NCBI GenBank assembly: GCA_016867815.1
Contig: VGIR01000009.1
Span: 1 to 55,831, forward strand
Reading direction: 5' to 3'
Length of the DNA stretch: 55,831 nt
Origin: a candidate division WOR-3 bacterium
Lineage (GTDB): Bacteria > Hydrothermota > Tepidihabitantia > Tepidihabitantales > Tepidihabitantaceae
Shown: positions 1-55,831 of the stretch, piece by piece
Numbering within the stretch: the first letter of the stretch is position 1
How the letters are laid out: every line of letters begins with the position of its first letter
Program-made: the position numbers and the translations under genes
The notes under the pieces: model-generated
Seen by the model: the letters and a program-made list of their open reading frames with translations, nothing else
Told to the model about the DNA's origin: nothing
Database searches by the model: none

Positions 1-2
1 CG

Positions 3-155
3 ATTCAGGCCTATCTCACGGCGGCGGTGATGAACTTGAAGTGCCTGGCGGCACTCCTTCTCATGCTCCTCAGTTGGTTCTTCAGGCCGAGGCCAACATC
101 AGACCAGCCGATACCAGCATCGTCACCAATCTAAGGGTGGTTTCTCAACAGCCCC
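3..155 (+). mobile_element. 3' end of an IS1182-like DDE transposase, cut by the window edge
   Basis: An open frame runs from base 3 to a TAA at 132-134 and encodes 43 residues. It begins IQAYLTAAVMNLK, then a leucine-rich stretch and SWFFRP. This is the usual C-terminal end of IS1182/IS5-type DDE transposases, which carry a QAYLTAAVxNLKRL motif; I recognise it from memory of the family. Just after the stop, 136-155 reads like a terminal inverted repeat (TTTCTCAACAGCCCC). The element therefore probably ends near 155, and the rest of it lies left of the window. The fragment may be the end of an intact element. Confidence 0.55.
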
Positions 156-398
156 AGTATCCCTGATTCGCCCGAGGAAGGTCGCTCGGTTGCCAGCACC
201 GCACCTCCGATGTGCTTGTGCACGAGTGAGAACATTAGACCGGTAGCCCGCTTAGTCAAGCTGGTTTGTCAGACGCGTGTGCGTAGGACGGCGATTCTAC
301 AACGCTGTAGGATGGCGCGGAAGCCGAGAATCGGTCTTAAGTTCAGCACTCTCAATTCACTATTCGCTGCTGCCCCGAGATGACTCCCCCGCCCCCCG
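156..398. other. Stretch without a recognisable gene
   Basis: Between the IS end and the first 12-bp repeat tract I see no reading frame with a ribosome binding site, no RNA-like fold and no family resemblance. Confidence 0.5.
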
Positions 399-686
399 GA
401 CAGTATACAGGATTCAGTAGACAGGAGTCAGGGAGGCTGTCTCGGACATTGTCTGGCGGACTCCTTCGTCCTCTGTCCGGAGAGGAGTCTGGAGAAGAGC
501 CTGACCGGGAGTTCCGGAGTCTGTGTGCCAAGCAGCAGGGGATGCAACTCGCCGGTCTGCAGTCCGGGTTCTTCTCCACTGAGTCCGGCCGCTTGTGGCC
601 CGAACAGCAGTCGAGGCAGCAGTCCGGGTTGCGTGCGGGTCAATCTCCGGACTTGCCTGCCGGTCTGTTTCCCGTTCAGTCTTGTT
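399..686 (-). repeat. 12-bp register repeat, tract A
   Basis: Cut into 12-mers from 411, successive units keep a fixed phase for about 23 units, with GTC/GCA at unit positions 5-7 (aggagtcaggga, ctctgtccggag, aggagtctggag, ggcagcagtccg). On the minus strand the units read like CAGGCTCTTCTC and CAGACTCCTCTC, close to the AAAGCTCnnnnn units of the tracts at 818-1141 and 53675-53957. All frames are largely open because the units lack stops, so open frames here are weak evidence of coding. Confidence 0.7.
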
Positions 687-817
687 CGCCGGCCCGCCAA
701 CGCGGGTGGATCGACTGCCGTGTGTGCCGTGAGACGTGCTGGTTTCGGGAGTAATGCGACTTCGTCCATATGTAGTGGTTTAACCGTTTCTGACACAATT
801 CTGCCGTGGGGGGGATG

Positions 818-1141
818 ACCCGGAGGCTGCCTGGTGAGCTGCAGTCGCCGACGCAGTGCCGGATGCACTGACTCATGGAATCACCGGTGCCTTGGCCCGA
901 GAAATGACCCAAGCAATGACGCGAGCTTTTGCTGGTGCAATGACGCGAGCGATTTCGTGAGCTTTGACTTGTGCAATGTCGCGCGCAATGAACGATGGAG
1001 GTTGAGGTCGAGGTTAAGGTCGAGTGCAGGACGGAATCGCCGATGCAGTTGAGTACGCGGTGAACGATGGGTCTGCCGGTGCTTCGACCCATGCTTCGCC
1101 GTGTGCCTAGCGAGGTTCAATCGCGCTTGCGGCGCGAGCTT
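818..1141 (-). repeat. 12-bp register repeat, tract B
   Basis: About 27 consecutive 12-mers stay in phase from 818 to 1141, for example caatgacgcgag at 914-925 and again at 938-949, caatgtcgcgcg at 974-985, gaggttgaggtc at 998-1009 and gaggttaaggtc at 1010-1021. On the minus strand they read AAAGCTCGCGTC, ATCGCTCGCGTC, AAAGCTCACGAA and ATTGCACCAGCA, the same core as the plus-strand tract at 53675-53957. Stops interrupt the frame that would give alanine every fourth residue, so I treat it as non-coding repeat DNA. Confidence 0.8.
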
Positions 1142-1281
1142 TCCAGTTTCCGGCCGATTCTGATGGAATCTCAGGTGTTTGCTCCGAACAACAGAGGTCG
1201 GCTCGCGCGCCAGGCGTGCCGGGCGACATCGGTCCTGTAGTGTCCTGATTCACCGCTACTTAGCCGCGTCGGCGGCTCGTA

Positions 1282-1309
1282 TTGACACGGTGATGCCGGG
1301 TACTAAAAT
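1282..1309 (+). promoter_or_regulatory. Sigma-A-type promoter for the 1424-3956 genes
   Basis: TTGACA (1282-1287), 16 bp, TAAAAT (1304-1309). Transcription would start near 1316, leaving a leader of about 108 nt before the GTG at 1424. The leader holds a small hairpin at 1322-1335. Confidence 0.65.
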
Positions 1310-1321
1310 GTACATGGGAGT

Positions 1322-1335
1322 GGCGGTTCGCCGCC
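1322..1335 (+). other. Small UUCG-loop hairpin in the 5' leader
   Basis: GGCGG-TTCG-CCGCC followed by TTT. The stable cUUCGg-type tetraloop sits a few bases after the predicted transcription start. It could protect the 5' end or act as a weak attenuator; nothing else in the leader supports a choice. Confidence 0.4.
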
Positions 1336-1423
1336 TTTCCAAGCGGTAAGCATATATCTATGTATGAAACCGGTCATGCTTATACCAAATCGCGCCTCAG
1401 CGCATAACCACAGAGGAGGAACT

Positions 1424-1729
1424 GTGCGCAAGTTCAAGAGGCTCTTTCCCGTCTTTCTGGTCACAATTCTGCTGGCAGGTTGGACTATGGCTCAAGCCGC
1501 GGGAGCGGCCGGAGTCGTCCAGTGCCAGGGCGCAGGGATATCGAAGACGCAGCCAATTCCCGGCTACAGCCACGCCCCTGGCCCGCTACGGCTCGACTTC
1601 GGGACCGTGGTCAGGGACACCGCAGACGAGCATAGCATTGAGCCGGGCAAATGGGAGGCCCCGCGCTACGGCTCCCTGTGGAACTCGGTCTTCACCTGGA
1701 GCTGGTTCAGTCTGCTGATTTCGCGATAG
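1424..1729 (+). CDS. Small secreted protein of unknown function
   Basis: The protein has 101 residues. GTG 1424 is chosen because a strong ribosome site (AGAGGAGGA, 1412-1420) lies just upstream; an in-frame ATG at 1364 has none. The start reads RKFKRLFPVFLVTILLAGW, followed by AQAAGA, a clear signal peptide with a basic n-region, hydrophobic core and Ala-x-Ala cleavage site. The mature part is about 75 residues, rich in Gly, Pro and Trp, with one cysteine. I recognise no family. A consensus promoter lies 115 bp upstream and an HTH-like gene follows 61 bp downstream. Expression is likely; the function is unknown. Confidence 0.55.
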   Translation: MRKFKRLFPVFLVTILLAGWTMAQAAGAAGVVQCQGAGISKTQPIPGYSHAPGPLRLDFGTVVRDTADEHSIEPGKWEAPRYGSLWNSVFTWSWFSLLISR

Positions 1730-1790
1730 GATTCGACCCGTGGCCTGAGAAGGTGCCATGAAACCATCCAGCAGCACAGGAGGCACGGCG

Positions 1791-2840
1791 ATGTCGCCGC
1801 TTCTGGCTGAGATGGAACGAGTGATAACCGGGATCGCCGACCTGAACCGGCGCAGCGCCTACGCCGCGCTTGAATCCGCCTTCGGCGGCTTGAAGGCGGC
1901 GTCCGCGAGGTTGAGCGAAGCCGAGACTTCGGAGTTCATCGAGATGGTCCACCTGGTCCTGCTGCAGTTCGCGCGCGGCGAGACCATCCGTGTCTCCGGT
2001 CCCCGGCAGGCCCGAGAGTTAGACGTCTGCCTGAAGTATGACGATGTCTACGAGGCCGCCCTGTACCGGGCGATGGAATTCCCGGCCCGCAATCTGTTCG
2101 ACCACCTGGAGGAGTACACGCCCCACCAGTACCTGCATGCCGCCCTGCGGGTCATGGGCAAGGAGTACTACCGGGTACTCAAGGATTCTTACCACACCGA
2201 CAGCATCCTCGAGGAGGCGGTGGCGATGAGAGATGACGAGCCGGGCGCCCCGGCATTCGCGGGACCTGAGGAAGCCGCGGGCCGAGCCGACGGCGACTGC
2301 TCTCCGGAGGCACTGACTGTAGTCGGGCCGGAAGAGGAGATACCGACTGCGCACCTGCCCGAGGACCTGTCCGGGCAGTCAGCCGACGAGGAGCTGTTCT
2401 ACAACTGGCATGACGGGAACCTGTCGCGCCTGGAATTGACGCGGTTCTACGGTCTGACCATGGAGCGGGTGAACCAGGCACTGCTGCGCGTCGCGCTCAT
2501 GCACGAGAACGGCCGGCACTACGGTATGGTCAAGTGGCTGATAGAGATGGGCGAGGACGGTGACATTATCTGGCTTCTGTCCAAGGGTATGACGGCCGCG
2601 GACGTCGGACAGAAGGTACACCGGAACCAGTGGGTCGTGTACAAGCACCGGGACGCGGTGCTGAGGCGTTTCAAGGTGCTGCGGCTGGCGGGCGCGGAGG
2701 GGAGGGCCTTCTGCGCCAGGCTGTTCGGTCTGCACGCCGGTGCGGACCCCGGGAAACACGTCCCCCCGGCTTCCCGCGACTGGGCGGTGAAGATGGGCCT
2801 GATGGCATCAGGAACCGAGGCCACGGCCCCACCGGGCTAG
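1791..2840 (+). CDS. Unknown helical protein with a helix-turn-helix-like C-terminal half
   Basis: The protein has 349 residues. ATG 1791 is preferred over ATG 1758 because AGGAGG lies 7 bp upstream of it. Residues about 1-145 are alpha-helical, then comes an acidic, proline-rich linker. Residues about 215-300 contain a segment (LSRLELTRFYGLTMERVNQA) that reads like a sigma-region-4 or HTH helix pair, and a second HTH-like stretch around TAADVGQKVHRNQWVVYKH. There is no signal peptide. The next gene starts 21 bp downstream and carries an anti-sigma-type zinc motif. A divergent sigma-like or other DNA-binding regulator is possible. This is an inference from pattern, not a family hit. Confidence 0.5.
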   Translation: MSPLLAEMERVITGIADLNRRSAYAALESAFGGLKAASARLSEAETSEFIEMVHLVLLQFARGETIRVSGPRQARELDVCLKYDDVYEAALYRAMEFPARNLFDHLEEYTPHQYLHAALRVMGKEYYRVLKDSYHTDSILEEAVAMRDDEPGAPAFAGPEEAAGRADGDCSPEALTVVGPEEEIPTAHLPEDLSGQSADEELFYNWHDGNLSRLELTRFYGLTMERVNQALLRVALMHENGRHYGMVKWLIEMGEDGDIIWLLSKGMTAADVGQKVHRNQWVVYKHRDAVLRRFKVLRLAGAEGRAFCARLFGLHAGADPGKHVPPASRDWAVKMGLMASGTEATAPPG

Positions 2841-2861
2841 GCGCACGCTGAGAGGATATGT

Positions 2862-3956
2862 GTGTCCGCGGACCCGGTGATTCGCCCCCAGAACTGCAGC
2901 CTGGTCCGGACGCTGATTGCCGACTGGGCAAAAACCAAAGGCAAGCCATTTCCCTACCTGCAGGTCGGTGAGCACCTGGCGCAGTGTCCCGCCTGCCTGT
3001 CGTGGGCTACTGCCATCGCCTATCAACCCACCGACCATTACGTCCGCGCCCTGCGCCTGCGGCTCTCCTGGGTAATCAGCATACTCGGTCAGTCGGTCCT
3101 CCGCGCCTGGTCCAATAACCAGGACCTGAAGTTCGACCTCGTGCGCGCGCAGGACCCCGCAGGGGTGCGGGACAGGGTCGGCCGACGCCTGTCCCAGTGC
3201 GAGAGTTTCAATCCCGAGATGAAGGAGCAGGTGTCCCAGATCCGCGAGTTGATGCCCGATCTCGCCACCGGCGCGCCGCCCGGCGGGCTGGAGCCGTACG
3301 CGCTGGCGCGCTACTTCCTTGAAACCGCGCTGGCGATGGCGCCGCAATCCGAGCAGCGCCTGAAGCTCCTGGATCAGCTCGGTATCGTCGAGTTCACGCG
3401 GGCGGTGGGCGAACAGCGGGCGGGTAGCAAGGAGAAGGCAGACCGTCATTTCCAGCAGGCCAAGGAGCGCTACCAACAAGTCCTGGCGGCAGACGTCGGG
3501 GATGGCACGCAGGCCAGGGAGCTGAAGGTCGGCGAGAAGATCGACCGGGTCTCGGCCCGTCTCAGCCTCGCCCAGGTTGAGTATGTACAGGGCGACCACT
3601 CCCCGGCTGCCCTGCAGAAGGCGATCGAGCACTGCATCGGTGCGCAACGGCTGGTCTCCGAGCTGGGTCTGGCCGAGGAGGAGTTCACCCGCATACAGAG
3701 CAATCTGCTGATCTGCTACCTGCGGCTGTTCCTCGACCACGACCAAACCGAAGGGTACGCCCAGGCGCAGCGGCTGGCCAGGGAAACGTGCGCCGAACCC
3801 GACGTCGCGCGAGTTTTCCTGAAGCGATGGGTAGCAGACGGCGAAGATCCGGAACTGGCGCAGCTGCTTTCGTCCCCGCGGGCAAGAGACCTGTCAGATT
3901 ATCTGCGGGCCGAGGCGCAGCGAGTCCTGCGCGCCGAAGCAGTCGCGGCGAGCTGA
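2862..3956 (+). CDS. Zinc-finger (anti-sigma-like) N-terminus with TPR-like helical repeats
   Basis: The protein has 364 residues, from GTG 2862 behind GAGAGGA. Near residue 45 the motif EHLAQCPACLSW gives H-x3-C-x2-C, the zinc-binding signature of ZAS/zf-HC2 anti-sigma domains. The rest is helical. Residues about 145-290 alternate helices in TPR style (ERYQQVLAADVG, KIDRVSARLSLAQVEYVQG). No membrane segment is visible, so it is not a classical transmembrane anti-sigma factor. Tight coupling to the HTH-like gene upstream suggests the two act together, perhaps as regulator and metal- or redox-sensitive partner. The pairing is an inference. Confidence 0.55.
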   Translation: MSADPVIRPQNCSLVRTLIADWAKTKGKPFPYLQVGEHLAQCPACLSWATAIAYQPTDHYVRALRLRLSWVISILGQSVLRAWSNNQDLKFDLVRAQDPAGVRDRVGRRLSQCESFNPEMKEQVSQIRELMPDLATGAPPGGLEPYALARYFLETALAMAPQSEQRLKLLDQLGIVEFTRAVGEQRAGSKEKADRHFQQAKERYQQVLAADVGDGTQARELKVGEKIDRVSARLSLAQVEYVQGDHSPAALQKAIEHCIGAQRLVSELGLAEEEFTRIQSNLLICYLRLFLDHDQTEGYAQAQRLARETCAEPDVARVFLKRWVADGEDPELAQLLSSPRARDLSDYLRAEAQRVLRAEAVAAS

Positions 3957-4019
3957 GAGCGATGGCACAATCGGCGATTCCCGGCGCGGTCGGGCGGCCG
4001 CCCGGAACCGGTGCTCTGC

Positions 4020-4047
4020 TTGACACTCGGGTTTTCCGGCCTAAAGT
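4020..4047 (+). promoter_or_regulatory. Possible promoter of the envelope operon
   Basis: TTGACA (4020-4025), 16 bp, TAAAGT (4042-4047), about 290 bp before the lipoprotein gene. A closer TATAGT at 4238-4243 lacks a good -35, so either may be used. Otherwise the 3957-4333 gap shows no gene. Confidence 0.4.
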
Positions 4048-4333
4048 TCTCCCTGACCCGGGCCTTGGCTGGCCCGAGTCGGTGGCCGGTATCGCGATCG
4101 GGCTCATGGAGATGAGCCGGCGCGGTTTGGCCGGTTGACAGCCTGACGGTTGCCAACCGGACTGTCCGTTGAGGGATCCCGGCGGACGCGAGGCGCTCCA
4201 GAGCGAGGCCGAGCTGCCGGGCTCCAAGTGAATGGTGTATAGTTAAAGTTGCCGCACAGCCGGTAAAGGGAAAGTTCCCGGTAGGGGACTCGTCCCGGGA
4301 CGGCGACGCGGCGAGTGAGCAAAGGGAGGCAGA

Positions 4334-5416
4334 ATGAGTCTGTGGTGTGTACAGAGCGGGCGCCATCGGCGGCAGCGGCTGGCCGGGGCGGCGCTGTGCG
4401 CGCTGCTGGCCGTAGCTTTTTTCGGCTGCGGCCGGACCGCGCCGGAGGGATTCTGGGAGCCGACCAAGGACGACACGGCCGGAATAAAGGCGGTGATCGA
4501 GGCGAACAAGGGCTACTTCCGGACCGGGCTGGCGGAACTGGCCATGATGATGTGCGACACCGCTCTGCCGGGCACGACGCGTATGATCCTCGGCGACGAG
4601 CTGCTGGGCAACCGGTTCAAGGGCAGGTACCGGCTGGATGCGATGGAGCACGTGCTCGACTCGCAGGCATTCAAGTACACGTTCATCGCCGGGCTGAACC
4701 TCGACAGCCTGATGCGGGTTGACTCCCTGCGGAACCCCTGGGAGACGACCTGGGTCGAACCCGGTTCCGAGACCACGTGCACCGTGACCATGGCCGAGAC
4801 GATCTTCGGAACGCTGGTCACCCACGCGTGGAAAAAGACCACCTATCTGTATGATTCGCAGATCGTCATCTCGCCGACGGAGACGCTGCGTCTCCCGTTC
4901 TACTCGGCCGTGATGGATTCTTGCGACACCACCATCACCAAGCCGATAGCCGGCGCCTCATTTGAGGGCTGCGTGCTGAAGAAGGAGGACGGCGAGTGGA
5001 CGCTCTGGAAGATGGCCGGCGGCGGGCGGTTCTATGCGCCCGGTCCGGACGACGCGCCCTACATCGTCCGTTTCGCCCTCAAGACCGCGGATAACCGGGT
5101 GGACACGGTGAACCTGCGGCCGGACACCACCCATTACGGGATCCAGCGGTTCTACTCCGTCGACGACCAGCTACTGACTTATTCCGTCGGCGACCGGGTG
5201 ACGGTGACAAGCCTGTTCACGAACATGGGCGACGCCTTTGACTACCTCTACTTCAACGGGAAGCGGTACGAGTTCCGTGATACCTTGAAGTTCGATTCGC
5301 TGAGCCCCGGCAGCATCTACCGGTTGTCGCTGGAGCATATTCCCGCGCCCGTGCTCTGGGACGTGGACGGCGACTACAGCGCCACCACCTGGGGCATACC
5401 GATCCGGATTCAGTAG
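4334..5416 (+). CDS. Lipoprotein of unknown function
   Basis: The protein has 360 residues, from ATG 4334 behind GGGAGG. The N-terminus is basic (RHRRQR), then hydrophobic, then AVAFFGCG, a lipobox-like site with the acylated cysteine at residue 32, so the protein should be anchored in a membrane facing the periplasm or outside. The mature region is mixed alpha/beta with many Asp and Thr (for example DTALPGTTRMILGDELLG) and ends in a beta-rich part. I recognise no family. It is the first gene of a tight operon with a TonB receptor, a secreted protein and a PorV-like protein (gaps 15, 9 and 10 bp), so it probably assists outer-membrane assembly, binding or secretion there. Confidence 0.7.
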   Translation: MSLWCVQSGRHRRQRLAGAALCALLAVAFFGCGRTAPEGFWEPTKDDTAGIKAVIEANKGYFRTGLAELAMMMCDTALPGTTRMILGDELLGNRFKGRYRLDAMEHVLDSQAFKYTFIAGLNLDSLMRVDSLRNPWETTWVEPGSETTCTVTMAETIFGTLVTHAWKKTTYLYDSQIVISPTETLRLPFYSAVMDSCDTTITKPIAGASFEGCVLKKEDGEWTLWKMAGGGRFYAPGPDDAPYIVRFALKTADNRVDTVNLRPDTTHYGIQRFYSVDDQLLTYSVGDRVTVTSLFTNMGDAFDYLYFNGKRYEFRDTLKFDSLSPGSIYRLSLEHIPAPVLWDVDGDYSATTWGIPIRIQ

Positions 5417-5431
5417 GAGAGGAGGCTGGAG

Positions 5432-8326
5432 ATGAAAAGCTTAAGACTTCGTACTTCGTTCCTGGTCCTGGCCGTGCTGGCTATCGCCGGCATCGCCCTG
5501 GCCGCCAACACCGGGACTGTCGCCGGCCGGGTGACTGACAGGCAGACCGGCGAGCCGCTGATCGGTGCCAGCGTAGTGGTCGACGGCACCGAACTCGGGA
5601 ACGCCACCGACCTCAACGGTCAGTACCAGATCATCAACATACCGCCCGGCACGTACAGCTTGACGGCGTCCTACACCGGCTACAACGATCTCAAGTCCAC
5701 GGGCGTGCTCGTCGTCCAGGACAACGCCACGACCGTCGACTTCAAGTTGTCGGTGACGGTGATCGAGCTCAAGAAGGTGATCGAGGTCGTCGCCAAGAAG
5801 AAGGAACTGGTGACACGTTCCGCCGTGTCGGTGGAAAGAGTCATCACTTCCGAGGACTTCAAGCGGCTGCCGGTGACGAGCCTTTCCGACCTGGTCGGGA
5901 TGCAGGCGGGCGTCTCCCAGTCCAATCGCGGCGGGTGGACCCACATCCGCGGCGGCCGGTTCAATGACGTGGCCTATCTGGTCGACGGCGTGTCCGCCCA
6001 GGACGCGCTGGTCGGCACGCTTTGGTCATCGCCGAAGCCGACCACCGACGCTCTGCAGTCAGTCGTCGTGATCACCGGCGGTTTCGACGCCGAGTATGGT
6101 TCTGCCATGTCCGGCATCATCAAGGCCGTGACCAAGGAGGGCGGGACCAGGACGACCGGTCGCCTCGGTTACACAACCGACGACGTCTTCCCGGCCAACT
6201 CCGGCTACAACTACGGCTATAACCGGCTGACGTTCTCGCTGGGCGGGCCGACGCCGATCTGGAAGCGCCTTCGCTACTTCCTGTCGACCGAGTACCTGAA
6301 GACGGACGATGCCTCGGGAATCCGCTACAAAATCAACTCGCCCCGCGGCGAGTACGCGGTCGAGGGCAAGCTCACCCTGCAGATGCCGAAGGAGTTCGGC
6401 CTGACCCGGGAAGGGCTGAAGTTCACCCTGGACGGCTACCACTCGAACTACCAGTGGCAGAGCTGGGGCAACTCCTACAAGTACTACCTGGCCGGGCTCT
6501 TTGCCAACCGGGTGCGTTCGCAGAAAGCCAATTTCACCATCAACCACCTGCTCTCACCGACAACGGTCTACGAAGTGAAGGTCGGTGCGTTCCAGACGTC
6601 GTTCATCCGGACGGTGCGCAACTCCGCGGCCGAGGCGGCCGACACGGCCGGGTTCTGGGGTACGCTCCGGAAAACCGGTATCTGGAACCGCTACATCTTC
6701 CGCGCCGAAGACTGGGTGTTCAACTACCAGAAATACTCGGACTACGAGCTGGCTCACGGTGGGACCGATACCATCAAGTCGATGCGCGACGCGGTGCTCA
6801 AGCTCTACCGGTCTTTCTGGCTGGACGCCAACGGCAATCCGGTCTACGCTCATGCCGGGAAAAAGAACTTCTCGTCCGGGTACGCGATGATCGACAACCC
6901 GTGGGGCGTGGCCGGGCTCTTCGTTACCGAGGGCGATGAGCGAACCTGGCACTACCGCTCGACCGAACAGGTCCTGGGCAAGATAGACCTGACCCACACC
7001 GTGTCGAAGATCCACGAGATCAAGACCGGCCTTGACGTGACGTCGTACTCGCTCTCCGAGTACACAAACTCGCTGCCCTGGGACATGAACCCGTTCTGGG
7101 ATGCCTATAACTACAAGCCGCTGGTCGTGGCCGGGTACGTGCAGGACCGGGCCGACTTCGAGGACCTGGTGGTCCGGGCCGGGATCCGACTCGACTACCT
7201 CGATTCGAAGGCGAAGGTGCGCGCGTTCCCGGAAAGCCTGGGCGCGCAGCCAAACATCGCCGACTCGCTGCTGCCGGTGCCGGCCAAGTACCGGCTGGCG
7301 CCGCGCCTCGGCCTCTCCTACCCGATCACCGAGCGGATCAAGTTCCGCTTCAGCTACGGCCACTTCTACAAGAACCCGTCTTTCTCCGACCTGTACACGT
7401 ACGCGGACCGGACCGCAGCCGAGCTGCGGAGCCGCGGCAATGTCATCGTCGGCAATGCCGACATGGGCGCGGAGAAGACCATCGCCTATGAGATGGGTTT
7501 CGATGCCCAGTTGACCGACATCTTCGCGTTCGACCTGACCGCGTTCTACAAGGACGTCTTCGACCTGTCCGGCGTGCGCACCGTCCAGGCACTGCCCCAG
7601 CCCTACACCATGTACTACAACGTGGAGTACGCGCGGATCCAGGGCCTGGAGGCGACGATGACGAAGGTGCTCGACCAGTACTGGTCGAGCCGCATCGGCT
7701 ACACGTTCCAGATAGCGAAGGGCACGGCTTCGACCGCCGACGCCCAGTACCAGCGCTCGACGCCGCGGCAGCTCGACTACTTCCTCGACCAGGACGTCCG
7801 CCACTCGTTCCACGGCGACCTGGCCTTCTCGTTCCCGTCCGACTTCGGCTTCGTGCCGATGCGGGACTTCGAAGCAGCGGGCGTGCTCAACTACAGTACC
7901 GGTACGCCCTACACGCCGACCGACCAGAAGGGCAACCAGATCGGGCTGTCAAATTCCGCCCGGCTGCCCAGCACCTACCAGCTTGACGGCCGGCTCGGCA
8001 AGGACTTCACGTTCGCCGGCATGTCGCTCTCGATCAACTGCGACATCACGAACGTGCTGAACACCGAGATCATCACGGGCGTGTTCGCTGCGACCGGCAA
8101 GCCCGACAACACCGGCCGAGTCATCACCCCCCTGGAGTTCAGCGCCGCCGGATTCCTCTTCGGCGACCCCTTCTATCACCCCGCGCGCGACTACGACCAC
8201 GACGGGTTCATTACCCGTGAAGAGCAGTTCGTTTCCTACCTCAAGGCCTACGATGACGCGAACATCTCGCCGACGCGCTACGGCCCGCCGCGCAAGATCA
8301 AGCTCGGCCTGAGCCTGGCGTTCTAA
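5432..8326 (+). CDS. TonB-dependent receptor with carboxypeptidase-regulatory-like N-terminal domain
   Basis: The protein has 964 residues. The signal peptide ends near residue 24. Residues about 28-115 form a CarboxypepD_reg-like beta-sandwich (GTVAGRVTDRQTGEPLIGAS). A plug domain follows (about 130-235; LPVTSLSDLVGMQAGV, IRGGRFNDVAYLVDG), then a long 22-strand-type barrel ending in RKIKLGLSLAF, with a C-terminal aromatic as in outer-membrane barrels. Around residue 920 there is a canonical EF-hand loop (DYDHDGFITREE). Such receptors import large or scarce ligands using TonB energy; the ligand cannot be read from sequence. In this operon it may instead be part of a secretion or attachment complex. 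Confidence 0.85.
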   Translation: MKSLRLRTSFLVLAVLAIAGIALAANTGTVAGRVTDRQTGEPLIGASVVVDGTELGNATDLNGQYQIINIPPGTYSLTASYTGYNDLKSTGVLVVQDNATTVDFKLSVTVIELKKVIEVVAKKKELVTRSAVSVERVITSEDFKRLPVTSLSDLVGMQAGVSQSNRGGWTHIRGGRFNDVAYLVDGVSAQDALVGTLWSSPKPTTDALQSVVVITGGFDAEYGSAMSGIIKAVTKEGGTRTTGRLGYTTDDVFPANSGYNYGYNRLTFSLGGPTPIWKRLRYFLSTEYLKTDDASGIRYKINSPRGEYAVEGKLTLQMPKEFGLTREGLKFTLDGYHSNYQWQSWGNSYKYYLAGLFANRVRSQKANFTINHLLSPTTVYEVKVGAFQTSFIRTVRNSAAEAADTAGFWGTLRKTGIWNRYIFRAEDWVFNYQKYSDYELAHGGTDTIKSMRDAVLKLYRSFWLDANGNPVYAHAGKKNFSSGYAMIDNPWGVAGLFVTEGDERTWHYRSTEQVLGKIDLTHTVSKIHEIKTGLDVTSYSLSEYTNSLPWDMNPFWDAYNYKPLVVAGYVQDRADFEDLVVRAGIRLDYLDSKAKVRAFPESLGAQPNIADSLLPVPAKYRLAPRLGLSYPITERIKFRFSYGHFYKNPSFSDLYTYADRTAAELRSRGNVIVGNADMGAEKTIAYEMGFDAQLTDIFAFDLTAFYKDVFDLSGVRTVQALPQPYTMYYNVEYARIQGLEATMTKVLDQYWSSRIGYTFQIAKGTASTADAQYQRSTPRQLDYFLDQDVRHSFHGDLAFSFPSDFGFVPMRDFEAAGVLNYSTGTPYTPTDQKGNQIGLSNSARLPSTYQLDGRLGKDFTFAGMSLSINCDITNVLNTEIITGVFAATGKPDNTGRVITPLEFSAAGFLFGDPFYHPARDYDHDGFITREEQFVSYLKAYDDANISPTRYGPPRKIKLGLSLAF

Positions 8327-8335
8327 GGAGCAACC

Positions 8336-11239
8336 ATGAAATCACGTCTAAGCAACCGCAAGTGGCAGACCGCCGGGCTGCTCCTCGTGCTTCTCACGAT
8401 GACGGCCGGGCTGGCGTGGGCGCGCAGCGCCACACCTCCGCCCGCTGGCCAGCGTGTCTACAACAGCCAGTGGCTGAACATCAACAAGTGGGAGTGTCCC
8501 TTCTACAACGACGGGCGCTACGGTCTTGACATCTCAGTCGCCACCGGCGTGGCCGGCGGCGCCTGGCCCCAGCCGCTCCACAACTGCTACATCTTCGGGG
8601 CCGGGCTCTGGTTCGGCTCCATCCGGGCCAGGGCCAATGACCCGAGTATGGAAGATACGCTCGTCACGTTCGGCTACAACCCGAACTCGGGCGGCACCGA
8701 GATGTCGCCGGTCACGGTCGAGAACGTCGCGGAGGGTACGGGCAGTGCCGACGACCGTATCTTCGTTTACCCCGCCGACTATCCCCCCGCGCCCCGAACT
8801 CGCTGGGAGACCGGGGACGCACAGGTCGACTCCATGCTGATCCCGTACGAGAACTTCTCCCTGATGGACATGTGGTGCGCGTATTCCGACGTGCTGTCGG
8901 AGAACCACATCTCGCCGGGCAAGCCCCAGAACATCGACGTCTACCAGACGGTCTACGCCTGGAACTACCCGTCGAACGAGGACATCTTCTTCATAACCTA
9001 CATCGCTCGGAACGCGAGCACGACGGACACTTTGAAGAACTGCTTCATGGGCGCGGTCTGCGACGCGGACGTCGGCGATGCGACCGATGACATGGTCGGC
9101 ACGCTGCTCAACACCTACGTGCCGGGAGTGGGCACGGTCACGAACGTCGGGTACGTGGGTGACAACAACAACCAGGAGAACCCGGGTCGGGACTGGGAAA
9201 GCGGCACCCCCGGGGTTTTCGCCTACAAGTTCCTGGAAAGCCCGCGCGACACATCCGGCGACCCGCTCGGAATGACCGCATTCAAGAAGTTCACCATCGA
9301 CATCGACCCGGTGACCGACGCGGCCCAATACCTGACCATGGCCGGGTTCGACTACCGCACGGGCGTCTATACCCCGTACGATTCCGCGAAGGACGTAGAC
9401 CCCAAGGACAAACGGTTTGTCCAGTGCTCGGGCCCGTTCACGCTGGCGCCGCAGCAGATGGTACGACTGGTCATCGCCTGCATCGCCGCTCCGTTCGGGG
9501 GTCCGAACCAGAACTGGCAGGACCGTCCGATCGATTCCCTGATCCACCTGGCCAAGCTCGCCAACCAGGCGCAGTTCATCTATGACCAGGGCTGGCTGCT
9601 GCCCGGCCCGCCGTTGGCCCCGAACATGACGCTGGTGCCGGGCGACAACCAGGTCCGGATAGTCTGGGACAACCTGCCGGAAGTTACTCCCGACCCGTAC
9701 TGGCTCAAGGTTGCCAGCGACACGAGCAAGCCGGGCTGGGACCCGCTCTACCGCGGCTACGACTTCGAAGGTTACATCGTCTACAAGTCGAAGAACGGCA
9801 GCGACTGGGAGATCCTGGGCCAGTGCGACCGGGTCAACGGGGATACGTTCAACTACCCGCCGGGCGGCGATTCGGTCAACACGCCCGACAGCCTCTGGAT
9901 CAAAGCGACCGACGCCGGTCTCTACTACAACCTGGTCGACAGCAACGTGACCAATGGGTTCACGTACTACTACAGCGTGGCGTCGTTCGACTACAACTTC
10001 CAGACCACGCAGTGGGATTCTGCTCACCAGATCCCGCTGGACTCGACCGTAATCATCCTCCGCTCCGGGCTGGTGGCCAACTACTACACCACGCCCCGCT
10101 GGGAGGCGGCCAACTACGTGATGCCGACGGTCAACGTCGCCACCGCTGTCGGCGACACGACCAAGCCGGGCCTGAGGTGGAAGCCCGAAGTCGTGGTTCC
10201 GGCCCAGGTCACTGCCGATACCTACGAACTGCGTTTCCTGGCTCCGGCGTACGGCGGCAGCGCCTCCAAGCCGATCTACAGCTACGTCGTCACCAACCTG
10301 CGCAACGACAGCGTGGTGATCGAGTCGACATCGCTCAGCTACACGATCGGCAATACGCTGACCCGCGCGCTGCCGGTTTTCAATGGCCTGGCGCTGAACT
10401 GCAGCCTGAAGCTGACGCTGCCGGCGAGCGGGATCGAGACCGCGTACGTCCAGACCGGCACGTATCCGGCGGAAAAGGTACGCGGCAGCGGTACCGCATC
10501 GCAGGGACTCTGGGCGCTCCGGGGCGCGGACTACGAAATCGAGTTCTCGGTCAGCCCCTATCTGACCGCGAAGGTCTATGATGTCACCCACGGTCGCATC
10601 GAGGTCCCGAAAACGGAGTTCGACAACCTCTCCGGATCCAAGGCACAGGCCAATGGCTGGTGCTTCGTGGACAGGACGGCAAGGAACCCGAGCGACACTC
10701 TCAAAGGCAAGATGGCCAGGATCTACGTGTGCGGCGTCTACGCCGAGATCAACGCCGGCGACTCCATCGCCGGCAACACGAGCCTGATCCAGGACGGCGA
10801 CAGGTGGGTGCTCATCGGCAACAAGTCGGGCGGCACGGCTCCGTCCTACAACGTGTACCACGTGCTGTCGGTGCCGGGCGTGTCGCGGACCGACACGACC
10901 TACAAGCTCAACGTCAAGGTCGTACCCAACCCCTACGTCGTCTTCAACGCCTGGGAGAAGTCAACGGAGCAGCGCTACGTCAGGTTCACTCATCTGCCGA
11001 GCGAGTGCATCATCCGCATCTACACGGTGGCCGGTGACCTGGTCAAGGTCATCAGACACACCGAGACGATGACCCAACCGCTCGACCAGGCAGGCACCGA
11101 GACGTGGGACTTCACCAACGAGTCGCCGGGCATGTCACAGACCGCAGCGTCCGGCCAGCTCATCGCATCGGGTGTCTATATCTACCACGTCGAGTCGAAG
11201 GTCGGCGAGGCGGTCGGCAAACTGGCCGTCATTTACTAG
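8336..11239 (+). CDS. Large secreted protein with FlgD/type-IX-like C-terminal module
   Basis: The protein has 967 residues. The signal peptide is residues 1-30 (basic start, LLLVLLTMTAGLAWA). The body is Thr/Asp/Tyr-rich and beta-like. A fibronectin-like segment lies around residues 420-560 (PGPPLAPNMTLVPGDNQVRI, then YDFEGYIVYKSKNG). The last ~100 residues match the sorting-module pattern of FCB secreted proteins: KVVPNPYVVF, RFTHLPSECIIRIYTVAGD, ASGVYIYHVES, ending GKLAVIY. It starts 9 bp after the TonB receptor and is followed 10 bp later by a PorV-like gene. It is probably a surface or exported protein handled by the neighbours. No enzymatic motif is seen. Confidence 0.75.
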   Translation: MKSRLSNRKWQTAGLLLVLLTMTAGLAWARSATPPPAGQRVYNSQWLNINKWECPFYNDGRYGLDISVATGVAGGAWPQPLHNCYIFGAGLWFGSIRARANDPSMEDTLVTFGYNPNSGGTEMSPVTVENVAEGTGSADDRIFVYPADYPPAPRTRWETGDAQVDSMLIPYENFSLMDMWCAYSDVLSENHISPGKPQNIDVYQTVYAWNYPSNEDIFFITYIARNASTTDTLKNCFMGAVCDADVGDATDDMVGTLLNTYVPGVGTVTNVGYVGDNNNQENPGRDWESGTPGVFAYKFLESPRDTSGDPLGMTAFKKFTIDIDPVTDAAQYLTMAGFDYRTGVYTPYDSAKDVDPKDKRFVQCSGPFTLAPQQMVRLVIACIAAPFGGPNQNWQDRPIDSLIHLAKLANQAQFIYDQGWLLPGPPLAPNMTLVPGDNQVRIVWDNLPEVTPDPYWLKVASDTSKPGWDPLYRGYDFEGYIVYKSKNGSDWEILGQCDRVNGDTFNYPPGGDSVNTPDSLWIKATDAGLYYNLVDSNVTNGFTYYYSVASFDYNFQTTQWDSAHQIPLDSTVIILRSGLVANYYTTPRWEAANYVMPTVNVATAVGDTTKPGLRWKPEVVVPAQVTADTYELRFLAPAYGGSASKPIYSYVVTNLRNDSVVIESTSLSYTIGNTLTRALPVFNGLALNCSLKLTLPASGIETAYVQTGTYPAEKVRGSGTASQGLWALRGADYEIEFSVSPYLTAKVYDVTHGRIEVPKTEFDNLSGSKAQANGWCFVDRTARNPSDTLKGKMARIYVCGVYAEINAGDSIAGNTSLIQDGDRWVLIGNKSGGTAPSYNVYHVLSVPGVSRTDTTYKLNVKVVPNPYVVFNAWEKSTEQRYVRFTHLPSECIIRIYTVAGDLVKVIRHTETMTQPLDQAGTETWDFTNESPGMSQTAASGQLIASGVYIYHVESKVGEAVGKLAVIY

Positions 11240-11249
11240 GGAGGCAGCC

Positions 11250-12314
11250 ATGAAAAACGGAATCACGATTCTCCTGACTCTGGCACTCCTGGCGTCGGTG
11301 GCGTTCTTCTCTCCGGCCCAGGCAGCGTTCTCGAAGGTCGGCACCACCGGGGCCGCGTTCCTCAAAATCGGAGTCGGCCGGTCAACCGCGATGGGCGACG
11401 CATTCTGCGCCATCGCGGACGATGCCTCGGCCAGCTACTTCAACCCGGCCGGACTGGCCCGGGTGGAGCGGCAGGTAGCGCTGAACCACGTCGACTGGAT
11501 CGCCGACGTCAGTCACGAGAACCTCGCCATCGTGCTGCCGATGACCAACTTCGGTACGCTGGCATTCACGGTGACTGCCCTGTCCATGGGCCAGATCGAA
11601 CAGACGACGATTGACAACCCCAATACCGTGACCCGTGAGGATGAAGGCACCGGGCTCTTCTTCGGTGCTTCGGATATGGCCTTCGCGGTGAGCTATGCCC
11701 GGATTATCACCGACAAGCTCTCCTTTGGTGTCACGACCAAGGTCATCAATCAGAGTATCTGGGACATGTCGGCAACGGCGGTTGGCTTCGACCTCGGCCT
11801 CTTCTACAATACCGGCTTCAGGTCTCTTCGCATCGGGGCGGCGGTCACCAACTACGGCACCCAGCTCAGCTTCACCGGACGGCAGCTCGACTACAGCTTC
11901 TTCTGGACCGACTCCGGCCCGAGCCAGCTCCGCGGTTCATACAGCACGACGCCGGCCGGCCTGCCGACGTCGTTCCGCTTCGGCGTCGCCTACGACATCA
12001 TCGAAGCCCAGAACCTGGACAAGGACTCCCGCCTCACCGCCGCACTCGACATCACCCATCCTTCGGACGTCAACGAAACAGTGAACTTCGGACTTGAGTA
12101 CGGACTCGCCAACGTCTTTTTCCTGCGGGGCGGATACATCCTGAATGCCGATAACTCCTATCAGGAGGAACTCGGCTGGCTTACCGGTTTGTCTGCCGGT
12201 CTCGGTGCCCGCGCCAAGCCGGTTCGCGGTCTGAGCCTGGGGCTTGACTACACTTTCCGGTACATCAAGTACTTGAAGCCCACTCACCGTCTGCAGTTGA
12301 CAGTCGGGTTCTAG
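11250..12314 (+). CDS. PorV/PorQ-type outer-membrane barrel protein
   Basis: The protein has 354 residues. ATG 11250 follows GGGAGGC; an upstream in-frame start at 11172 would overlap the previous gene. The signal peptide ends after SPAQA. The mature start FSKVGTTGAAFLKIGVGRS and the motif DDASASYFNPAGLARV are hallmarks of the PorV/UPF0164 family. Many amphipathic strands follow and the protein ends in HRLQLTVGF with a terminal Phe. In Bacteroidota, PorV shuttles type-IX cargo at the outer membrane. Here it lies directly after a protein with a type-IX-like C-terminus, which supports the same role by inference. Confidence 0.85.
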   Translation: MKNGITILLTLALLASVAFFSPAQAAFSKVGTTGAAFLKIGVGRSTAMGDAFCAIADDASASYFNPAGLARVERQVALNHVDWIADVSHENLAIVLPMTNFGTLAFTVTALSMGQIEQTTIDNPNTVTREDEGTGLFFGASDMAFAVSYARIITDKLSFGVTTKVINQSIWDMSATAVGFDLGLFYNTGFRSLRIGAAVTNYGTQLSFTGRQLDYSFFWTDSGPSQLRGSYSTTPAGLPTSFRFGVAYDIIEAQNLDKDSRLTAALDITHPSDVNETVNFGLEYGLANVFFLRGGYILNADNSYQEELGWLTGLSAGLGARAKPVRGLSLGLDYTFRYIKYLKPTHRLQLTVGF

Positions 12315-12337
12315 ACTGACGGTCACGCGTAACGTTG

Positions 12338-12363
12338 CAGGGGCACGGTCGTCCGTGCCCCTG
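12338..12363 (+). promoter_or_regulatory. Perfect hairpin covering the start codon of the clostripain gene
   Basis: CAGGGGCACGG-TCGT-CCGTGCCCCTG, 11 perfect base pairs with a 4-nt loop. It lies 24 bp after the PorV stop and contains the GTG at 12355. There is no T-run, so it is a poor intrinsic terminator; it could mask the start or process the mRNA. GGGGCACGG hairpins of this kind can also be dispersed repeats. Confidence 0.6.
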
Positions 12364-14475
12364 CCGGCTATCCTCCCGGTCTGCCTTTTGCTGCTGTTGG
12401 CGTCCGCACCTGCGGCCAAGTGGACCGTCGGGGTGTACATGTGTGCGGACAACGGGATGAACTACGTCGCCGGCGGCGACATCGCCGAAATGGAACAGGT
12501 CGGGTCAACGGACAACGTTAGCGTCGTGGTCCAGGTCGACCGCGCCGCCTTCGACCCCCGACCCGGCTGCTACCGCTACTTCATCAGGAAGGGTGGAGCG
12601 GACACGCTGGCCGCCCTCGGCGAGGTCGACATGGCAGAAGGTGCAACCCTTATCGGCTTTGCCGAGTTCCTGCGCAGCCGCTATCCGGCCGACAACTACC
12701 TGCTGGTTCTCTGGGACCACGGAAACGGTTGGTACCCGGGCTACCGGGCCAGCGCTATCTTCATCGACCAATCACACGGCCACGAGATGGGAGTTGCGGG
12801 CGGGGAACTGGCGCGGGCGATGAGGGGAGTGAGGCAGGCCCTGGGCAGGCGGGTGAGAATCCTCGCCTTCGACGCCTGCCTGATGGGTATGGCCGAAGTC
12901 GCGGCCGAGGTCCGTGATGACTGTGACTACATGCTGGCGTCCGAGGCGCTGGTCCCGATCAATGGATTGCCCTACGACAAGTTCCTCGCGCGGCTGACAA
13001 ACCGTCCCGCCACCCGTCCGGCCGACTTGCTCGCCGGCGTGTGCTCCGACTTCGTCGAGGAGTATCCCGGGCAACAGGTGGCGATGTCCGCGCTCGAGAT
13101 GGCGAAGCTGGCGCCGGCGCTGGATCTGATGGCGGCGACCCTGCGCGACGGCATCGACCCGGCAAGCCCGGACATAGGCGCAGCCCGTGCCACGGTGCAG
13201 ACTATGTCGGGCAACTCCTTCCACATCGACCTGCTTCACTTCCTCGAGCTGCTGGGGGGGAATGCCTCCGATTCACTCCTCGCCTCGTTCAGGGCCGCAG
13301 TGACAGCCAACGAGCGCAGCGCGGGCTTTGAGAATGCGTCCGGTATCGCCATCTGGTTCCCGGACAACTACCTCGCCCTGAAAGCGTCGGTAGAACCGTA
13401 CATGGCCCTCAACTTCGCCGCGGAGTCGGGCTGGCCCCATTTCCTGAACCGTTACTTCGGCACGGATGACGTGAAGCCGGTGCAGCCCGCGATCGCGCTG
13501 GTGCGGCAGGGGCACCGCAGTGACGCCCGGCTCTGGTGGAACTCCTGCTTTGACCTCGCGCCCGTGCGCTACGACCTCTACGAGGCGAAGCTGCCGGCCG
13601 AAGTTCTCAAGGACGACGGCAACGATCTCTCTGGTTGGACAAGCTCGGGCTGGACTGTGAGCATGCAAAGAACCCATTCAGACCCCAACTCTTTCTTCTC
13701 CGGCTCCGCCAGCGATATCGAGAACTCGCTGGAAAGCGCCGAACCATTGTGCCTGCCCGGAGGCGGGTTGCTCTCTTTCTATGCCTGGTTCTCTACGCAG
13801 GAGGAATGGCATTCGTCCGCCGGCTTCACTCGGGACATCTGCTATGTCGAATGGTCGCCGGACCACGGTACGTGGCATGTGCTCGATTCGCTGTACGGCG
13901 ATGACCGGTCATGGCGCGAGCGGCGTTACCTGCTGCCGGCTGCCGAAAGTCTCGACCTGAGGTTCCGTTACGTGACCGACGCGAGCGTGAACGGGCAGGG
14001 CGTGTTCATAGACGACATCCAGGTATCCGCCTTTGCCGGACTCCGGACCGCGGCAGCAAGCGTTCCGGACACAACCGCTGCCGTCTTCGGTGCGCCGCGT
14101 GACTCCGCCGGCTATCAGTACTTTGTGACGGCGACCGACTCGTTCGGCAACGTCTCGATGGCGAGTCAGTTCGCCCGGGTCCAAGTCACCACCTGGGCCG
14201 AGCCGTACACGCGCCCTGCCCCGTTCGCTGGGGAATGCGAGCTTGTCCTGGACTTTCCGGACGGAGAGACGCCGGATGTGCTTGTCTACACACTGTCCGG
14301 AACGCTCGTTCGCCGGTTCGAAGACGTCGGCAAGCGCGTGCTTGGGTGGGACGGCACCAACGACTCAGGCCGGCCTCTCGCTGACGGCCTCTACCTTGTC
14401 GTGGTGCAGGGCCGAGACTTCAGGAAGCTCGGCAAGATTGCCAAGGTAGCTCGGCCGACGGGTTCGTCCCGCTAG
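12355..14475 (+). CDS. Clostripain-family (C11) cysteine protease, secreted, with FlgD-like tail
   Basis: The protein has 706 residues. A hydrophobic signal sequence (LPVCLLLLLASAPAA) leads to KWTVGVYMCADNGM, the classical start of C11 peptidases. The catalytic pair is visible: His122 in LWDHGNGW and Cys175 in FDACLMGMAE. Residues about 420-560 look like a beta-sandwich. The last ~90 residues form an FlgD-like module (VLVYTLSGTLVRRF, GWDGTNDSGRPLADGLYLVV). It likely acts outside the cell or at the surface, cutting after basic residues as family members do. The GTG start at 12355 lacks a charged n-region and lies in a hairpin; a CTG at 12316 would add Arg residues, so the start is uncertain. 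The stop shares CTAG with the convergent gene. Confidence 0.85.
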   Translation: MPLPAILPVCLLLLLASAPAAKWTVGVYMCADNGMNYVAGGDIAEMEQVGSTDNVSVVVQVDRAAFDPRPGCYRYFIRKGGADTLAALGEVDMAEGATLIGFAEFLRSRYPADNYLLVLWDHGNGWYPGYRASAIFIDQSHGHEMGVAGGELARAMRGVRQALGRRVRILAFDACLMGMAEVAAEVRDDCDYMLASEALVPINGLPYDKFLARLTNRPATRPADLLAGVCSDFVEEYPGQQVAMSALEMAKLAPALDLMAATLRDGIDPASPDIGAARATVQTMSGNSFHIDLLHFLELLGGNASDSLLASFRAAVTANERSAGFENASGIAIWFPDNYLALKASVEPYMALNFAAESGWPHFLNRYFGTDDVKPVQPAIALVRQGHRSDARLWWNSCFDLAPVRYDLYEAKLPAEVLKDDGNDLSGWTSSGWTVSMQRTHSDPNSFFSGSASDIENSLESAEPLCLPGGGLLSFYAWFSTQEEWHSSAGFTRDICYVEWSPDHGTWHVLDSLYGDDRSWRERRYLLPAAESLDLRFRYVTDASVNGQGVFIDDIQVSAFAGLRTAAASVPDTTAAVFGAPRDSAGYQYFVTATDSFGNVSMASQFARVQVTTWAEPYTRPAPFAGECELVLDFPDGETPDVLVYTLSGTLVRRFEDVGKRVLGWDGTNDSGRPLADGLYLVVVQGRDFRKLGKIAKVARPTGSSR

Positions 14476-15881
14476 TCTTCCGGCAGGATCTTCCCCGGAT
14501 TCAGGGTGCTCTCCGGGTCCAGCGCCTGCTTGAGCCGGCGCATAACACCGAGTTCGGCCGGACCGAGCGCCCGCTTCATAAGGTGGCGCTTGGCTGAGCC
14601 GACTCCGTGCTCGGCGGTTATCTGCCCGCCCCGCGCCAGCACGAAGTCAACCAGTTCGTCCACCACCGCTGCCCGAGTCCGCTGCCATTCACCGTCGTCG
14701 GCCATGTTGCGACAGATGTCAACGTGGATATTGCCGTCGCCGATGTGGCCGAAAGGGACAATCGGGATGCCGTGTTTCTCCTGCAGCCGGGCGACCAGCT
14801 CAACCGTCGCCGGCAGCTCCGACAGCGGCACGACCACGTCCTCGGCAGTGACCTGCGTGTAGACCTGCTTCAGAGTCTTGGCGATGGAACGGCGGGCCGT
14901 CCAAAGCCGTTCCTGGTCGGTGGCATTGTCCGCCACCAGCGGCTCGCGCGCACCCAGTTCCATCGCGGTTTCACCGAGCAGCACGCATTCGCTCAGGACC
15001 TGCTGCCGGTCGTTGCCCTCGAGTTCGATGAGCACCTGGACTGCCGCGTCGGCAAAGGGCAGGCAGGTGCCCAGCACCTGGCTGCAGGCGGCGATGCCGC
15101 CCCGCTCGATGAATTCGACCACTGCCGGCATCAGCCGGCTGTCGCGGATGACACGCAGGCAGAGTTCGACGCCCTGTTCGAGCCGGTCGAACGGTACCAG
15201 TACGTCAACCTGGTGCCTGGGTCTGGGTACGAGCTTGAACGTGATTTCGGTGATGATGCCCAGCGTACCTTCGGAGCCGATGAGCAGCTTGTTCAGGTCA
15301 TAGCCGGTCACGTTCTTGTGGAGCTTGCCGCCGTAGCGGATGATGGAACCGTCGGCGAGAACCGCTTCGACGCCACGTACATAGTCGCCGGTGACGCCGT
15401 ACTTGTAGGCTCGGGCGCCGCCGGCATTGGTGGCTACGTTGCCGCCGATAGAGCAGTCTTCGAGCGAGGCCGGGTCGACCGGGTAGTAGAGCCCGAGTTC
15501 GGCGCACGCCTGCTGCAGTCTGGCGGTACGGACTCCGGGTTGGGTGCGAACCATCAGGTTGCCGGCGTCGACTTCGATCACCCGGTCCATCAGTTCGGTG
15601 GAAACGACGATGCCGCCCCTGGTTGGTATCGACCCGCCCGCGAGGCCGGTCCCGAGCCCGCGCGGCGTTATCGGCACCTGTTCCTCTCGGGCTAGGCGGA
15701 TTACCGCAGCGACTTCCCCTGCCGACCGTGTCTTCACCAAGGCCTCGGGCAGACGGTGTGGCTCGGTGCTCTCGTCATGCCCATAGTCGACAAGCAGCGC
15801 CGGGTCGGTGATAGTCCTCTCGGGTGTGCAGATCTCAGCCAACCGTCTTGCCGCCGGGTGTGAAAACGGTCTGCAGGTCAC
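14472..15881 (-). CDS. FAD-linked oxidase of the glycolate oxidase GlcD / D-lactate dehydrogenase family
   Basis: The protein has 469 residues. The N-terminal FAD_binding_4 domain shows PITPRGLGTGLAGGSIP and DCSIGGNVATNAGGARAYKYG; the C-terminal domain shows PFGHIGDGNIHVD and ITAEHGVGSAKRHLM, then LNPGKILPED. Length and motifs fit GlcD-like 2-hydroxyacid dehydrogenases that pass electrons to a cytosolic or membrane acceptor. The substrate (glycolate, D-lactate or another) cannot be told, and no GlcE/F partner is nearby. The GTG start at 15881 sits 5 bp after a TAGGCT -10 box, so the message is probably leaderless. It overlaps the convergent protease gene by 4 bp. Confidence 0.85.
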   Translation of the reverse strand: MTCRPFSHPAARRLAEICTPERTITDPALLVDYGHDESTEPHRLPEALVKTRSAGEVAAVIRLAREEQVPITPRGLGTGLAGGSIPTRGGIVVSTELMDRVIEVDAGNLMVRTQPGVRTARLQQACAELGLYYPVDPASLEDCSIGGNVATNAGGARAYKYGVTGDYVRGVEAVLADGSIIRYGGKLHKNVTGYDLNKLLIGSEGTLGIITEITFKLVPRPRHQVDVLVPFDRLEQGVELCLRVIRDSRLMPAVVEFIERGGIAACSQVLGTCLPFADAAVQVLIELEGNDRQQVLSECVLLGETAMELGAREPLVADNATDQERLWTARRSIAKTLKQVYTQVTAEDVVVPLSELPATVELVARLQEKHGIPIVPFGHIGDGNIHVDICRNMADDGEWQRTRAAVVDELVDFVLARGGQITAEHGVGSAKRHLMKRALGPAELGVMRRLKQALDPESTLNPGKILPED

Positions 15882-15886
15882 GACTT

Positions 15887-15914
15887 AGCCTATCTTCGCG
15901 GGGTCACCAGTCAA
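15887..15914 (-). promoter_or_regulatory. Promoter of the FAD-linked oxidase gene
   Basis: On the minus strand TTGACT (15914-15909), 16 bp, TAGGCT (15892-15887), then 5 bp to the GTG start. This predicts a leaderless mRNA. Confidence 0.6.
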
Positions 15915-15938
15915 ACGCGGCACGGCAGCCAAACGAGC

Positions 15939-15965
15939 AAAAAAGAACCCGGCCGAAGCCGGGTT
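15939..15965 (-). terminator. Intrinsic terminator after trxA
   Basis: On the minus strand AACCCGGC-TTCG-GCCGGGTT followed by CTTTTTT: an 8-bp GC-rich stem, UUCG tetraloop and U-run, 22 bp after the trxA stop. It ends the OMP-DUF4097-ArsR-thioredoxin operon. Confidence 0.9.
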
Positions 15966-15987
15966 GGTCAGTTGATCCTGGTATCGA

Positions 15988-16314
15988 TTAGGCCAGGTGC
16001 TGCTCGATCTTGGCGGACAGGACGTTCTCCGCGGCGTATCCCACGTGCCGCTCAACTTCCTTCCCGCCTTTGAAGATGATGAGCGTCGGTATGCCGTGAA
16101 TGTCATACCTGCCGGGCGTCGCCGGGCTCTCGTCCGTGTTCAGTTTGCAGATCGTCATCTTGGCTGAGTACTTTGCTGCCAGCCCCTCGACTACCGGTCC
16201 CAGCATTTTGCACGGACCGCACCAGGGAGCCCAAAAATCTACCAGTACCGGAAGCGCCGACTTGATGACTTCCGCTTCAAAGTTAGCATCATTTACCTGC
16301 TTCACATCAGCCAT
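15988..16314 (-). CDS. trxA: Thioredoxin
   Basis: The protein has 108 residues, from ATG 16314 behind AGAGGA. It is the full thioredoxin fold with the active site WAPWCGPC (Cys32, Cys35), the cis-proline loop HGIPTLIIFKGG and a normal length. It reduces protein disulfides in the cytoplasm; there is no signal peptide. A longer reading from 16485 would overlap the ArsR gene and lacks a ribosome site, so it is rejected. It lies 8 bp after the ArsR-type gene and is the last gene of a four-gene operon closed by an intrinsic terminator. The neighbouring regulator may therefore control it in response to redox state or metals. Confidence 0.95.
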   Translation of the reverse strand: MADVKQVNDANFEAEVIKSALPVLVDFWAPWCGPCKMLGPVVEGLAAKYSAKMTICKLNTDESPATPGRYDIHGIPTLIIFKGGKEVERHVGYAAENVLSAKIEQHLA

Positions 16315-16322
16315 TTTTCCTC

Positions 16323-16661
16323 TTACTCCTTCTGTGCCTTGGCGACCGTGCTCACCAGCTGACGGAGCCAGGGGCTTGTCACCCGGTAACAGACCTGGTT
16401 TCCTTTTCTCTCGTACGTCACTACTTCGGCTGCTCTCAACACAGCCAGCTGCTGCGATACCGTAGCCTGGGCCACTCCAAGACACTCGGTCATGTGCTTT
16501 ACGTTACATTCCTGCTTCATCAGCCCCGCCACCAACTGCAGCCTCATCGGGTGACCCAGCGCCTTGAAGGTGCGAGCCAACCTTTCTGCCCCGTCACGAT
16601 CTATGCAGCTTTCTATATATGATTTCGACGCTCTTCGGCCGGTGTGCGATTCCCGCTTCAT
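16323..16661 (-). CDS. ArsR/SmtB-family winged-helix repressor, cysteine-bearing
   Basis: The protein has 112 residues from ATG 16661, which directly follows the previous stop. The fold is typical: FKALGHPMRLQLVAGL, recognition helix LGVAQATVSQQLAVLR, wing VTYERKGNQVCYRV. Cysteines occur at 19, 52, 60 and 91; Cys52 and Cys60 bracket helix 3, where ArsR/SmtB members bind thiophilic metals or, in BigR/SqrR types, form a redox disulfide. Linkage to thioredoxin favours redox or sulfur sensing, but this is an inference. It probably represses its own operon, whose promoter is at 18212-18239. Confidence 0.85.
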   Translation of the reverse strand: MKRESHTGRRASKSYIESCIDRDGAERLARTFKALGHPMRLQLVAGLMKQECNVKHMTECLGVAQATVSQQLAVLRAAEVVTYERKGNQVCYRVTSPWLRQLVSTVAKAQKE

Positions 16662-16662
16662 C

Positions 16663-17475
16663 TCACGACCGCCGGCGGACCACGACATCGGCATTCGTAG
16701 TGGTAATGGTGATGTCCGACGCACCGGAACCGATGCGGGCGCGCACGTGGTGCTCGGTCTGGGTCTCGTACGTCACCGTGAAGTCGTGGATCGTGATCAT
16801 ACCGGTGGAGTTCGTCACTTCAACCACAGCCGAGACGTCGGCGGGGAGCAGTAACGTCACCTTGCCGTTCGTGGTTGCCAGCCCAACGTCCTCGGCGACG
16901 TCGAGGACCGCGATGTCGCAGTCAATCGCGCCGTTGGTGGTGGCTCCGTAGAGTGCGCCGCTATGAACGGCCACGTCCAGCTTGCCGTTCGTCGTCGACA
17001 CGCTGGCAGTTCCCCTGGTGCCGATCAGTTCGATACCGGCGTTGGTCGTATTGGCGTTGATGCTGCCGACCGTACTCGTCACGCTGATCTCGCCGTTGGT
17101 GGTCGACAGGGCAAGATCGATGGTATCCGGGGCGGTGATGGTGAAACTGGCGCCGTACGGCCGGCTGCCGCCCAACGTATCTTCTGCCTTCACCCGCAGT
17201 TCGTTGCCGACAACCGTGTCGCTGTAGATGACATTGGCAATATACTGCTCGGCGTCCGCAAGGTTCCGGCCGTATGCGTATGTCGACTCGACGACGACGA
17301 GGACCGTGTCGGTGGACGCTGTCACGCGGATGAAGCCGTTCTTGGTTGAGGCATTGAGGCCGCTGATTCCGGCGGCTGGATACGTGTGGGTCTTCGCAAC
17401 GTCCAGCCTGTACGTATACAGACAGGCAGCTGCCAACAATAGAGCGGGAAGGAACCGGCGCAGTTGGTATCTCAC
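16663..17475 (-). CDS. DUF4097-type beta-helix protein, exported or membrane-anchored
   Basis: The protein has 270 residues. The N-terminus RYQLRRFLPALLLAAACLY is a signal peptide or anchor; the cysteine at about 18 could be lipidated though the lipobox is poor. The mature part is a run of short strands with repeated STTNG/ATTNG turns (for example STTNGEISV, STTNGKLDV, ATTNGKVTL), the signature of DUF4097 right-handed beta-helices, ending in DADVVVRRRS-like strands. Family members often sit in envelope-stress operons. It is 10 bp downstream of an outer-membrane protein gene and 1 bp before an ArsR-type gene. Confidence 0.75.
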   Translation of the reverse strand: MRYQLRRFLPALLLAAACLYTYRLDVAKTHTYPAAGISGLNASTKNGFIRVTASTDTVLVVVESTYAYGRNLADAEQYIANVIYSDTVVGNELRVKAEDTLGGSRPYGASFTITAPDTIDLALSTTNGEISVTSTVGSINANTTNAGIELIGTRGTASVSTTNGKLDVAVHSGALYGATTNGAIDCDIAVLDVAEDVGLATTNGKVTLLLPADVSAVVEVTNSTGMITIHDFTVTYETQTEHHVRARIGSGASDITITTTNADVVVRRRS

Positions 17476-17485
17476 TGAATCCTCC

Positions 17486-18190
17486 TCAGTCTGTTTCGCT
17501 AGTGGTTTGCGCCGCCGGCATCAGCAGCACGCCGACGGAGAAGAACCAGCCCCCGAGGCGATCCGCGGGTGCGTTCTTCACAACGATGCCGTTGGCTATT
17601 CGCCAGGTCGGGCTGAACGGAGCATACAGGTAGCCGCCGCGCAGGGCCACCCCTATTCCACCGGACTTGGTGTTCGCCGTGAGTCCCAGCTCCAGCGCTG
17701 CCATCCCGGCGAGTTTCGTGCCCGAGGATAGCAGGATGTTCCTGGGCACACTGCCAAACAGAGAGTCGAACCGGATAGTGTCGCCCGCCGTCTTCTGGCG
17801 CAGGTTGAACGACTGGCTAAGTCCGCCGACCGCCACCATCGGCACAATGGTCAGGAAGTTGAAGGGAGCGATCTTGAGTCCCACCTCTCCAAAGATGCCC
17901 GTCGCATCAGTCCTGAGCCGGAACGCATCGTTTTCTCTATCGTCCCAGGTCTTGAAGAAGAGCGGGCCGATGAGGAACGAGCCGGTCAGCGTTCGCAGTT
18001 CGAGTCCCCATCCGAAGTGGCGGCTGCGTGCCTGTGGCATGTTGTTGACCGGTTTGGCGAACTCGGCGTTGAAGCCACCTACCGGTGGCTGGTAGGCCGC
18101 GGCAAACGGGATGAACCATGCCTCGGGCGCGTCGGCTGCCATGGCCGGCGCCGCCGTGGCGAGCAGCAAGGCAAACAGCGTTATTCGCAT
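17486..18190 (-). CDS. Outer-membrane beta-barrel protein of unknown function
   Basis: The protein has 234 residues. The signal peptide (MRITLFALLLATAAPAMA) is cleaved after Ala-Met-Ala. The mature protein consists of alternating amphipathic strands with Gly and aromatic residues (GWGLELRTLTGSFLIGPLFF, GIFGEVGLKIAPFNFLTIVP, GVALRGGYLYAPF), consistent with an 8-12-strand barrel. It is the first gene of a four-gene operon (OMP, DUF4097, ArsR, thioredoxin) with gaps of 10, 1 and 8 bp. A GAGG ribosome site and a consensus promoter lie upstream. The ligand or role is unknown. Confidence 0.7.
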   Translation of the reverse strand: MRITLFALLLATAAPAMAADAPEAWFIPFAAAYQPPVGGFNAEFAKPVNNMPQARSRHFGWGLELRTLTGSFLIGPLFFKTWDDRENDAFRLRTDATGIFGEVGLKIAPFNFLTIVPMVAVGGLSQSFNLRQKTAGDTIRFDSLFGSVPRNILLSSGTKLAGMAALELGLTANTKSGGIGVALRGGYLYAPFSPTWRIANGIVVKNAPADRLGGWFFSVGVLLMPAAQTTSETD

Positions 18191-18211
18191 ATTCGGGATT
18201 CCTCGACAGCT

Positions 18212-18239
18212 AGTATAGAGCGGTTGCTGAGGGTGTCAA
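18212..18239 (-). promoter_or_regulatory. Promoter of the OMP-DUF4097-ArsR-trxA operon
   Basis: Minus strand TTGACA (18239-18234), 16 bp, TATACT (18217-18212), 21 bp before ATG 18190 with GAGG between. Near-consensus. An ArsR operator would be expected here, but I see no clear palindrome. Confidence 0.75.
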
Positions 18240-18300
18240 CTGGCGGGGAAGGCAGGGAACGCATGACACTTCTCCTCATCCCCGACATTCCCGCAGCAGA

Positions 18301-18334
18301 CGAAGCCGCCCGTGATTCATCCCGGGCGGCTTCG
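18301..18334 (-). terminator. Terminator-like hairpin after the 18351 gene
   Basis: CGAAGCCGCCCG, 8-nt loop, then CCCGGGCGGCTTCG: a 12-bp GC-rich stem starting 17 bp past the stop of the minus-strand gene. No U-run follows, so termination may be weak or need a factor. Confidence 0.5.
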
Positions 18335-18350
18335 ATCGCTGCGGAAAGAG

Positions 18351-19022
18351 CTAGTGCGTTACCAGTACCTTCCGGACGGCAACAAGACCGGAGGAGGCGT
18401 ACCGGCAGAAGTACACTCCCTCGGGCACCACGCGTCCGAAGTCGTCTTCGCGGTTCCACGTCGCCGTGGCGACACCATCGGCACCGACCGCGCAGTCAAG
18501 CGAGCGAACCACGTTGCCGACGGCATCGTGCATCTCGACCACGGGGCTGCCGGTTCCGGCAGGCTGCAGCCGGATCGCCATCTGCGCCGTCACCACGCTC
18601 GGGCTCACCTGCAGGCGCTGTGAGTGTCCCGTCGCGGTCCGGGGTTCTGCGACGTTCACGACCCCGCTGTAGAACAGCGCCCGGGGTTTCCTTATGCCGC
18701 CGGACGTGAAATCGTACCAAGTATTGGCCACCGGGGAGGGGAACATCGAGACATTGGGCATGGGACCAATCGACGATATCAGCTCAACCGAATCCGGCCA
18801 ACCGGCGATGTCCGCGATGTGCCAGGTATCCTGGCTCGTCCCACCCCATCCCGCGGTGGGGTAGGAATCGATGTCCGGCGACACGAACACGACAGCCGTC
18901 TGCACTTGGACGTCGAAGGTATTGGGGTCGACGACTCCGTAGAAGGCAATCTGCGCCCTGCCGACGCCAAAGGCGCCGAGCAACAGCACTACGACTGCCA
19001 GTCCAGCATAGCGCTTCTTCAT
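18351..19022 (-). CDS. Secreted protein with FlgD/type-IX-like C-terminal module
   Basis: The protein has 223 residues, from ATG 19022 behind AGGAG. The signal peptide (KKRYAGLAVVVLLLGAFGVG) ends near RAQ. Residues about 24-115 are a beta-rich unknown domain with many Trp, Asp and Ser. The C-terminal ~80 residues (LQVSPSVVTAQMAIRL, VVEMHDAVGNVVRSLD, FGRVVPEGVYFCRYASSG) follow the FlgD-like sorting pattern found at the ends of other secreted proteins in this window. It stands alone behind its own promoter and hairpin. It is probably delivered to the surface or outside; no enzymatic motif is visible. Confidence 0.65.
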   Translation of the reverse strand: MKKRYAGLAVVVLLLGAFGVGRAQIAFYGVVDPNTFDVQVQTAVVFVSPDIDSYPTAGWGGTSQDTWHIADIAGWPDSVELISSIGPMPNVSMFPSPVANTWYDFTSGGIRKPRALFYSGVVNVAEPRTATGHSQRLQVSPSVVTAQMAIRLQPAGTGSPVVEMHDAVGNVVRSLDCAVGADGVATATWNREDDFGRVVPEGVYFCRYASSGLVAVRKVLVTH

Positions 19023-19073
19023 AGTCTGCTCCTGTTATGCGTTTGCCAATGCCGGGCACACCCGGGATGAAAC

Positions 19074-19101
19074 AGAATACCCCCCGGCCCTCCCTTGTCA
19101 A
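19074..19101 (-). promoter_or_regulatory. Promoter of the 18351-19022 gene
   Basis: Minus strand TTGACA (19101-19096), 16 bp, TATTCT (19079-19074), leaving a leader of about 45 nt with an AGGAG ribosome site. Confidence 0.7.
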
Positions 19102-19207
19102 GTGCCATTGACCCCGACGACCTTCTGCGACGGCAGGGTGATGGTCGGCACACGCCTGGGTTCGTAGGCTTCGCGGCTCGAACGGCCAATGGCGCCGTCA
19201 TGGGCCT

Positions 19208-20212
19208 TCAGATGTGTTGACCGCGCGTCTCCAGCAGGCTGTTGTCGCCCACGACTTCAAGTCCCGCGTAGCGGCCGCTGTCGGCAAACACCCGGGAAGC
19301 CTGGCAGTGGTCCTTGCGCGACAGGCAGACCTCTATCTCGGCCGTTATTGCTTCGGCAATCCGTCCGGTCATCGCGCCAAGGGCGGGTGCGGCGAGGATG
19401 GTGCCCTCCTGGCGATGGCAGCCTACTTCCAGCACGTGTCGCCGGTCTTCGACTCGCAGCACCAGTCTTTGCGGTGTCACCTCCAGTTTTGAGATGGTGG
19501 TGCCGGTATAGGTGGCGAAGCGATAGAGCCGGCCACGCAGCCACAGCCCGATGATGCAACCGGTGAAGCTGCTTCCGAGCCACGGGATGTGCGCGACCGA
19601 CACGGTCAGGCTGGCTTCAGATTCGGCGAAGTGATTGGTCTGTATCCAGACCCACGCTTTTGGGAAAGAGCGTCCCCAATCCTTCTCGACGTAGCCTTTG
19701 CCACCGGTGAAATCGGTTGCCCGGCCCGCGATGGTCAGTCTTCCTTCAATCCGGTGGTTGAAACTGAGAACGCCATGATAGCATTCCATGGCCGGGACCA
19801 GTGAGTACCAGCCCATTGCGCCCGGGGACAGCGGGCGTACCGGCCAGGGGTGGATACCGGTGAAGCGGAGTTCGCCCCGAAGTGCATCCTTGCCTGGGAG
19901 GTCGAGTTCGATGCGGTCGAGTGAGAAGCGGTTTGGGCCGACTTCGATGTCGAAGCGATCACGCGCCGCGTGGAACTCACTAAGGTCATAGCGGTGATAG
20001 GAGCTGGTTCGGTTAGGTCCGTCGAGCACCTGCACGAAGGCGTGCGGTTCGCCCGTATCCGGTAGCGACACCCCCGGTATGATGGCGAGAACCGCATCGC
20101 CCGACGGCGCAACGCTCTTGAAGTACCAGCCCTCGAAAAACCGGCGGCGCCTGCCGAATCCGTGGTACTCCGCCTGGTTCCAGGTCGTCCGTAGCTGGCC
20201 GAGTAGGCTCAA
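19208..20212 (-). CDS. Tocopherol-cyclase-like protein
   Basis: The protein has 334 residues. The start QAEYHGFGRRRRFFEGWYFK is the family signature, and GGKGYVEKDWGRSFPKAWVW plus WLGSSFTGCIIGLW follow at the expected places. Plant and cyanobacterial members close the chromanol ring of tocopherol. Bacterial relatives outside phototrophs are of unknown function and probably act on a hydrophobic substrate. No other tocopherol-pathway gene is in the window, so tocopherol synthesis should not be assumed. It is the last gene of a four-gene operon (creatininase, flavin reductase, GNAT, this gene), 12 bp after the GNAT stop. Confidence 0.75.
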   Translation of the reverse strand: MSLLGQLRTTWNQAEYHGFGRRRRFFEGWYFKSVAPSGDAVLAIIPGVSLPDTGEPHAFVQVLDGPNRTSSYHRYDLSEFHAARDRFDIEVGPNRFSLDRIELDLPGKDALRGELRFTGIHPWPVRPLSPGAMGWYSLVPAMECYHGVLSFNHRIEGRLTIAGRATDFTGGKGYVEKDWGRSFPKAWVWIQTNHFAESEASLTVSVAHIPWLGSSFTGCIIGLWLRGRLYRFATYTGTTISKLEVTPQRLVLRVEDRRHVLEVGCHRQEGTILAAPALGAMTGRIAEAITAEIEVCLSRKDHCQASRVFADSGRYAGLEVVGDNSLLETRGQHI

Positions 20213-20224
20213 AGTGATTGTCGC

Positions 20225-20710
20225 TCAGCCGCTCAGGCGGCGGACCAGGCGGTGGCTCAAGGGAGCGAGGCCGAGCGAAGCGAAGAAGGCGGTGGCAGGC
20301 TGGTTGAAGTCGTAGACGTTGGCCTGCACCTCGGCAGCGCCCTGCTCACGCGCCCACTCGATTGCCTTGCCTACGAGCAGTGCGGCAATCCCTCTACGCC
20401 GCAGTTCGGGTCGCACCACGACGCCGCGTACGAGCAGTGAGGTGAGCGGGCGCTTCTGCGGGAAGTCATCCATCCGGAGCAGGCCGCAGTTCGTCACGCC
20501 GACGACGCGGCCGTCGAGTTCGGCGACTGCCAGGAATGTGTCGGGGTCGTGCATGAGCTTCTCGGTCCGGTCACGCAGGCGGACCGGGCCCGAGGGCTTG
20601 CGGAAGCGGTCAGGCAGGGCTTCACGTTGAGGCTGGTCCATCAGGTCAGCCAGCTCGCAGATGGCTTCGTAGTCACCCGGAACGGCGCGGCGGATTGTCG
20701 GCGTCGGCAC
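20225..20710 (-). CDS. GNAT-family N-acetyltransferase
   Basis: The protein has 161 residues from GTG 20710, which lies 5 bp after the previous stop with GAGG just upstream; a GTG at 20749 would overlap that gene by 34 bp and has no ribosome site. The GNAT fold is clear: TIRRAVPGDYEAICELADL, the acetyl-CoA strand and P-loop VRGVVVRPELRRRGIAALLV (R-x-x-G-I/A), then WAREQGAAEVQANVYDFNQP and AFFASLGL. The acceptor substrate is unknown. It is the third gene of the operon. Confidence 0.85.
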   Translation of the reverse strand: MPTPTIRRAVPGDYEAICELADLMDQPQREALPDRFRKPSGPVRLRDRTEKLMHDPDTFLAVAELDGRVVGVTNCGLLRMDDFPQKRPLTSLLVRGVVVRPELRRRGIAALLVGKAIEWAREQGAAEVQANVYDFNQPATAFFASLGLAPLSHRLVRRLSG

Positions 20711-20715
20711 AGGCC

Positions 20716-21282
20716 TCAGGGCCGGACGAGTTCCCTGCCTGCACTCCACGCTCGGGCCAGCTCATCGCCCACCGCCCAGTAGCGGTTGTCGGGCATTGTG
20801 AGCGTGAACGGGCTCAGCTTCCTGACGTCGGGCTTGCCGTCAGTTAGGATTCCTTCGTCGGCATAGGCGGAGACTATCTCGCCGATGAAGAGCTCGTCGA
20901 CCGTCAGTTCGACCACCTGCACGAGGCGACACTCCATCGCGAGCCCGCAGGCTTTGGCCATCGGCGCGTGTTTGAGGTCGCCGCTGAAGGTCTCGAACAG
21001 GCCGGATTTGTCGATCCGGGCCCCGGAGACCAGCCCGGCATAGTCGACGAGCTTCAGCATGGCAGCCGAGGGGATGCTGATGCTGAACTCTCGGTGTTCT
21101 CGGATGCCGCGGTTTGTGTGGTGCATCTTGCCGAGCGCGGCGAGCACCATGGGCGGGTTCGGGTTGCAGCGGGTGACCCAGGCCGCAGCCAGGAAGTTCG
21201 GCTTGCCGTCGACTTCGGCGCCGACCACGGTCATCGGCATCGGATAGGGAAAGACGTTGTTCGATATTCTGGCTTTGCTCAT
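20716..21282 (-). CDS. Flavin reductase-like (FMN-binding) protein
   Basis: The protein has 188 residues. ATG 21282 follows GGAGG. The sequence matches the flavin-reductase split-barrel family: NNVFPYPMPMTVVGAEVDGK, NFLAAAWVTRCNPNPPMVL, then NRGIREHREFSISIPSA and LVDYAGLVSG. Members bind FMN and reduce it or act as flavoredoxins; some use the bound flavin to reduce quinones or metals. It begins 13 bp after the creatininase stop. Confidence 0.8.
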   Translation of the reverse strand: MSKARISNNVFPYPMPMTVVGAEVDGKPNFLAAAWVTRCNPNPPMVLAALGKMHHTNRGIREHREFSISIPSAAMLKLVDYAGLVSGARIDKSGLFETFSGDLKHAPMAKACGLAMECRLVQVVELTVDELFIGEIVSAYADEGILTDGKPDVRKLSPFTLTMPDNRYWAVGDELARAWSAGRELVRP

Positions 21283-21295
21283 GCTGCCTCCGGAG

Positions 21296-22060
21296 TTATC
21301 GGTGCTCTCCACCAGTGCCGAGCTGTCTCCAGCGTCTGAACACGTCGAGCAGCGTCGCCTCGACTTTGGCACAGACCGCGGTCATCAGCTTTCCGGCTTT
21401 GGCCGGATCGAAATCGGGATAGCCTTCGTCCTGTTTGTACAGGATGATCGAGCCGGGGAACGGGACGGCGGCGAGGCCGGGCTGGACCGTGAACGCGAGG
21501 TCCTTCGAGTAGTCCTGCTTGCACACGTCTCCGGGATGGTCGACCTGCACCATTGCCGTTTCGTCGGTACCGGCGTGTCCGCCCACGTGACCGTAGACCT
21601 GCTTGATCTCCTCGACGCAGAGCGTCCACCAGTCGATGACTGCGCTGTACGTCTTCTTCTCTCGAAAGAGCCGTAGCGAGACATTCTTCAAGGCCTCGGT
21701 GTTCCCGCCGTGGCCGTTCAAGAAGACGATACGGCGGAAACCCGCGTCGGCCAACCCGGCAGCGACCTCGTATGCGTAGCGCTCGAACGTATCGGGCAGC
21801 ACGGTGACTGAGCCGGGATAGGGCAGAAGGGACTTGGTGATGCCGTAGGTGATGCCCGGCGCAACCAGCGCGTTCACCCTCTCTGCGACCCGGTCGCAGA
21901 TCGAGGCCGGTATCTGATTGTCGGTGCCGAGCCCAGTCACACCGTGGGCCTCGATGGTGCCGACCGGGACGAGCACGGCGTCGGTCTTCTTCGGAACAAG
22001 GCGCTTGAACTCCATCCAGTTCAGCTCTTCGAGCTTGCGGGTACGGAAGGTAGTCCTCAT
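21296..22060 (-). CDS. Creatininase-family metal amidohydrolase
   Basis: The protein has 254 residues. Metal-binding motifs are in place: VPVGTIEAHGVTGLGTDN (Glu37, His39, Asp47), FLNGHGGN (His117) and GHAGTDETA (Glu167). The family includes creatininase, F420 precursor hydrolases such as MftE/ArfB, and formamide hydrolases, so the substrate is open. ATG 22060 is preferred because TATTCT ends 7 bp upstream in a TTGACG-N17-TATTCT promoter; a TTG 36 bp further up would lie inside that promoter. It is the first gene of the operon and probably leaderless. Confidence 0.8.
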   Translation of the reverse strand: MRTTFRTRKLEELNWMEFKRLVPKKTDAVLVPVGTIEAHGVTGLGTDNQIPASICDRVAERVNALVAPGITYGITKSLLPYPGSVTVLPDTFERYAYEVAAGLADAGFRRIVFLNGHGGNTEALKNVSLRLFREKKTYSAVIDWWTLCVEEIKQVYGHVGGHAGTDETAMVQVDHPGDVCKQDYSKDLAFTVQPGLAAVPFPGSIILYKQDEGYPDFDPAKAGKLMTAVCAKVEATLLDVFRRWRQLGTGGEHR

Positions 22061-22067
22061 CGCCGTG

Positions 22068-22096
22068 AGAATAGAGCCTTTGATGCTGTGCGTCAA
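22068..22096 (-). promoter_or_regulatory. Promoter of the creatininase operon
   Basis: Minus strand TTGACG (22096-22091), 17 bp, TATTCT (22073-22068), 7 bp to ATG. It predicts a leaderless transcript. Confidence 0.7.
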
Positions 22097-22149
22097 GCAG
22101 CACGCCGGACCCGAGGGCGGAATGCAACCAGAGGGGGTCGGGCGCGGAG

Positions 22150-22352
22150 CTCACCACAAAGACACAAAGTCACCAAGCGAACAGCGGAATCTCCGGCCCC
22201 GGACCCGACATTGACCACCAAGACACCAAGAACACCAAGTCAGAGCAGTCGATAGCTGTCCGTATCCTCCTTGTGTCTTGGTGCATTTGTTGTGAATCCC
22301 AATGTCGGCTTCATCCGTGCTCTCTTTGTGCCTCGGTGTCTTGGAGGAGAAG
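22150..22352. repeat. CACAAAGACACCAAG-type low-complexity repeats in inverted halves
   Basis: Direct copies at about 22150-22176 (CACCACAAAGACACAAAG) and 22212-22239 (ACCACCAAGACACCAAGA), then reversed copies at about 22264-22284 (TTGTGTCTTGGTGC) and 22318-22352 (TGCCTCGGTGTCTTGGAGG). The halves can pair as one long imperfect hairpin. No gene lies in the 22097-22384 gap. Confidence 0.65.
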
Positions 22353-22384
22353 TCCGATCCGATTCGCTTGCCGTCCTTCGTGAC

Positions 22385-22412
22385 TTGATTCGGCATGGGT
22401 TTTGGCTAGGCT
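22385..22412 (+). promoter_or_regulatory. Possible promoter of the 22484 gene
   Basis: TTGATT (22385-22390), 16 bp, TAGGCT (22407-22412). The same -10 occurs at the FAD-linked oxidase promoter. A leader of about 65 nt ends in AGGAGG. Confidence 0.45.
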
Positions 22413-22483
22413 GGCAGGGCGAGGAGCAGGGAGCAGGGGCTGGAGAACGGACCTGAGGCGTTTGCGACAAAAGGAGGCAGTGC

Positions 22484-23335
22484 GTGAAGAGACCAACAGT
22501 GATGGTGCTGGCCCTGGCTGTGCTGGCCGGGAGTGCGATGGCGACGGCTTTCATCGGCCGTTCGTCCGCGATGAACAAGCAGTACCAGTTCTACGGCTGG
22601 GCGAACTTCGGATACAACCAGACTGCGCTGAGCTACAACTGGACAGCGGGCAAGTACGAAGCGCCGGCAGGGTTCGTCGCCACGCAGACGATATCCTGCG
22701 ACCTGACGCTGGGGTTCGGGTTGTCCAAAGAGTTCGACATCGACGTGGTCGCCCCGCTGGCGATGAAGCAGAAGGGCGATGCGAAGTCTACCGGTCTGGG
22801 CGACCTGATGGTCTACGCGCGCTACGGAATTCTCCAGGACCCGGACAAGCCGCTCAAAGCCGCTCTCATACTCGGCGCCAATTTCCCTACCGCGGACAAG
22901 AAGGCGAGCCCGGCGCTCAGTGACCGGACTACGGACTTCGCGTTCGGGCTCTCCATGAACACGAAGAAGCTCGGCAAGTTCGGCGGCCACGTCCGGGCCG
23001 CGTACTGGTTCAACGGTAATCTCCCGGACGTCGAGGCGCCGACGAAGGTCGGAGATATGTTCGAGTATCTACTGGCCGGGGACTACTCCGCCTCGAAGAC
23101 CATCACGCCCCAGTTGGGCGTGTCCGGGTACATACGGGACCAGACTACGTTGGGTGGGACATGGGTCCCGAAGTCTCAGGTCAGCCAGCACCTGGTTAGC
23201 GCACTGCTGATGTGGAAGCCGATTTCGGCGCTGACAATCCGGCCCAAGGTCTCCCTGCCGCTGACCTCTATCTCCGAAGGGGGCGCGATGGCCAACTGGT
23301 ACGCCGGATTGGACGTGTGGGTGTTCGTGCCCTGA
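22484..23335 (+). CDS. Outer-membrane beta-barrel protein, transporter-like
   Basis: The protein has 283 residues from GTG 22484 behind AAGGAGG. The signal peptide (KRPTVMVLALAVLAGSAMA) is cleaved after Ala-Met-Ala. The body is a series of amphipathic strands (TISCDLTLGFGLSKEFDIDV, STGLGDLMVYARYGIL, KAALILGANFPTADKK, ALTIRPKVSLPLTSISEGG). GLGD-L-x-Y-x-RY is typical of the MetA-pathway/phenol-degradation-type barrel family. It ends in GLDVWVFVP. It is followed 44 bp later by a tiny desulforedoxin-like gene. Substrate unknown. Confidence 0.7.
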   Translation: MKRPTVMVLALAVLAGSAMATAFIGRSSAMNKQYQFYGWANFGYNQTALSYNWTAGKYEAPAGFVATQTISCDLTLGFGLSKEFDIDVVAPLAMKQKGDAKSTGLGDLMVYARYGILQDPDKPLKAALILGANFPTADKKASPALSDRTTDFAFGLSMNTKKLGKFGGHVRAAYWFNGNLPDVEAPTKVGDMFEYLLAGDYSASKTITPQLGVSGYIRDQTTLGGTWVPKSQVSQHLVSALLMWKPISALTIRPKVSLPLTSISEGGAMANWYAGLDVWVFVP

Positions 23336-23379
23336 GAGCCGCCCGGACTTTGCGGAAGTCTCAATAGTCACGAGGATAC

Positions 23380-23532
23380 ATGAAGAAAGGTGATAAGCTG
23401 GTCTGCGGACTGTGCGGCATGGCGGTTACCGTCTGTGACGAGTGCGGGTGTGAAACCGATCAGCTCATCTGCTGCGGGGAGCCGATGAAGGTGAAGAAAG
23501 CCAAGCCCGCGAAGAAGTTCAAGAAACGCTAG
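23380..23532 (+). CDS. Desulforedoxin-like small iron/zinc protein
   Basis: The protein has 50 residues: ATG at 23380 after CGAGGA, TAG at 23530. It starts LVCGLCGMAVTV and continues to LICCGEPMK: C-x2-C-G ... C-C-G-x-P-M is the rubredoxin-like iron site of desulforedoxin and of the N-terminal domain of desulfoferrodoxin. Unusually, a second cluster CDECGCE is inserted between the two halves, giving seven cysteines in all. The tail is a lysine-rich stretch (KVKKAKPAKKFKKR). It could carry electrons or simply hold zinc. A hairpin terminator follows 15 bp later. Confidence 0.75.
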   Translation: MKKGDKLVCGLCGMAVTVCDECGCETDQLICCGEPMKVKKAKPAKKFKKR

Positions 23533-23547
23533 CCAGGCAAAACGGAC

Positions 23548-23573
23548 GCGGCCCGGCCGACAGGTCGGGCCGC
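23548..23573 (+). terminator. Hairpin terminator after the desulforedoxin-like gene
   Basis: GCGGCCCG, 10-nt loop, CGGGCCGC, then TCTCGCTTTCTT. An 8-bp GC stem with a U-rich but interrupted tail. Confidence 0.55.
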
Positions 23574-23583
23574 TCTCGCTTTC

Positions 23584-23612
23584 TTGACTTGCGGTTGGCG
23601 TCATTCTAAGCT
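23584..23612 (+). promoter_or_regulatory. Possible promoter of the ThiD2-like gene
   Basis: TTGACT (23584-23589), 17 bp, TAAGCT (23607-23612), 6 bp to GTG 23619. The -10 is weak, but the spacing repeats the leaderless layout seen elsewhere in the window. Confidence 0.35.
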
Positions 23613-23618
23613 GGCACA

Positions 23619-24074
23619 GTGACGGACCAACGCGCCGCCCGTATCATCGACGTCAATATCAATCGACTGACCGAGGGGCTGCGCGTGGTCGAGGACGTGG
23701 TGCGGCTTGCGCTGGAGGACCGGAGGTTGCTCGTCGGCGTCAGGAAGCTCAGAACCCAGGTCGGACGGGACGTGCGGGTCCTGCGGCGGCAGGTGATTCC
23801 CGGCCGCAAGAGCGAGACCGACCTCGGCCGGGGCGACGGCTTCGACCGGGCCAGACGCCGGAGTCTTGAGGACGTGCTTCTGGCAAACTTCAAGCGTGCC
23901 GAGGAGTCGGCGCGCGTGCTGGAAGAGGTGCTTAAGGTCACGGAGCCGGGGCTGGCCGGCAGGTTCAAGACCCTGCGGTTCAGGCTGTACGACCTTGAAC
24001 GTGAGGCACTGGCCGCAAGTGACGAAGCTCGTGCGCGGCCAAGCTCGAATGACGAAATCCCGAAGCTCGATTGA
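23619..24074 (+). CDS. Stand-alone ThiD2-like domain protein
   Basis: The protein has 151 residues. RIIDVNINRLTEGLRVVEDV followed by a helical body (LEDVLLANFKRAEESARVLE, RFKTLRFRLYDLE) matches the ThiD2 domain, which elsewhere is the N-terminal part of bifunctional thiamine-phosphate synthases and acts on HMP phosphate. The ThiE half is absent here, so it stands alone. The last ~16 residues (SDEARARPSSNDEIPKLD) come from an intergenic-type repeat that has run into the gene. There is no ribosome site before GTG 23619. Confidence 0.65.
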   Translation: MTDQRAARIIDVNINRLTEGLRVVEDVVRLALEDRRLLVGVRKLRTQVGRDVRVLRRQVIPGRKSETDLGRGDGFDRARRRSLEDVLLANFKRAEESARVLEEVLKVTEPGLAGRFKTLRFRLYDLEREALAASDEARARPSSNDEIPKLD

Positions 24075-24152
24075 AACCTGGATGGAGTGGAATCTCCAAT
24101 TCGGACTTCGGGTTTGATTCGTCATTCGTGCATCGGGTTTCGAGCTTTGTCC
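24028..24152. repeat. GAATGACGAA/CGAAGCTCGA repeat, inverted pair
   Basis: Left arm at about 24028-24075 (AAGCTCGAATGACGAAATCC) and a reversed right arm at about 24098-24148 (TTCGGGTTTGATTCGTCATT, then TTTCGAGCTT). The pair can form a long hairpin. It supplies the end of the ThiD2-like gene and lies directly before the recA promoter. The same family recurs at 39057-39215. Confidence 0.7.
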
Positions 24153-24162
24153 TGAGGGTGGC

Positions 24163-24190
24163 TTGACTTGGCGATGGTGAAATCTATACT
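24163..24190 (+). promoter_or_regulatory. recA promoter
   Basis: TTGACT (24163-24168), 16 bp, TATACT (24185-24190), start near 24197, then a leader of about 30 nt with AGGAGG before ATG 24228. I see no LexA box of the Gram-positive or proteobacterial type around it. Confidence 0.75.
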
Positions 24191-24227
24191 CTGCGAGCGT
24201 CGATGATTCCCGAACGCAGGAGGCAAG

Positions 24228-25325
24228 ATGGCAAAAGATGACGAGAAGACCAGAGCTCTTGGCAGCGCCCTGGGGCAGATTGAGAAGCAGTTCGGCAAAG
24301 GCGCGGTGATGCGCCTGGGCCAGGAAACCCCGGCGGTGAGCGTCGAGGCGATTCCGACCGGCTCGATCGGACTGGATGCGGTGCTTGGCGTAGGCGGAGT
24401 GCCGCGCGGCCGGATTGTTGAAGTCTACGGGCCCGAGGGGTCGGGCAAGACCACGCTTGTCCTCAACATCATCGCCCAGTGCCAGAAGCTCGGCGGGACC
24501 GCGGCGTTCATTGACGCCGAGAATGCGCTCGACCCGAACTACGCCAAGGCGCTCGGCGTGGACCTCGACAGCCTCCTCGTGTCCCAGCCGGACTCAGGCG
24601 AGCAGGCGCTGGAGATTGCCGAGATGCTGACGCGCTCCGGCGGGCTCGACCTGTTCGTCGTGGACTCGGTAGCGGCCCTCGTGCCGCGCGCCGAGATCGA
24701 AGGTGAGATGGGCGATGCGTTCGTCGGCGTCCAGGCGCGGCTGATGTCGCAGGCGATGCGCAAGCTCTCGGGCGTGGCCGCGCGCTCCAAGACCTGCGCC
24801 ATCTTCACCAATCAGATTCGGCAGAAGATCGGCGTGATGTTCGGCAACCCGGAAACGACGACCGGCGGGCTCGCCCTGAAGTTCTACGCGACGATGCGAT
24901 TCGACATCCGGCGCATCGCCGCCATCAAGAAGGAAGAAACCGTCGTCGGCAGCCGGACCCGCGTCAAAGTCGTGAAGAACAAAGTGGCGCCGCCGTTCCG
25001 CGAGGCCGAGTTCGACCTGATCTACGGAGAGGGTATCTCGCGCGCAGGGGAACTCGTGGACATCGGCACCGAGCAGGGCGTCTTCACCAAGTCCGGCACC
25101 TGGTACACGTTCGGTGACATGCGCATCGGCCAGGGCCGCGACGCGGCCGTTGACTTCCTGAGCGAAAACGCACCGGTCATGGCCAAAGCCGAGACCCAGC
25201 TCTACGAGAAGCTGAGGATACCCAAGGCCAGCAAGATCGCTCAGCGCGAAACCGGAGCCGAGGTGGAGCAAGAGGCCACGAAGACGAAGAGACAGGGAGA
25301 AAGGGACAAAGGGAGCAAGGGATAG
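24228..25325 (+). CDS. recA: Recombinase RecA
   Basis: The protein has 365 residues. Walker A GPEGSGKT is at 68-75, Walker [11 protein letters not shown] follows, then L1/L2 loop regions ([30 protein letters not shown]). RecA forms filaments on single-stranded DNA for recombination and SOS signalling. In the highly conserved FIDAEHALDP motif the His is Asn here ([10 protein letters not shown], residue 99); the catalytic Glu is kept. The last ~12 residues ([12 protein letters not shown]) are encoded by an AGGGACAAAGGGA repeat. RecX follows 69 bp downstream. A strong promoter and AGGAGG precede the gene. Confidence 0.97.
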
Positions 25326-25386
25326 AGTGAGGGAATCCGATTCCGGACACTCTGTCCCTCGATCCCTCCATCTCTCTATCCCTTCC
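25290..25386. repeat. AGGGACAAAGGGA-type inverted repeat between recA and recX
   Basis: Left arm about 25290-25335 (GACAGGGAGAAAGGGACAAA), right arm about 25350-25386 (TGTCCCTCGATCCCTCC, CTATCCCTT). The left arm codes the end of RecA. The folded arms could slow polymerase and lower recX relative to recA. The same family appears inside the gene at 52296-53465 (52524-52570). Confidence 0.65.
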
Positions 25387-25394
25387 AACCGGCG

Positions 25395-26018
25395 GTGAGG
25401 ATAACCGCGCTTGAGCCGCAGAAGAAGAACAAGCGGCGGGTTTCCGTCTTCCTCGACGGCAACTTCCTCTTCGGTCTGTCCAATGACACGGTAGGCGCGC
25501 TTGGCCTTCACGTCGGGCAGGTAGTAGAACGCGCCGACCTCGACCGCATCGCCCGCGAAGAGCAGTTCTACAAGGCCCGGCAGTACGCGTTCCTGCTGCT
25601 CTCCTACAAGGCAAGGACTACGAGCGAGCTGCAGCAGCGTCTCACGCGCAAGGGTCTTTCCCCGGATATCGTCGCTGCAACCCTGCAGAGGCTAGCCGAG
25701 CTGAAGATGGTTGATGATGCAGGATTTGCCCGGCGGTTCGCCGAAGACCGGATAGCCATCGGCCACAAGGGCAAGTGGCGAGTACGCGGCGAACTGCTCA
25801 AGCGTGGCGTGGCTAAGGAGCATATTGAAGATGCCCTCGCCACCGCACCGGACGAGAAGGAGGCGGCCCGGGAGGTGGCGGAGAAGTACCTGAGCCGTAA
25901 CCGGCGGCTGGATCCGGATGTCCTCAGGCGTCGCTTGTACGCCTTCCTTGCCCGCCGCGGCTTCTCGCCGGACACGATTCGGCTCGCCATCAACGTGGAC
26001 GATAGCGAATCCACTTGA
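25395..26018 (+). CDS. recX: RecX-family regulator of RecA
   Basis: The protein has 207 residues from a GTG at 25395. Three-helix repeats are evident: KARQYAFLLLSYKARTTSEL, LSPDIVAATLQRLAELKMVD, FARRFAEDRIAIGHKGKWRV, then RGFSPDTIRLAI near the end. RecX binds the RecA filament and limits its activity. The N-terminal ~50 residues (ALEPQKKNKRRVSVFLDGNF) form the extra beta domain found in many long RecX proteins. It is co-oriented with recA 69 bp away, with the repeat hairpin between. Confidence 0.9.
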   Translation: MRITALEPQKKNKRRVSVFLDGNFLFGLSNDTVGALGLHVGQVVERADLDRIAREEQFYKARQYAFLLLSYKARTTSELQQRLTRKGLSPDIVAATLQRLAELKMVDDAGFARRFAEDRIAIGHKGKWRVRGELLKRGVAKEHIEDALATAPDEKEAAREVAEKYLSRNRRLDPDVLRRRLYAFLARRGFSPDTIRLAINVDDSEST

Positions 26019-26034
26019 CCGGCTCTGCATTCTG

Positions 26035-26062
26035 TTGCGTCAAGTAGGTATATCCGTACAAT
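26035..26062 (+). promoter_or_regulatory. alaS promoter
   Basis: TTGCGT (26035-26040), 16 bp, TACAAT (26057-26062), 9 bp to ATG 26072 with no ribosome site. The mRNA would begin within about 3 nt of the start codon. Confidence 0.65.
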
Positions 26063-26071
26063 AGTGCCGCA

Positions 26072-28693
26072 ATGAACCACCGCGAGCTGCGCCGCACGTT
26101 CCTTGAGTTCTACGCCCAGCGGGACCACCGGGTCGTGCCGAGCTCGTCCCTGATACCGAGGGATGACCCTACCATGCTCTTCACCGCCGCGGGGATGGTG
26201 CAGTTCAAGCCCTACTGGGCGGGCACGGTCGAGCTGCCTTACCGCCGCGCCACGTCCATCCAGAAGTGCCTGCGCGCGTCCGACCTCGACCAGGTGGGCA
26301 GGACCCCGCGCCACGGCACGTTCTTCGAGATGCTCGGCAACTTCTCGTTCGGCGACTACTTCAAGCACGAAGCGATTCCCTGGGCGTGGGAATACCTGAC
26401 CCAGGTCGTGAAGCTCGACGCGGAAAGGCTGTACGCGTCGGTCTTCGAGGAAGACGATGAGGCCTACAACATCTGGCGCACCAAGGTCGGCCTGTCCTTC
26501 AAGAAGGTGGTGCGACTCGGCACCAAGGACAACTTCTGGGGCCCGGTCGGCGGCGGCGGCGCCTGCGGCCCGTGTTCGGAGATCTACGTCGACCTTGGCG
26601 CCGAGTTCGGTTGCGGCAAGGCAGAGTGCGCGCCGGGCTGCGACTGCGACCGGTTCAGCGAGGTCTACAATATCGTCTTTCCGCAATACAACCAGTTGCC
26701 GGACGGCACGCGGGAGCCGCTGAAGAACCGCGGTATCGACACCGGTATGGGCATGGAGCGACTGGCGATGGTCTCCCAGAAGAAGAAGACCATATTCGAC
26801 ACGGACCTGTTCGCCCCGATTATCAAGGCGACCGCCAAGATGCTCAACCTGGAGTCGAAGGCCATCTCGGGACACGAGCCGAAATCCTCGGCGGATTTCG
26901 GTCATGTCCCTTCGATGCTATACGTCGCGGCGGACCACGCGCGGGCGCTGACCTTTGCCATTGCCGACGGAGTGATCCCATCCAACGAGGCGCGCGGATA
27001 CACTTTGCGAAGTATCCTGCGCCGGGCACTGCTTTTCGCCCATCGTCAGGGCGTGGTCGAACCGTTCCTTTACAGGGTCTCGGGCGAGGTCGTGGAACTG
27101 ATGCGGCAATGGTATCCGGAGGTCGTAGCCAAGCGCGAGCAGGCCGCACTTATCATCAAGTCGGAAGAGGAGCGGTTCCTGCGCACGCTCGATGCGGGCT
27201 TGGAGCGCTGGCAGGACGTTCTGGAGGCGCACAAGCGCGACGGCCTGGTTCCGGGCGAGGATCTGTTCAAGCTGCACGATACGTTCGGGTTCCATATCGA
27301 GCTCGTGAAGGAACTGGCCGAAGACGCCGGGGTGAAGCTCGACACCGACGGGTTCGAGCGGGCTATGCAGGAGCAGCGCGAGCGGAGCCGTAAGGAGACC
27401 TTCATCAGCACGGCAGCCGGCCCGGCGCACGAAGGAGCGGCCGACTGGAAGTTCGTTGGCTACGACAGCGATGAGGCCGACACCGAGCTGGCGAGCTTCG
27501 TGCAGCTCCCGGACGGCCTGTTCGAGGTCGTGCTCAAGAGGATCCCGTTCTACGCCGAGATGGGCGGACAGGTCGGCGACACCGGCCGGGTTATCGGCGA
27601 GGGATTCGAACTTGAGGTGCTCAACACCTACTACAAGCAGGGCTTGCCTGCTTGCAGGGCGAAGCTCGTGCGAGGTGAGATCGCCTCCGGCAAGGTCTTT
27701 GCCGCCGTGGACAAGGAGCGGCGACGCGAGATTGAGCGGGCACACACTGCTACTCACCTGCTGCACGCCGCGCTCCGCCAGACGCTGGGCGACTACGTCA
27801 AGCAGGAAGGTTCGCTGGTCGAGCCGGGACGGTTGCGCTTCGACTTCGCGGCGTTCGAGCCGATGGCGCTTTCGCAGGTCTTGGCGGTAGAGCGGCTGGT
27901 GTACGAGCAGGTCGTGGCCGACGTCCCCCTGGAGCGCGCCGAGAAGAGTCTCGAAGAAGCCAGGGCCGCCGGCGCGTTGGCTTTCTTCGGAGATACCTAC
28001 GGCGAGCGGGTGACGGTTGTGAGAATCGGCGAGTTCTCGAAGGAGCTTTGCGGCGGCACGCACCTTCGGTCGACCGGTGAGATCGGCCTGTTCCGTATCG
28101 TCTCCGAGACCGGCGTGGCCGCTGGCATCCGCCGCATCGAGGCGCTGGTCGGCAAGGCGGCGTTCGAGTGCGCGGCATTCGAGCGGGCGACCGTCACCGA
28201 GCTGCTCGGACAGCTTGGCGGGACCGAGGAGACCCTGACCAAGAAGGTGGCAGGCCTGACCGAGGAGATGAAGCGGCTCGGCTCGAAGCTCGCGAGTCTT
28301 TCAGCCCAGAGTGCCCGGGCTGCCGGGGAGAAGCTGGCAGCGGCGGCCGACGAGGTTGGTGGGATGAGAATCGTCGTCGGCCACTACTCAGAGTTTGAGA
28401 CCAGCGAGTTGCGACTCGTTTCCGACCGCGTGCGGGAGTTGTTGAGAGAGAAGTACGCAGGGCTGCTTACCGGTGGCGAGGGACCGCGCATCCGCTACGT
28501 CGTCTTCGTCAGTCCGGACCTGCAGTCGTCATTGCCTGCAGGCAAGCTGGCCAAGACCGTGGGCCCGGCCATGGGCGGCGGCGGTGGCGGCAAGCCGGAC
28601 CTGGCTGAAGGCGGCGGACAACTCGACAAGCTCGGTGCGGGACAGGAAGCGTTCCGCAGCGTCCTGAAGGCGCTCGCCTCTCCGCAGGCTTAG
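26072..28693 (+). CDS. alaS: Alanyl-tRNA synthetase
   Basis: The protein has 873 residues, full length. The class II core is at the N-terminus (FLEFYAQRDHRVVPSSSL, FTAAGMVQFKPYW, RHGTFFEMLGNFSFGDYFK). A Cys-rich insertion (CGKAECAPGCDCDRF) is common in bacterial AlaRS. The editing domain has HTATH (His558, His562) and CGGTH (Cys660, His664), its zinc site. The C-terminal part contains a coiled coil and the glycine-rich C-Ala domain (GPAMGGGGGGKPDLAEGGG). It charges tRNA-Ala and edits Ser/Gly mistakes. The start is probably leaderless. Confidence 0.97.
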   Translation: MNHRELRRTFLEFYAQRDHRVVPSSSLIPRDDPTMLFTAAGMVQFKPYWAGTVELPYRRATSIQKCLRASDLDQVGRTPRHGTFFEMLGNFSFGDYFKHEAIPWAWEYLTQVVKLDAERLYASVFEEDDEAYNIWRTKVGLSFKKVVRLGTKDNFWGPVGGGGACGPCSEIYVDLGAEFGCGKAECAPGCDCDRFSEVYNIVFPQYNQLPDGTREPLKNRGIDTGMGMERLAMVSQKKKTIFDTDLFAPIIKATAKMLNLESKAISGHEPKSSADFGHVPSMLYVAADHARALTFAIADGVIPSNEARGYTLRSILRRALLFAHRQGVVEPFLYRVSGEVVELMRQWYPEVVAKREQAALIIKSEEERFLRTLDAGLERWQDVLEAHKRDGLVPGEDLFKLHDTFGFHIELVKELAEDAGVKLDTDGFERAMQEQRERSRKETFISTAAGPAHEGAADWKFVGYDSDEADTELASFVQLPDGLFEVVLKRIPFYAEMGGQVGDTGRVIGEGFELEVLNTYYKQGLPACRAKLVRGEIASGKVFAAVDKERRREIERAHTATHLLHAALRQTLGDYVKQEGSLVEPGRLRFDFAAFEPMALSQVLAVERLVYEQVVADVPLERAEKSLEEARAAGALAFFGDTYGERVTVVRIGEFSKELCGGTHLRSTGEIGLFRIVSETGVAAGIRRIEALVGKAAFECAAFERATVTELLGQLGGTEETLTKKVAGLTEEMKRLGSKLASLSAQSARAAGEKLAAAADEVGGMRIVVGHYSEFETSELRLVSDRVRELLREKYAGLLTGGEGPRIRYVVFVSPDLQSSLPAGKLAKTVGPAMGGGGGGKPDLAEGGGQLDKLGAGQEAFRSVLKALASPQA

Positions 28694-28701
28694 GCTGCAC
28701 C

Positions 28702-28744
28702 CCGGACAGACCTGCGGTCAGTAACCCGAGACCGGAGTGTCCGG
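28702..28744 (+). terminator. Weak terminator-like inverted repeat after alaS
   Basis: CCGGACA and TGTCCGG, 7 perfect pairs around a 29-nt interior, starting 8 bp past the stop. There is no U-run; it may serve either strand. Confidence 0.3.
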
Positions 28745-28785
28745 ACGCGGCTGGTGAGAGCTACTCCCCATTGTCTGCATGGTCC

Positions 28786-30168
28786 CTACCTCTTAACCGC
28801 GACCCTTCGAGCTGCCTGGGGCCCATGGCCTGAGGCTTGCGGCTCTTCTCGCACGAAGTAGATGCCCGGTATCGGGTGCAGCACGCGCCTGCCCATCGCG
28901 TCGAACGCAATCGCGCCCCGTGGCAGGCTCCCTACCACCGTCGGTTCGAACCTGCGGCTTCGGACCTGAGGCTGTAGGCTCTTCTCCGCCAGGCCCACGA
29001 AGCCGTCGGCGTCCGTCTTGATCAGGTAGACATCGGAATTCCCGGCACCGAAGGACGTGGTGCTGCCGGCGATTACCCAGCCGCCGTCGCCGGTCGACTG
29101 GACGGAGTTCCCTGCATCGTTGCCTGTCCCCCCAAAGGTCCTTGTCCAGACTGTGTCGCCCGAGGCATCTGTCCTGATGAGATAGAGGTCCTGGCCGCCC
29201 GCGCCGAACGAGCGTGTCACGCCGGCAATCACGTAGCCGCCACCGGCCATCGGCTGGACCGAGTTGCCCCAGTCCCGTAGGTTCCCGCCAAAGGTCCTTG
29301 TCCAGACTGTGTCGCCCGAGGCATTCGTCTTGATGAGATAGAGATCCTGGCTCCCGGCGCCGAATGAGCTCGTGTAGCCCGCGATGATGTAGCCACTATC
29401 GGCTGTCTGCCGCACCGAGTGACCTTCATCATTGCTCGTCCCTCCATAGGTCCTGGTCCAGTCTGTATCGCCCGCGGCGTTCGTCTTGATCAGATAGACG
29501 TCTGCGATCCCGGCGCCGATTGAGTGAGTCACACCAGCGACGATATAGCCGCCGTCCACAGTCTGCTGGACTGAGAGCCCTTCATCTCCGCTCGTCCCTC
29601 CATAGGTCCTGGTCCAGTCTGTATCGCCCGCGGCGTTCGTCTTGATCAGATAGACGTCCGCGACCCCGGCGCCAAATGACCAGGTGTAACCGGTGACTAT
29701 GTACCCTCCATCGGCAGTCGGTGCGACCGAGTTGCCCTGCTCGCCGTTTCCTCCACCGTAGGTTCGAGTCCAGACCGTATCACCCTCGGCATCGGTCCTG
29801 ATCAGCCAGACATCATGTCCCCCGGCGCCATAAGAGCCGGTATAGCCGGCAACGACGTAGCCGCTGTCAGCGATCTGACATACCGAGTTTCCCCCGTCCG
29901 GCATGGAATCGCCCCAGACTTCGGCCCAGACCTCCTCGCCTGTGGCATTGGTCTTTACCAGGTAGACATCGGTGACTCCCGCGCCGAACGATGCGGTCGA
30001 ACCGCCGATGACGTACCCGCCTTCAGCAGTCTGCAGGACAGCGTTGCCGATGTCCGACAGGGAATCGCCGTAGGTTTTCCACCAGCTCGACTGGGCAGAC
30101 GCGACGGAAGCAAGGCAACCGGCGAACAGCGCAGCAGCGAGCCCAAATGCGAAGACCGTTTCCTTCAT
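28786..30168 (-). CDS. Secreted protein of seven ~52-residue propeller-type repeats
   Basis: The protein has 460 residues. ATG 30168 follows GGAGGA, and a signal peptide (TVFAFGLAAALFAGCLASVA) precedes SAQSS. Seven repeats share the pattern GGYIVAGxTxSFGAGxxDVYL and IKTNAxGDTxWTRTYGG, likely one blade each of a beta-propeller. The period is 52 residues (156 bp), and neighbouring units are nearly identical in DNA. After the repeats, a short C-terminal part (MGRRVLHPIPGIYFVREEPQ) resembles the end of a FlgD-like module. The last ~15 residues come from a GGCCTGAGGCTTGCGGC-type repeat. Presumably surface or extracellular; function unknown. Confidence 0.75.
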   Translation of the reverse strand: MKETVFAFGLAAALFAGCLASVASAQSSWWKTYGDSLSDIGNAVLQTAEGGYVIGGSTASFGAGVTDVYLVKTNATGEEVWAEVWGDSMPDGGNSVCQIADSGYVVAGYTGSYGAGGHDVWLIRTDAEGDTVWTRTYGGGNGEQGNSVAPTADGGYIVTGYTWSFGAGVADVYLIKTNAAGDTDWTRTYGGTSGDEGLSVQQTVDGGYIVAGVTHSIGAGIADVYLIKTNAAGDTDWTRTYGGTSNDEGHSVRQTADSGYIIAGYTSSFGAGSQDLYLIKTNASGDTVWTRTFGGNLRDWGNSVQPMAGGGYVIAGVTRSFGAGGQDLYLIRTDASGDTVWTRTFGGTGNDAGNSVQSTGDGGWVIAGSTTSFGAGNSDVYLIKTDADGFVGLAEKSLQPQVRSRRFEPTVVGSLPRGAIAFDAMGRRVLHPIPGIYFVREEPQASGHGPQAARRVAVKR

Positions 30169-30225
30169 CTCTTTCCTCCGGCAAGTGCAATCGATGGTTC
30201 TCCTCGGGCGCCGGGCCATGGCCGG

Positions 30226-30254
30226 ATTGTAAGACCGGCGGATAGCTCTGTCAA
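30226..30254 (-). promoter_or_regulatory. Promoter of the repeat-propeller gene
   Basis: Minus strand TTGACA (30254-30249), 17 bp, TACAAT (30231-30226), then a leader of about 50 nt with GGAGGA. Confidence 0.75.
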
Positions 30255-30391
30255 GCCGCCAACTGCGCCCCGGCGAATAACGTTCAGCCCCGGCCGCATC
30301 GGAGATCCTGATTCAGGCGTCCGGTCATGCCCTTCCACCCCACGCAAACCCGAGAATCGACGTGAGGGGTTGAGGGTGAGAGCCGGCGCTC

Positions 30392-31549
30392 CTAGCGCTT
30401 CCCGGCAGTATCGACCGCGGTAGTCTCCGGTGTCAGCCTGTACGTCCTCGCCCTGCGCACTTCTTTCAGCCGGGTTGACTTGAGCTGCGTGTCCATGCCG
30501 GTGGTGTCGAACGGCAGTGGCGGGAGCGAGTCGGCCGAATCCCCGGCCGTCACGTAGTTCTCGAAGAGGTATCCGGGTGCGCGGAACTTCTCCTGGGTCA
30601 TGAAGTCGAGCGCGGCCACGTCCTGCTGGTCCAGCAGGAAGCGGTTCACCTGCTTCTCGATTTCTGCGTACGCCGGCAGGTAGCAGGAAAGCGTCTGGTC
30701 GTAGCGCTTCAATGTGACCTCGGCGCTCTCACCGATCAGCACCGCGGTTTCGGTCCTGGCCGGGCTGAACCCGGCGCGGCGCAGGCCGTCAAACAACTGG
30801 TGAATCTCATCGGGAGTCAAATCGGTATCCTCGCCGACAATCGTGACCAGCCTCTTGACGACCATGTCGCCGAGACGAGTCGTGCCCAGCCGCCACGTCC
30901 GGGCGACTATGCTGCGGATGAGCGAGACCGCGTTGCGGCAGCGGTCCGTGTCGTCGAACTTCAGACCGTAGCGCTTGCGGGCGAACTTGAGGGCCTCGTC
31001 GCGCTCGGTCAGTTTCACACCGCCGACGCGCAGCACGCCGATGAAGGGCTTGAGCATCTCGAACGCCATCCGGAACGAGTCGAAGTCGAACGCGATGGAG
31101 CGGTGAATCGGGACACCGAGCAGGTGGGTGATGGTCCTGCGCAACAGCTTGTCGCCACCGATGGCGTAGGTGTGGGCGATCTTCTCCATGTGGGTGAAGT
31201 CGGTGTTCGAGGCGGCGGTGGTGTAGCCCGGTACCTCGACCAGCAGGTCGCGGGGAATCGCCACCAGGCTGACCGAGGGTGCCTCGAAGTTGACGTGGCA
31301 GACGATGATGACGTCCGAGTGGGACTGCTCCTCGCGCTTGTTCCGCTGCCTGCCTTCGTTCAGGACCGGACCGACCGCGCGGGCGTCCTTGCCGATGATG
31401 AGGATGTTCACAGTGCCGGTCGGCGTGGGTTCGAGCCCGGTGGGCATGACGCGGCGCGCCCGCGGTCCGACCAGGTAGAAGCTGGCCAGGAGGACAAACA
31501 AGATGACTGCGGCAACAACCAGCAGGGCGGGGTTCAGGCGGCGAGACAC
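30392..31549 (-). CDS. LytR-CpsA-Psr (LCP) family protein, membrane-anchored
   Basis: The protein has 385 residues. One N-terminal membrane helix (LLVVAAVILFVLLASFYLV) is followed by the LCP core: VNILIIGKDAR, SDVIIVCHVNFEAPSVSLVA, IPRDLLVEVPGY, KIAHTYAIGGDKLLRRTITH. A conserved arginine-rich segment DTDRCRNAVSLIRSI follows. LCP proteins move glycopolymers from lipid carriers to the cell wall; in diderms they may attach surface polysaccharide. The GTG start at 31549 has no clear ribosome site, and AGTGGTC-type repeats occupy the upstream region. It lies downstream of der, but promoter sharing is uncertain. Confidence 0.8.
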   Translation of the reverse strand: MSRRLNPALLVVAAVILFVLLASFYLVGPRARRVMPTGLEPTPTGTVNILIIGKDARAVGPVLNEGRQRNKREEQSHSDVIIVCHVNFEAPSVSLVAIPRDLLVEVPGYTTAASNTDFTHMEKIAHTYAIGGDKLLRRTITHLLGVPIHRSIAFDFDSFRMAFEMLKPFIGVLRVGGVKLTERDEALKFARKRYGLKFDDTDRCRNAVSLIRSIVARTWRLGTTRLGDMVVKRLVTIVGEDTDLTPDEIHQLFDGLRRAGFSPARTETAVLIGESAEVTLKRYDQTLSCYLPAYAEIEKQVNRFLLDQQDVAALDFMTQEKFRAPGYLFENYVTAGDSADSLPPLPFDTTGMDTQLKSTRLKEVRRARTYRLTPETTAVDTAGKR

Positions 31550-31552
31550 GGT

Positions 31553-31655
31553 GTAGTGGTCATGTGGTCAAGTGCGCAAGTGGTCCGGTGACCGAGCGGC
31601 CGGACACGAACTCTGGTCCGACGCTGGACCACCAAACCACTGGCCCGCCGGGCCA
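31553..31655. repeat. AGTGGTCAAGTGGTCC-type low-complexity repeat
   Basis: Tandem imperfect units (GTGGTCATGTGGTCAAGTGC, AAGTGGTCCGGTGACC, then TGGACCACCAAACCACTGG in reverse) fill the gap between the LCP gene and der. There is no gene. Confidence 0.55.
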
Positions 31656-31656
31656 C

Positions 31657-32928
31657 TCATCTTGTGACTCTGATGCGGATCGGGTACCCGACGAACTTGT
31701 ACCGTTTCCTGATTTCCGCAATCACGAAACGCTCGTAGGCCGGCGTGAGGACTTTGGGCCTGGTCACCCGCAGCCGGAAAGTTGGCGGTCGCGTGCCCAC
31801 CTGTGTCAGCGCGACTACGCGGCAGTCAAACCGGGGTTGGTTCTGCTCGAGCAACGGGAGGATCTGCTCGCGGAGCTTCGTCCCGGGTACCTGCCGCCCG
31901 CCGTTCTCCCAGACCCGGCGTGCTTCGTGCACGGCCGCGGTCACACCCAGTCCCTGCAGCACCGAAGTGTACATCACCGGGGCGTAGTTGACGAAACTCA
32001 GCTCCTTCTTCACCCAGTCGCGCACCTTCTCCTTGAGCTTGTCCGGCACGGTATCCATCTTGTTGGCGATGACCACTAGTCCCCGGCTCCGTTCCTCGAC
32101 AAGGTTGACGATCCGTTTGTCCTGGTTGTTCGGGCCGTCGAACGCGTCGAACATCACCAGGGCGACGTCGCAGTGCCGGATCTGCTCGATTGCGCGGGTG
32201 ACCGAGTAGTACTCGACCGGCTCGCTGACGCGCGGTTTCCGGCGGATACCGGCGGTGTCGAGCAGGCGGTAGGTCTTGCCCTCGAGTTCGAACGACTCCT
32301 CAATGACGTCGCGCGTGGTGCCGGGCGCAGCCGTAACGATGGCCCGGGAATGGCCGAGCAGGTAGTTCATCAGAGACGACTTGCCGACATTGGGACGGCC
32401 GATGATGGTGAGTGAAAGCACGTCGGCCCGCTTTGCCCGTTCGTTCTCCGGCAGCCGGGTGAGCACGGCGTCGAGCAGGTCGTCGACGCCGGTCCCGAGC
32501 TCAGCCGAGATCCGCACCAGTGCTGCTCCACCCAGCCGGTGATACTCGGCTTCCTCGAACTTCCGTTTGATGTCGAGTTTGTTAACCGCCACGACGAACT
32601 CCCGACCGGCCCGGCGCAGGCGCGCTGCAATCTCCTCGTCGAGCGGCTGCAGTCCGAGCGAACCGTCCACCACCACGACGATAACTCTGGCCTCGTCGAG
32701 GGCAATCTGCACCTGGCGTTCCACCTCGCGGTTCATTTCGACCTTCGAATTCGGGATCAGACCGCCGGTATCCACGACCCTGAATCGGCGGCCGAGCCAT
32801 TCCGCCTCGCGGATGACGCGGTCGCGCGTGATGCCCGGTTCCTGCAGGGTGATGGAAACCCGGCCGCCGACCAGGCGGTTGAAGAGTGTTGACTTGCCGG
32901 TATTCGGCCGGCCGACGATAGCGACCAT
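31657..32928 (-). CDS. der: Ribosome-assembly GTPase Der (EngA)
   Basis: The protein has 423 residues. Two GTPase domains lie in tandem: G1 GRPNTGKST with DTGG and NKLD, then GRPNVGKSS with DTAG and NKMD, followed by the KH-like C-terminal domain (RFDCRVVALTQVGTRPPTF, YKFVGYPIRIRVTR). Der acts in 50S subunit maturation. ATG 32928 begins exactly at the domain and lies 7 bp after a perfect TATAAT; longer upstream readings would cross this promoter. Probably leaderless. Confidence 0.95.
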   Translation of the reverse strand: MVAIVGRPNTGKSTLFNRLVGGRVSITLQEPGITRDRVIREAEWLGRRFRVVDTGGLIPNSKVEMNREVERQVQIALDEARVIVVVVDGSLGLQPLDEEIAARLRRAGREFVVAVNKLDIKRKFEEAEYHRLGGAALVRISAELGTGVDDLLDAVLTRLPENERAKRADVLSLTIIGRPNVGKSSLMNYLLGHSRAIVTAAPGTTRDVIEESFELEGKTYRLLDTAGIRRKPRVSEPVEYYSVTRAIEQIRHCDVALVMFDAFDGPNNQDKRIVNLVEERSRGLVVIANKMDTVPDKLKEKVRDWVKKELSFVNYAPVMYTSVLQGLGVTAAVHEARRVWENGGRQVPGTKLREQILPLLEQNQPRFDCRVVALTQVGTRPPTFRLRVTRPKVLTPAYERFVIAEIRKRYKFVGYPIRIRVTR

Positions 32929-32935
32929 GGCGGGT

Positions 32936-32944
32936 ATTATACCA
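32936..32944 (-). promoter_or_regulatory. Extended -10 promoter of der
   Basis: Minus strand TGGTATAAT, a TGn-extended perfect -10, 7 bp before ATG 32928. No convincing -35, as is common for extended -10 promoters. It predicts a leaderless mRNA. Confidence 0.7.
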
Positions 32945-33171
32945 CAAATCGAGACACGCCGGTAGTCAGAATTCAGCAACTGCATCCGGCAAGAGTGGGT
33001 GCGCAGCTCAAGAACCATGGAGGTGCTCCCGGACAAGAGCTATTGGTCAGTGTCGCCTGGCTTTGGCCGTGCGACTGAACCGAAGCGCCGGCCCGGAGGT
33101 CTATCGGTGTTCGCATGGAAGCTGGAAACTGAGAGAATGAGATCCGCAGAAGGCTCCCAGATGGAGGAGTG

Positions 33172-33736
33172 ATGAAAGTCAGGGTTTTGTCTCAACGACT
33201 GCTCAGGGATGCGAGAGGACTTGCAGGCCGCAGCGTCGGTGCGGCAGTGCGTCGCCACTTGGCCGACGACCGCGGAGTAGCCGCTCTCGAGGCAGTACTC
33301 GTGCTGCTGTTCATCGCCGGCGTGCTGTTGGGGATCGTGCTGCTGGGCCAATGGGGTACGCACCTGCAGTACTCACAGATGGGAGCCCGGTTGCTGGCGT
33401 TCGACGCCGGCGATGAGACACTCGCAAAGAGCGGGAGAGCAGGGGACTCTGCCATCCAGACCTTCTCGATCAGCAGCTGGGATCCGTATGGCGGCTCCCT
33501 GCCGGTAGGCTGGCTCAACGTGATGTTCGTCCTGCCCAACCAGCGATTCTGCGGCCGCGTGAGCGGCGTGCAGTCCGGACGGCTTCTGGGCCAGAGTCCA
33601 GTCGCAGTTCCTCGGTATCGCCTACTACGTCGGGCGCTACCGTACCGGCCCCGAGGGCCTCGGTTCTGTTCCGTCGATCCCGCCCGGAATCCCGCTGGTC
33701 GAGACCATCCTCGGTCGCGTGGGCGGGGTCAGATAG
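33172..33736 (+). pseudogene. TadE-like pilus-assembly gene with a frameshift
   Basis: ATG 33172 follows GGAGG. The N-terminal part is TadE-like: DDRGVAALEAVLVLLFIAGV then LLGIVLLGQWGTHLQYSQMG, a prepilin-style hydrophobic segment. After about codon 135 the good coding frame changes: the +1 frame reads FWARVQSQFLGIAYYVGRYR and ends PLVETILGRVGGVR at a TAG (33734-33736), while the original frame becomes arginine-rich and unlikely. The shift lies between about 33563 and 33588. It is a one-base insertion, a two-base deletion or a sequencing error. TadE minor pilins assist Flp/Tad pili, in line with cpaF downstream. Confidence 0.65.
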
Positions 33737-33858
33737 GACCCGGCAACCCCAGGGACCCGGCAGACGCCGCGATGACCGGCGACCGACTCGGACGTCGATA
33801 CGAGACGCGGCCGGAACAGACCGCGACCGCGCAGCATCCCCCAACCCACCAGGACACG

Positions 33859-33906
33859 GCCTGACCGGTCACTGAGTCCCCCCCGTGGGTGACGGAACGG
33901 TCAGGC
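33859..33906 (+). other. Long inverted repeat between tadE-like gene and cpaF
   Basis: Outer arms GCCTGACCG and CGGTCAGGC pair perfectly, and inner GTCAC pairs with GTGAC. It could end transcription of the tadE-like gene, although no U-run follows. Confidence 0.4.
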
Positions 33907-34004
33907 GGCCTGCCGTCAGACCGGCCCGAAACCAGAATCGATAATCAAAACCGCGAGTCTGAGTAAGGTCTTGTGAACACGGAAAACATGTAGCGGCGAT
34001 TCTA

Positions 34005-34069
34005 CCGGGGTCACGAGGTAGGGTCCCAGAGACGGTGACCTAAAGCAGGATGCCTGAGACGGACCCCGG
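34005..34069 (+). ncRNA. Candidate structured leader before cpaF
   Basis: CCGGGGTC (34005-34012) pairs perfectly with GACCCCGG (34062-34069), enclosing two small hairpins: AGGT (34016-34019) with ACCT (34038-34041), and CAGG (34046-34049) with CCTG (34053-34056). An alternative helix GTCAC (34010-34014) with GTGAC (34035-34039) competes with the closing stem. The structure ends 11 bp before the AAAGGAG ribosome site of cpaF. This is switch-like in layout, but I match it to no known riboswitch class. Confidence 0.3.
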
Positions 34070-34090
34070 CAGGATGAAAGGAGATGCCTC

Positions 34091-35536
34091 ATGAACGTAA
34101 CAGAGAACAGCACTCTAGTGAAGAACGAAACTAACGATGACCTGATTCACCTGCTCGACGCATCCGACTACCTCCCTTCTGTAGCCAAGGCAGATACTCC
34201 CAACGGTCTCCTGGAGGAAGAACTGCTGCGCTCGGTCAACAGGCCGGGATCTGCGGAAGACGACATTTTCGACTTCAAGCAGCGGGTCCAGAACGAGCTT
34301 GTGGCGCGGATCAACAAACACAAGGCCAGCTTTGACGGACTCAGTGATGCCGAGTTCCAGGCCCGGGTGCGGGAGATAGTTGTCTCGATACTTTCCGCGC
34401 CCTCTACCGCGATACCGCCCGGCTGGACCCCGGAGAAGCTGCTGGCCGAGCTGCTCCACGATTTCCTGGGGCTGGGCGCGCTCGAGCAGTTCCTCGCCGA
34501 CGACACAATCACCGAAATCATGGTTAACCGTCCCGACCAAATCTACATCGAGCGCGACGGCCGCCTGGAGTTGAGCAAGGCGCGGTTCCTGAACGAGGCG
34601 CAGGTCCGGGCAGTGATACAGCGGATAGTTCAACCGCTGGGTCGGCACGTGGACGAGAACGTTCCCTTTGTTGATGCCCGGCTGCCCGACGGCTCTCGCG
34701 TCCACGCGATCATCCCACCGCTGGCCCTCGACGGCCCGAAACTGACCATCAGAAAGTTCTTCAAGAATCGGCTAACCACCGAGGATCTGCTGCGGCTGGG
34801 TTCGCTCAACCGCCAGATGGCCCGCTTCCTCGAGATACTGGTTCGCAACCGGGCGAACATCGTGATCTCGGGCGGAACCGGAACAGGCAAAACCACCCTG
34901 CTCAATGTACTTTCTGACTTCATACCGGACAACCAGCGGATAATCACTGTCGAGGATGCGGCGGAGCTGAAGATCAACAAACAGCACGTCGTCTCGCTTG
35001 AAGCTCGCAACGCCAATACCGAAGGCACCGGCGCGGTCTCAATCCGCGAGTTGGTCAGGAACACACTCCGCATGCGGCCGGACCGGATCGTCGTCGGCGA
35101 AGCCCGGGGCGGAGAAGCCCTGGACATGCTGCAGGCGATGAATACCGGGCACGACGGGTCGCTCACCACCATCCACGCCAACTCATCCCGGGACGCCCTG
35201 TCCCGGCTGGAAACCCTGGTGCTGATGTCCGGCGTGGAACTTCCGTCGCGTGCAATCAGGGAGCAGATTGCGTCAGCCATCGGCTTCGTGGTCCAGCTGT
35301 CGCGCCTGCCCGACGGCTCGCGCAAGGTGACCGACATCACCGAGATCTCCGGAATCGGCGAGAACAACATCTTCCTCACCCAGGAGATATTCGCCTTCAA
35401 ACAACAGGGCTTCAATGCCGCCGGGCGGGTCATCGGCCACTTCCGTCCGACCGGCACCGTCCCCAGAATGGTAGAACAACTGCGCGAGCGTGGCATCAGG
35501 TTTCCGATGGAGCTGTTTGCCGCGCCCAGCGTCTAG
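34091..35536 (+). CDS. cpaF: CpaF/TadA-family secretion ATPase
   Basis: The protein has 481 residues from ATG 34091 behind AAAGGAG. The N-terminal ~110 residues are helical, then comes the N2 domain (LEQFLADDTITEIMVNRPDQ). The RecA-like domain has Walker A GGTGTGKTTL (261-270), an Asp box (TVEDAAELKI), Walker B-like PDRIVVGEARGGEALDML and a His box (HDGSLTTIHANSS). It is the hexameric motor of Tad/Flp pili. A TadE-like gene lies upstream and a membrane protein downstream, but the rest of a tad cluster (TadB/C, CpaE, RcpA) is absent, so the locus is partial or dispersed. Confidence 0.9.
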   Translation: MNVTENSTLVKNETNDDLIHLLDASDYLPSVAKADTPNGLLEEELLRSVNRPGSAEDDIFDFKQRVQNELVARINKHKASFDGLSDAEFQARVREIVVSILSAPSTAIPPGWTPEKLLAELLHDFLGLGALEQFLADDTITEIMVNRPDQIYIERDGRLELSKARFLNEAQVRAVIQRIVQPLGRHVDENVPFVDARLPDGSRVHAIIPPLALDGPKLTIRKFFKNRLTTEDLLRLGSLNRQMARFLEILVRNRANIVISGGTGTGKTTLLNVLSDFIPDNQRIITVEDAAELKINKQHVVSLEARNANTEGTGAVSIRELVRNTLRMRPDRIVVGEARGGEALDMLQAMNTGHDGSLTTIHANSSRDALSRLETLVLMSGVELPSRAIREQIASAIGFVVQLSRLPDGSRKVTDITEISGIGENNIFLTQEIFAFKQQGFNAAGRVIGHFRPTGTVPRMVEQLRERGIRFPMELFAAPSV

Positions 35537-35545
35537 AGGTGACTT

Positions 35546-36172
35546 ATGAACCACGATTCTGACTATGGTGAACTGGAATACTCTTCCGGCGAGCTGGTGA
35601 GAGCAGAAGACCCGGTAGCCCGCCGGCCTGCCGCCCGCACCGGATGGCTGGCTGGCATGGCCATGCTTGCCCTCGTACTGGTGGTCGGGGTTGTCCTCCT
35701 GACCCCCGGCCTGCGAAGCGAACTCCTGTCCTGGTTTAGCGCAGGGGACGGCCACGTGCGCGTCGCCCCTTCGCTGGCTGCCGCCGAGCCGCTGCCGGAA
35801 GTGCCGGCGCTGTGGGTGAAACTGGACCTCGATGCCCTGCCGGAAGAGGCGGTACAGGCCCTGAAACAGGGCAAGTACTACTACGACAAGAGCCAGCCGG
35901 GAAACTTCGGCCTGGCCATCGACTACTGGCAGAGGGCGCTGGCCATGACCCAGGGAGCGAAGCGGGAGGCGGTGCGGCGGCTCGTCGCCTCAGGAGAGAA
36001 GGAACTGGCGCGGAGGTTCAGCGCCGACTCGGCCGACGTGTTCGTGCTGCTCAAACAAGGTCGGCGCGACGACGCCTGGGCTTTGCTCGCGACCATGCGA
36101 CGTGACTACCTCGACGTCAATGCTCCGCAGCACGTCTGGGCGTCGAAGCTGCTCTACCGTCGGCGCAGCTAG
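35546..36172 (+). CDS. Single-pass membrane protein with a TPR-like periplasmic part
   Basis: The protein has 208 residues, 9 bp after cpaF. There is a cytoplasmic acidic N-terminus (about 35 residues), one membrane helix (GMAMLALVLVVGVVLLTPGL), then an Ala/Pro linker and a helical domain: AVQALKQGKYYYDKSQPGNF, LAIDYWQRALAMTQGAKREA, which reads like one or two TPR units. This resembles TadD-style helper proteins of Tad systems, though those are usually lipoproteins. Function by context only. A strong hairpin follows the stop. Confidence 0.6.
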   Translation: MNHDSDYGELEYSSGELVRAEDPVARRPAARTGWLAGMAMLALVLVVGVVLLTPGLRSELLSWFSAGDGHVRVAPSLAAAEPLPEVPALWVKLDLDALPEEAVQALKQGKYYYDKSQPGNFGLAIDYWQRALAMTQGAKREAVRRLVASGEKELARRFSADSADVFVLLKQGRRDDAWALLATMRRDYLDVNAPQHVWASKLLYRRRS

Positions 36173-36183
36173 CCTGCGCCGCT

Positions 36184-36220
36184 GCTGACGCCGCGCCGCA
36201 CGACTGCGGCAGGCGTCAGC
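36184..36220 (+). terminator. Long GC hairpin after the cpaF operon
   Basis: GCTGACGCC-GC-GCCGCA-CGAC-TGCGGC-A-GGCGTCAGC: 15 base pairs with a small internal bulge, 11 bp past the stop. No U-run; probably ends the transcript or protects its 3' end. Confidence 0.6.
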
Positions 36221-36426
36221 CGCGGTAGTGGACGGCAGATCGCAAGGCACCTGCGCGAGCACGCCTGCGAAGTTCCATGGACCTATCCCCATTTCCGCCG
36301 CTCTTAACGCAGCCTTGGCTCCAACGAACCCTGCCGGCTAGCGGGGCGCACCCACCAATACTGACTCCATCGACACGTCACACTGCCAAGTGACTGGCAG
36401 TACATTTGCGGAAGCAGATCTCCGGG

Positions 36427-36565
36427 CAATCCGCCGTGCAATGTCCGGAGCCACGTCTGGGTCACCGAGGACGGCGAGCCGCGGGGCCAGTCGGGCCGCA
36501 ACGGGTGGACTAGCAGTGACTGCGCCCTGGACAGCAACGGGTGAAGCAACCGTGCAAATAACGGA
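36427..36565 (-). repeat. 12-bp register repeat, tract C
   Basis: Five-base blocks at a fixed 12-bp step: CAATC (36427), CAATG (36439), CCACG (36451), CACCG (36463), CAACG (36499), CAACG (36535), CAACC (36547), TAACG (36559). On the minus strand this gives units such as ATTGCACGGCGG, GTTGCTTCACCC and GTTGCTGTCCAG, matching the core of tracts B and D. It is more decayed than those. Confidence 0.5.
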
Positions 36566-37166
36566 GGCCGCTCATCCGGGAGTTGCAGCGTAGATGGCCC
36601 ACCGAACGATGTATGAAACAACGTCGTCCGGAACCGCCTCGACGACGCGGGGGGCTGTCCCCCGAGCAGTCCCGGGGGCGGGGGGCTAGAGCTTCAGGTC
36701 CAGGGCCCAGTGCTGCAAACAGGTAGAGCAGAAGACACCCCTTCGCGTCACTACCCAGCACGCTAGAATCGCTGTCCGCCGAAGAACGGGAACTCGCCCC
36801 ATTCCCGCCACAGGAGGACCTGCACATATCCCGGAGACGTTGCCTGCCGGAAGTTCGGAAGAGGCTAGACCCGCGCCCGCATCAGTGCCGGTCTCCCCGC
36901 GAGCGGCAGCGCGGTGCTATGCTGTCACCCCCGGTGGCGTCAGACCAGGATGGGTAGATGGTTGCGGATAGAACGGAGATGGGACGCTTCCCGTCCGGTG
37001 CGGATTTCCTGCATTCATCCATTTGACGTCCCTTCGTGCTTCCACTACGTCTTTGCGACGTGACGGAGCCAAGCGCAGGTTTGATTGCAGCACGAATCAC
37101 GAGGAGCAATGCGTACGGCTTCTCTGCAGCTCCGGCATGGGCGGGGCCGCGGGAAGAACCGCGACG
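36566..37166. other. Stretch without a recognisable gene
   Basis: GC-rich, with G/C homopolymer runs around 36648-36690. Open frames exist on both strands but none has a ribosome site or family likeness. Confidence 0.5.
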
Positions 37167-37195
37167 TTTGCAGAGACGAATGGGAAGGGTAGAAT
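37167..37195 (+). promoter_or_regulatory. Possible promoter of the hydrolase gene
   Basis: TTTGCA (37167-37172), 17 bp, TAGAAT (37190-37195), 7 bp to GTG 37203. It has the same leaderless spacing as der. Confidence 0.5.
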
Positions 37196-37202
37196 CTTGG
37201 CC

Positions 37203-38255
37203 GTGACGAAGACAACACCAGCAATCAACGGCGAGTTCGTCCGCGTCGTGACTGAAGACGGCCTGGAGCTCAATGGGCTATACGTAGGACCAAGTCAAAA
37301 CGCAAGGGCCAAAAGGCAAAAGTCAGAATCGGCGGGCCCAGACTCTGGTCCCAAACCCCCGGTCCCTGGCCCCTTCTGTCTTGTCCACGTTCATGGTTGG
37401 GACGGGAACTTCTATGAGAACCGGTTCATTGACCACGCGGCAGCCGTGTGTGGACGGCTCGGCATTGGGTTCGTATCGGGGAACAACAGAGGGCATGACT
37501 ATGTTGCGGACGTTTTGAGGAGCAGGACAAGTCAGAAGGCAAAAGGCAAAAGCCAAAAGGCAAAACCGACCGACAGGTTCGACTATGTGCAGATTGGGGG
37601 AATGTACGAGAAGCTGGCCGATTGCGTGCCGGACATCAAGGCATGGGTCGACTTCGCAGTTGGACGCGGCGCGAAGCGAGTCATCCTGCAGGGGCACAGC
37701 CACGGGGCGATCAAGGCTACACACTACCTGACAACAACCAGTGACCCGCGTGTCTGTGGTCTGATACTGCTGTCGCCCTCGGATGATATGGGCCTGGCCA
37801 GGAGGCAACTCGGCGAGCGGTTCTCGTGGGTGCTGTCGCGGGCGAGGGAGATGACGAGCAAAGGCAGCGGCAGGAAACTGCTCTCCGACAGAGACTTCTC
37901 TTACCCGGTTTCGGCCGCGACATTCTTCGACTGCCACAACAAGGACTCGATAACCGGTGTCTTCAACGTGAGCCGGACCGACCGCAGGGAGTTCCCCGAG
38001 CTTGCATCCATCCGCGTTCCGGCCCTGGTGGCAGTCGGCACGGTCGAGGAGGCATTCATCGGCAAGCCGGACAAGTACGTTGAGGAGATTCGGACATGCA
38101 TGGTCAACTGCCCATCGTTCACTGGCGCTGTCGTCGAGGGAGCGCCGCACAACTACCTTGGGCGAGAGACACAGCTTGCCCGATTGCTGGAGAAGTGGTT
38201 GAAGTCAAGGACTCAAGGGGTCAAGGATTCGAGGACTAGAGAGAAGTCATGGTAG
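37203..38255 (+). CDS. Alpha/beta hydrolase with two repeat-derived insertions
   Basis: The protein has 350 residues from GTG 37203, 7 bp after a TAGAAT box. The fold is clear: CLVHVHGWDGNF (oxyanion strand), GFVSGNNRGHDY, VILQGHSHGAIKATHYL with the nucleophile in GHSHG, and a late VEGAPHNYLG carrying the probable catalytic His. It resembles DUF1749-type serine hydrolases; the substrate is unknown. Two stretches are translated copies of GGCAAAAGGCAAAAG-type intergenic repeats: residues about 30-42 (SQNARAKRQKSES) and 109-122 (TSQKAKGKSQKAKP). They fall in loops and keep the frame. The 3' end overlaps the next gene by 7 bp. Confidence 0.75.
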   Translation: MTKTTPAINGEFVRVVTEDGLELNGLYVGPSQNARAKRQKSESAGPDSGPKPPVPGPFCLVHVHGWDGNFYENRFIDHAAAVCGRLGIGFVSGNNRGHDYVADVLRSRTSQKAKGKSQKAKPTDRFDYVQIGGMYEKLADCVPDIKAWVDFAVGRGAKRVILQGHSHGAIKATHYLTTTSDPRVCGLILLSPSDDMGLARRQLGERFSWVLSRAREMTSKGSGRKLLSDRDFSYPVSAATFFDCHNKDSITGVFNVSRTDRREFPELASIRVPALVAVGTVEEAFIGKPDKYVEEIRTCMVNCPSFTGAVVEGAPHNYLGRETQLARLLEKWLKSRTQGVKDSRTREKSW

Positions 38256-39055
38256 ACATTTTCGGAGTGTTGCGGGAGCGGGCGTTTGAACGAATGGTGA
38301 AAGCTCCGCCGGAGGATTTCCTGGTCAGGGGCATCTGGAAGGTGGAGCTGGCGTTCAAGCCGAACCCGGCCGAGCGGACTTTCAAGTACACGTTCTGGAT
38401 TGCGATGACCCGCGGTCAGGGCGCCTGCTACTGCACCGGCGATGACCAGCGGGGTCGGGAACTGGTCGGGCACGACGTACGTGAATTGGTGACGGGGAAG
38501 ACCTGCATCTCGATTGCGGCGCTCGATTCGCTCTACGCGACGCTGGAGCGCAGGCCGGCAGCTACCTACCAGTTGGTCGGGACGCCGATTGACAAGACTG
38601 ACGCGCGGACCGAGATCATCCTGCACGAGGCCGAGCGCCTGGTTTCCGGGATCTGCGCGCGCCCGGCTCGAGTGGTGAATGTCGGGCTGGTCGGGAACAT
38701 AGTCCGCGACCTGGTCGCGCGGGGGTACGACGTGCGGGCGAGCGACATGGAGCGCGACACCGTGGGGACCCATGTTCACGGGGTGCTGGTCGAGGACGGG
38801 ACTCGGACGTTCGACCTTGTGCGTGACTCCGACCTCGCCATCGTTACTGGCATGACCATTGCCACCGATTCGCTCGAACTGATCGTGGAGGAAGCGCGGA
38901 AGGCCGGCACCAGGCTGCTCGTGTTTGCCGAGACCGGTGCCAATTTCGGCGAGGAGTACTGCCGGAGCATCGGAGTCGACACGGTCGTATCCGAGCCATT
39001 CCCGTTCTACATCTTCCAGGGGACGAGTACGATAGAAGTATACCGGAGGACCTAG
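38249..39055 (+). CDS. DUF364 (putative heavy-metal chelation) protein
   Basis: The protein has 268 residues. The N-terminal part is an enolase-like domain (RGQGACYCTGDDQRG; ISIAALDSLYATLERRP) and the C-terminal part is Rossmann-like (RVVNVGLVGNIVRDLVARGY, LAIVTGMTIATDSLELIVEE, TGANFGEEYCRSIGVDTVVS), the two-domain plan of DUF364/DUF4213. Family members are linked to metal or molybdenum handling in some genomes, but the activity is unproven. The start overlaps the hydrolase end (ATG inside its last codons), so the two are translationally coupled. Confidence 0.75.
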   Translation: MVDIFGVLRERAFERMVKAPPEDFLVRGIWKVELAFKPNPAERTFKYTFWIAMTRGQGACYCTGDDQRGRELVGHDVRELVTGKTCISIAALDSLYATLERRPAATYQLVGTPIDKTDARTEIILHEAERLVSGICARPARVVNVGLVGNIVRDLVARGYDVRASDMERDTVGTHVHGVLVEDGTRTFDLVRDSDLAIVTGMTIATDSLELIVEEARKAGTRLLVFAETGANFGEEYCRSIGVDTVVSEPFPFYIFQGTSTIEVYRRT

Positions 39056-39056
39056 A

Positions 39057-39215
39057 ACAAGTCCGAAGCACGAAGCCCTAATGACGAATCAATACGGGCA
39101 GGGATCGAAATCCGAAACACGAATGACGATTGAATACCGAAAGACAAAGGTACGCCGGCGGTTTGTATGGGCTTGTTCGAGCTTGAATCGAGCTTCGAGT
39201 TTCGGGATTCTAGCT
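39057..39215. repeat. GAATGACGA/CGAAGCACGAA repeat before the PLP decarboxylase gene
   Basis: Copies such as CCGAAGCACGAAGCCC, ATGACGAATCAATACGGGC and CCGAAACACGAATGACG, followed by a reversed part (TTCGAGCTTGAATCGAGCTT, CGAGTTTCGGGATTC). It is the same family as 24028-24152. Confidence 0.65.
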
Positions 39216-39229
39216 TGCGGCGGCTGAGC

Positions 39230-40444
39230 ATGCGCTTTGACGAGTTCTTCGTGAAGGACGGGCGGTTCGTGGCGGACGACGTCACGCTGGAGGAAATCGC
39301 GAAGCAGCAGACGCCGCTGTATGTCTACTCGGCCCAGGCCATTCGGACCAAGTACCGCCAGCTTCATGACCACTTCCGCGACTTTGGTATCTGCTACTCG
39401 CTGAAGGCGAACCCTAACCTGGCGGTCTGCGAAGTGCTGGTGCGCGCCGGAGCAGGGGCCGAGGTGAGTTCGGCCGCGGAACTTGCGACCGCGCTCGCCG
39501 CCGGCTTCGCGCGGGACAACATCATCTACGTCGCGCCGGTCAAAACCGCGACCGACATCGAGCGGGCGCTTCTGTCCGGAATCCACGCCGTCGTCGCCGA
39601 CTCGGTGCAGGAAATGGAGACCATCGAGCAGCAGGCGGCAAGGCTGGGCCGGACCGCGCGGGTGCTGCTGCGCATCAACACGTCGGAGCAGCAGCCCGAG
39701 GCCAAGGAAGTGATGGTCGGCGGGCCGAGCAAGTTCGGGTTCGATGAGGAGCGGGTGGTAGCGGAGCTGGGCGGGCTCAAGCTCGAGCACGCGCGCATTG
39801 CGGGGATCCAGGTCTACTCGGCGAGCCAGGTGCTCGACCTAGTCTGGCTCGAAACGCACATCGAATACGTGCTCAGGCTGGCACGGCAGTTGAGCGGGGA
39901 AATCGGATTCAGTCTGGAGACCGTCGACTTCGGCGGCGGGTTCGGTGTGCCCCAGCACGACGGTGACCCCGACCTGGACCTGGCCGGGTTGGCCGGGGCA
40001 GTGGCTGAATCGCTGAACGGATTCCGTACCGAGTATCCGAACTGCCGGCTGCTCTTCGAGAGCGGGCGCTTTCTCGTGGCTGAGGCGGGCGTGTTCGTCA
40101 CGCGCGTGTTCCGGGTCAAGGAGTCACGCGGCCGCGTGTTCGCGATCTGTGATGGTGGCATGAATGCCTTCTCGCGACCGGTGTTCATGCACATCAAGCA
40201 CGAGGCCCGGCTGCTCAACCGTCTGGGCGAGCCTGCAACGGCTCAGGTGGATGTGTGCGGACCGATATGCACGCCGCTCGACTGCATCGCCAAGCAGGTT
40301 TCTCTACCGATGCCGCGGTCAGGGGACCTGGTCGGTTTCCTGAACGCGGGCGCATACGGATGCACGATGAGCCTGGTCGACTTCATGAGCCGGGGACGAC
40401 CAGCTGAGCTGATGGCTGACGGCGGAGAGTTGCGCAGAGCCTAG
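39230..40444 (+). CDS. Fold-type III PLP-dependent decarboxylase (LysA-like), substrate uncertain
   Basis: The protein has 404 residues from ATG 39230; an upstream GTG/ATG at 39167 would only translate repeat DNA. The alanine-racemase-like barrel carries the PLP lysine in YSLKANPN, then TVDFGGGFGVPQ and LLFESGRFLVAEAGVFV, with CDGGMNAFSRP near the end. Diaminopimelate decarboxylases have a CESGD-type motif in the active site; here it reads CGPICTPLDCIAK. As I recall, CTPLD is typical of the decarboxylases associated with exosortase or exopolysaccharide clusters. So lysine synthesis is possible but not established. Confidence 0.8.
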   Translation: MRFDEFFVKDGRFVADDVTLEEIAKQQTPLYVYSAQAIRTKYRQLHDHFRDFGICYSLKANPNLAVCEVLVRAGAGAEVSSAAELATALAAGFARDNIIYVAPVKTATDIERALLSGIHAVVADSVQEMETIEQQAARLGRTARVLLRINTSEQQPEAKEVMVGGPSKFGFDEERVVAELGGLKLEHARIAGIQVYSASQVLDLVWLETHIEYVLRLARQLSGEIGFSLETVDFGGGFGVPQHDGDPDLDLAGLAGAVAESLNGFRTEYPNCRLLFESGRFLVAEAGVFVTRVFRVKESRGRVFAICDGGMNAFSRPVFMHIKHEARLLNRLGEPATAQVDVCGPICTPLDCIAKQVSLPMPRSGDLVGFLNAGAYGCTMSLVDFMSRGRPAELMADGGELRRA

Positions 40445-40646
40445 CTCGTAAGCCAGCTTCGGCCAATAGAGCCGGTCCGCAATTCCGAGTGACATAATCC
40501 GAATGGCGACCGGATCCCGAAGTCGGGATGGTCGTGCCGCTGAAGAAGGTGTCCATCAATCTGGGGGCATCCCAGTCAATTCACAGCTCACTTCCCAACT
40601 AGACACGACGAGCTTCCCTTCTCTTAGCGACAATTCTGGAGTCCGG

Positions 40647-42098
40647 CTAGCGGATCAGGACCAGTCTGCAATACTGCCCGCCGTCGGACGCACACAGGAA
40701 GTAGACGCCGGGTGCCAGACTGTGTACGTCATTCGCGCCGGGCACGAGGTCCATCACCTTCCGGCCACCCACATCCATGAGCGAGCTTGGGCTTGTGCTC
40801 TCGTTGTGATAGAGGATGCCGCGCACGAACGTGGCGACCGTGACAGGGCGTAGGACGAAGGGCGCGGGACGGGGTTCGGCGACGCCGGGGCCCGGCAACG
40901 TACCGCGCAGGTAGTAGACGTCCTGGTTCCCGGAGCTGGCATCGTACCAGACGACGTGAATGCCTGAGTCCGCATGACAAGCGACTGACGGGTGGCTGAC
41001 GCTACCGGAGTCGAGGCCGGTCAGTATCATCGCCGAACTCCAGACGCCGTTTGTGTCCCGCTGGTTGTAGGCAAGCTGGAAGTTGCTGCCGCCGGCCTGG
41101 CTGCACCAGACTGCGTGACAGCGCCCCATGGCGTCGCAGGCGATGGACGGATGCTGCTGCTGGTAGGGGCGGGTTCCGCTGATGGTGTCGATGTTGGACC
41201 AGCCGCCATCGCCGTGCATCCGGTGAAACACCTGAAAGTAGCCGCTATTCAGAGTCCTGCCGTACCAGACGGCATGGACTGCGCCTTCCGGGTCGAACGC
41301 AACGGAAGGTGCGTACTGACTCAATGCCAAAGGAATGTCGGAAACGAGTTCGACTCCCTGCCAAGCACCAACGACGCGACGCCGACAATAGACCTGGTTG
41401 TAGTCACCGCCGAAGTCCCTACCGACCCACACAACCGCAATCTCCCCATTCGCACCGGCGGCGACGGAAACCTGGTCGTGGCTGGTCGCCGCCGAGGAAA
41501 CCTGCATCGCCGAGTCCCAGCCGGTCGCCGGGTGCCGCTCCTTCAGAAAGACCTGGTAGAACATGCCCGTGTCAGGCAACCCGTACCAGGCGACGGCGGC
41601 GTCGCCCGTGCCGGGCACGCACGCGACTGACGGATATAACTGAGGATTGCTGGTGCTCGTACTGTCGATCAACGTGTCCGCCCGCCAGTGACGGGTGCCC
41701 GCGTTGTAACGTTTGGCCCAGATCCCGGTGCCCATCGCGCTCCCGATGTGCCAGACAACGTGCACGTTACCAGTACTGTCACAGGCTATGCTCGGTTGGA
41801 AGCAATTGGCGGAGGGCGTGCTGAGCGTTGTCTCGGCAAGCCAGCTACCGGAGTCTGGGTCGTATCGGCGATACCAGACTTTGTACGGCATCGGGGCGCG
41901 TTGGTCCTGCCAGGCGACGTGGACGCTGCCGGCACCGTCAACCGCAACGCTGCGCTGGCCCGTATAGCCGGTTACCTGGCTCGATGGGTTAGTCGTGAGC
42001 CGGATGATGGTATCCCAAGTGACCTCGGCCCCGCCCGCCGTCGCGAGCGCGGACAGAAGGATAGGACCTAAGAGTCCTGCGGGTCCTATGCGCGCCAT
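40647..42098 (-). CDS. Secreted beta-propeller protein with type-IX-like tail
   Basis: The protein has 483 residues. ATG 42098 lies 10 bp after TATGCT of a TTGACA-N17-TATGCT promoter; an ATG inside that -10 box is rejected. A signal peptide ends near TAGGAE. Repeats of about 50-60 residues carry SVACD-G-VHVVW-type strands (SVAVDGAGSVHVAWQD, SIACDSTGNVHVVWH, SVAFDPEGAVHAVWYG, SIACDAMGRCHAVWC), like BNR/sialidase-type propellers. The end (LAPGVYFLCASDGGQYCRLV) is FlgD-like. Divergent from nikR, with promoters 15 bp apart. Confidence 0.75.
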   Translation of the reverse strand: MARIGPAGLLGPILLSALATAGGAEVTWDTIIRLTTNPSSQVTGYTGQRSVAVDGAGSVHVAWQDQRAPMPYKVWYRRYDPDSGSWLAETTLSTPSANCFQPSIACDSTGNVHVVWHIGSAMGTGIWAKRYNAGTRHWRADTLIDSTSTSNPQLYPSVACVPGTGDAAVAWYGLPDTGMFYQVFLKERHPATGWDSAMQVSSAATSHDQVSVAAGANGEIAVVWVGRDFGGDYNQVYCRRRVVGAWQGVELVSDIPLALSQYAPSVAFDPEGAVHAVWYGRTLNSGYFQVFHRMHGDGGWSNIDTISGTRPYQQQHPSIACDAMGRCHAVWCSQAGGSNFQLAYNQRDTNGVWSSAMILTGLDSGSVSHPSVACHADSGIHVVWYDASSGNQDVYYLRGTLPGPGVAEPRPAPFVLRPVTVATFVRGILYHNESTSPSSLMDVGGRKVMDLVPGANDVHSLAPGVYFLCASDGGQYCRLVLIR

Positions 42099-42108
42099 TG
42101 CCGGCTTC

Positions 42109-42137
42109 AGCATAGGGCTACGCCGGCTGGCTGTCAA
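42109..42137 (-). promoter_or_regulatory. Promoter of the secreted propeller gene
   Basis: Minus strand TTGACA (42137-42132), 17 bp, TATGCT (42114-42109), 10 bp to ATG 42098. Back-to-back with the nikR promoter. Confidence 0.65.
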
Positions 42138-42152
42138 ACCGCGCCGCCCCGC

Positions 42153-42181
42153 TTGACCGGTGGCCCCGCCGGTGTTACGAT
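42153..42181 (+). promoter_or_regulatory. nikR promoter
   Basis: TTGACC (42153-42158), 17 bp, TACGAT (42176-42181), 6 bp to ATG 42188. It predicts a leaderless nikR mRNA. Confidence 0.7.
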
Positions 42182-42198
42182 TTCCAGATGCGTAACAC
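42172..42198 (+). promoter_or_regulatory. NikR operator
   Basis: GTGTTAC (42172-42178), 13 bp, GTAACAC (42192-42198): a perfect inverted repeat. The GTGTTAC-N13/14-GTAACAC form is the site described for Geobacter-type NikR proteins. It covers the -10 box, the presumed transcription start and the ATG, so bound NikR should shut off its own operon. Confidence 0.85.
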
Positions 42199-42646
42199 TG
42201 ACATTGAAGCCGATGAGACTGGCGCGGTGCGGTTCAGCGTCTCCATGGAGCCGGACCTGCTGGCCGGGTTCGAGGCCCTGCTCCGGAAGACCGGGTGGTC
42301 TCGCTCCAAGGCAATCCGCGACCTGGTGCGCAACCGGCTGGCTGAGTCCGAGTTGGAACGCGGTTCCGGCCCGGCCGTCGGCGTGCTCGCCTACGTCTAC
42401 GGGCACGACCAGCCCGACCTTGCCCATCGCCTGATGCACGTTCAGCACGACGCGCACGCCGAGGTCGTCTCCTCCACTCACGTCCACCTCGACCGGCACG
42501 ACTGCCTCGAAGTCCTGATACTGCGCGGGCCGGCAGCCCGTCTGCGCCGGCTCGCAGACGCACTTCTCGCACTCAAGGGCGTACGCCAAGGACACCTGAC
42601 CCTGACTCCGGCCCGCTGCCCACTTGCCAGCGAACACAAACACTAG
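42188..42646 (+). CDS. nikR: Nickel-responsive regulator NikR
   Basis: The protein has 152 residues. The ribbon-helix-helix N-terminus (VRFSVSMEPDLLAGFEALLR then WSRSKAIRDLVRNRL) is followed by an ACT-like nickel domain. The four high-affinity Ni ligands of E. coli NikR (H76, H87, H89, C95) align with His87, His98, His100 and Cys106 here (VQHDAH, STHVHLDRHDC). It binds DNA as a tetramer when nickel is plentiful. A perfect operator overlaps its own promoter and start. It heads an operon with a TonB receptor and an ABC transporter (gaps 12, 0, -4 and -11 bp). Confidence 0.95.
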   Translation: MRNTDIEADETGAVRFSVSMEPDLLAGFEALLRKTGWSRSKAIRDLVRNRLAESELERGSGPAVGVLAYVYGHDQPDLAHRLMHVQHDAHAEVVSSTHVHLDRHDCLEVLILRGPAARLRRLADALLALKGVRQGHLTLTPARCPLASEHKH

Positions 42647-42658
42647 AAGGAGAACCAG

Positions 42659-44461
42659 ATGAACCTGTTCCCTGTCCTGCTACTGCTCGCTGCCCTGGGA
42701 AACTCGTCGGTTATGACCGTTGACGAGGTGGTCGTGACCGCGGAGCGTATCCGTCACCCGGTGCGCGACGTGGCCGCATCGGTGAGCGTCGTCACCGCCG
42801 TTGACCTTGAGCGGACGACGGCCCGCACCGCAACCGCGGCGCTGGCATCCCTGCCCGGCGTTTTCGTGCAGCACACTGGCGAGTTCGGTCGTTCCGACAT
42901 CGACATCCGAGGCGTCGGCGACCGGGGCTGCCGCGTCCAGGTGCTGGTTGACGGCCGGCCCGAGAAGATGCCGATCTACGGTTGCGTGGTCACGCATACT
43001 CTGCCCTTGAACAACGTCGAGCGCATCGAGGTCGTGCGCGGCCCGCTCTCAGTTCTTTATGGCTCGGACGCGATGGCCGGGGTCGTGAACATAGTCACGC
43101 GCCGCGCCGACAAGCCACTCGATCTCTACACTCGCGTGGACTACGGCTCGTTCAACACCCGCCACGCGGTTGTCAGCGCGGGAGCGAGGCAGGGCGCGTT
43201 CAACGCGCTCTTCTCCGCCGACAAGGCGATGTCGGACGGCCACCTGCCCAACTCGCAGTACAACGGCAACGACTTGTCGCTGCGTGCGGGTTATGACTTT
43301 TCATCCGCCTTCAAGCTCGACTTCACCGGCAAGTACTTCACCGGCGTCAAGCACGAACCGAAACGTACGACCGACCCGGACACGCTGGCTGCGACCGGAT
43401 GGAACCAGTACGACCGCGGCGGACTGGACCTGACCGCGACCCTCGGCAGTGAATCGCTCGGCGGCTTCGCCAAACTCTATCGCACCTTCGGCGAACACGT
43501 CTTCGACCCGAAGGACGGCTGGCATTCGACGGACTTCACCAACGGTGCAATCGTCCACGGCCACCGCCGCTTCCAGTTCAACAACCTGGCGCAGGCCGGA
43601 ATCGAAGCCGGCATGCTCTCCGGCACGTGGATGAAGTCGGACACGAGCCGGCCGACCTGGACTCGCAACCAGGTCGCGGTCTTCGCGCAGGACGAGCAGA
43701 CTCTCGGCCCGGTCACGGCCAACGCCGGGGTAAGGCTCAGCTACGACGCCATCAGCGGCCCGGCCCTCACCCCGAAGGCCGGATTGGTGGGCCGCATCGG
43801 AACGACTACGCTCCGGGGCAATGTGAACAGAGGAGTCCGCTACGCGCCCCTCAACTATACGTCGGTCTTCCCGCCGAAGAACGAAAGCCTGCAGCCTGAA
43901 GTCTGCTGGAACTACGAGGTCGGCCTGAATCAGCCACTGGTTACGGGTTTGAACCTCGATGTCGCGGCCTTCATTCTCCAAGGTCAGGACCTCATAGAAG
44001 TCGTTCCGGTGCCCGGCCGCGTGCCTCCGGTTCAGTTTCAGAACACGGGCAGTTTCCTGTTCAAGGGTGTCGAAGCCGGTGTTGAGTTGCGGCGTGGCCG
44101 CTGGCGCTCGAACCTCGCCTACTCGCTAGCTGACTTCGGCGCAAACACCCGCGCCCGCGCCGGGTCCAAGCTGAACCTCTCTGCCGGCGCGACGCTTGCG
44201 AAGCTCGACCTTGACGTGTCCTTCCAGCACGTCGCCCGCTACTTCGCGGCCGAGAGCTCGCAATCCGCTGTTCCTGCGTACTACACGTTCGACCTGCGCG
44301 CCGGGTACCAGATCCTCTCCTGGCTCGGTGTCTTCGCCTCGGTCGAGAATCTCCTCGACCGGCAGTACGACACGTTCGCCGACCTGCCCGGGTCTCAGGC
44401 CGGGCTCTACCGGATGCCGGGCCGCTCCTTCACGCTGGGGCTGAACCTGGAGAAGCGGTAG
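42659..44461 (+). CDS. TonB-dependent receptor in the NikR operon
   Basis: The protein has 600 residues, from ATG 42659 behind AAGGAG. A short signal peptide is followed by a TonB-box-like start DEVVVTAERI, the plug (RTATAALASLPGVFVQHTGE, DIRGVGDRGCRVQVLVDG, NNVERIEVVRGPLSVLYGSD, AGVVNIVTRR), then a 22-strand barrel ending GRSFTLGLNLEKR. It is BtuB/FepA-like in size. Operon position behind NikR suggests it imports nickel, perhaps as a chelate, across the outer membrane. Zinc or cobalt cannot be excluded. The stop (44459-44461) directly abuts the next ATG. Confidence 0.9.
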   Translation: MNLFPVLLLLAALGNSSVMTVDEVVVTAERIRHPVRDVAASVSVVTAVDLERTTARTATAALASLPGVFVQHTGEFGRSDIDIRGVGDRGCRVQVLVDGRPEKMPIYGCVVTHTLPLNNVERIEVVRGPLSVLYGSDAMAGVVNIVTRRADKPLDLYTRVDYGSFNTRHAVVSAGARQGAFNALFSADKAMSDGHLPNSQYNGNDLSLRAGYDFSSAFKLDFTGKYFTGVKHEPKRTTDPDTLAATGWNQYDRGGLDLTATLGSESLGGFAKLYRTFGEHVFDPKDGWHSTDFTNGAIVHGHRRFQFNNLAQAGIEAGMLSGTWMKSDTSRPTWTRNQVAVFAQDEQTLGPVTANAGVRLSYDAISGPALTPKAGLVGRIGTTTLRGNVNRGVRYAPLNYTSVFPPKNESLQPEVCWNYEVGLNQPLVTGLNLDVAAFILQGQDLIEVVPVPGRVPPVQFQNTGSFLFKGVEAGVELRRGRWRSNLAYSLADFGANTRARAGSKLNLSAGATLAKLDLDVSFQHVARYFAAESSQSAVPAYYTFDLRAGYQILSWLGVFASVENLLDRQYDTFADLPGSQAGLYRMPGRSFTLGLNLEKR

Positions 44462-45268
44462 ATGAGCCGGTCCCTTCGTCTCGCTCTTGCCTTTGCGGTC
44501 ATGGCCGGGCTGGCCGGCAACTGCGCCCGAAGCTCCTCGCGCCGGCCGAGTATCGTCGCCTCCACGACTCTCATATCGACGATTGTCGAGGCGGTGGCTC
44601 CCGGCCGGTTCGCGGTCACCACGATTGCACCGGCCGGGCTCTGCCCCGGCCACTTCGACCTGAAGCCGTCAGACCTGGCCGCAGCGAACAACGCCAGGCT
44701 CATCCTCAACCATGGCTGGGAAGCCTGGTACCCGGCGTTGGAGAAAGCCATCGTTCCACCCGGCCCGCGCAGGGTGACGTTTGCGACCAAGGGCAACTGG
44801 ATGATCCCCGAAATACAGAAGCAGGCTGCCCTTGAGATAGCAACACTGCTGGCAGAAACAGACACGGTGCGCGCTGACACCTACCTGCGGGCGGCCGCCC
44901 GCTACTCTGCCGACGTCGACTCTGCCGCTGCGCTCGCACAGAACATGCTGTCCGGGAAAGCTCTGCCCGCCGTCATCGCCGCCCAGCAACAAGCCCCGTT
45001 CCTGGCGTGGCTGGGGATCAGGGTCGTCGCTACCTATGGCCGGGCCGAGGACTTCACCGCACAGGAACTGACGCGTCTTGCCCGAGTCGCGCAGGACTCC
45101 GGCGTCGCGTTGATTGTCGACAACCTCCAATCCGGGCCGGACACCGGCAAGCCGCTGGCCGAGGGATTGAAGGTGTTGCACGTCACGCTGTCCAACTTCC
45201 CGCTGCATGGCTCCTACCCCAAGGCGCTGCTCGACAACGCAGCGGCGCTAGCGAAAGCTGTTGAGTGA
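44462..45268 (+). CDS. ZnuA-like (cluster A-I) metal-binding protein with unusual ligands
   Basis: The protein has 268 residues. An export signal ends in LAGNCARSSS; Cys21 may be lipidated though Asn before it is atypical. The fold is ZnuA-like: STTLISTIVEAVAPGRF, then GHFDLKPSD with the first ligand His64. The second and third usual histidines are missing: the GHxHxWLDP region reads GNWMIPE and the SDHxAF region reads AAQQQAPFLAWLG. His84 in NHGWEAWY might substitute. So the bound metal or its coordination differs from classical zinc or manganese binders. The gene ends in a 4-bp overlap (GTGA) with the ATPase gene. Confidence 0.75.
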   Translation: MSRSLRLALAFAVMAGLAGNCARSSSRRPSIVASTTLISTIVEAVAPGRFAVTTIAPAGLCPGHFDLKPSDLAAANNARLILNHGWEAWYPALEKAIVPPGPRRVTFATKGNWMIPEIQKQAALEIATLLAETDTVRADTYLRAAARYSADVDSAAALAQNMLSGKALPAVIAAQQQAPFLAWLGIRVVATYGRAEDFTAQELTRLARVAQDSGVALIVDNLQSGPDTGKPLAEGLKVLHVTLSNFPLHGSYPKALLDNAAALAKAVE

Positions 45269-46059
45269 CTGCTAGCCGGCAGGGCTTGGGACACGATCCG
45301 AATTGTGAGACAGTTCGGTCATGTCCCGCGCCGGCGGTTTCGCTCCGCTCGGTCACGGTCAGCTACCAGGAGCACATCGCCCTCCGGGGCGTCTCGCTCG
45401 ACATTGACAGAGGAGATTTCTGCGGAGTCATCGGCCCGAACGGCGCGGGCAAGACCACACTTCTGACCATCATCAACGGTCTCGGCCGCATCCACTCCGG
45501 CGCGGTCACCGTCCTCGGCGAGCGAGCGACCGCGGCGACCTTCGGCCGGCTCCGCCGCCGCATCGGCTACGTCGCCCAGCAGGAACGGGTTGACCCGCGC
45601 GCCCCAATCTCCTGCCTCGAAGCCGTGCTGGTCGGCCGCTGCGGCCGCGCCGGCCTCTTCCGGGGGTTGAACGAGAAGGACCGAGAACGCGCCCGGGCGA
45701 CGATGGCGCTGACCGGTGCACAGCACCTCGCCAGCCGGCCAGTCGGACAGCTCTCCGGAGGTGAGGCGCGCAAGATTGCGCTCACGCGTGCTTTGGCGCA
45801 GGAACCAGAGATACTGCTACTCGACGAGCCGACTTCAAACCTCGACCCGCGCGCGGTCAACGAGCTGAGCGAACTCGTGGTCAACGCCTATCGCCGTTTC
45901 GACCTCACCGTGGTCATGGTCACGCACCATCTCGACCACCTGCCGCCGGTCGCGAACCACATCATCATGGTCAAGGACGCCCGCGTCACGTTCACCGGTG
46001 ACCGCACCGCGCTGGGCGACGCGCGCCGGCTGGCCGAGCTCTTTGCCGATGCCGCCTGA
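45265..46059 (+). CDS. Metal ABC transporter ATPase (ZnuC/MntB-like)
   Basis: The protein has 264 residues from GTG 45265, overlapping the previous stop. Walker A GPNGAGKTT, Q-loop VAQQERV, signature LSGGEARK (Glu replaces the usual Gln), Walker B ILLLDEPTSNLD, and H-loop VMVTHHLDH. It powers import by the membrane subunit encoded next, which it overlaps by 11 bp. The first ~30 residues extend beyond the usual domain start (VSLRSVTVSYQEH), so a later start is possible. Confidence 0.85.
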   Translation: MTASRQGLGHDPNCETVRSCPAPAVSLRSVTVSYQEHIALRGVSLDIDRGDFCGVIGPNGAGKTTLLTIINGLGRIHSGAVTVLGERATAATFGRLRRRIGYVAQQERVDPRAPISCLEAVLVGRCGRAGLFRGLNEKDRERARATMALTGAQHLASRPVGQLSGGEARKIALTRALAQEPEILLLDEPTSNLDPRAVNELSELVVNAYRRFDLTVVMVTHHLDHLPPVANHIIMVKDARVTFTGDRTALGDARRLAELFADAA

Positions 46060-46873
46060 ACTCGCGATCCTATGGAAGCCGCTTGTGGCCGCGGTGCTCG
46101 GCGGGCTGGTCTGCGGCGTGGTCGGGGTCTGGGTGGTGCTGATGAACATCCCCTTCGTCGGCGTGGCGATGTCGCACGCGGCCTTTGCGGGCGCGGTCTC
46201 CGGACTGCTGCTCGGCGTCAACCCGCTGCTCGCGGCCGCAACCTTCTGCCTCGCCGCGTCGTTCCTCATCGGCCCGATGGCGGAGCGCGCTGACATCGAG
46301 CCGAACGTCTCGCTCGGCATCATCTTCTCGGTCGTGCTCGGCTTTGCCTTCCTTGCCATCGGCCTGATGCGCGGCCCGCGCGCCGACGCGCTCAGTCTCA
46401 TCTGGGGAAGCATCCTGCTCGTTTCCACGCGCGACCTTGCCCTGATGTCCGGTGCCGCGGCCGCGGTGCTCCTCTTCCTTGGGCTGTTCTACAAGGAAAT
46501 CCAGGCAGTGCTCTACAATCGGGAGATCGCCCGCGCGGTCGGGATACCGGAGCGGGCGCTCTTCTTCGCGATGCTCGTGCTGTGCGGTCTGTCGGTGACC
46601 GCGAACCTGAGCACCATCGGCGGCCTGCTCATCTTCAGCCTCATCGTCAACCCGCCTTCAGCGGCGTACCAGCTAACCTATCGACTTCGGACGATGTACC
46701 TGCTCTCGGCCCTGTTCGGGGTGCTCTCCTGCCTGGCGGGGTTGTTCGTGTCCTGGTTGACCGACGCGCCTGCCGGCGCAGTGATAATCGTCACGTCAAG
46801 CGTTGTATTCGGACTATGCCTGGTTTTCTCGCCGAAGAGGCATACAGGCAAGGGGCTAGGGACTGGGGGCTAG
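46049..46873 (+). CDS. Metal ABC transporter membrane subunit (ZnuB-like, ABC-3 family)
   Basis: The protein has 274 residues. ATG 46049 overlaps the ATPase gene; an upstream reading from 45998 is less likely. About eight hydrophobic segments (VLGGLVCGVVGVWVVLMN, AAFAGAVSGLLLGVNPLL, NVSLGIIFSVVLGFAFLAI, LSTIGGLLIFSLIVNPPSAA) follow the ABC-3 pattern. With the binding protein and ATPase it forms a cluster A-I importer, plausibly for nickel given NikR. Its last residues (GKGLGTGG) and stop lie in a GGGGCTAGGGACT repeat, so the natural C-terminus may have been replaced. Confidence 0.85.
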   Translation: MPPELAILWKPLVAAVLGGLVCGVVGVWVVLMNIPFVGVAMSHAAFAGAVSGLLLGVNPLLAAATFCLAASFLIGPMAERADIEPNVSLGIIFSVVLGFAFLAIGLMRGPRADALSLIWGSILLVSTRDLALMSGAAAAVLLFLGLFYKEIQAVLYNREIARAVGIPERALFFAMLVLCGLSVTANLSTIGGLLIFSLIVNPPSAAYQLTYRLRTMYLLSALFGVLSCLAGLFVSWLTDAPAGAVIIVTSSVVFGLCLVFSPKRHTGKGLGTGG

Positions 46874-46888
46874 GGACTAGGGTTAGGA
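46851..46888. repeat. GGGGCTAGGGACT repeat, left flank of the S23-type gene
   Basis: Tandem units AGGGGCTAGGGACT and GGGGGCTAGGGACTAGGG. It supplies the stop codons of both convergent genes (46873 plus, 46870 minus) and is repeated in inverted orientation at 47274-47310. Confidence 0.75.
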
Positions 46889-47262
46889 ACCCGAGGTGGC
46901 CGACGAAGCGCGCGCACGAGTGCGCTCAGCAGTCGGCCCACGTCCCCGATCTTACTCTGGACCTCATCCACCTGTTCCTGCCGTACGAAGCCTAGCCTCA
47001 CGACGAGGATGGTATACGTTTCCAACTCGACCAGTGATCCCTGGCTGATGGACAGATGATTCAGGAAGACGCGGCGGTGCTGGCAGCCATGCCCTTCAGC
47101 GATATTCGCCTGCACCGACACCGCAGCTCGAGTCATCTGCGATACCGGACCGAAGCGTTCGCTCGCCGGCAATCGTCGCGCGAGCGTGTATGTCAGCTCG
47201 ACCAACGCAGCGGCCTGCTGCCAGACTACAAGGTCCTTGTAGCTCCGGATGGTGGTCGCCAA
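46870..47262 (-). CDS. Four-helix-bundle protein of the S23 / 23S rRNA intervening-sequence family
   Basis: The protein has 130 residues. The TTG start at 47262 is supported by GGAGG and AGGA upstream and by the family N-terminus TIRSYKDLVVWQQAAALVE. Family motifs follow: VSQMTRAAVSVQANIAEGHG and FLNHLSISQGSLVELETY. These small helical proteins were first seen in rRNA intervening sequences but occur widely as stand-alone genes of unknown function. The gene is enclosed by inverted GGGGCTAGGGACT repeats and wedged between the ends of two other genes, so it looks like an inserted cassette. Confidence 0.85.
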   Translation of the reverse strand: MATTIRSYKDLVVWQQAAALVELTYTLARRLPASERFGPVSQMTRAAVSVQANIAEGHGCQHRRVFLNHLSISQGSLVELETYTILVVRLGFVRQEQVDEVQSKIGDVGRLLSALVRALRRPPRVPNPSP

Positions 47263-47273
47263 GTTTCCTGTAC

Positions 47274-47310
47274 CTCCCTAACCCCTATCCCCTAACCCCT
47301 AGTCCCTGTC
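47274..47310. repeat. CCCCTAACCCCTAGTCCCT repeat, right flank of the S23-type gene
   Basis: Inverted copy of the repeat at 46851-46888. It ends directly at the pckA stop codon (47311-47313). Confidence 0.75.
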
Positions 47311-48966
47311 TCACTTCCCCGGGCATTCTGCCGCGATGTGCGCGTCGATGTTCTTCCTGCCGTAGGCTTTGTCGAACTGGGTGCAGAACTCGGCTGCGAG
47401 CTTCTTCGCCCGCTCATCGTAGGCAGCCTTGTCCGCCCAGGTGTTGCGCGGGTTGAGCACGGCAGGATCGGGCACGCCCGGGCAGCTCTTCGGGATGTCA
47501 AGATGGAACACCGGGTCGGTGTAGCATTCGACCTCGGCGAGCGAGCCGTTGAGCGCGGACTCGACGATCTCACGGGTCAGATTGATGTCCATCCGCTTCC
47601 CGACGCCGTAGGGTCCACCGCTCCAGCCGGTGTTCACGAGATAGACCTTGGTGCCGTGCTTGTCGAGCTTCTCCCCCAGCATCCGCGCGTAGACATCCGG
47701 GTTCAACGGCATGAACGGCGCTCCAAAGAAACGCGAGAAGGTGCTCTTCGGTTCGACGATGCCGGTCTCGGTACCCGCCAGCTTCGAGGTGTAGCCCATC
47801 AGGAACCAGAGCATCGCCTGGTTGCGACTCAGGCGCGCCACCGGCGGCAGCACCCCGTTCGCGTCCGCGGTCAGGAACAGGATCGTCTTCGGGTGGCCGG
47901 CAACCGGCGGCGTCTTGATGTTAGGAAGGAATGACAGCGGGTACGAGCCGCGCGAGTTGGCTGTGTAGCGCTCGTCATCGAGGTCAAAACGGCCGTCCGG
48001 GTACATCATCGCGTTCTCCACGATCGCGCCGTGCTCGAGATACGGCGCCTTGTGGAAGCAGGCGTTGTAGATGTCGGGCTCCTTGGTCGGGCTCAGGTTG
48101 ATGAGCTTGGCATAGCAGCCGTTCTCGAAGTTGGCTACGCCGTCATTGCCCCAGGAGTGCTCGTCGTCGCCGAGGAGCGACCGGCGCGGGTCGGCCGAAA
48201 GCGTGGTCTTGCCCGTACCGGAGAGCCCGAGCAACAGGGCCACGTCGCCGTTCTTCCCTTCGTTGGCCGAGCAGTGAATCGAGAGGATACCGTCCAGCGG
48301 CAGGAGGTAGTTCATCACCGTGAACATGTGCTTCTTCACGCTGCCGCAGTAGGCAGAACCGTAGACGACTCCGAGGCGGCGGTCCATGTCCATGGCAATG
48401 ACAAGCTTCGACGTCCTGCCCGTCTTCGGCAGCTTCCGCAGCCGCCCCTCGTACCGGGCCGGGTTGAGCTTGTCGTACGGCAGGACGATCAGCGTGTAAG
48501 GTCGGGACGCGAACCGTGACTTGGCGATGTCAGCAGGCACCGGGCGGAACATGTTGTCGGCGAAAAGCGTCGTCAGGGCCCGGTCACTCACGACCCGCAC
48601 CGGCAGGGCGTGACCGATCTCGGCGTCGAGGGTACGGTCGGCAACGTAGAGCGTCGGCTTGCCGGCCAGCGTCGACAGCGCGTCGGCGAACACCATGTCG
48701 AATGTCTCCGGATCGATCGACAGGTTGTTCGGCGCGTCCCAGTCGATGTTCTTCTCCGACTCGGGCCGGCGCACGATGACCGTATCCTGCGGGCTCCGGC
48801 CGGTCGACTCCGGCGGGGTCCATACCGCGAGACATCCACACGCAGCAACCAGCGCCTCGCGCCGCGCCACCGTGTCCGCAATCACCGTCTTCCGATCCGG
48901 GTTGACCTTGACGTCCACATGCCGGCCAAGAACCTCGCCAAGCTGCTTCTGGAGCTCGCCGGTCAT
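47311..48966 (-). CDS. pckA: Phosphoenolpyruvate carboxykinase (ATP)
   Basis: The protein has 551 residues. The kinase P-loop is GLSGTGKTTLSADP, with RSLLGDDEHSW just after and the metal/substrate region FMVTMNYLLPLDG-like around HMFTVMNYLLPLDG; YTSKLAGTETG and NTGWSGGPYG follow, and PGVPDPAVLNPRNTW lies near the end. It interconverts oxaloacetate and PEP with ATP/ADP, the first step of gluconeogenesis. ATG 48966 has AGGAG directly adjacent, from the end of a small inverted-repeat element that occupies the whole gap to ppdK. ppdK lies upstream in the same direction. Confidence 0.95.
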   Translation of the reverse strand: MTGELQKQLGEVLGRHVDVKVNPDRKTVIADTVARREALVAACGCLAVWTPPESTGRSPQDTVIVRRPESEKNIDWDAPNNLSIDPETFDMVFADALSTLAGKPTLYVADRTLDAEIGHALPVRVVSDRALTTLFADNMFRPVPADIAKSRFASRPYTLIVLPYDKLNPARYEGRLRKLPKTGRTSKLVIAMDMDRRLGVVYGSAYCGSVKKHMFTVMNYLLPLDGILSIHCSANEGKNGDVALLLGLSGTGKTTLSADPRRSLLGDDEHSWGNDGVANFENGCYAKLINLSPTKEPDIYNACFHKAPYLEHGAIVENAMMYPDGRFDLDDERYTANSRGSYPLSFLPNIKTPPVAGHPKTILFLTADANGVLPPVARLSRNQAMLWFLMGYTSKLAGTETGIVEPKSTFSRFFGAPFMPLNPDVYARMLGEKLDKHGTKVYLVNTGWSGGPYGVGKRMDINLTREIVESALNGSLAEVECYTDPVFHLDIPKSCPGVPDPAVLNPRNTWADKAAYDERAKKLAAEFCTQFDKAYGRKNIDAHIAAECPGK

Positions 48967-48969
48967 CTC

Positions 48970-49098
48970 CTAGGAGTGTGTCGGAGAACCTCGTCTCGAC
49001 AGATGGTGGATACCATTAGTTGACCACCACGCCCCGTCCGGGCACAACATCTTGTATGCTCGAAGGCATGTCAAGGGGGTTCTCCGACAGGCTCCTAG
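48970..49098. mobile_element. MITE-like element between ppdK and pckA
   Basis: Left end CTAGGAGTGTGTCGGAGAACC (48970-48990) and right end reversed (49078-49098) match at 19 of 21 positions; the interior is 87 bp and codes nothing. The right end contains the ppdK stop codon (49095-49097), and the left end lies 3 bp from the pckA ATG. The ends partly resemble the IS1182-like end at 136-155 (CTGT-x-GAGAA-type). On the minus strand TTGACA (49074-49069) lies inside and might help drive pckA. Confidence 0.65.
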
Positions 49099-51833
49099 CT
49101 CCTTTTCTCTATCCCGGGGTTAGCCTCGTCCTCGATGGTGGCCTGCGCCGCTGCCAGCCGCGCAATCGGCACGCGGAACGGCGAGCAGCTCACGTAGTCC
49201 ATGCCGACACGCCAGCAGAACTTCACCGATTCCGGGTCCCCGCCATGCTCTCCGCAGATGCCGACCTTCAGGCCGGGCCGGGCCGCGCGGCCCTTCTTCA
49301 CTGCCATCTCGATGAGCTTGCCGACCGAGGGCTGGTCGATGGTCTGGAACGGATCGGCCTGGAGCAGCCGCTTGTCAATGTACTCCGGCAGGAACGCGCC
49401 GATGTCGTCGCGACTGAAACCGAAGGTCATCTGGGTCAGGTCGTTGGTTCCGAACGAGAAGAACTCGGCCGCGCGAGCCATCTCGTCGGCGAGCAGGGCC
49501 GCGCGCGGTATCTCGATCATCGTACCGACCAGGTGCGGTATCCGCTGCCGGCCCGCCTTCTTGCAGACCTCGTCATGCACCCGCGCGATGATGGCGTTCT
49601 GGTGCTCGAGCTCCTTCGCCGCGCAGGTCACCGGCACCATAATCTCCGGCACGGGCTGCTTCTTCGCGGCCAGCAGCTCGGCCGCGGCCTCGAAAATCGC
49701 CCGCGCCTGCATCTCGGTCACCTCGGGATAGGTGATGCCGAGGCGGACGCCGCGGTGACCCATCATCGGGTTCGCTTCGTGCAGGTCCTCACCGCGTTTG
49801 CGCACGTCATCGACCGTCACGCCTAGCGACTCTGCCAGCGCCGTCTGTTTGTCTGCTGCCTTCGGCACGAACTCATGCAGGGGCGGGTCGAGCAACCGGA
49901 TTGTCACGGGCAAGCCGTCCATCGCCTCCAGCGTTCCCTTGACCACTGCCTTGACGTGGACGAACAGCTCATCGAGCGCGGCCCGCCTCTCTATCGTCGT
50001 CCGCGACAGGATCATCTTACGCAGCAGGAAGAGCGGCACGTCGCTGCCCTTGCCGTAGAACATATGCTCAGTGCGGAAGAGCCCGATGCCGCCCGCACCC
50101 AGCCGCCGCGCCAGCGCTGCGTCGGCCGGCGTCTCGGCGTTGGTGCGAACTACCATCCTGCGGTACTTGTCGGCCAGTTCCATGAACTGCTGGAACCGCG
50201 GCTGCTCGGTCGCGTCCATCATCGCCACCTTTCCCGCATACACGCGGCCCCGGGTCCCGTTCAAGGTCAGCCAGTCACCCTCGGTGAAGATCTTGCCATG
50301 GATCGTGAGCTTCTTTGCCGCCGCATCGACCTTCGTGTCCTTGGCGCCGACGACGCAGCATTTGCCCCAGCCCCGCGCCACCAGGGCCGCGTGCGACGTC
50401 ATCCCGCCGCGCGCCGTCAGGATGCCGGCGGCGGCCCGCATCCCGTCGATGTCCTCGGGTGACGTCTCCTCGCGGACGAGGATGACCGGGTCCGGCTGGA
50501 CGCGACGTGACCACGCAACCGCCTCGGCCGCCGTGAACACCACGCGGCCGGACGCGCCGCCCGGCCCGGCCGGCAACCCCTCGCCCAGCAGCGCCGCGTC
50601 TTTCTCGGCAGCCGGGTCGAGAATAGGGTGGAGCAGCTCGTCGAGCTGGGACGGCTGCACGCGCCGGAGCGCGGTCCGCTCGTCGATCAACTTCTCATCC
50701 AGCATGTCCATCGCGGTATTCAGCGCCGCGACCCCGGTGCGCTTGCCGGTCCGTGTCTGGAGCATGTAGAGCTTGCCGTTCTCGATGGTGAACTCAAGGT
50801 CCTGCATGTCGCGGAAGTGCTTCTCCAGTTGCGTCCGGTACTTGTCCAGCTCTGCATAGAGCTCTGGCATCGCCGTCTCCAGGCTCTCCATCGCCTCGTT
50901 GCGCACGTTGCGGCTCGCCGAGTTCAACGGGTTGGGCGTACGGATGCCGGCCACGACGTCCTCGCCCTGCGCGTTGCGCAGCCACTCACCGTAGAACTGA
51001 GCGTCCCCGGTCGCCGGGTTGCGCGTGAACGCCACGCCGGTCGCCGAAGTGTCGCCCATGTTGCCGAACACCATCGCCTGCACGTTCACCGCCGTGCCCC
51101 ATTCGTCGGGCAGGTTCTCGATGCGACGATAGGCTACTGCCCGCTTGCCGTTCCAGCTCCGGAAGACGGCGCGGATGCTGCCCCACAACTGCTCCTCGGG
51201 TTCCTCCGGGAACGGCTTGCCGAACGTCGCGGCGATGAGCTTCTTGTACGCGTCGCACAACCCCCTGAGGTCCGCGGCAGTAAGATCAGAATCGTCCTTG
51301 CGCCCGGTCCGCTCCTTCAGTTCGTGCAGCAGAACCTCCAGCCGGGCCCTGATGCCCTTGCCCTCAGACGGCTCGATGCCCTCGGCCTTCTCCATCACAA
51401 CGTCAGAGTACATCGTCAGCAGTCGGCGGTATGCATCATAAGCAAACCGTTCATTGCCGGTCATCGCGACAAGCCCGGGCAGGGTGCGCTCGCAGAGCCC
51501 GATGTTCAGCACGGTTTCCATCATCCCGGGCATCGATGCCCGCGCGCCTGAACGGCACGACAAGAGCAGGGGCGCCTTGGGGTCGCCGAACTTCCGTCCC
51601 GCCTGCTGCTCGATGTGCTCAAGGCTCGACTTCACCTGACCGGAGAGGTCCGTCGGGTAGTTTTCGCTCTTCATGTAGTGGACGCAGACCGTAGTGGAAA
51701 TCGTAAACCCGGCCGGAACCGGCAGGCCGAGATTGGCCATCTCTGCCAGGTTCGCGCCCTTGCCGCCGAGCAAATCCTTCATCTGCGCCGAGCCGTCGGC
51801 CCGGCCGCCGCCGAAGCGATAGACCGATTTCAT
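49095..51833 (-). CDS. ppdK: Pyruvate, phosphate dikinase
   Basis: The protein has 912 residues. ATG 51833 gives the canonical N-terminus KSVYRFGGGRADGS with GGAG upstream; starts at 51872-51875 would add residues not typical of the family. The ATP-grasp part shows GGKGANLAEMANLGLPVPAG and SCRSGARASMPGMMETVLN. The swivelling His domain has ILTARGGMTSHAALVARGWG with the phosphorylated His481. The C-terminal TIM barrel has RTEHMFYG, NPMMGHRGVRLG, FFSFGTNDLTQMTFGFSRDD and ICGEHGGDP. It interconverts pyruvate and PEP using ATP/AMP and PPi. With pckA it sets the PEP node. Confidence 0.97.
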   Translation of the reverse strand: MKSVYRFGGGRADGSAQMKDLLGGKGANLAEMANLGLPVPAGFTISTTVCVHYMKSENYPTDLSGQVKSSLEHIEQQAGRKFGDPKAPLLLSCRSGARASMPGMMETVLNIGLCERTLPGLVAMTGNERFAYDAYRRLLTMYSDVVMEKAEGIEPSEGKGIRARLEVLLHELKERTGRKDDSDLTAADLRGLCDAYKKLIAATFGKPFPEEPEEQLWGSIRAVFRSWNGKRAVAYRRIENLPDEWGTAVNVQAMVFGNMGDTSATGVAFTRNPATGDAQFYGEWLRNAQGEDVVAGIRTPNPLNSASRNVRNEAMESLETAMPELYAELDKYRTQLEKHFRDMQDLEFTIENGKLYMLQTRTGKRTGVAALNTAMDMLDEKLIDERTALRRVQPSQLDELLHPILDPAAEKDAALLGEGLPAGPGGASGRVVFTAAEAVAWSRRVQPDPVILVREETSPEDIDGMRAAAGILTARGGMTSHAALVARGWGKCCVVGAKDTKVDAAAKKLTIHGKIFTEGDWLTLNGTRGRVYAGKVAMMDATEQPRFQQFMELADKYRRMVVRTNAETPADAALARRLGAGGIGLFRTEHMFYGKGSDVPLFLLRKMILSRTTIERRAALDELFVHVKAVVKGTLEAMDGLPVTIRLLDPPLHEFVPKAADKQTALAESLGVTVDDVRKRGEDLHEANPMMGHRGVRLGITYPEVTEMQARAIFEAAAELLAAKKQPVPEIMVPVTCAAKELEHQNAIIARVHDEVCKKAGRQRIPHLVGTMIEIPRAALLADEMARAAEFFSFGTNDLTQMTFGFSRDDIGAFLPEYIDKRLLQADPFQTIDQPSVGKLIEMAVKKGRAARPGLKVGICGEHGGDPESVKFCWRVGMDYVSCSPFRVPIARLAAAQATIEDEANPGIEKRS

Positions 51834-51923
51834 GCGATAGACTCCGTTCTGCGGTCGCTGCTCATCGAACATCAATAGCTAGTCGTATATCCGTCTGTGC
51901 GGCGCCGATGCCGCAACGGTGGG

Positions 51924-52172
51924 CTACTCCTGCTTGCCGGCTTCGCCGGCATCCGTGGAGAGAAAGGCGTCGAGGAGTTCCTTGGCCTTGGCCATATCCT
52001 CCTCGTCCACCAGCACCTCGCCCCAGACCGGGCGCATGATACGGGCCAGACCGTCATAGGCCGGAATCTGGAACGAACGTATCATCGCCGGAATCCCGTT
52101 CTCTTCGAACAGGTCGCGGACCGCGTTCGCCATCAACTCATCGGCGGGCCGGTAGATAGCCTTAATTGCCAC
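51924..52172 (-). CDS. DUF2007-family small protein
   Basis: The protein has 82 residues. GTG 52172 is chosen because a near-consensus promoter ends 9 bp upstream; a longer reading from 52241 would cross it. AIKAIYRPADELMANAVRDL, FEENGIPAMIRSFQIPAYDG and WGEVLVDEEDMAKAKELLDA match DUF2007 (a ferredoxin-like fold once called putative signal-transducing protein). Cytoplasmic; function unknown. Confidence 0.75.
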   Translation of the reverse strand: MAIKAIYRPADELMANAVRDLFEENGIPAMIRSFQIPAYDGLARIMRPVWGEVLVDEEDMAKAKELLDAFLSTDAGEAGKQE

Positions 52173-52181
52173 GGAGTCAAG

Positions 52182-52210
52182 AGTATAGGTCGATTTCCCT
52201 CGATAGTCAA
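52182..52210 (-). promoter_or_regulatory. Promoter of the DUF2007 gene
   Basis: Minus strand TTGACT (52210-52205), 17 bp, TATACT (52187-52182), 9 bp to GTG 52172. It predicts a near-leaderless mRNA. Confidence 0.7.
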
Positions 52211-52255
52211 ACCCGCCGAACCGGTCCAGCAAACTCCTCACCCGCGCTTCGTTCT

Positions 52256-52278
52256 CCCTCTCCTTTCAGAGGAGAGGG
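52256..52278. repeat. CCCTCTCC/GGAGAGGG palindromic repeat
   Basis: CCCTCTCC, 7-nt loop TTTCAGA, GGAGAGGG, followed by TTGGGGTGAAG. This palindrome type is scattered between genes in many bacteria. It lies 17 bp past the stop of the 52296-53465 gene and may terminate it. Confidence 0.6.
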
Positions 52279-52295
52279 TTGGGGTGAAGAGTCAG

Positions 52296-53465
52296 TCAGG
52301 CTTGGCTCACGCGCAGGCGCAGGCCGCGCCGGCGCAGCTCGCGTATGTAGGCAGCCGACGGGACACAATTCTCCCCGGTGAATGCACCGGCACACTTGAT
52401 CTGTCCACGGCCGAGCATCAACGCCACAATCGCTGCCGAGAAGCCGGTCGTCCGCTCCATCGCCGTCAACCCGCTTCGTTTGTCCGCGTAGTCCACGAGT
52501 TCGTACCTGATCGTTCTTCCGCCACTAGATCCCTCTATCCCTTTGCCCCTCTGTCCCTTCCCTTCTACCTCCACCCTGAGCAGCACCACGTCATCCTTCT
52601 CCCAAGGTAGCACCGCCTCCAGTCGCTGAATCAGCAGGTGGCGCGGGATGACACGCTTGCCGTCCACCTCAATCGGCTTCATGTCGGTCAGCCCGAGGTC
52701 GAAGAGCAGCCGGACTTTGGCGCAGTGGCCCGGGTAACGGATCGTCTTGTAGTCAAGCGACTTCACCTTGCCGCGGTACGTGTAGGGCAGTGTCGAAGAG
52801 CCACCCGAGGTGTTGAATGCCTCGAGCTTTCCGAAGGGCTTGGGGAACGCCAGCTCCTCAACGTCGGCCAGTGGTTCACGCCACGCCAGTCTGCCGTTTC
52901 GCAGCACCAGGCATGACTCAACGTACTCGTTGATTAGTCCGTTGGCCGAGAACACGAGCGCGTAGTTGAGCGGCGGCCTCGGCTTGCGCGGCAGCCCGCC
53001 CACGCGGATCCGGATCGAGTCGGTCCGCCTCAGCCGCGCGACGCCGTCCGCGGCCAGGATACTCACCATTCCCGGCGCCAATCCACAGTCCGGCACGATA
53101 GTGACGTCGGCCTTCTTTGCTTGGACGCCGAGCGCCAGCTCCGCATTCACCACGTCATTGTTCCCACCCAGATCGCAGAAGTGCGTCTGGGTCGCGACTG
53201 CCGCGCGCGCCAGACCAAGGTTGAAGAAGTACGGGACGCAACTGACCGCGACGTCACAGGGCTTCATCAATTCGGTCATGCGCTGCCGATCCCCGGCATC
53301 GGCCTTGAACGTCCTCACCTTCCCGCTGCGCAGCCATCGCTTGAGACTGCTCAGCCGCGCTGGATCAACGTCGCAGACTCTGACCTCGTCAACGTCCTCC
53401 TGACGCACCAGATCGTATGACACAGCCCGCGCCTGCATCCCGGCTCCAATGACAAGAAACTTCAT
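52296..53465 (-). CDS. Saccharopine-dehydrogenase-like oxidoreductase (lysine 6-dehydrogenase type)
   Basis: The protein has 389 residues from ATG 53465 behind AAGGA. The N-terminal Rossmann domain starts KFLVIGAGMQARAVSYDLVR and continues DVAVSCVPYFFNLGLARAAV and THFCDLGGNNDVV. The central catalytic domain shows VPDCGLAPGMVSILA and EAFNTSGGSSTLPYTYRGK. This fits the saccharopine dehydrogenase/lysine 6-dehydrogenase superfamily, which oxidises lysine or related amines with NAD(P). Residues about 299-314 (EGKGQRGKGIEGSSGG) are a translated copy of an AGGGACAAAGGG repeat (52524-52570), in frame in a loop. Confidence 0.8.
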   Translation of the reverse strand: MKFLVIGAGMQARAVSYDLVRQEDVDEVRVCDVDPARLSSLKRWLRSGKVRTFKADAGDRQRMTELMKPCDVAVSCVPYFFNLGLARAAVATQTHFCDLGGNNDVVNAELALGVQAKKADVTIVPDCGLAPGMVSILAADGVARLRRTDSIRIRVGGLPRKPRPPLNYALVFSANGLINEYVESCLVLRNGRLAWREPLADVEELAFPKPFGKLEAFNTSGGSSTLPYTYRGKVKSLDYKTIRYPGHCAKVRLLFDLGLTDMKPIEVDGKRVIPRHLLIQRLEAVLPWEKDDVVLLRVEVEGKGQRGKGIEGSSGGRTIRYELVDYADKRSGLTAMERTTGFSAAIVALMLGRGQIKCAGAFTGENCVPSAAYIRELRRRGLRLRVSQA

Positions 53466-53674
53466 AATTGTCCTTTCATCGCTGACTCTCGGTGCAATGC
53501 TACTCCTGCCCGCGCGCCGGTCAACGACGACCAGTCGTCGCCGCTCGACGTCCGCATCCCTTCCGCCACTCGATCCCTCGGTCTCTCGTCCACTACCCCG
53601 AGGCCCGATTCCGTTTCACTTCTGCGTTCTGGCTTCTGAAGTCTGGCCTCCGACTTCGCCAGATCCTAAGGATC

Positions 53675-53957
53675 ATCCCTCTCTTCAAAGCTCCCCCGAA
53701 AGCTCGTCTCAGAGCTCGCGGGAAGGCATCTTAAGTTGCATGCTCAAGAGTGTGCTTCACAGCATTTTCCATTGCTCATCTCAATGCTCGTCACATCGCA
53801 TCGCGCATCGCCCGTCTCAAAGCTCAGCGCATTGCTTCTTTCATCGCTTGCCTGAAAGCTCAGTCGCAAGCTCGCGTCAAAGCTCCTCTGAAAGCTTCAT
53901 TCAAAGCCCATTTCAAGGCTCGTTTGATGGCTTCTTCGAAAGCTCCTCAAAGGGCTA
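53675..53957 (+). repeat. 12-bp register repeat, tract D
   Basis: From 53687, 23 successive 12-mers begin with a core close to AAAGCTC, without a single register slip: AAAGCTC at 53687, 53699, 53819, 53855, 53879 and 53939; AGAGCTC at 53711; ATTGCTC at 53771; AATGCTC at 53783; CAAGCTC at 53867; AAAGCCC at 53903; AAGGCTC at 53915. Unit positions 4-5 (GC) are almost invariant. In one plus frame this places Ala at every fourth codon from about 53762 to 53960. The same repeat occurs on the minus strand in tracts A-C. Confidence 0.9.
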
Positions 53958-54422
53958 GCCCCCAGGCGACCCCTATGTGCGGACTTCCCGCTACCTGGCA
54001 GGGCTTAATCGACTGATTGTGCTGAAGTTATGCTCTATTGCAGAGAGACGCTAATCCCCCAGTTCTTTCTGCCAATCTTGGCCCGAAATCCGCCCAACCG
54101 AGCGATAGAGATCGCCTGTTGTGTCACCGCGGTTATTGCGACTTTGCGCGGCAGCTTCACCGCCTTTCGCGGATTCGAACCATCTCAGGCTCGACGCTCG
54201 CGAAGTAGGCTCAGGTGCTGCTTGAGAAGTGGCAGAGCCGCGGCCTCAGCCCGTACGTGCTCGCCGCCATCCGCACCACGGTGATGAATGTCCGCGCGCC
54301 AGCGCCATAGTGGATGGTCGCCTTCCGCTTGGCCAAGGGGCGCAAGCTGTGAGCTGAGAGCCATCGGCCCAACTGCGCTTGAAAGCGCGTTGCCCCGGGA
54401 GTAACTAGATGCGTCGCAGAAT
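53958..54422. other. Stretch without a recognisable gene
   Basis: No frame with a ribosome site. A plus-strand segment around 54205-54310 reads LLEKWQSRGLSPYVLAAIRT in one frame and could be a gene remnant, but I cannot place it. The adjoining 53466-53674 holds only fragments of GATCCCTC-type and CTTCTGAAGTCTGG-type repeats. Confidence 0.45.
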
Positions 54423-55073
54423 TCATGTCCGAGCTTCCTCGTCCACGAACTCCTTGGGCTCGGTCGACTGTTGAATCGCGAGGTCAATCAACCACTTCTG
54501 CTCAGCATTGTCGCCGACCGCTTCCGGCACGCGTGAAAACCAAAGCCCGGCCTTGTCCTGGTTCCCGATGCGGCGGTGCAACTCACCGATGAGGTAAGTG
54601 GCAATCGCCAGTTCGTCTCTCGGCACCAACCCCTTGTCCATCGCCGCCTCGAACCTCGTCACTGCCTCACGTCGAAATCGGACACCCGCTTCACTTCCCT
54701 GAGATTCGCACCATCCTGCCCTAAGCCATATATTGGCGACCTGAAAGGCAGACGCACCTCTGTGCTCCGCAATCCGGGCCGAGTTCTCATACCTCGCGCC
54801 CACGTTGCGGTGGTCCACTGTCGGCATGACGTTCTGCTGCACCCACTCCTTCAGCGCCGGGGTCACGGCCTCCGAGCTGAAGTCACCCTCAAGTCCCGAA
54901 TACCCGCACTGAGAGCAAGAGTGGACCATGAACGGCAAATGCGGCAATCCGCGCGCGTGCCGGTACAAGTCAGTCGTCAGCGGGCCGCACGTGTTGGCGG
55001 AAAAGAGAGACGTCGCCTTGAACTGGTTCCCACAGCACGGGCAGTTCAGAGCCAGCACCATTGGTCTAGTCAA
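54423..55073 (-). CDS. DUF2225-family protein with two CxxC zinc motifs
   Basis: The protein has 216 residues. The TTG start at 55073 is set by AGGAGG 4 bp upstream; ATG 55061 is the alternative. The N-terminus has NCPCCGNQF and later CSQCGYSG, the paired CxxC zinc ribbon of DUF2225, then a helical TPR-like part (IAEHRGASAFQVANIWLRAG, ELAIATYLIGELHRRIGNQD, KAGLWFSRVPEAVGD). No signal peptide. Function unknown; the family is scattered over bacteria. Confidence 0.75.
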   Translation of the reverse strand: MTRPMVLALNCPCCGNQFKATSLFSANTCGPLTTDLYRHARGLPHLPFMVHSCSQCGYSGLEGDFSSEAVTPALKEWVQQNVMPTVDHRNVGARYENSARIAEHRGASAFQVANIWLRAGWCESQGSEAGVRFRREAVTRFEAAMDKGLVPRDELAIATYLIGELHRRIGNQDKAGLWFSRVPEAVGDNAEQKWLIDLAIQQSTEPKEFVDEEART

Positions 55074-55194
55074 CCGACCTCCTCAAAACGCTGTCCCCAG
55101 TCATTCGCCCGCCGTTTCGACCTTGCCACTGGGGTTACTGCTTTCTGTGCCCAACGTTGCGCCCGCCAGTGTCATAGACCCGAATTCCTGTATG

Positions 55195-55617
55195 CTATGG
55201 CTGAATGCAAATGGGTGGCTCATCAACCTGCTTGTAGGCCGTGGAATTCAGGCTAAACCGTCGGAAGAGTTCGTCATTGACGTCTTTACCCAAGAGAGAA
55301 ATACGTGTTGTGTCGGTCGACCTTCCCGCACGCCAGCCACCGGCGATTTCGACGCCTCCGATATCCGTCAGCAAGTACCTGTCATGAAGCCAGTCCCCGA
55401 AGGTCACCTCGTCCCAACGGACAACGCGCACCGCTAGTCCCTCCGGCACAATGTAGCGGCCATGCCAGAGGCATTGCTCCCTAAAGCCATCGTCCACCAT
55501 GCCTTCCGCGACTTTGCCGTGCCTGACGTGAATCTCGATCTTGTCAACAGAAGGTTCCTTACTTTTCAGGCTGGCGAGCACTTTGAAGATAGTGCTCTGA
55601 AAACCGCACTCGAGCAT
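55195..55617 (-). pseudogene. Probable 3' part of a gene for an HDR-motif protein, truncated at its 5' end
   Basis: The protein has 140 residues from ATG 55617. It opens abruptly (ECGFQSTIFKVLASLKSKEP) and continues IEIHVRHGKVAEG, then DWLHDRYLLTDIGGVEIAGG. HDRYLLT-GG resembles the phospholipase-D-like/MIT_C-type motif of some prokaryotic effector or defence proteins. An in-frame TAA lies four codons upstream, and the 3' end of a transposase gene ends 43 bp further up. The reading suggests that an insertion removed the N-terminal part. A short intact protein cannot be excluded. Confidence 0.45.
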
Positions 55618-55659
55618 GTCCCTCGGTTAGTTGAAATTCCTAGCGGCTCCCACATCACT

Positions 55660-55830
55660 TTAGGCAACTCTCTCTGTTGCGTCAATTTCTTTCGGTGACG
55701 CGGACCGTTCCAGTGCACTCAGCAATGCGGGGATGTGCCGGTAGCCATCTACGCACCGGAAGTGCTGCTCGGCATGTAGCAGCCCAGCTACACACCAGCG
55801 CCAGCGCATCTCGCCAGGGCGCCAGCGCTT
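55660..55830 (-). mobile_element. 3' end of an IS256/Mutator-like transposase, cut by the window edge
   Basis: An open minus-strand frame enters at the right edge and ends at TAA (55662-55660), encoding 56 residues: KRWRPGEMRWRWCVAGLLHA, then EQHFRCVDGYRHIPALLSAL. R-W-C-x-A-G-x-x-x-A-x-x-x-F-R-x-V-x-G-x-x-x-x-P-x-L-x-x-A-L is the C-terminal pattern I associate with IS256-type transposases. The left end of the element must lie between 55618 and 55660. Confidence 0.5.
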
Positions 55831-55831
55831 C

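What the first reader, a model, noticed from the sequence alone, without database searches (positions are those of the whole stretch)
53675..53957. Degenerate 12-bp repeat kept in perfect register for 23 units (tract D)
AAAGCTC-like cores recur at exactly 12-bp steps from 53687 to 53951 with many substitutions and no indel. Ordinary minisatellites this diverged usually show unit-length changes. Fixed GC at unit positions 4-5 with drift elsewhere suggests constraint on spacing, for example phased protein binding, a structural array, or a tetrapeptide-coding constraint. I know of no described element of this kind.
Basis: seen in the sequence. Interest (0 to 1): 0.85.

Follow-up and report, generated by a model that had tools for sequence, protein, structure and literature searches.

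The report
Phase-locked 12-bp intergenic repeat arrays
The tract is a non-coding array of a degenerate 12-base motif, one of a large set of such arrays between the genes of this uncultured bacterial genus and some relatives; point changes accumulate in it but the 12-base spacing never slips, which suggests that something reads the spacing.

Summary
Tract D (53675-53962) keeps a 12-bp register for 23 units: lag-12 identity is 0.53, against 0.26±0.03 in shuffles. GC stands at unit positions 4-5 in 22 of 23 units.

It is not unique. D belongs to a dispersed family of about 24 units of A..GCT[CT], phase-locked to a 118-bp module downstream (53964-54081). Forty-six copies were analysed from five genomes of one genus. 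None has a clear register-breaking indel; lengths differ only by whole units. At the neutral indel rate measured here I would expect 20-50. Core positions (1,4,5,6) diverge 3-5 times more slowly than positions 8-11, also between copies at an orthologous site in two species.

Protein coding is rejected: stops in all six frames, pN/pS about 0.6-1.2. Rfam, conserved folding and a sense-strand Rho-terminator placement found no support.

Sister genome G002 holds about one 12-bp array per 13-17 kb, mostly intergenic, with unrelated unit sequences but the same period. Some other genera of the family have them; others do not.

I found no described equivalent. Best reading: a DNA lattice for a head-to-tail binding protein, with the module as nucleation or anchor site. 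The reader protein is unknown, so the mechanism is inferred.

The parts
53675..53962 (+). Tract D: array of degenerate 12-bp units, core A..GCT[CT]
   Evidence: Lag-12 and unit counts; 46 homologous copies in register
53964..54081 (+). Conserved 118-bp module at the 3' end of the array (GGCGACCCCTATGTGCGG ... AGTTATGC ... CAGTTCTTTC)
   Evidence: Alignment A1 of 24 copies; array-module distance 1 mod 12 in 27 copies; internal anchor distance 92 bp in 24 of 25 copies
397..690 (-). Tract A: 12-bp periodic array of another unit type (CGG-ending units on the minus strand), with a header like that of G002 arrays L193 and L205
   Evidence: Lag-12 multiples are the top lags; listed as period 12; the header resemblance was read by eye
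757..815 (.). Short module between tracts A and B (TATGTAGTGG...ACAATTCTG), also found between two 12-bp arrays in G003
   Evidence: Sequence comparison, by eye
829..1110 (-). Tract B: 12-bp array, unit about ATTGCTCGCGTC on the minus strand, related to the tract D unit
   Evidence: matches of the D-type unit pattern at 912-965
36400..36640 (.). Tract C: weak 12-bp periodicity, not certain
   Evidence: Lag-12 0.39 and lag-48 0.42; not listed by the threshold scan

Best explanation
Tract D is one copy of a dispersed, non-coding, intergenic DNA element with two parts: a lattice of about 24 degenerate 12-bp units (core A..GCT[CT], freer positions 8-11) and a 118-bp module held in fixed phase with the lattice. 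Shown here: the family, the register, the core constraint, the phase-lock, the absence of coding, and the presence of other 12-bp arrays with different unit sequences. Inferred: the register is kept because copies of a DNA-binding protein load head to tail, one per 12 bp, with the module as nucleation or anchor site. Such a nucleoprotein filament could act in chromosome organisation or local silencing. The binding protein has not been identified.
For: No clear register-breaking indel in 46 copies, where 20-51 would be expected from at least 1014 substitutions at the non-coding indel ratios. Core positions change 3-5 times less often than positions 8-11 at every level of divergence, and in an orthologous pair (7 of 76 against 24 of 76, p 0.001) whose adjacent spacer carries several indels. 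Array and module are in one phase in 27 of 27 copies, and a second family (E) is phase-locked to its own module in 8 copies. No coding, no conserved RNA fold.
Against: No reader protein was found or sought by experiment. Unit sequences differ strongly between array families, which one protein could hardly read. Families turn over between species and sites can be empty or hold other arrays, which also fits selfish elements. The module itself has few indels, so low indel rates may not be special to the array.
Confidence: 0.4

Rival explanations
1. Selfish or mobile satellites: the arrays are parts of non-autonomous mobile elements whose mobility machinery needs intact in-phase units (iteron-like binding sites), so only in-register copies spread.
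For: Dispersed multicopy family restricted to one genus; families differ between species; in G003 the array of L116 lies directly before an ORF that I read as a Y1-type (REP-associated) transposase; G+C-rich hairpins lie near 6 of 29 G002 arrays against 0.04 expected per array.
Against: An orthologous copy is kept in two species with the core still constrained, and close pairs show the same bias, which dead copies should not. No target duplications or defined 5' end were seen. Only one array of those examined lies by such an ORF.
Confidence: 0.22
2. Repeat RNA: the array and module are transcribed, and a protein or a partner RNA reads the 12-nt units in RNA.
For: The array-module orientation is constant, and a fixed 12-nt spacing could serve a filament-forming RNA-binding protein.
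Against: No Rfam match above gathering score, no conserved fold in the module, variable 5' end without a common upstream sequence, and no promoter-like or terminator-like site that would delimit such a transcript (that scan covers sigma-70 types only).
Confidence: 0.15
3. Neutral satellites in a lineage that rarely makes small indels: unit slippage gives whole-unit changes and nothing selects the register.
For: Tandem arrays change length by unit slippage; the module and part of the flanks also show few indels.
Against: Non-coding orthologues and the spacer beyond the module show about one indel per 21-25 substitutions, so 40-50 would be expected. Neutral drift does not explain the slow core.
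Confidence: 0.12
4. Rho utilisation sites: C-rich units spaced 12 nt apart bind Rho and end transcription.
For: Many arrays have more C than G on one strand; spaced YC dinucleotides are a known feature of rut sites (from my own knowledge).
Against: On G002 contig C81 the gene upstream of the C-rich strand runs in the same direction in only 5 of 17 intergenic cases with a gene on both sides (crude gene calls), many arrays have almost no skew, and rut sites do not need an exact register.
Confidence: 0.05
5. Tetrapeptide-coding repeat: the register is a reading frame.
For: 12 bases are four codons; frames KAxx and SSxS are open over parts of many copies.
Against: No frame is open in more than 12 of 46 copies over the full array, and pN/pS is 0.69-1.05 in all six frames. 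Over the last 17 units and the module it is 0.56-1.17 and no frame is open in most copies. Rates do not follow codon positions. A stop in the KAxx frame recurs at the same unit in many copies.
Confidence: 0.03

Closest known systems
Plasmid centromere iterons with head-to-tail binding proteins (omega/parS heptads of pSM19035; TubR/tubC)
   Same: Contiguous short direct repeats, on which a small DNA-binding protein assembles into a filament (review PMC5016525).
   Different: Those are a few clusters with fewer repeats on a plasmid beside their own operon. Here there are tens of copies of one family and many other families in the chromosome, about 24 more degenerate units each, and no known protein.
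BldC-type head-to-tail binding to direct repeats (Streptomyces)
   Same: A regulator that binds direct repeats co-operatively; a paper on it came up in the search (PMC6428758), which I did not read beyond its listing.
   Different: By my own knowledge those sites are short promoters sites; here arrays are near 300 bp and many lie away from any identified promoter.
Short tandemly repeated repetitive (STRR) sequences of filamentous cyanobacteria
   Same: Short-unit tandem repeats in intergenic regions of one bacterial group (PMC2670836).
   Different: By my own knowledge STRR units are near-identical heptamers; here units are 12 bp, strongly degenerate, and phase-locked to a module.
REP sequences mobilised by Y1 transposases (RAYT)
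   Same: Dispersed intergenic elements with short palindromes near some arrays.
   Different: The body is a 12-bp array; hairpins lie beside only some families, and one array of those examined lies by a Y1-like ORF.

Membership tests
Coding tandem repeat (tetrapeptide) | One open frame with purifying selection on the protein | tested here: not met
   Stops in all frames and pN/pS 0.56-1.17
Ordinary minisatellite | Neutral change, including unit-length and small indels | tested here: not met
   No clear register-breaking indel in 46 copies; slow core positions
Centromere-type iterons with filament-forming binding protein | Contiguous short direct repeats with a constrained core | tested here: met
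Centromere-type iterons with filament-forming binding protein | A cognate binding protein, usually encoded next to the site | not tested
   No candidate was searched for; the neighbours of tract D are a saccharopine-dehydrogenase-like gene and a DUF2225-like gene, named from reading the ORFs
Structured non-coding RNA | Conserved secondary structure or a known family | tested here: not met
   module only for folding
Rho utilisation site | Downstream of genes in the sense direction | tested here: not met
   crude gene calls
Mobile element (REP/MITE-like) | Terminal structure, target duplication, empty sites | tested here: inconclusive
   Variable 5' end and subfamily-dependent 3' end; gene order differs at the tract D locus in G002, so no clean empty site

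The most novel reading that the evidence does not exclude
A bacterial family uses a 12-bp phase itself as the code: hundreds of intergenic lattices with freely changing unit sequences but an invariant 12-bp register, locked to nucleation modules, organise the chromosome through a nucleoprotein filament of a kind not yet described.
Probability: 0.2. Interest if true: 0.9.

Novelty: new variant of a known kind. Interest (0 to 1): 0.66.

Why it matters
Bacterial intergenic repeats are usually short palindromes, mobile elements or near-perfect satellites. A class in which sequence drifts but a 12-bp register does not, across many unrelated unit families, points to an unknown machinery that reads spacing. 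It offers a direct handle, array duplex pull-down, to find that machinery. Several copies lie at contig ends, so the class is probably under-represented in genomes built from metagenomes.

Tried and rejected
Tetrapeptide coding. Rho terminator orientation. Known RNA families and consensus folding. Sigma-70 promoters or intrinsic terminators at the tract (one promoter-like site at 53497-53524 on the minus strand and one terminator-like site at 54102-54115, neither overlapping tract or module). Integron attC: CTTAAC/GTTAYGC in the module resembles attC boxes, but by my recollection of attC spacing the boxes are too close (about 31 bp), and cassette arrays were not looked for. Shared flanking motif for all array families: none found. 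G+C-rich hairpins: near 6 of 29 arrays in G002 but not general. Sequence-level gap counts inside arrays (last line) were discarded as alignment artefacts in favour of phase tests.

Full report
Check of the observation. Tract D shows lag-12 identity of 0.53, far outside 2000 dinucleotide-preserving shuffles (mean 0.257, sd 0.029, maximum 0.369), with similar signal at 24 to 60. Of 23 units, 22 carry GC at positions 4-5 and 21 carry A at position 1. No indel interrupts the register. TRF does not report it. Two further tracts in the window have clear 12-bp periodicity (A about 400-690, and B 829-1110 with a related unit on the minus strand), and a third (36400-36640) is weak.

It is a family. BLAST of tract D against the own genome finds five more strong copies at 70-86% identity. 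One of those copies as query finds matches in all five sister genomes of the genus (only weak ones in G001) and in none of 35 genomes of other genera. With 17 bases of the module as pattern and one mismatch, there are 2 to 25 sites per genome of the genus, 25 in G002, and none in four genomes of other genera. The copies share about 24 units, largely unit for unit, and many share a conserved 3' module beginning GGCGACCCCTATATGCGG. In the window the module is 53964-54081.

The register. In 46 copies all arrays keep one phase: 285 of 294 blocks of 48 bp score best in the expected phase, and only one end block deviates clearly. Net length differences between copies are multiples of 12. The module sits at 1 mod 12 from the array in all 27 copies measured. 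Nearest-neighbour divergence gives at least 1014 substitutions on terminal branches. The non-coding indel ratio was about 1 per 21 substitutions in orthologous regions, a rough figure because one coding region was counted as non-coding, and about 1 per 25 in the spacer beyond the module of the same family. At 1:20 to 1:50 this predicts 51 to 20 indels. The module too has few length changes: 24 of 25 copies have the same 92-bp anchor distance.

The core. Divergence between homologous units is lowest at positions 1, 4, 5 and 6 and highest at 8-11, in every identity bin including pairs at least 90% identical: 0.032 against 0.111. Differences between close pairs are mostly scattered single changes. 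An orthologous pair, L002 in the own genome and L112 in G003, lies a short way downstream of the same gene (78-88% identical per 120-bp block). There the array is 78% identical over 19 units with no indel other than one whole 12-bp unit, while the short spacer between gene and array carries several indels. Changes fall on 7 of 76 core positions against 24 of 76 of positions 8-11, p 0.001. The distal part of that array in L112 has been replaced by a 6-bp repeat.

Not coding, not a known RNA. All six frames contain stops in most copies and pN/pS lies between 0.69 and 1.05. Restricted to the 17 units next to the module, and to the module, no frame looks coding. Rates do not follow codon positions. 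Rfam gives nothing above gathering score, the module has no conserved fold, and the simple promoter and terminator scans have no site overlapping the tract or module.

A wider class. A period scan of 400 kb of G002 gave 38 arrays, 27 with period 12 or 24, none in shuffled sequence. A second scan with a slightly different rule gave 24 of 46 at period 12. That is about one per 15-17 kb; counting the period-6 arrays of the second scan, which are often 12-bp arrays with a half-period, about one per 14 kb. Unit sequences differ widely, for example AGTGACTTGCC., GGTTGCTC.CC. and C.GC..CCG..C. On one 320-kb contig, 19 of 24 were intergenic by crude gene calling. Another family (E) is phase-locked to its own GGGGG-loop-CCCCC module in 8 separate copies. 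Among other genera of the family, 12-bp arrays were present in G007, G008 and the g7 samples and absent in G006 and G012. None was seen in about 160 kb from other families of the class. These samples are small except G006 and G007 (about 200 kb each).

Turnover. At the orthologue of the tract D locus, G002 and G001 have no array within the stretch read, and G003 has two other 12-bp arrays around a module that resembles the one between window tracts A and B. So sites can be kept (L002/L112) or replaced.

Mechanism. The data show constraint on register and on a core at each unit. I infer a DNA lattice read by a head-to-tail binding protein with the module as nucleation or anchor site. The nearest analogues are plasmid centromere iterons such as omega/parS and TubR/tubC (review PMC5016525). 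The weak points are that no protein is known and that unit sequences vary between families. The main rivals are selfish elements whose spread needs intact arrays, repeat RNAs, and neutral satellites in a lineage poor in small indels.

Novelty. Literature searches in the open library returned no description of such arrays. The library is incomplete, so this is weak evidence. I rate it a new variant of dispersed intergenic tandem repeats, with a lesser chance that the class is new in kind.

Limits. Copies within a family are not independent, so the counts behind the probabilities are rough. Gene calls for orientation were crude. The search for the family started from BLAST, which can find copies with small gaps but would lose strongly broken ones.

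Noticed in passing
L116, just after the array (G003 contig C14): An open frame directly after the array reads like a Y1-type, REP-associated transposase; by eye, no family search was run.
   Followed up: no
window 24040-24150, 25291-25387, 28787-28944: Short intergenic stretches with many partial matches dispersed in all five sister genomes: other repeat families.
   Followed up: no
window 1000-1026; L112 and L118 arrays: Runs of a 6-bp repeat (AACCTC type) are set into 12-bp arrays.
   Followed up: partly
L094, L099, L103, L104, L107, L110, after the D module: A second 12-bp array family (E) with its own GGGGG-loop-CCCCC header follows the D module within about 300 bp in several G002 copies.
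   Followed up: partly
G000 contigs C26, C37, C46, C57, C75, C109, C170: 12-bp arrays lie within about 50-1000 bp of contig ends, so they probably break the assembly.
   Followed up: no
G002 stretches L193, L194, L201, L202, L204, L209, L210: Arrays with a 7-bp period are the second commonest class in G002.
   Followed up: no
window 46851-47306: A 14-bp repeat (AGGGGCTAGGGACT and a related unit) flanks an ORF that looks like a four-helix-bundle (23S intervening sequence) protein.
   Followed up: no
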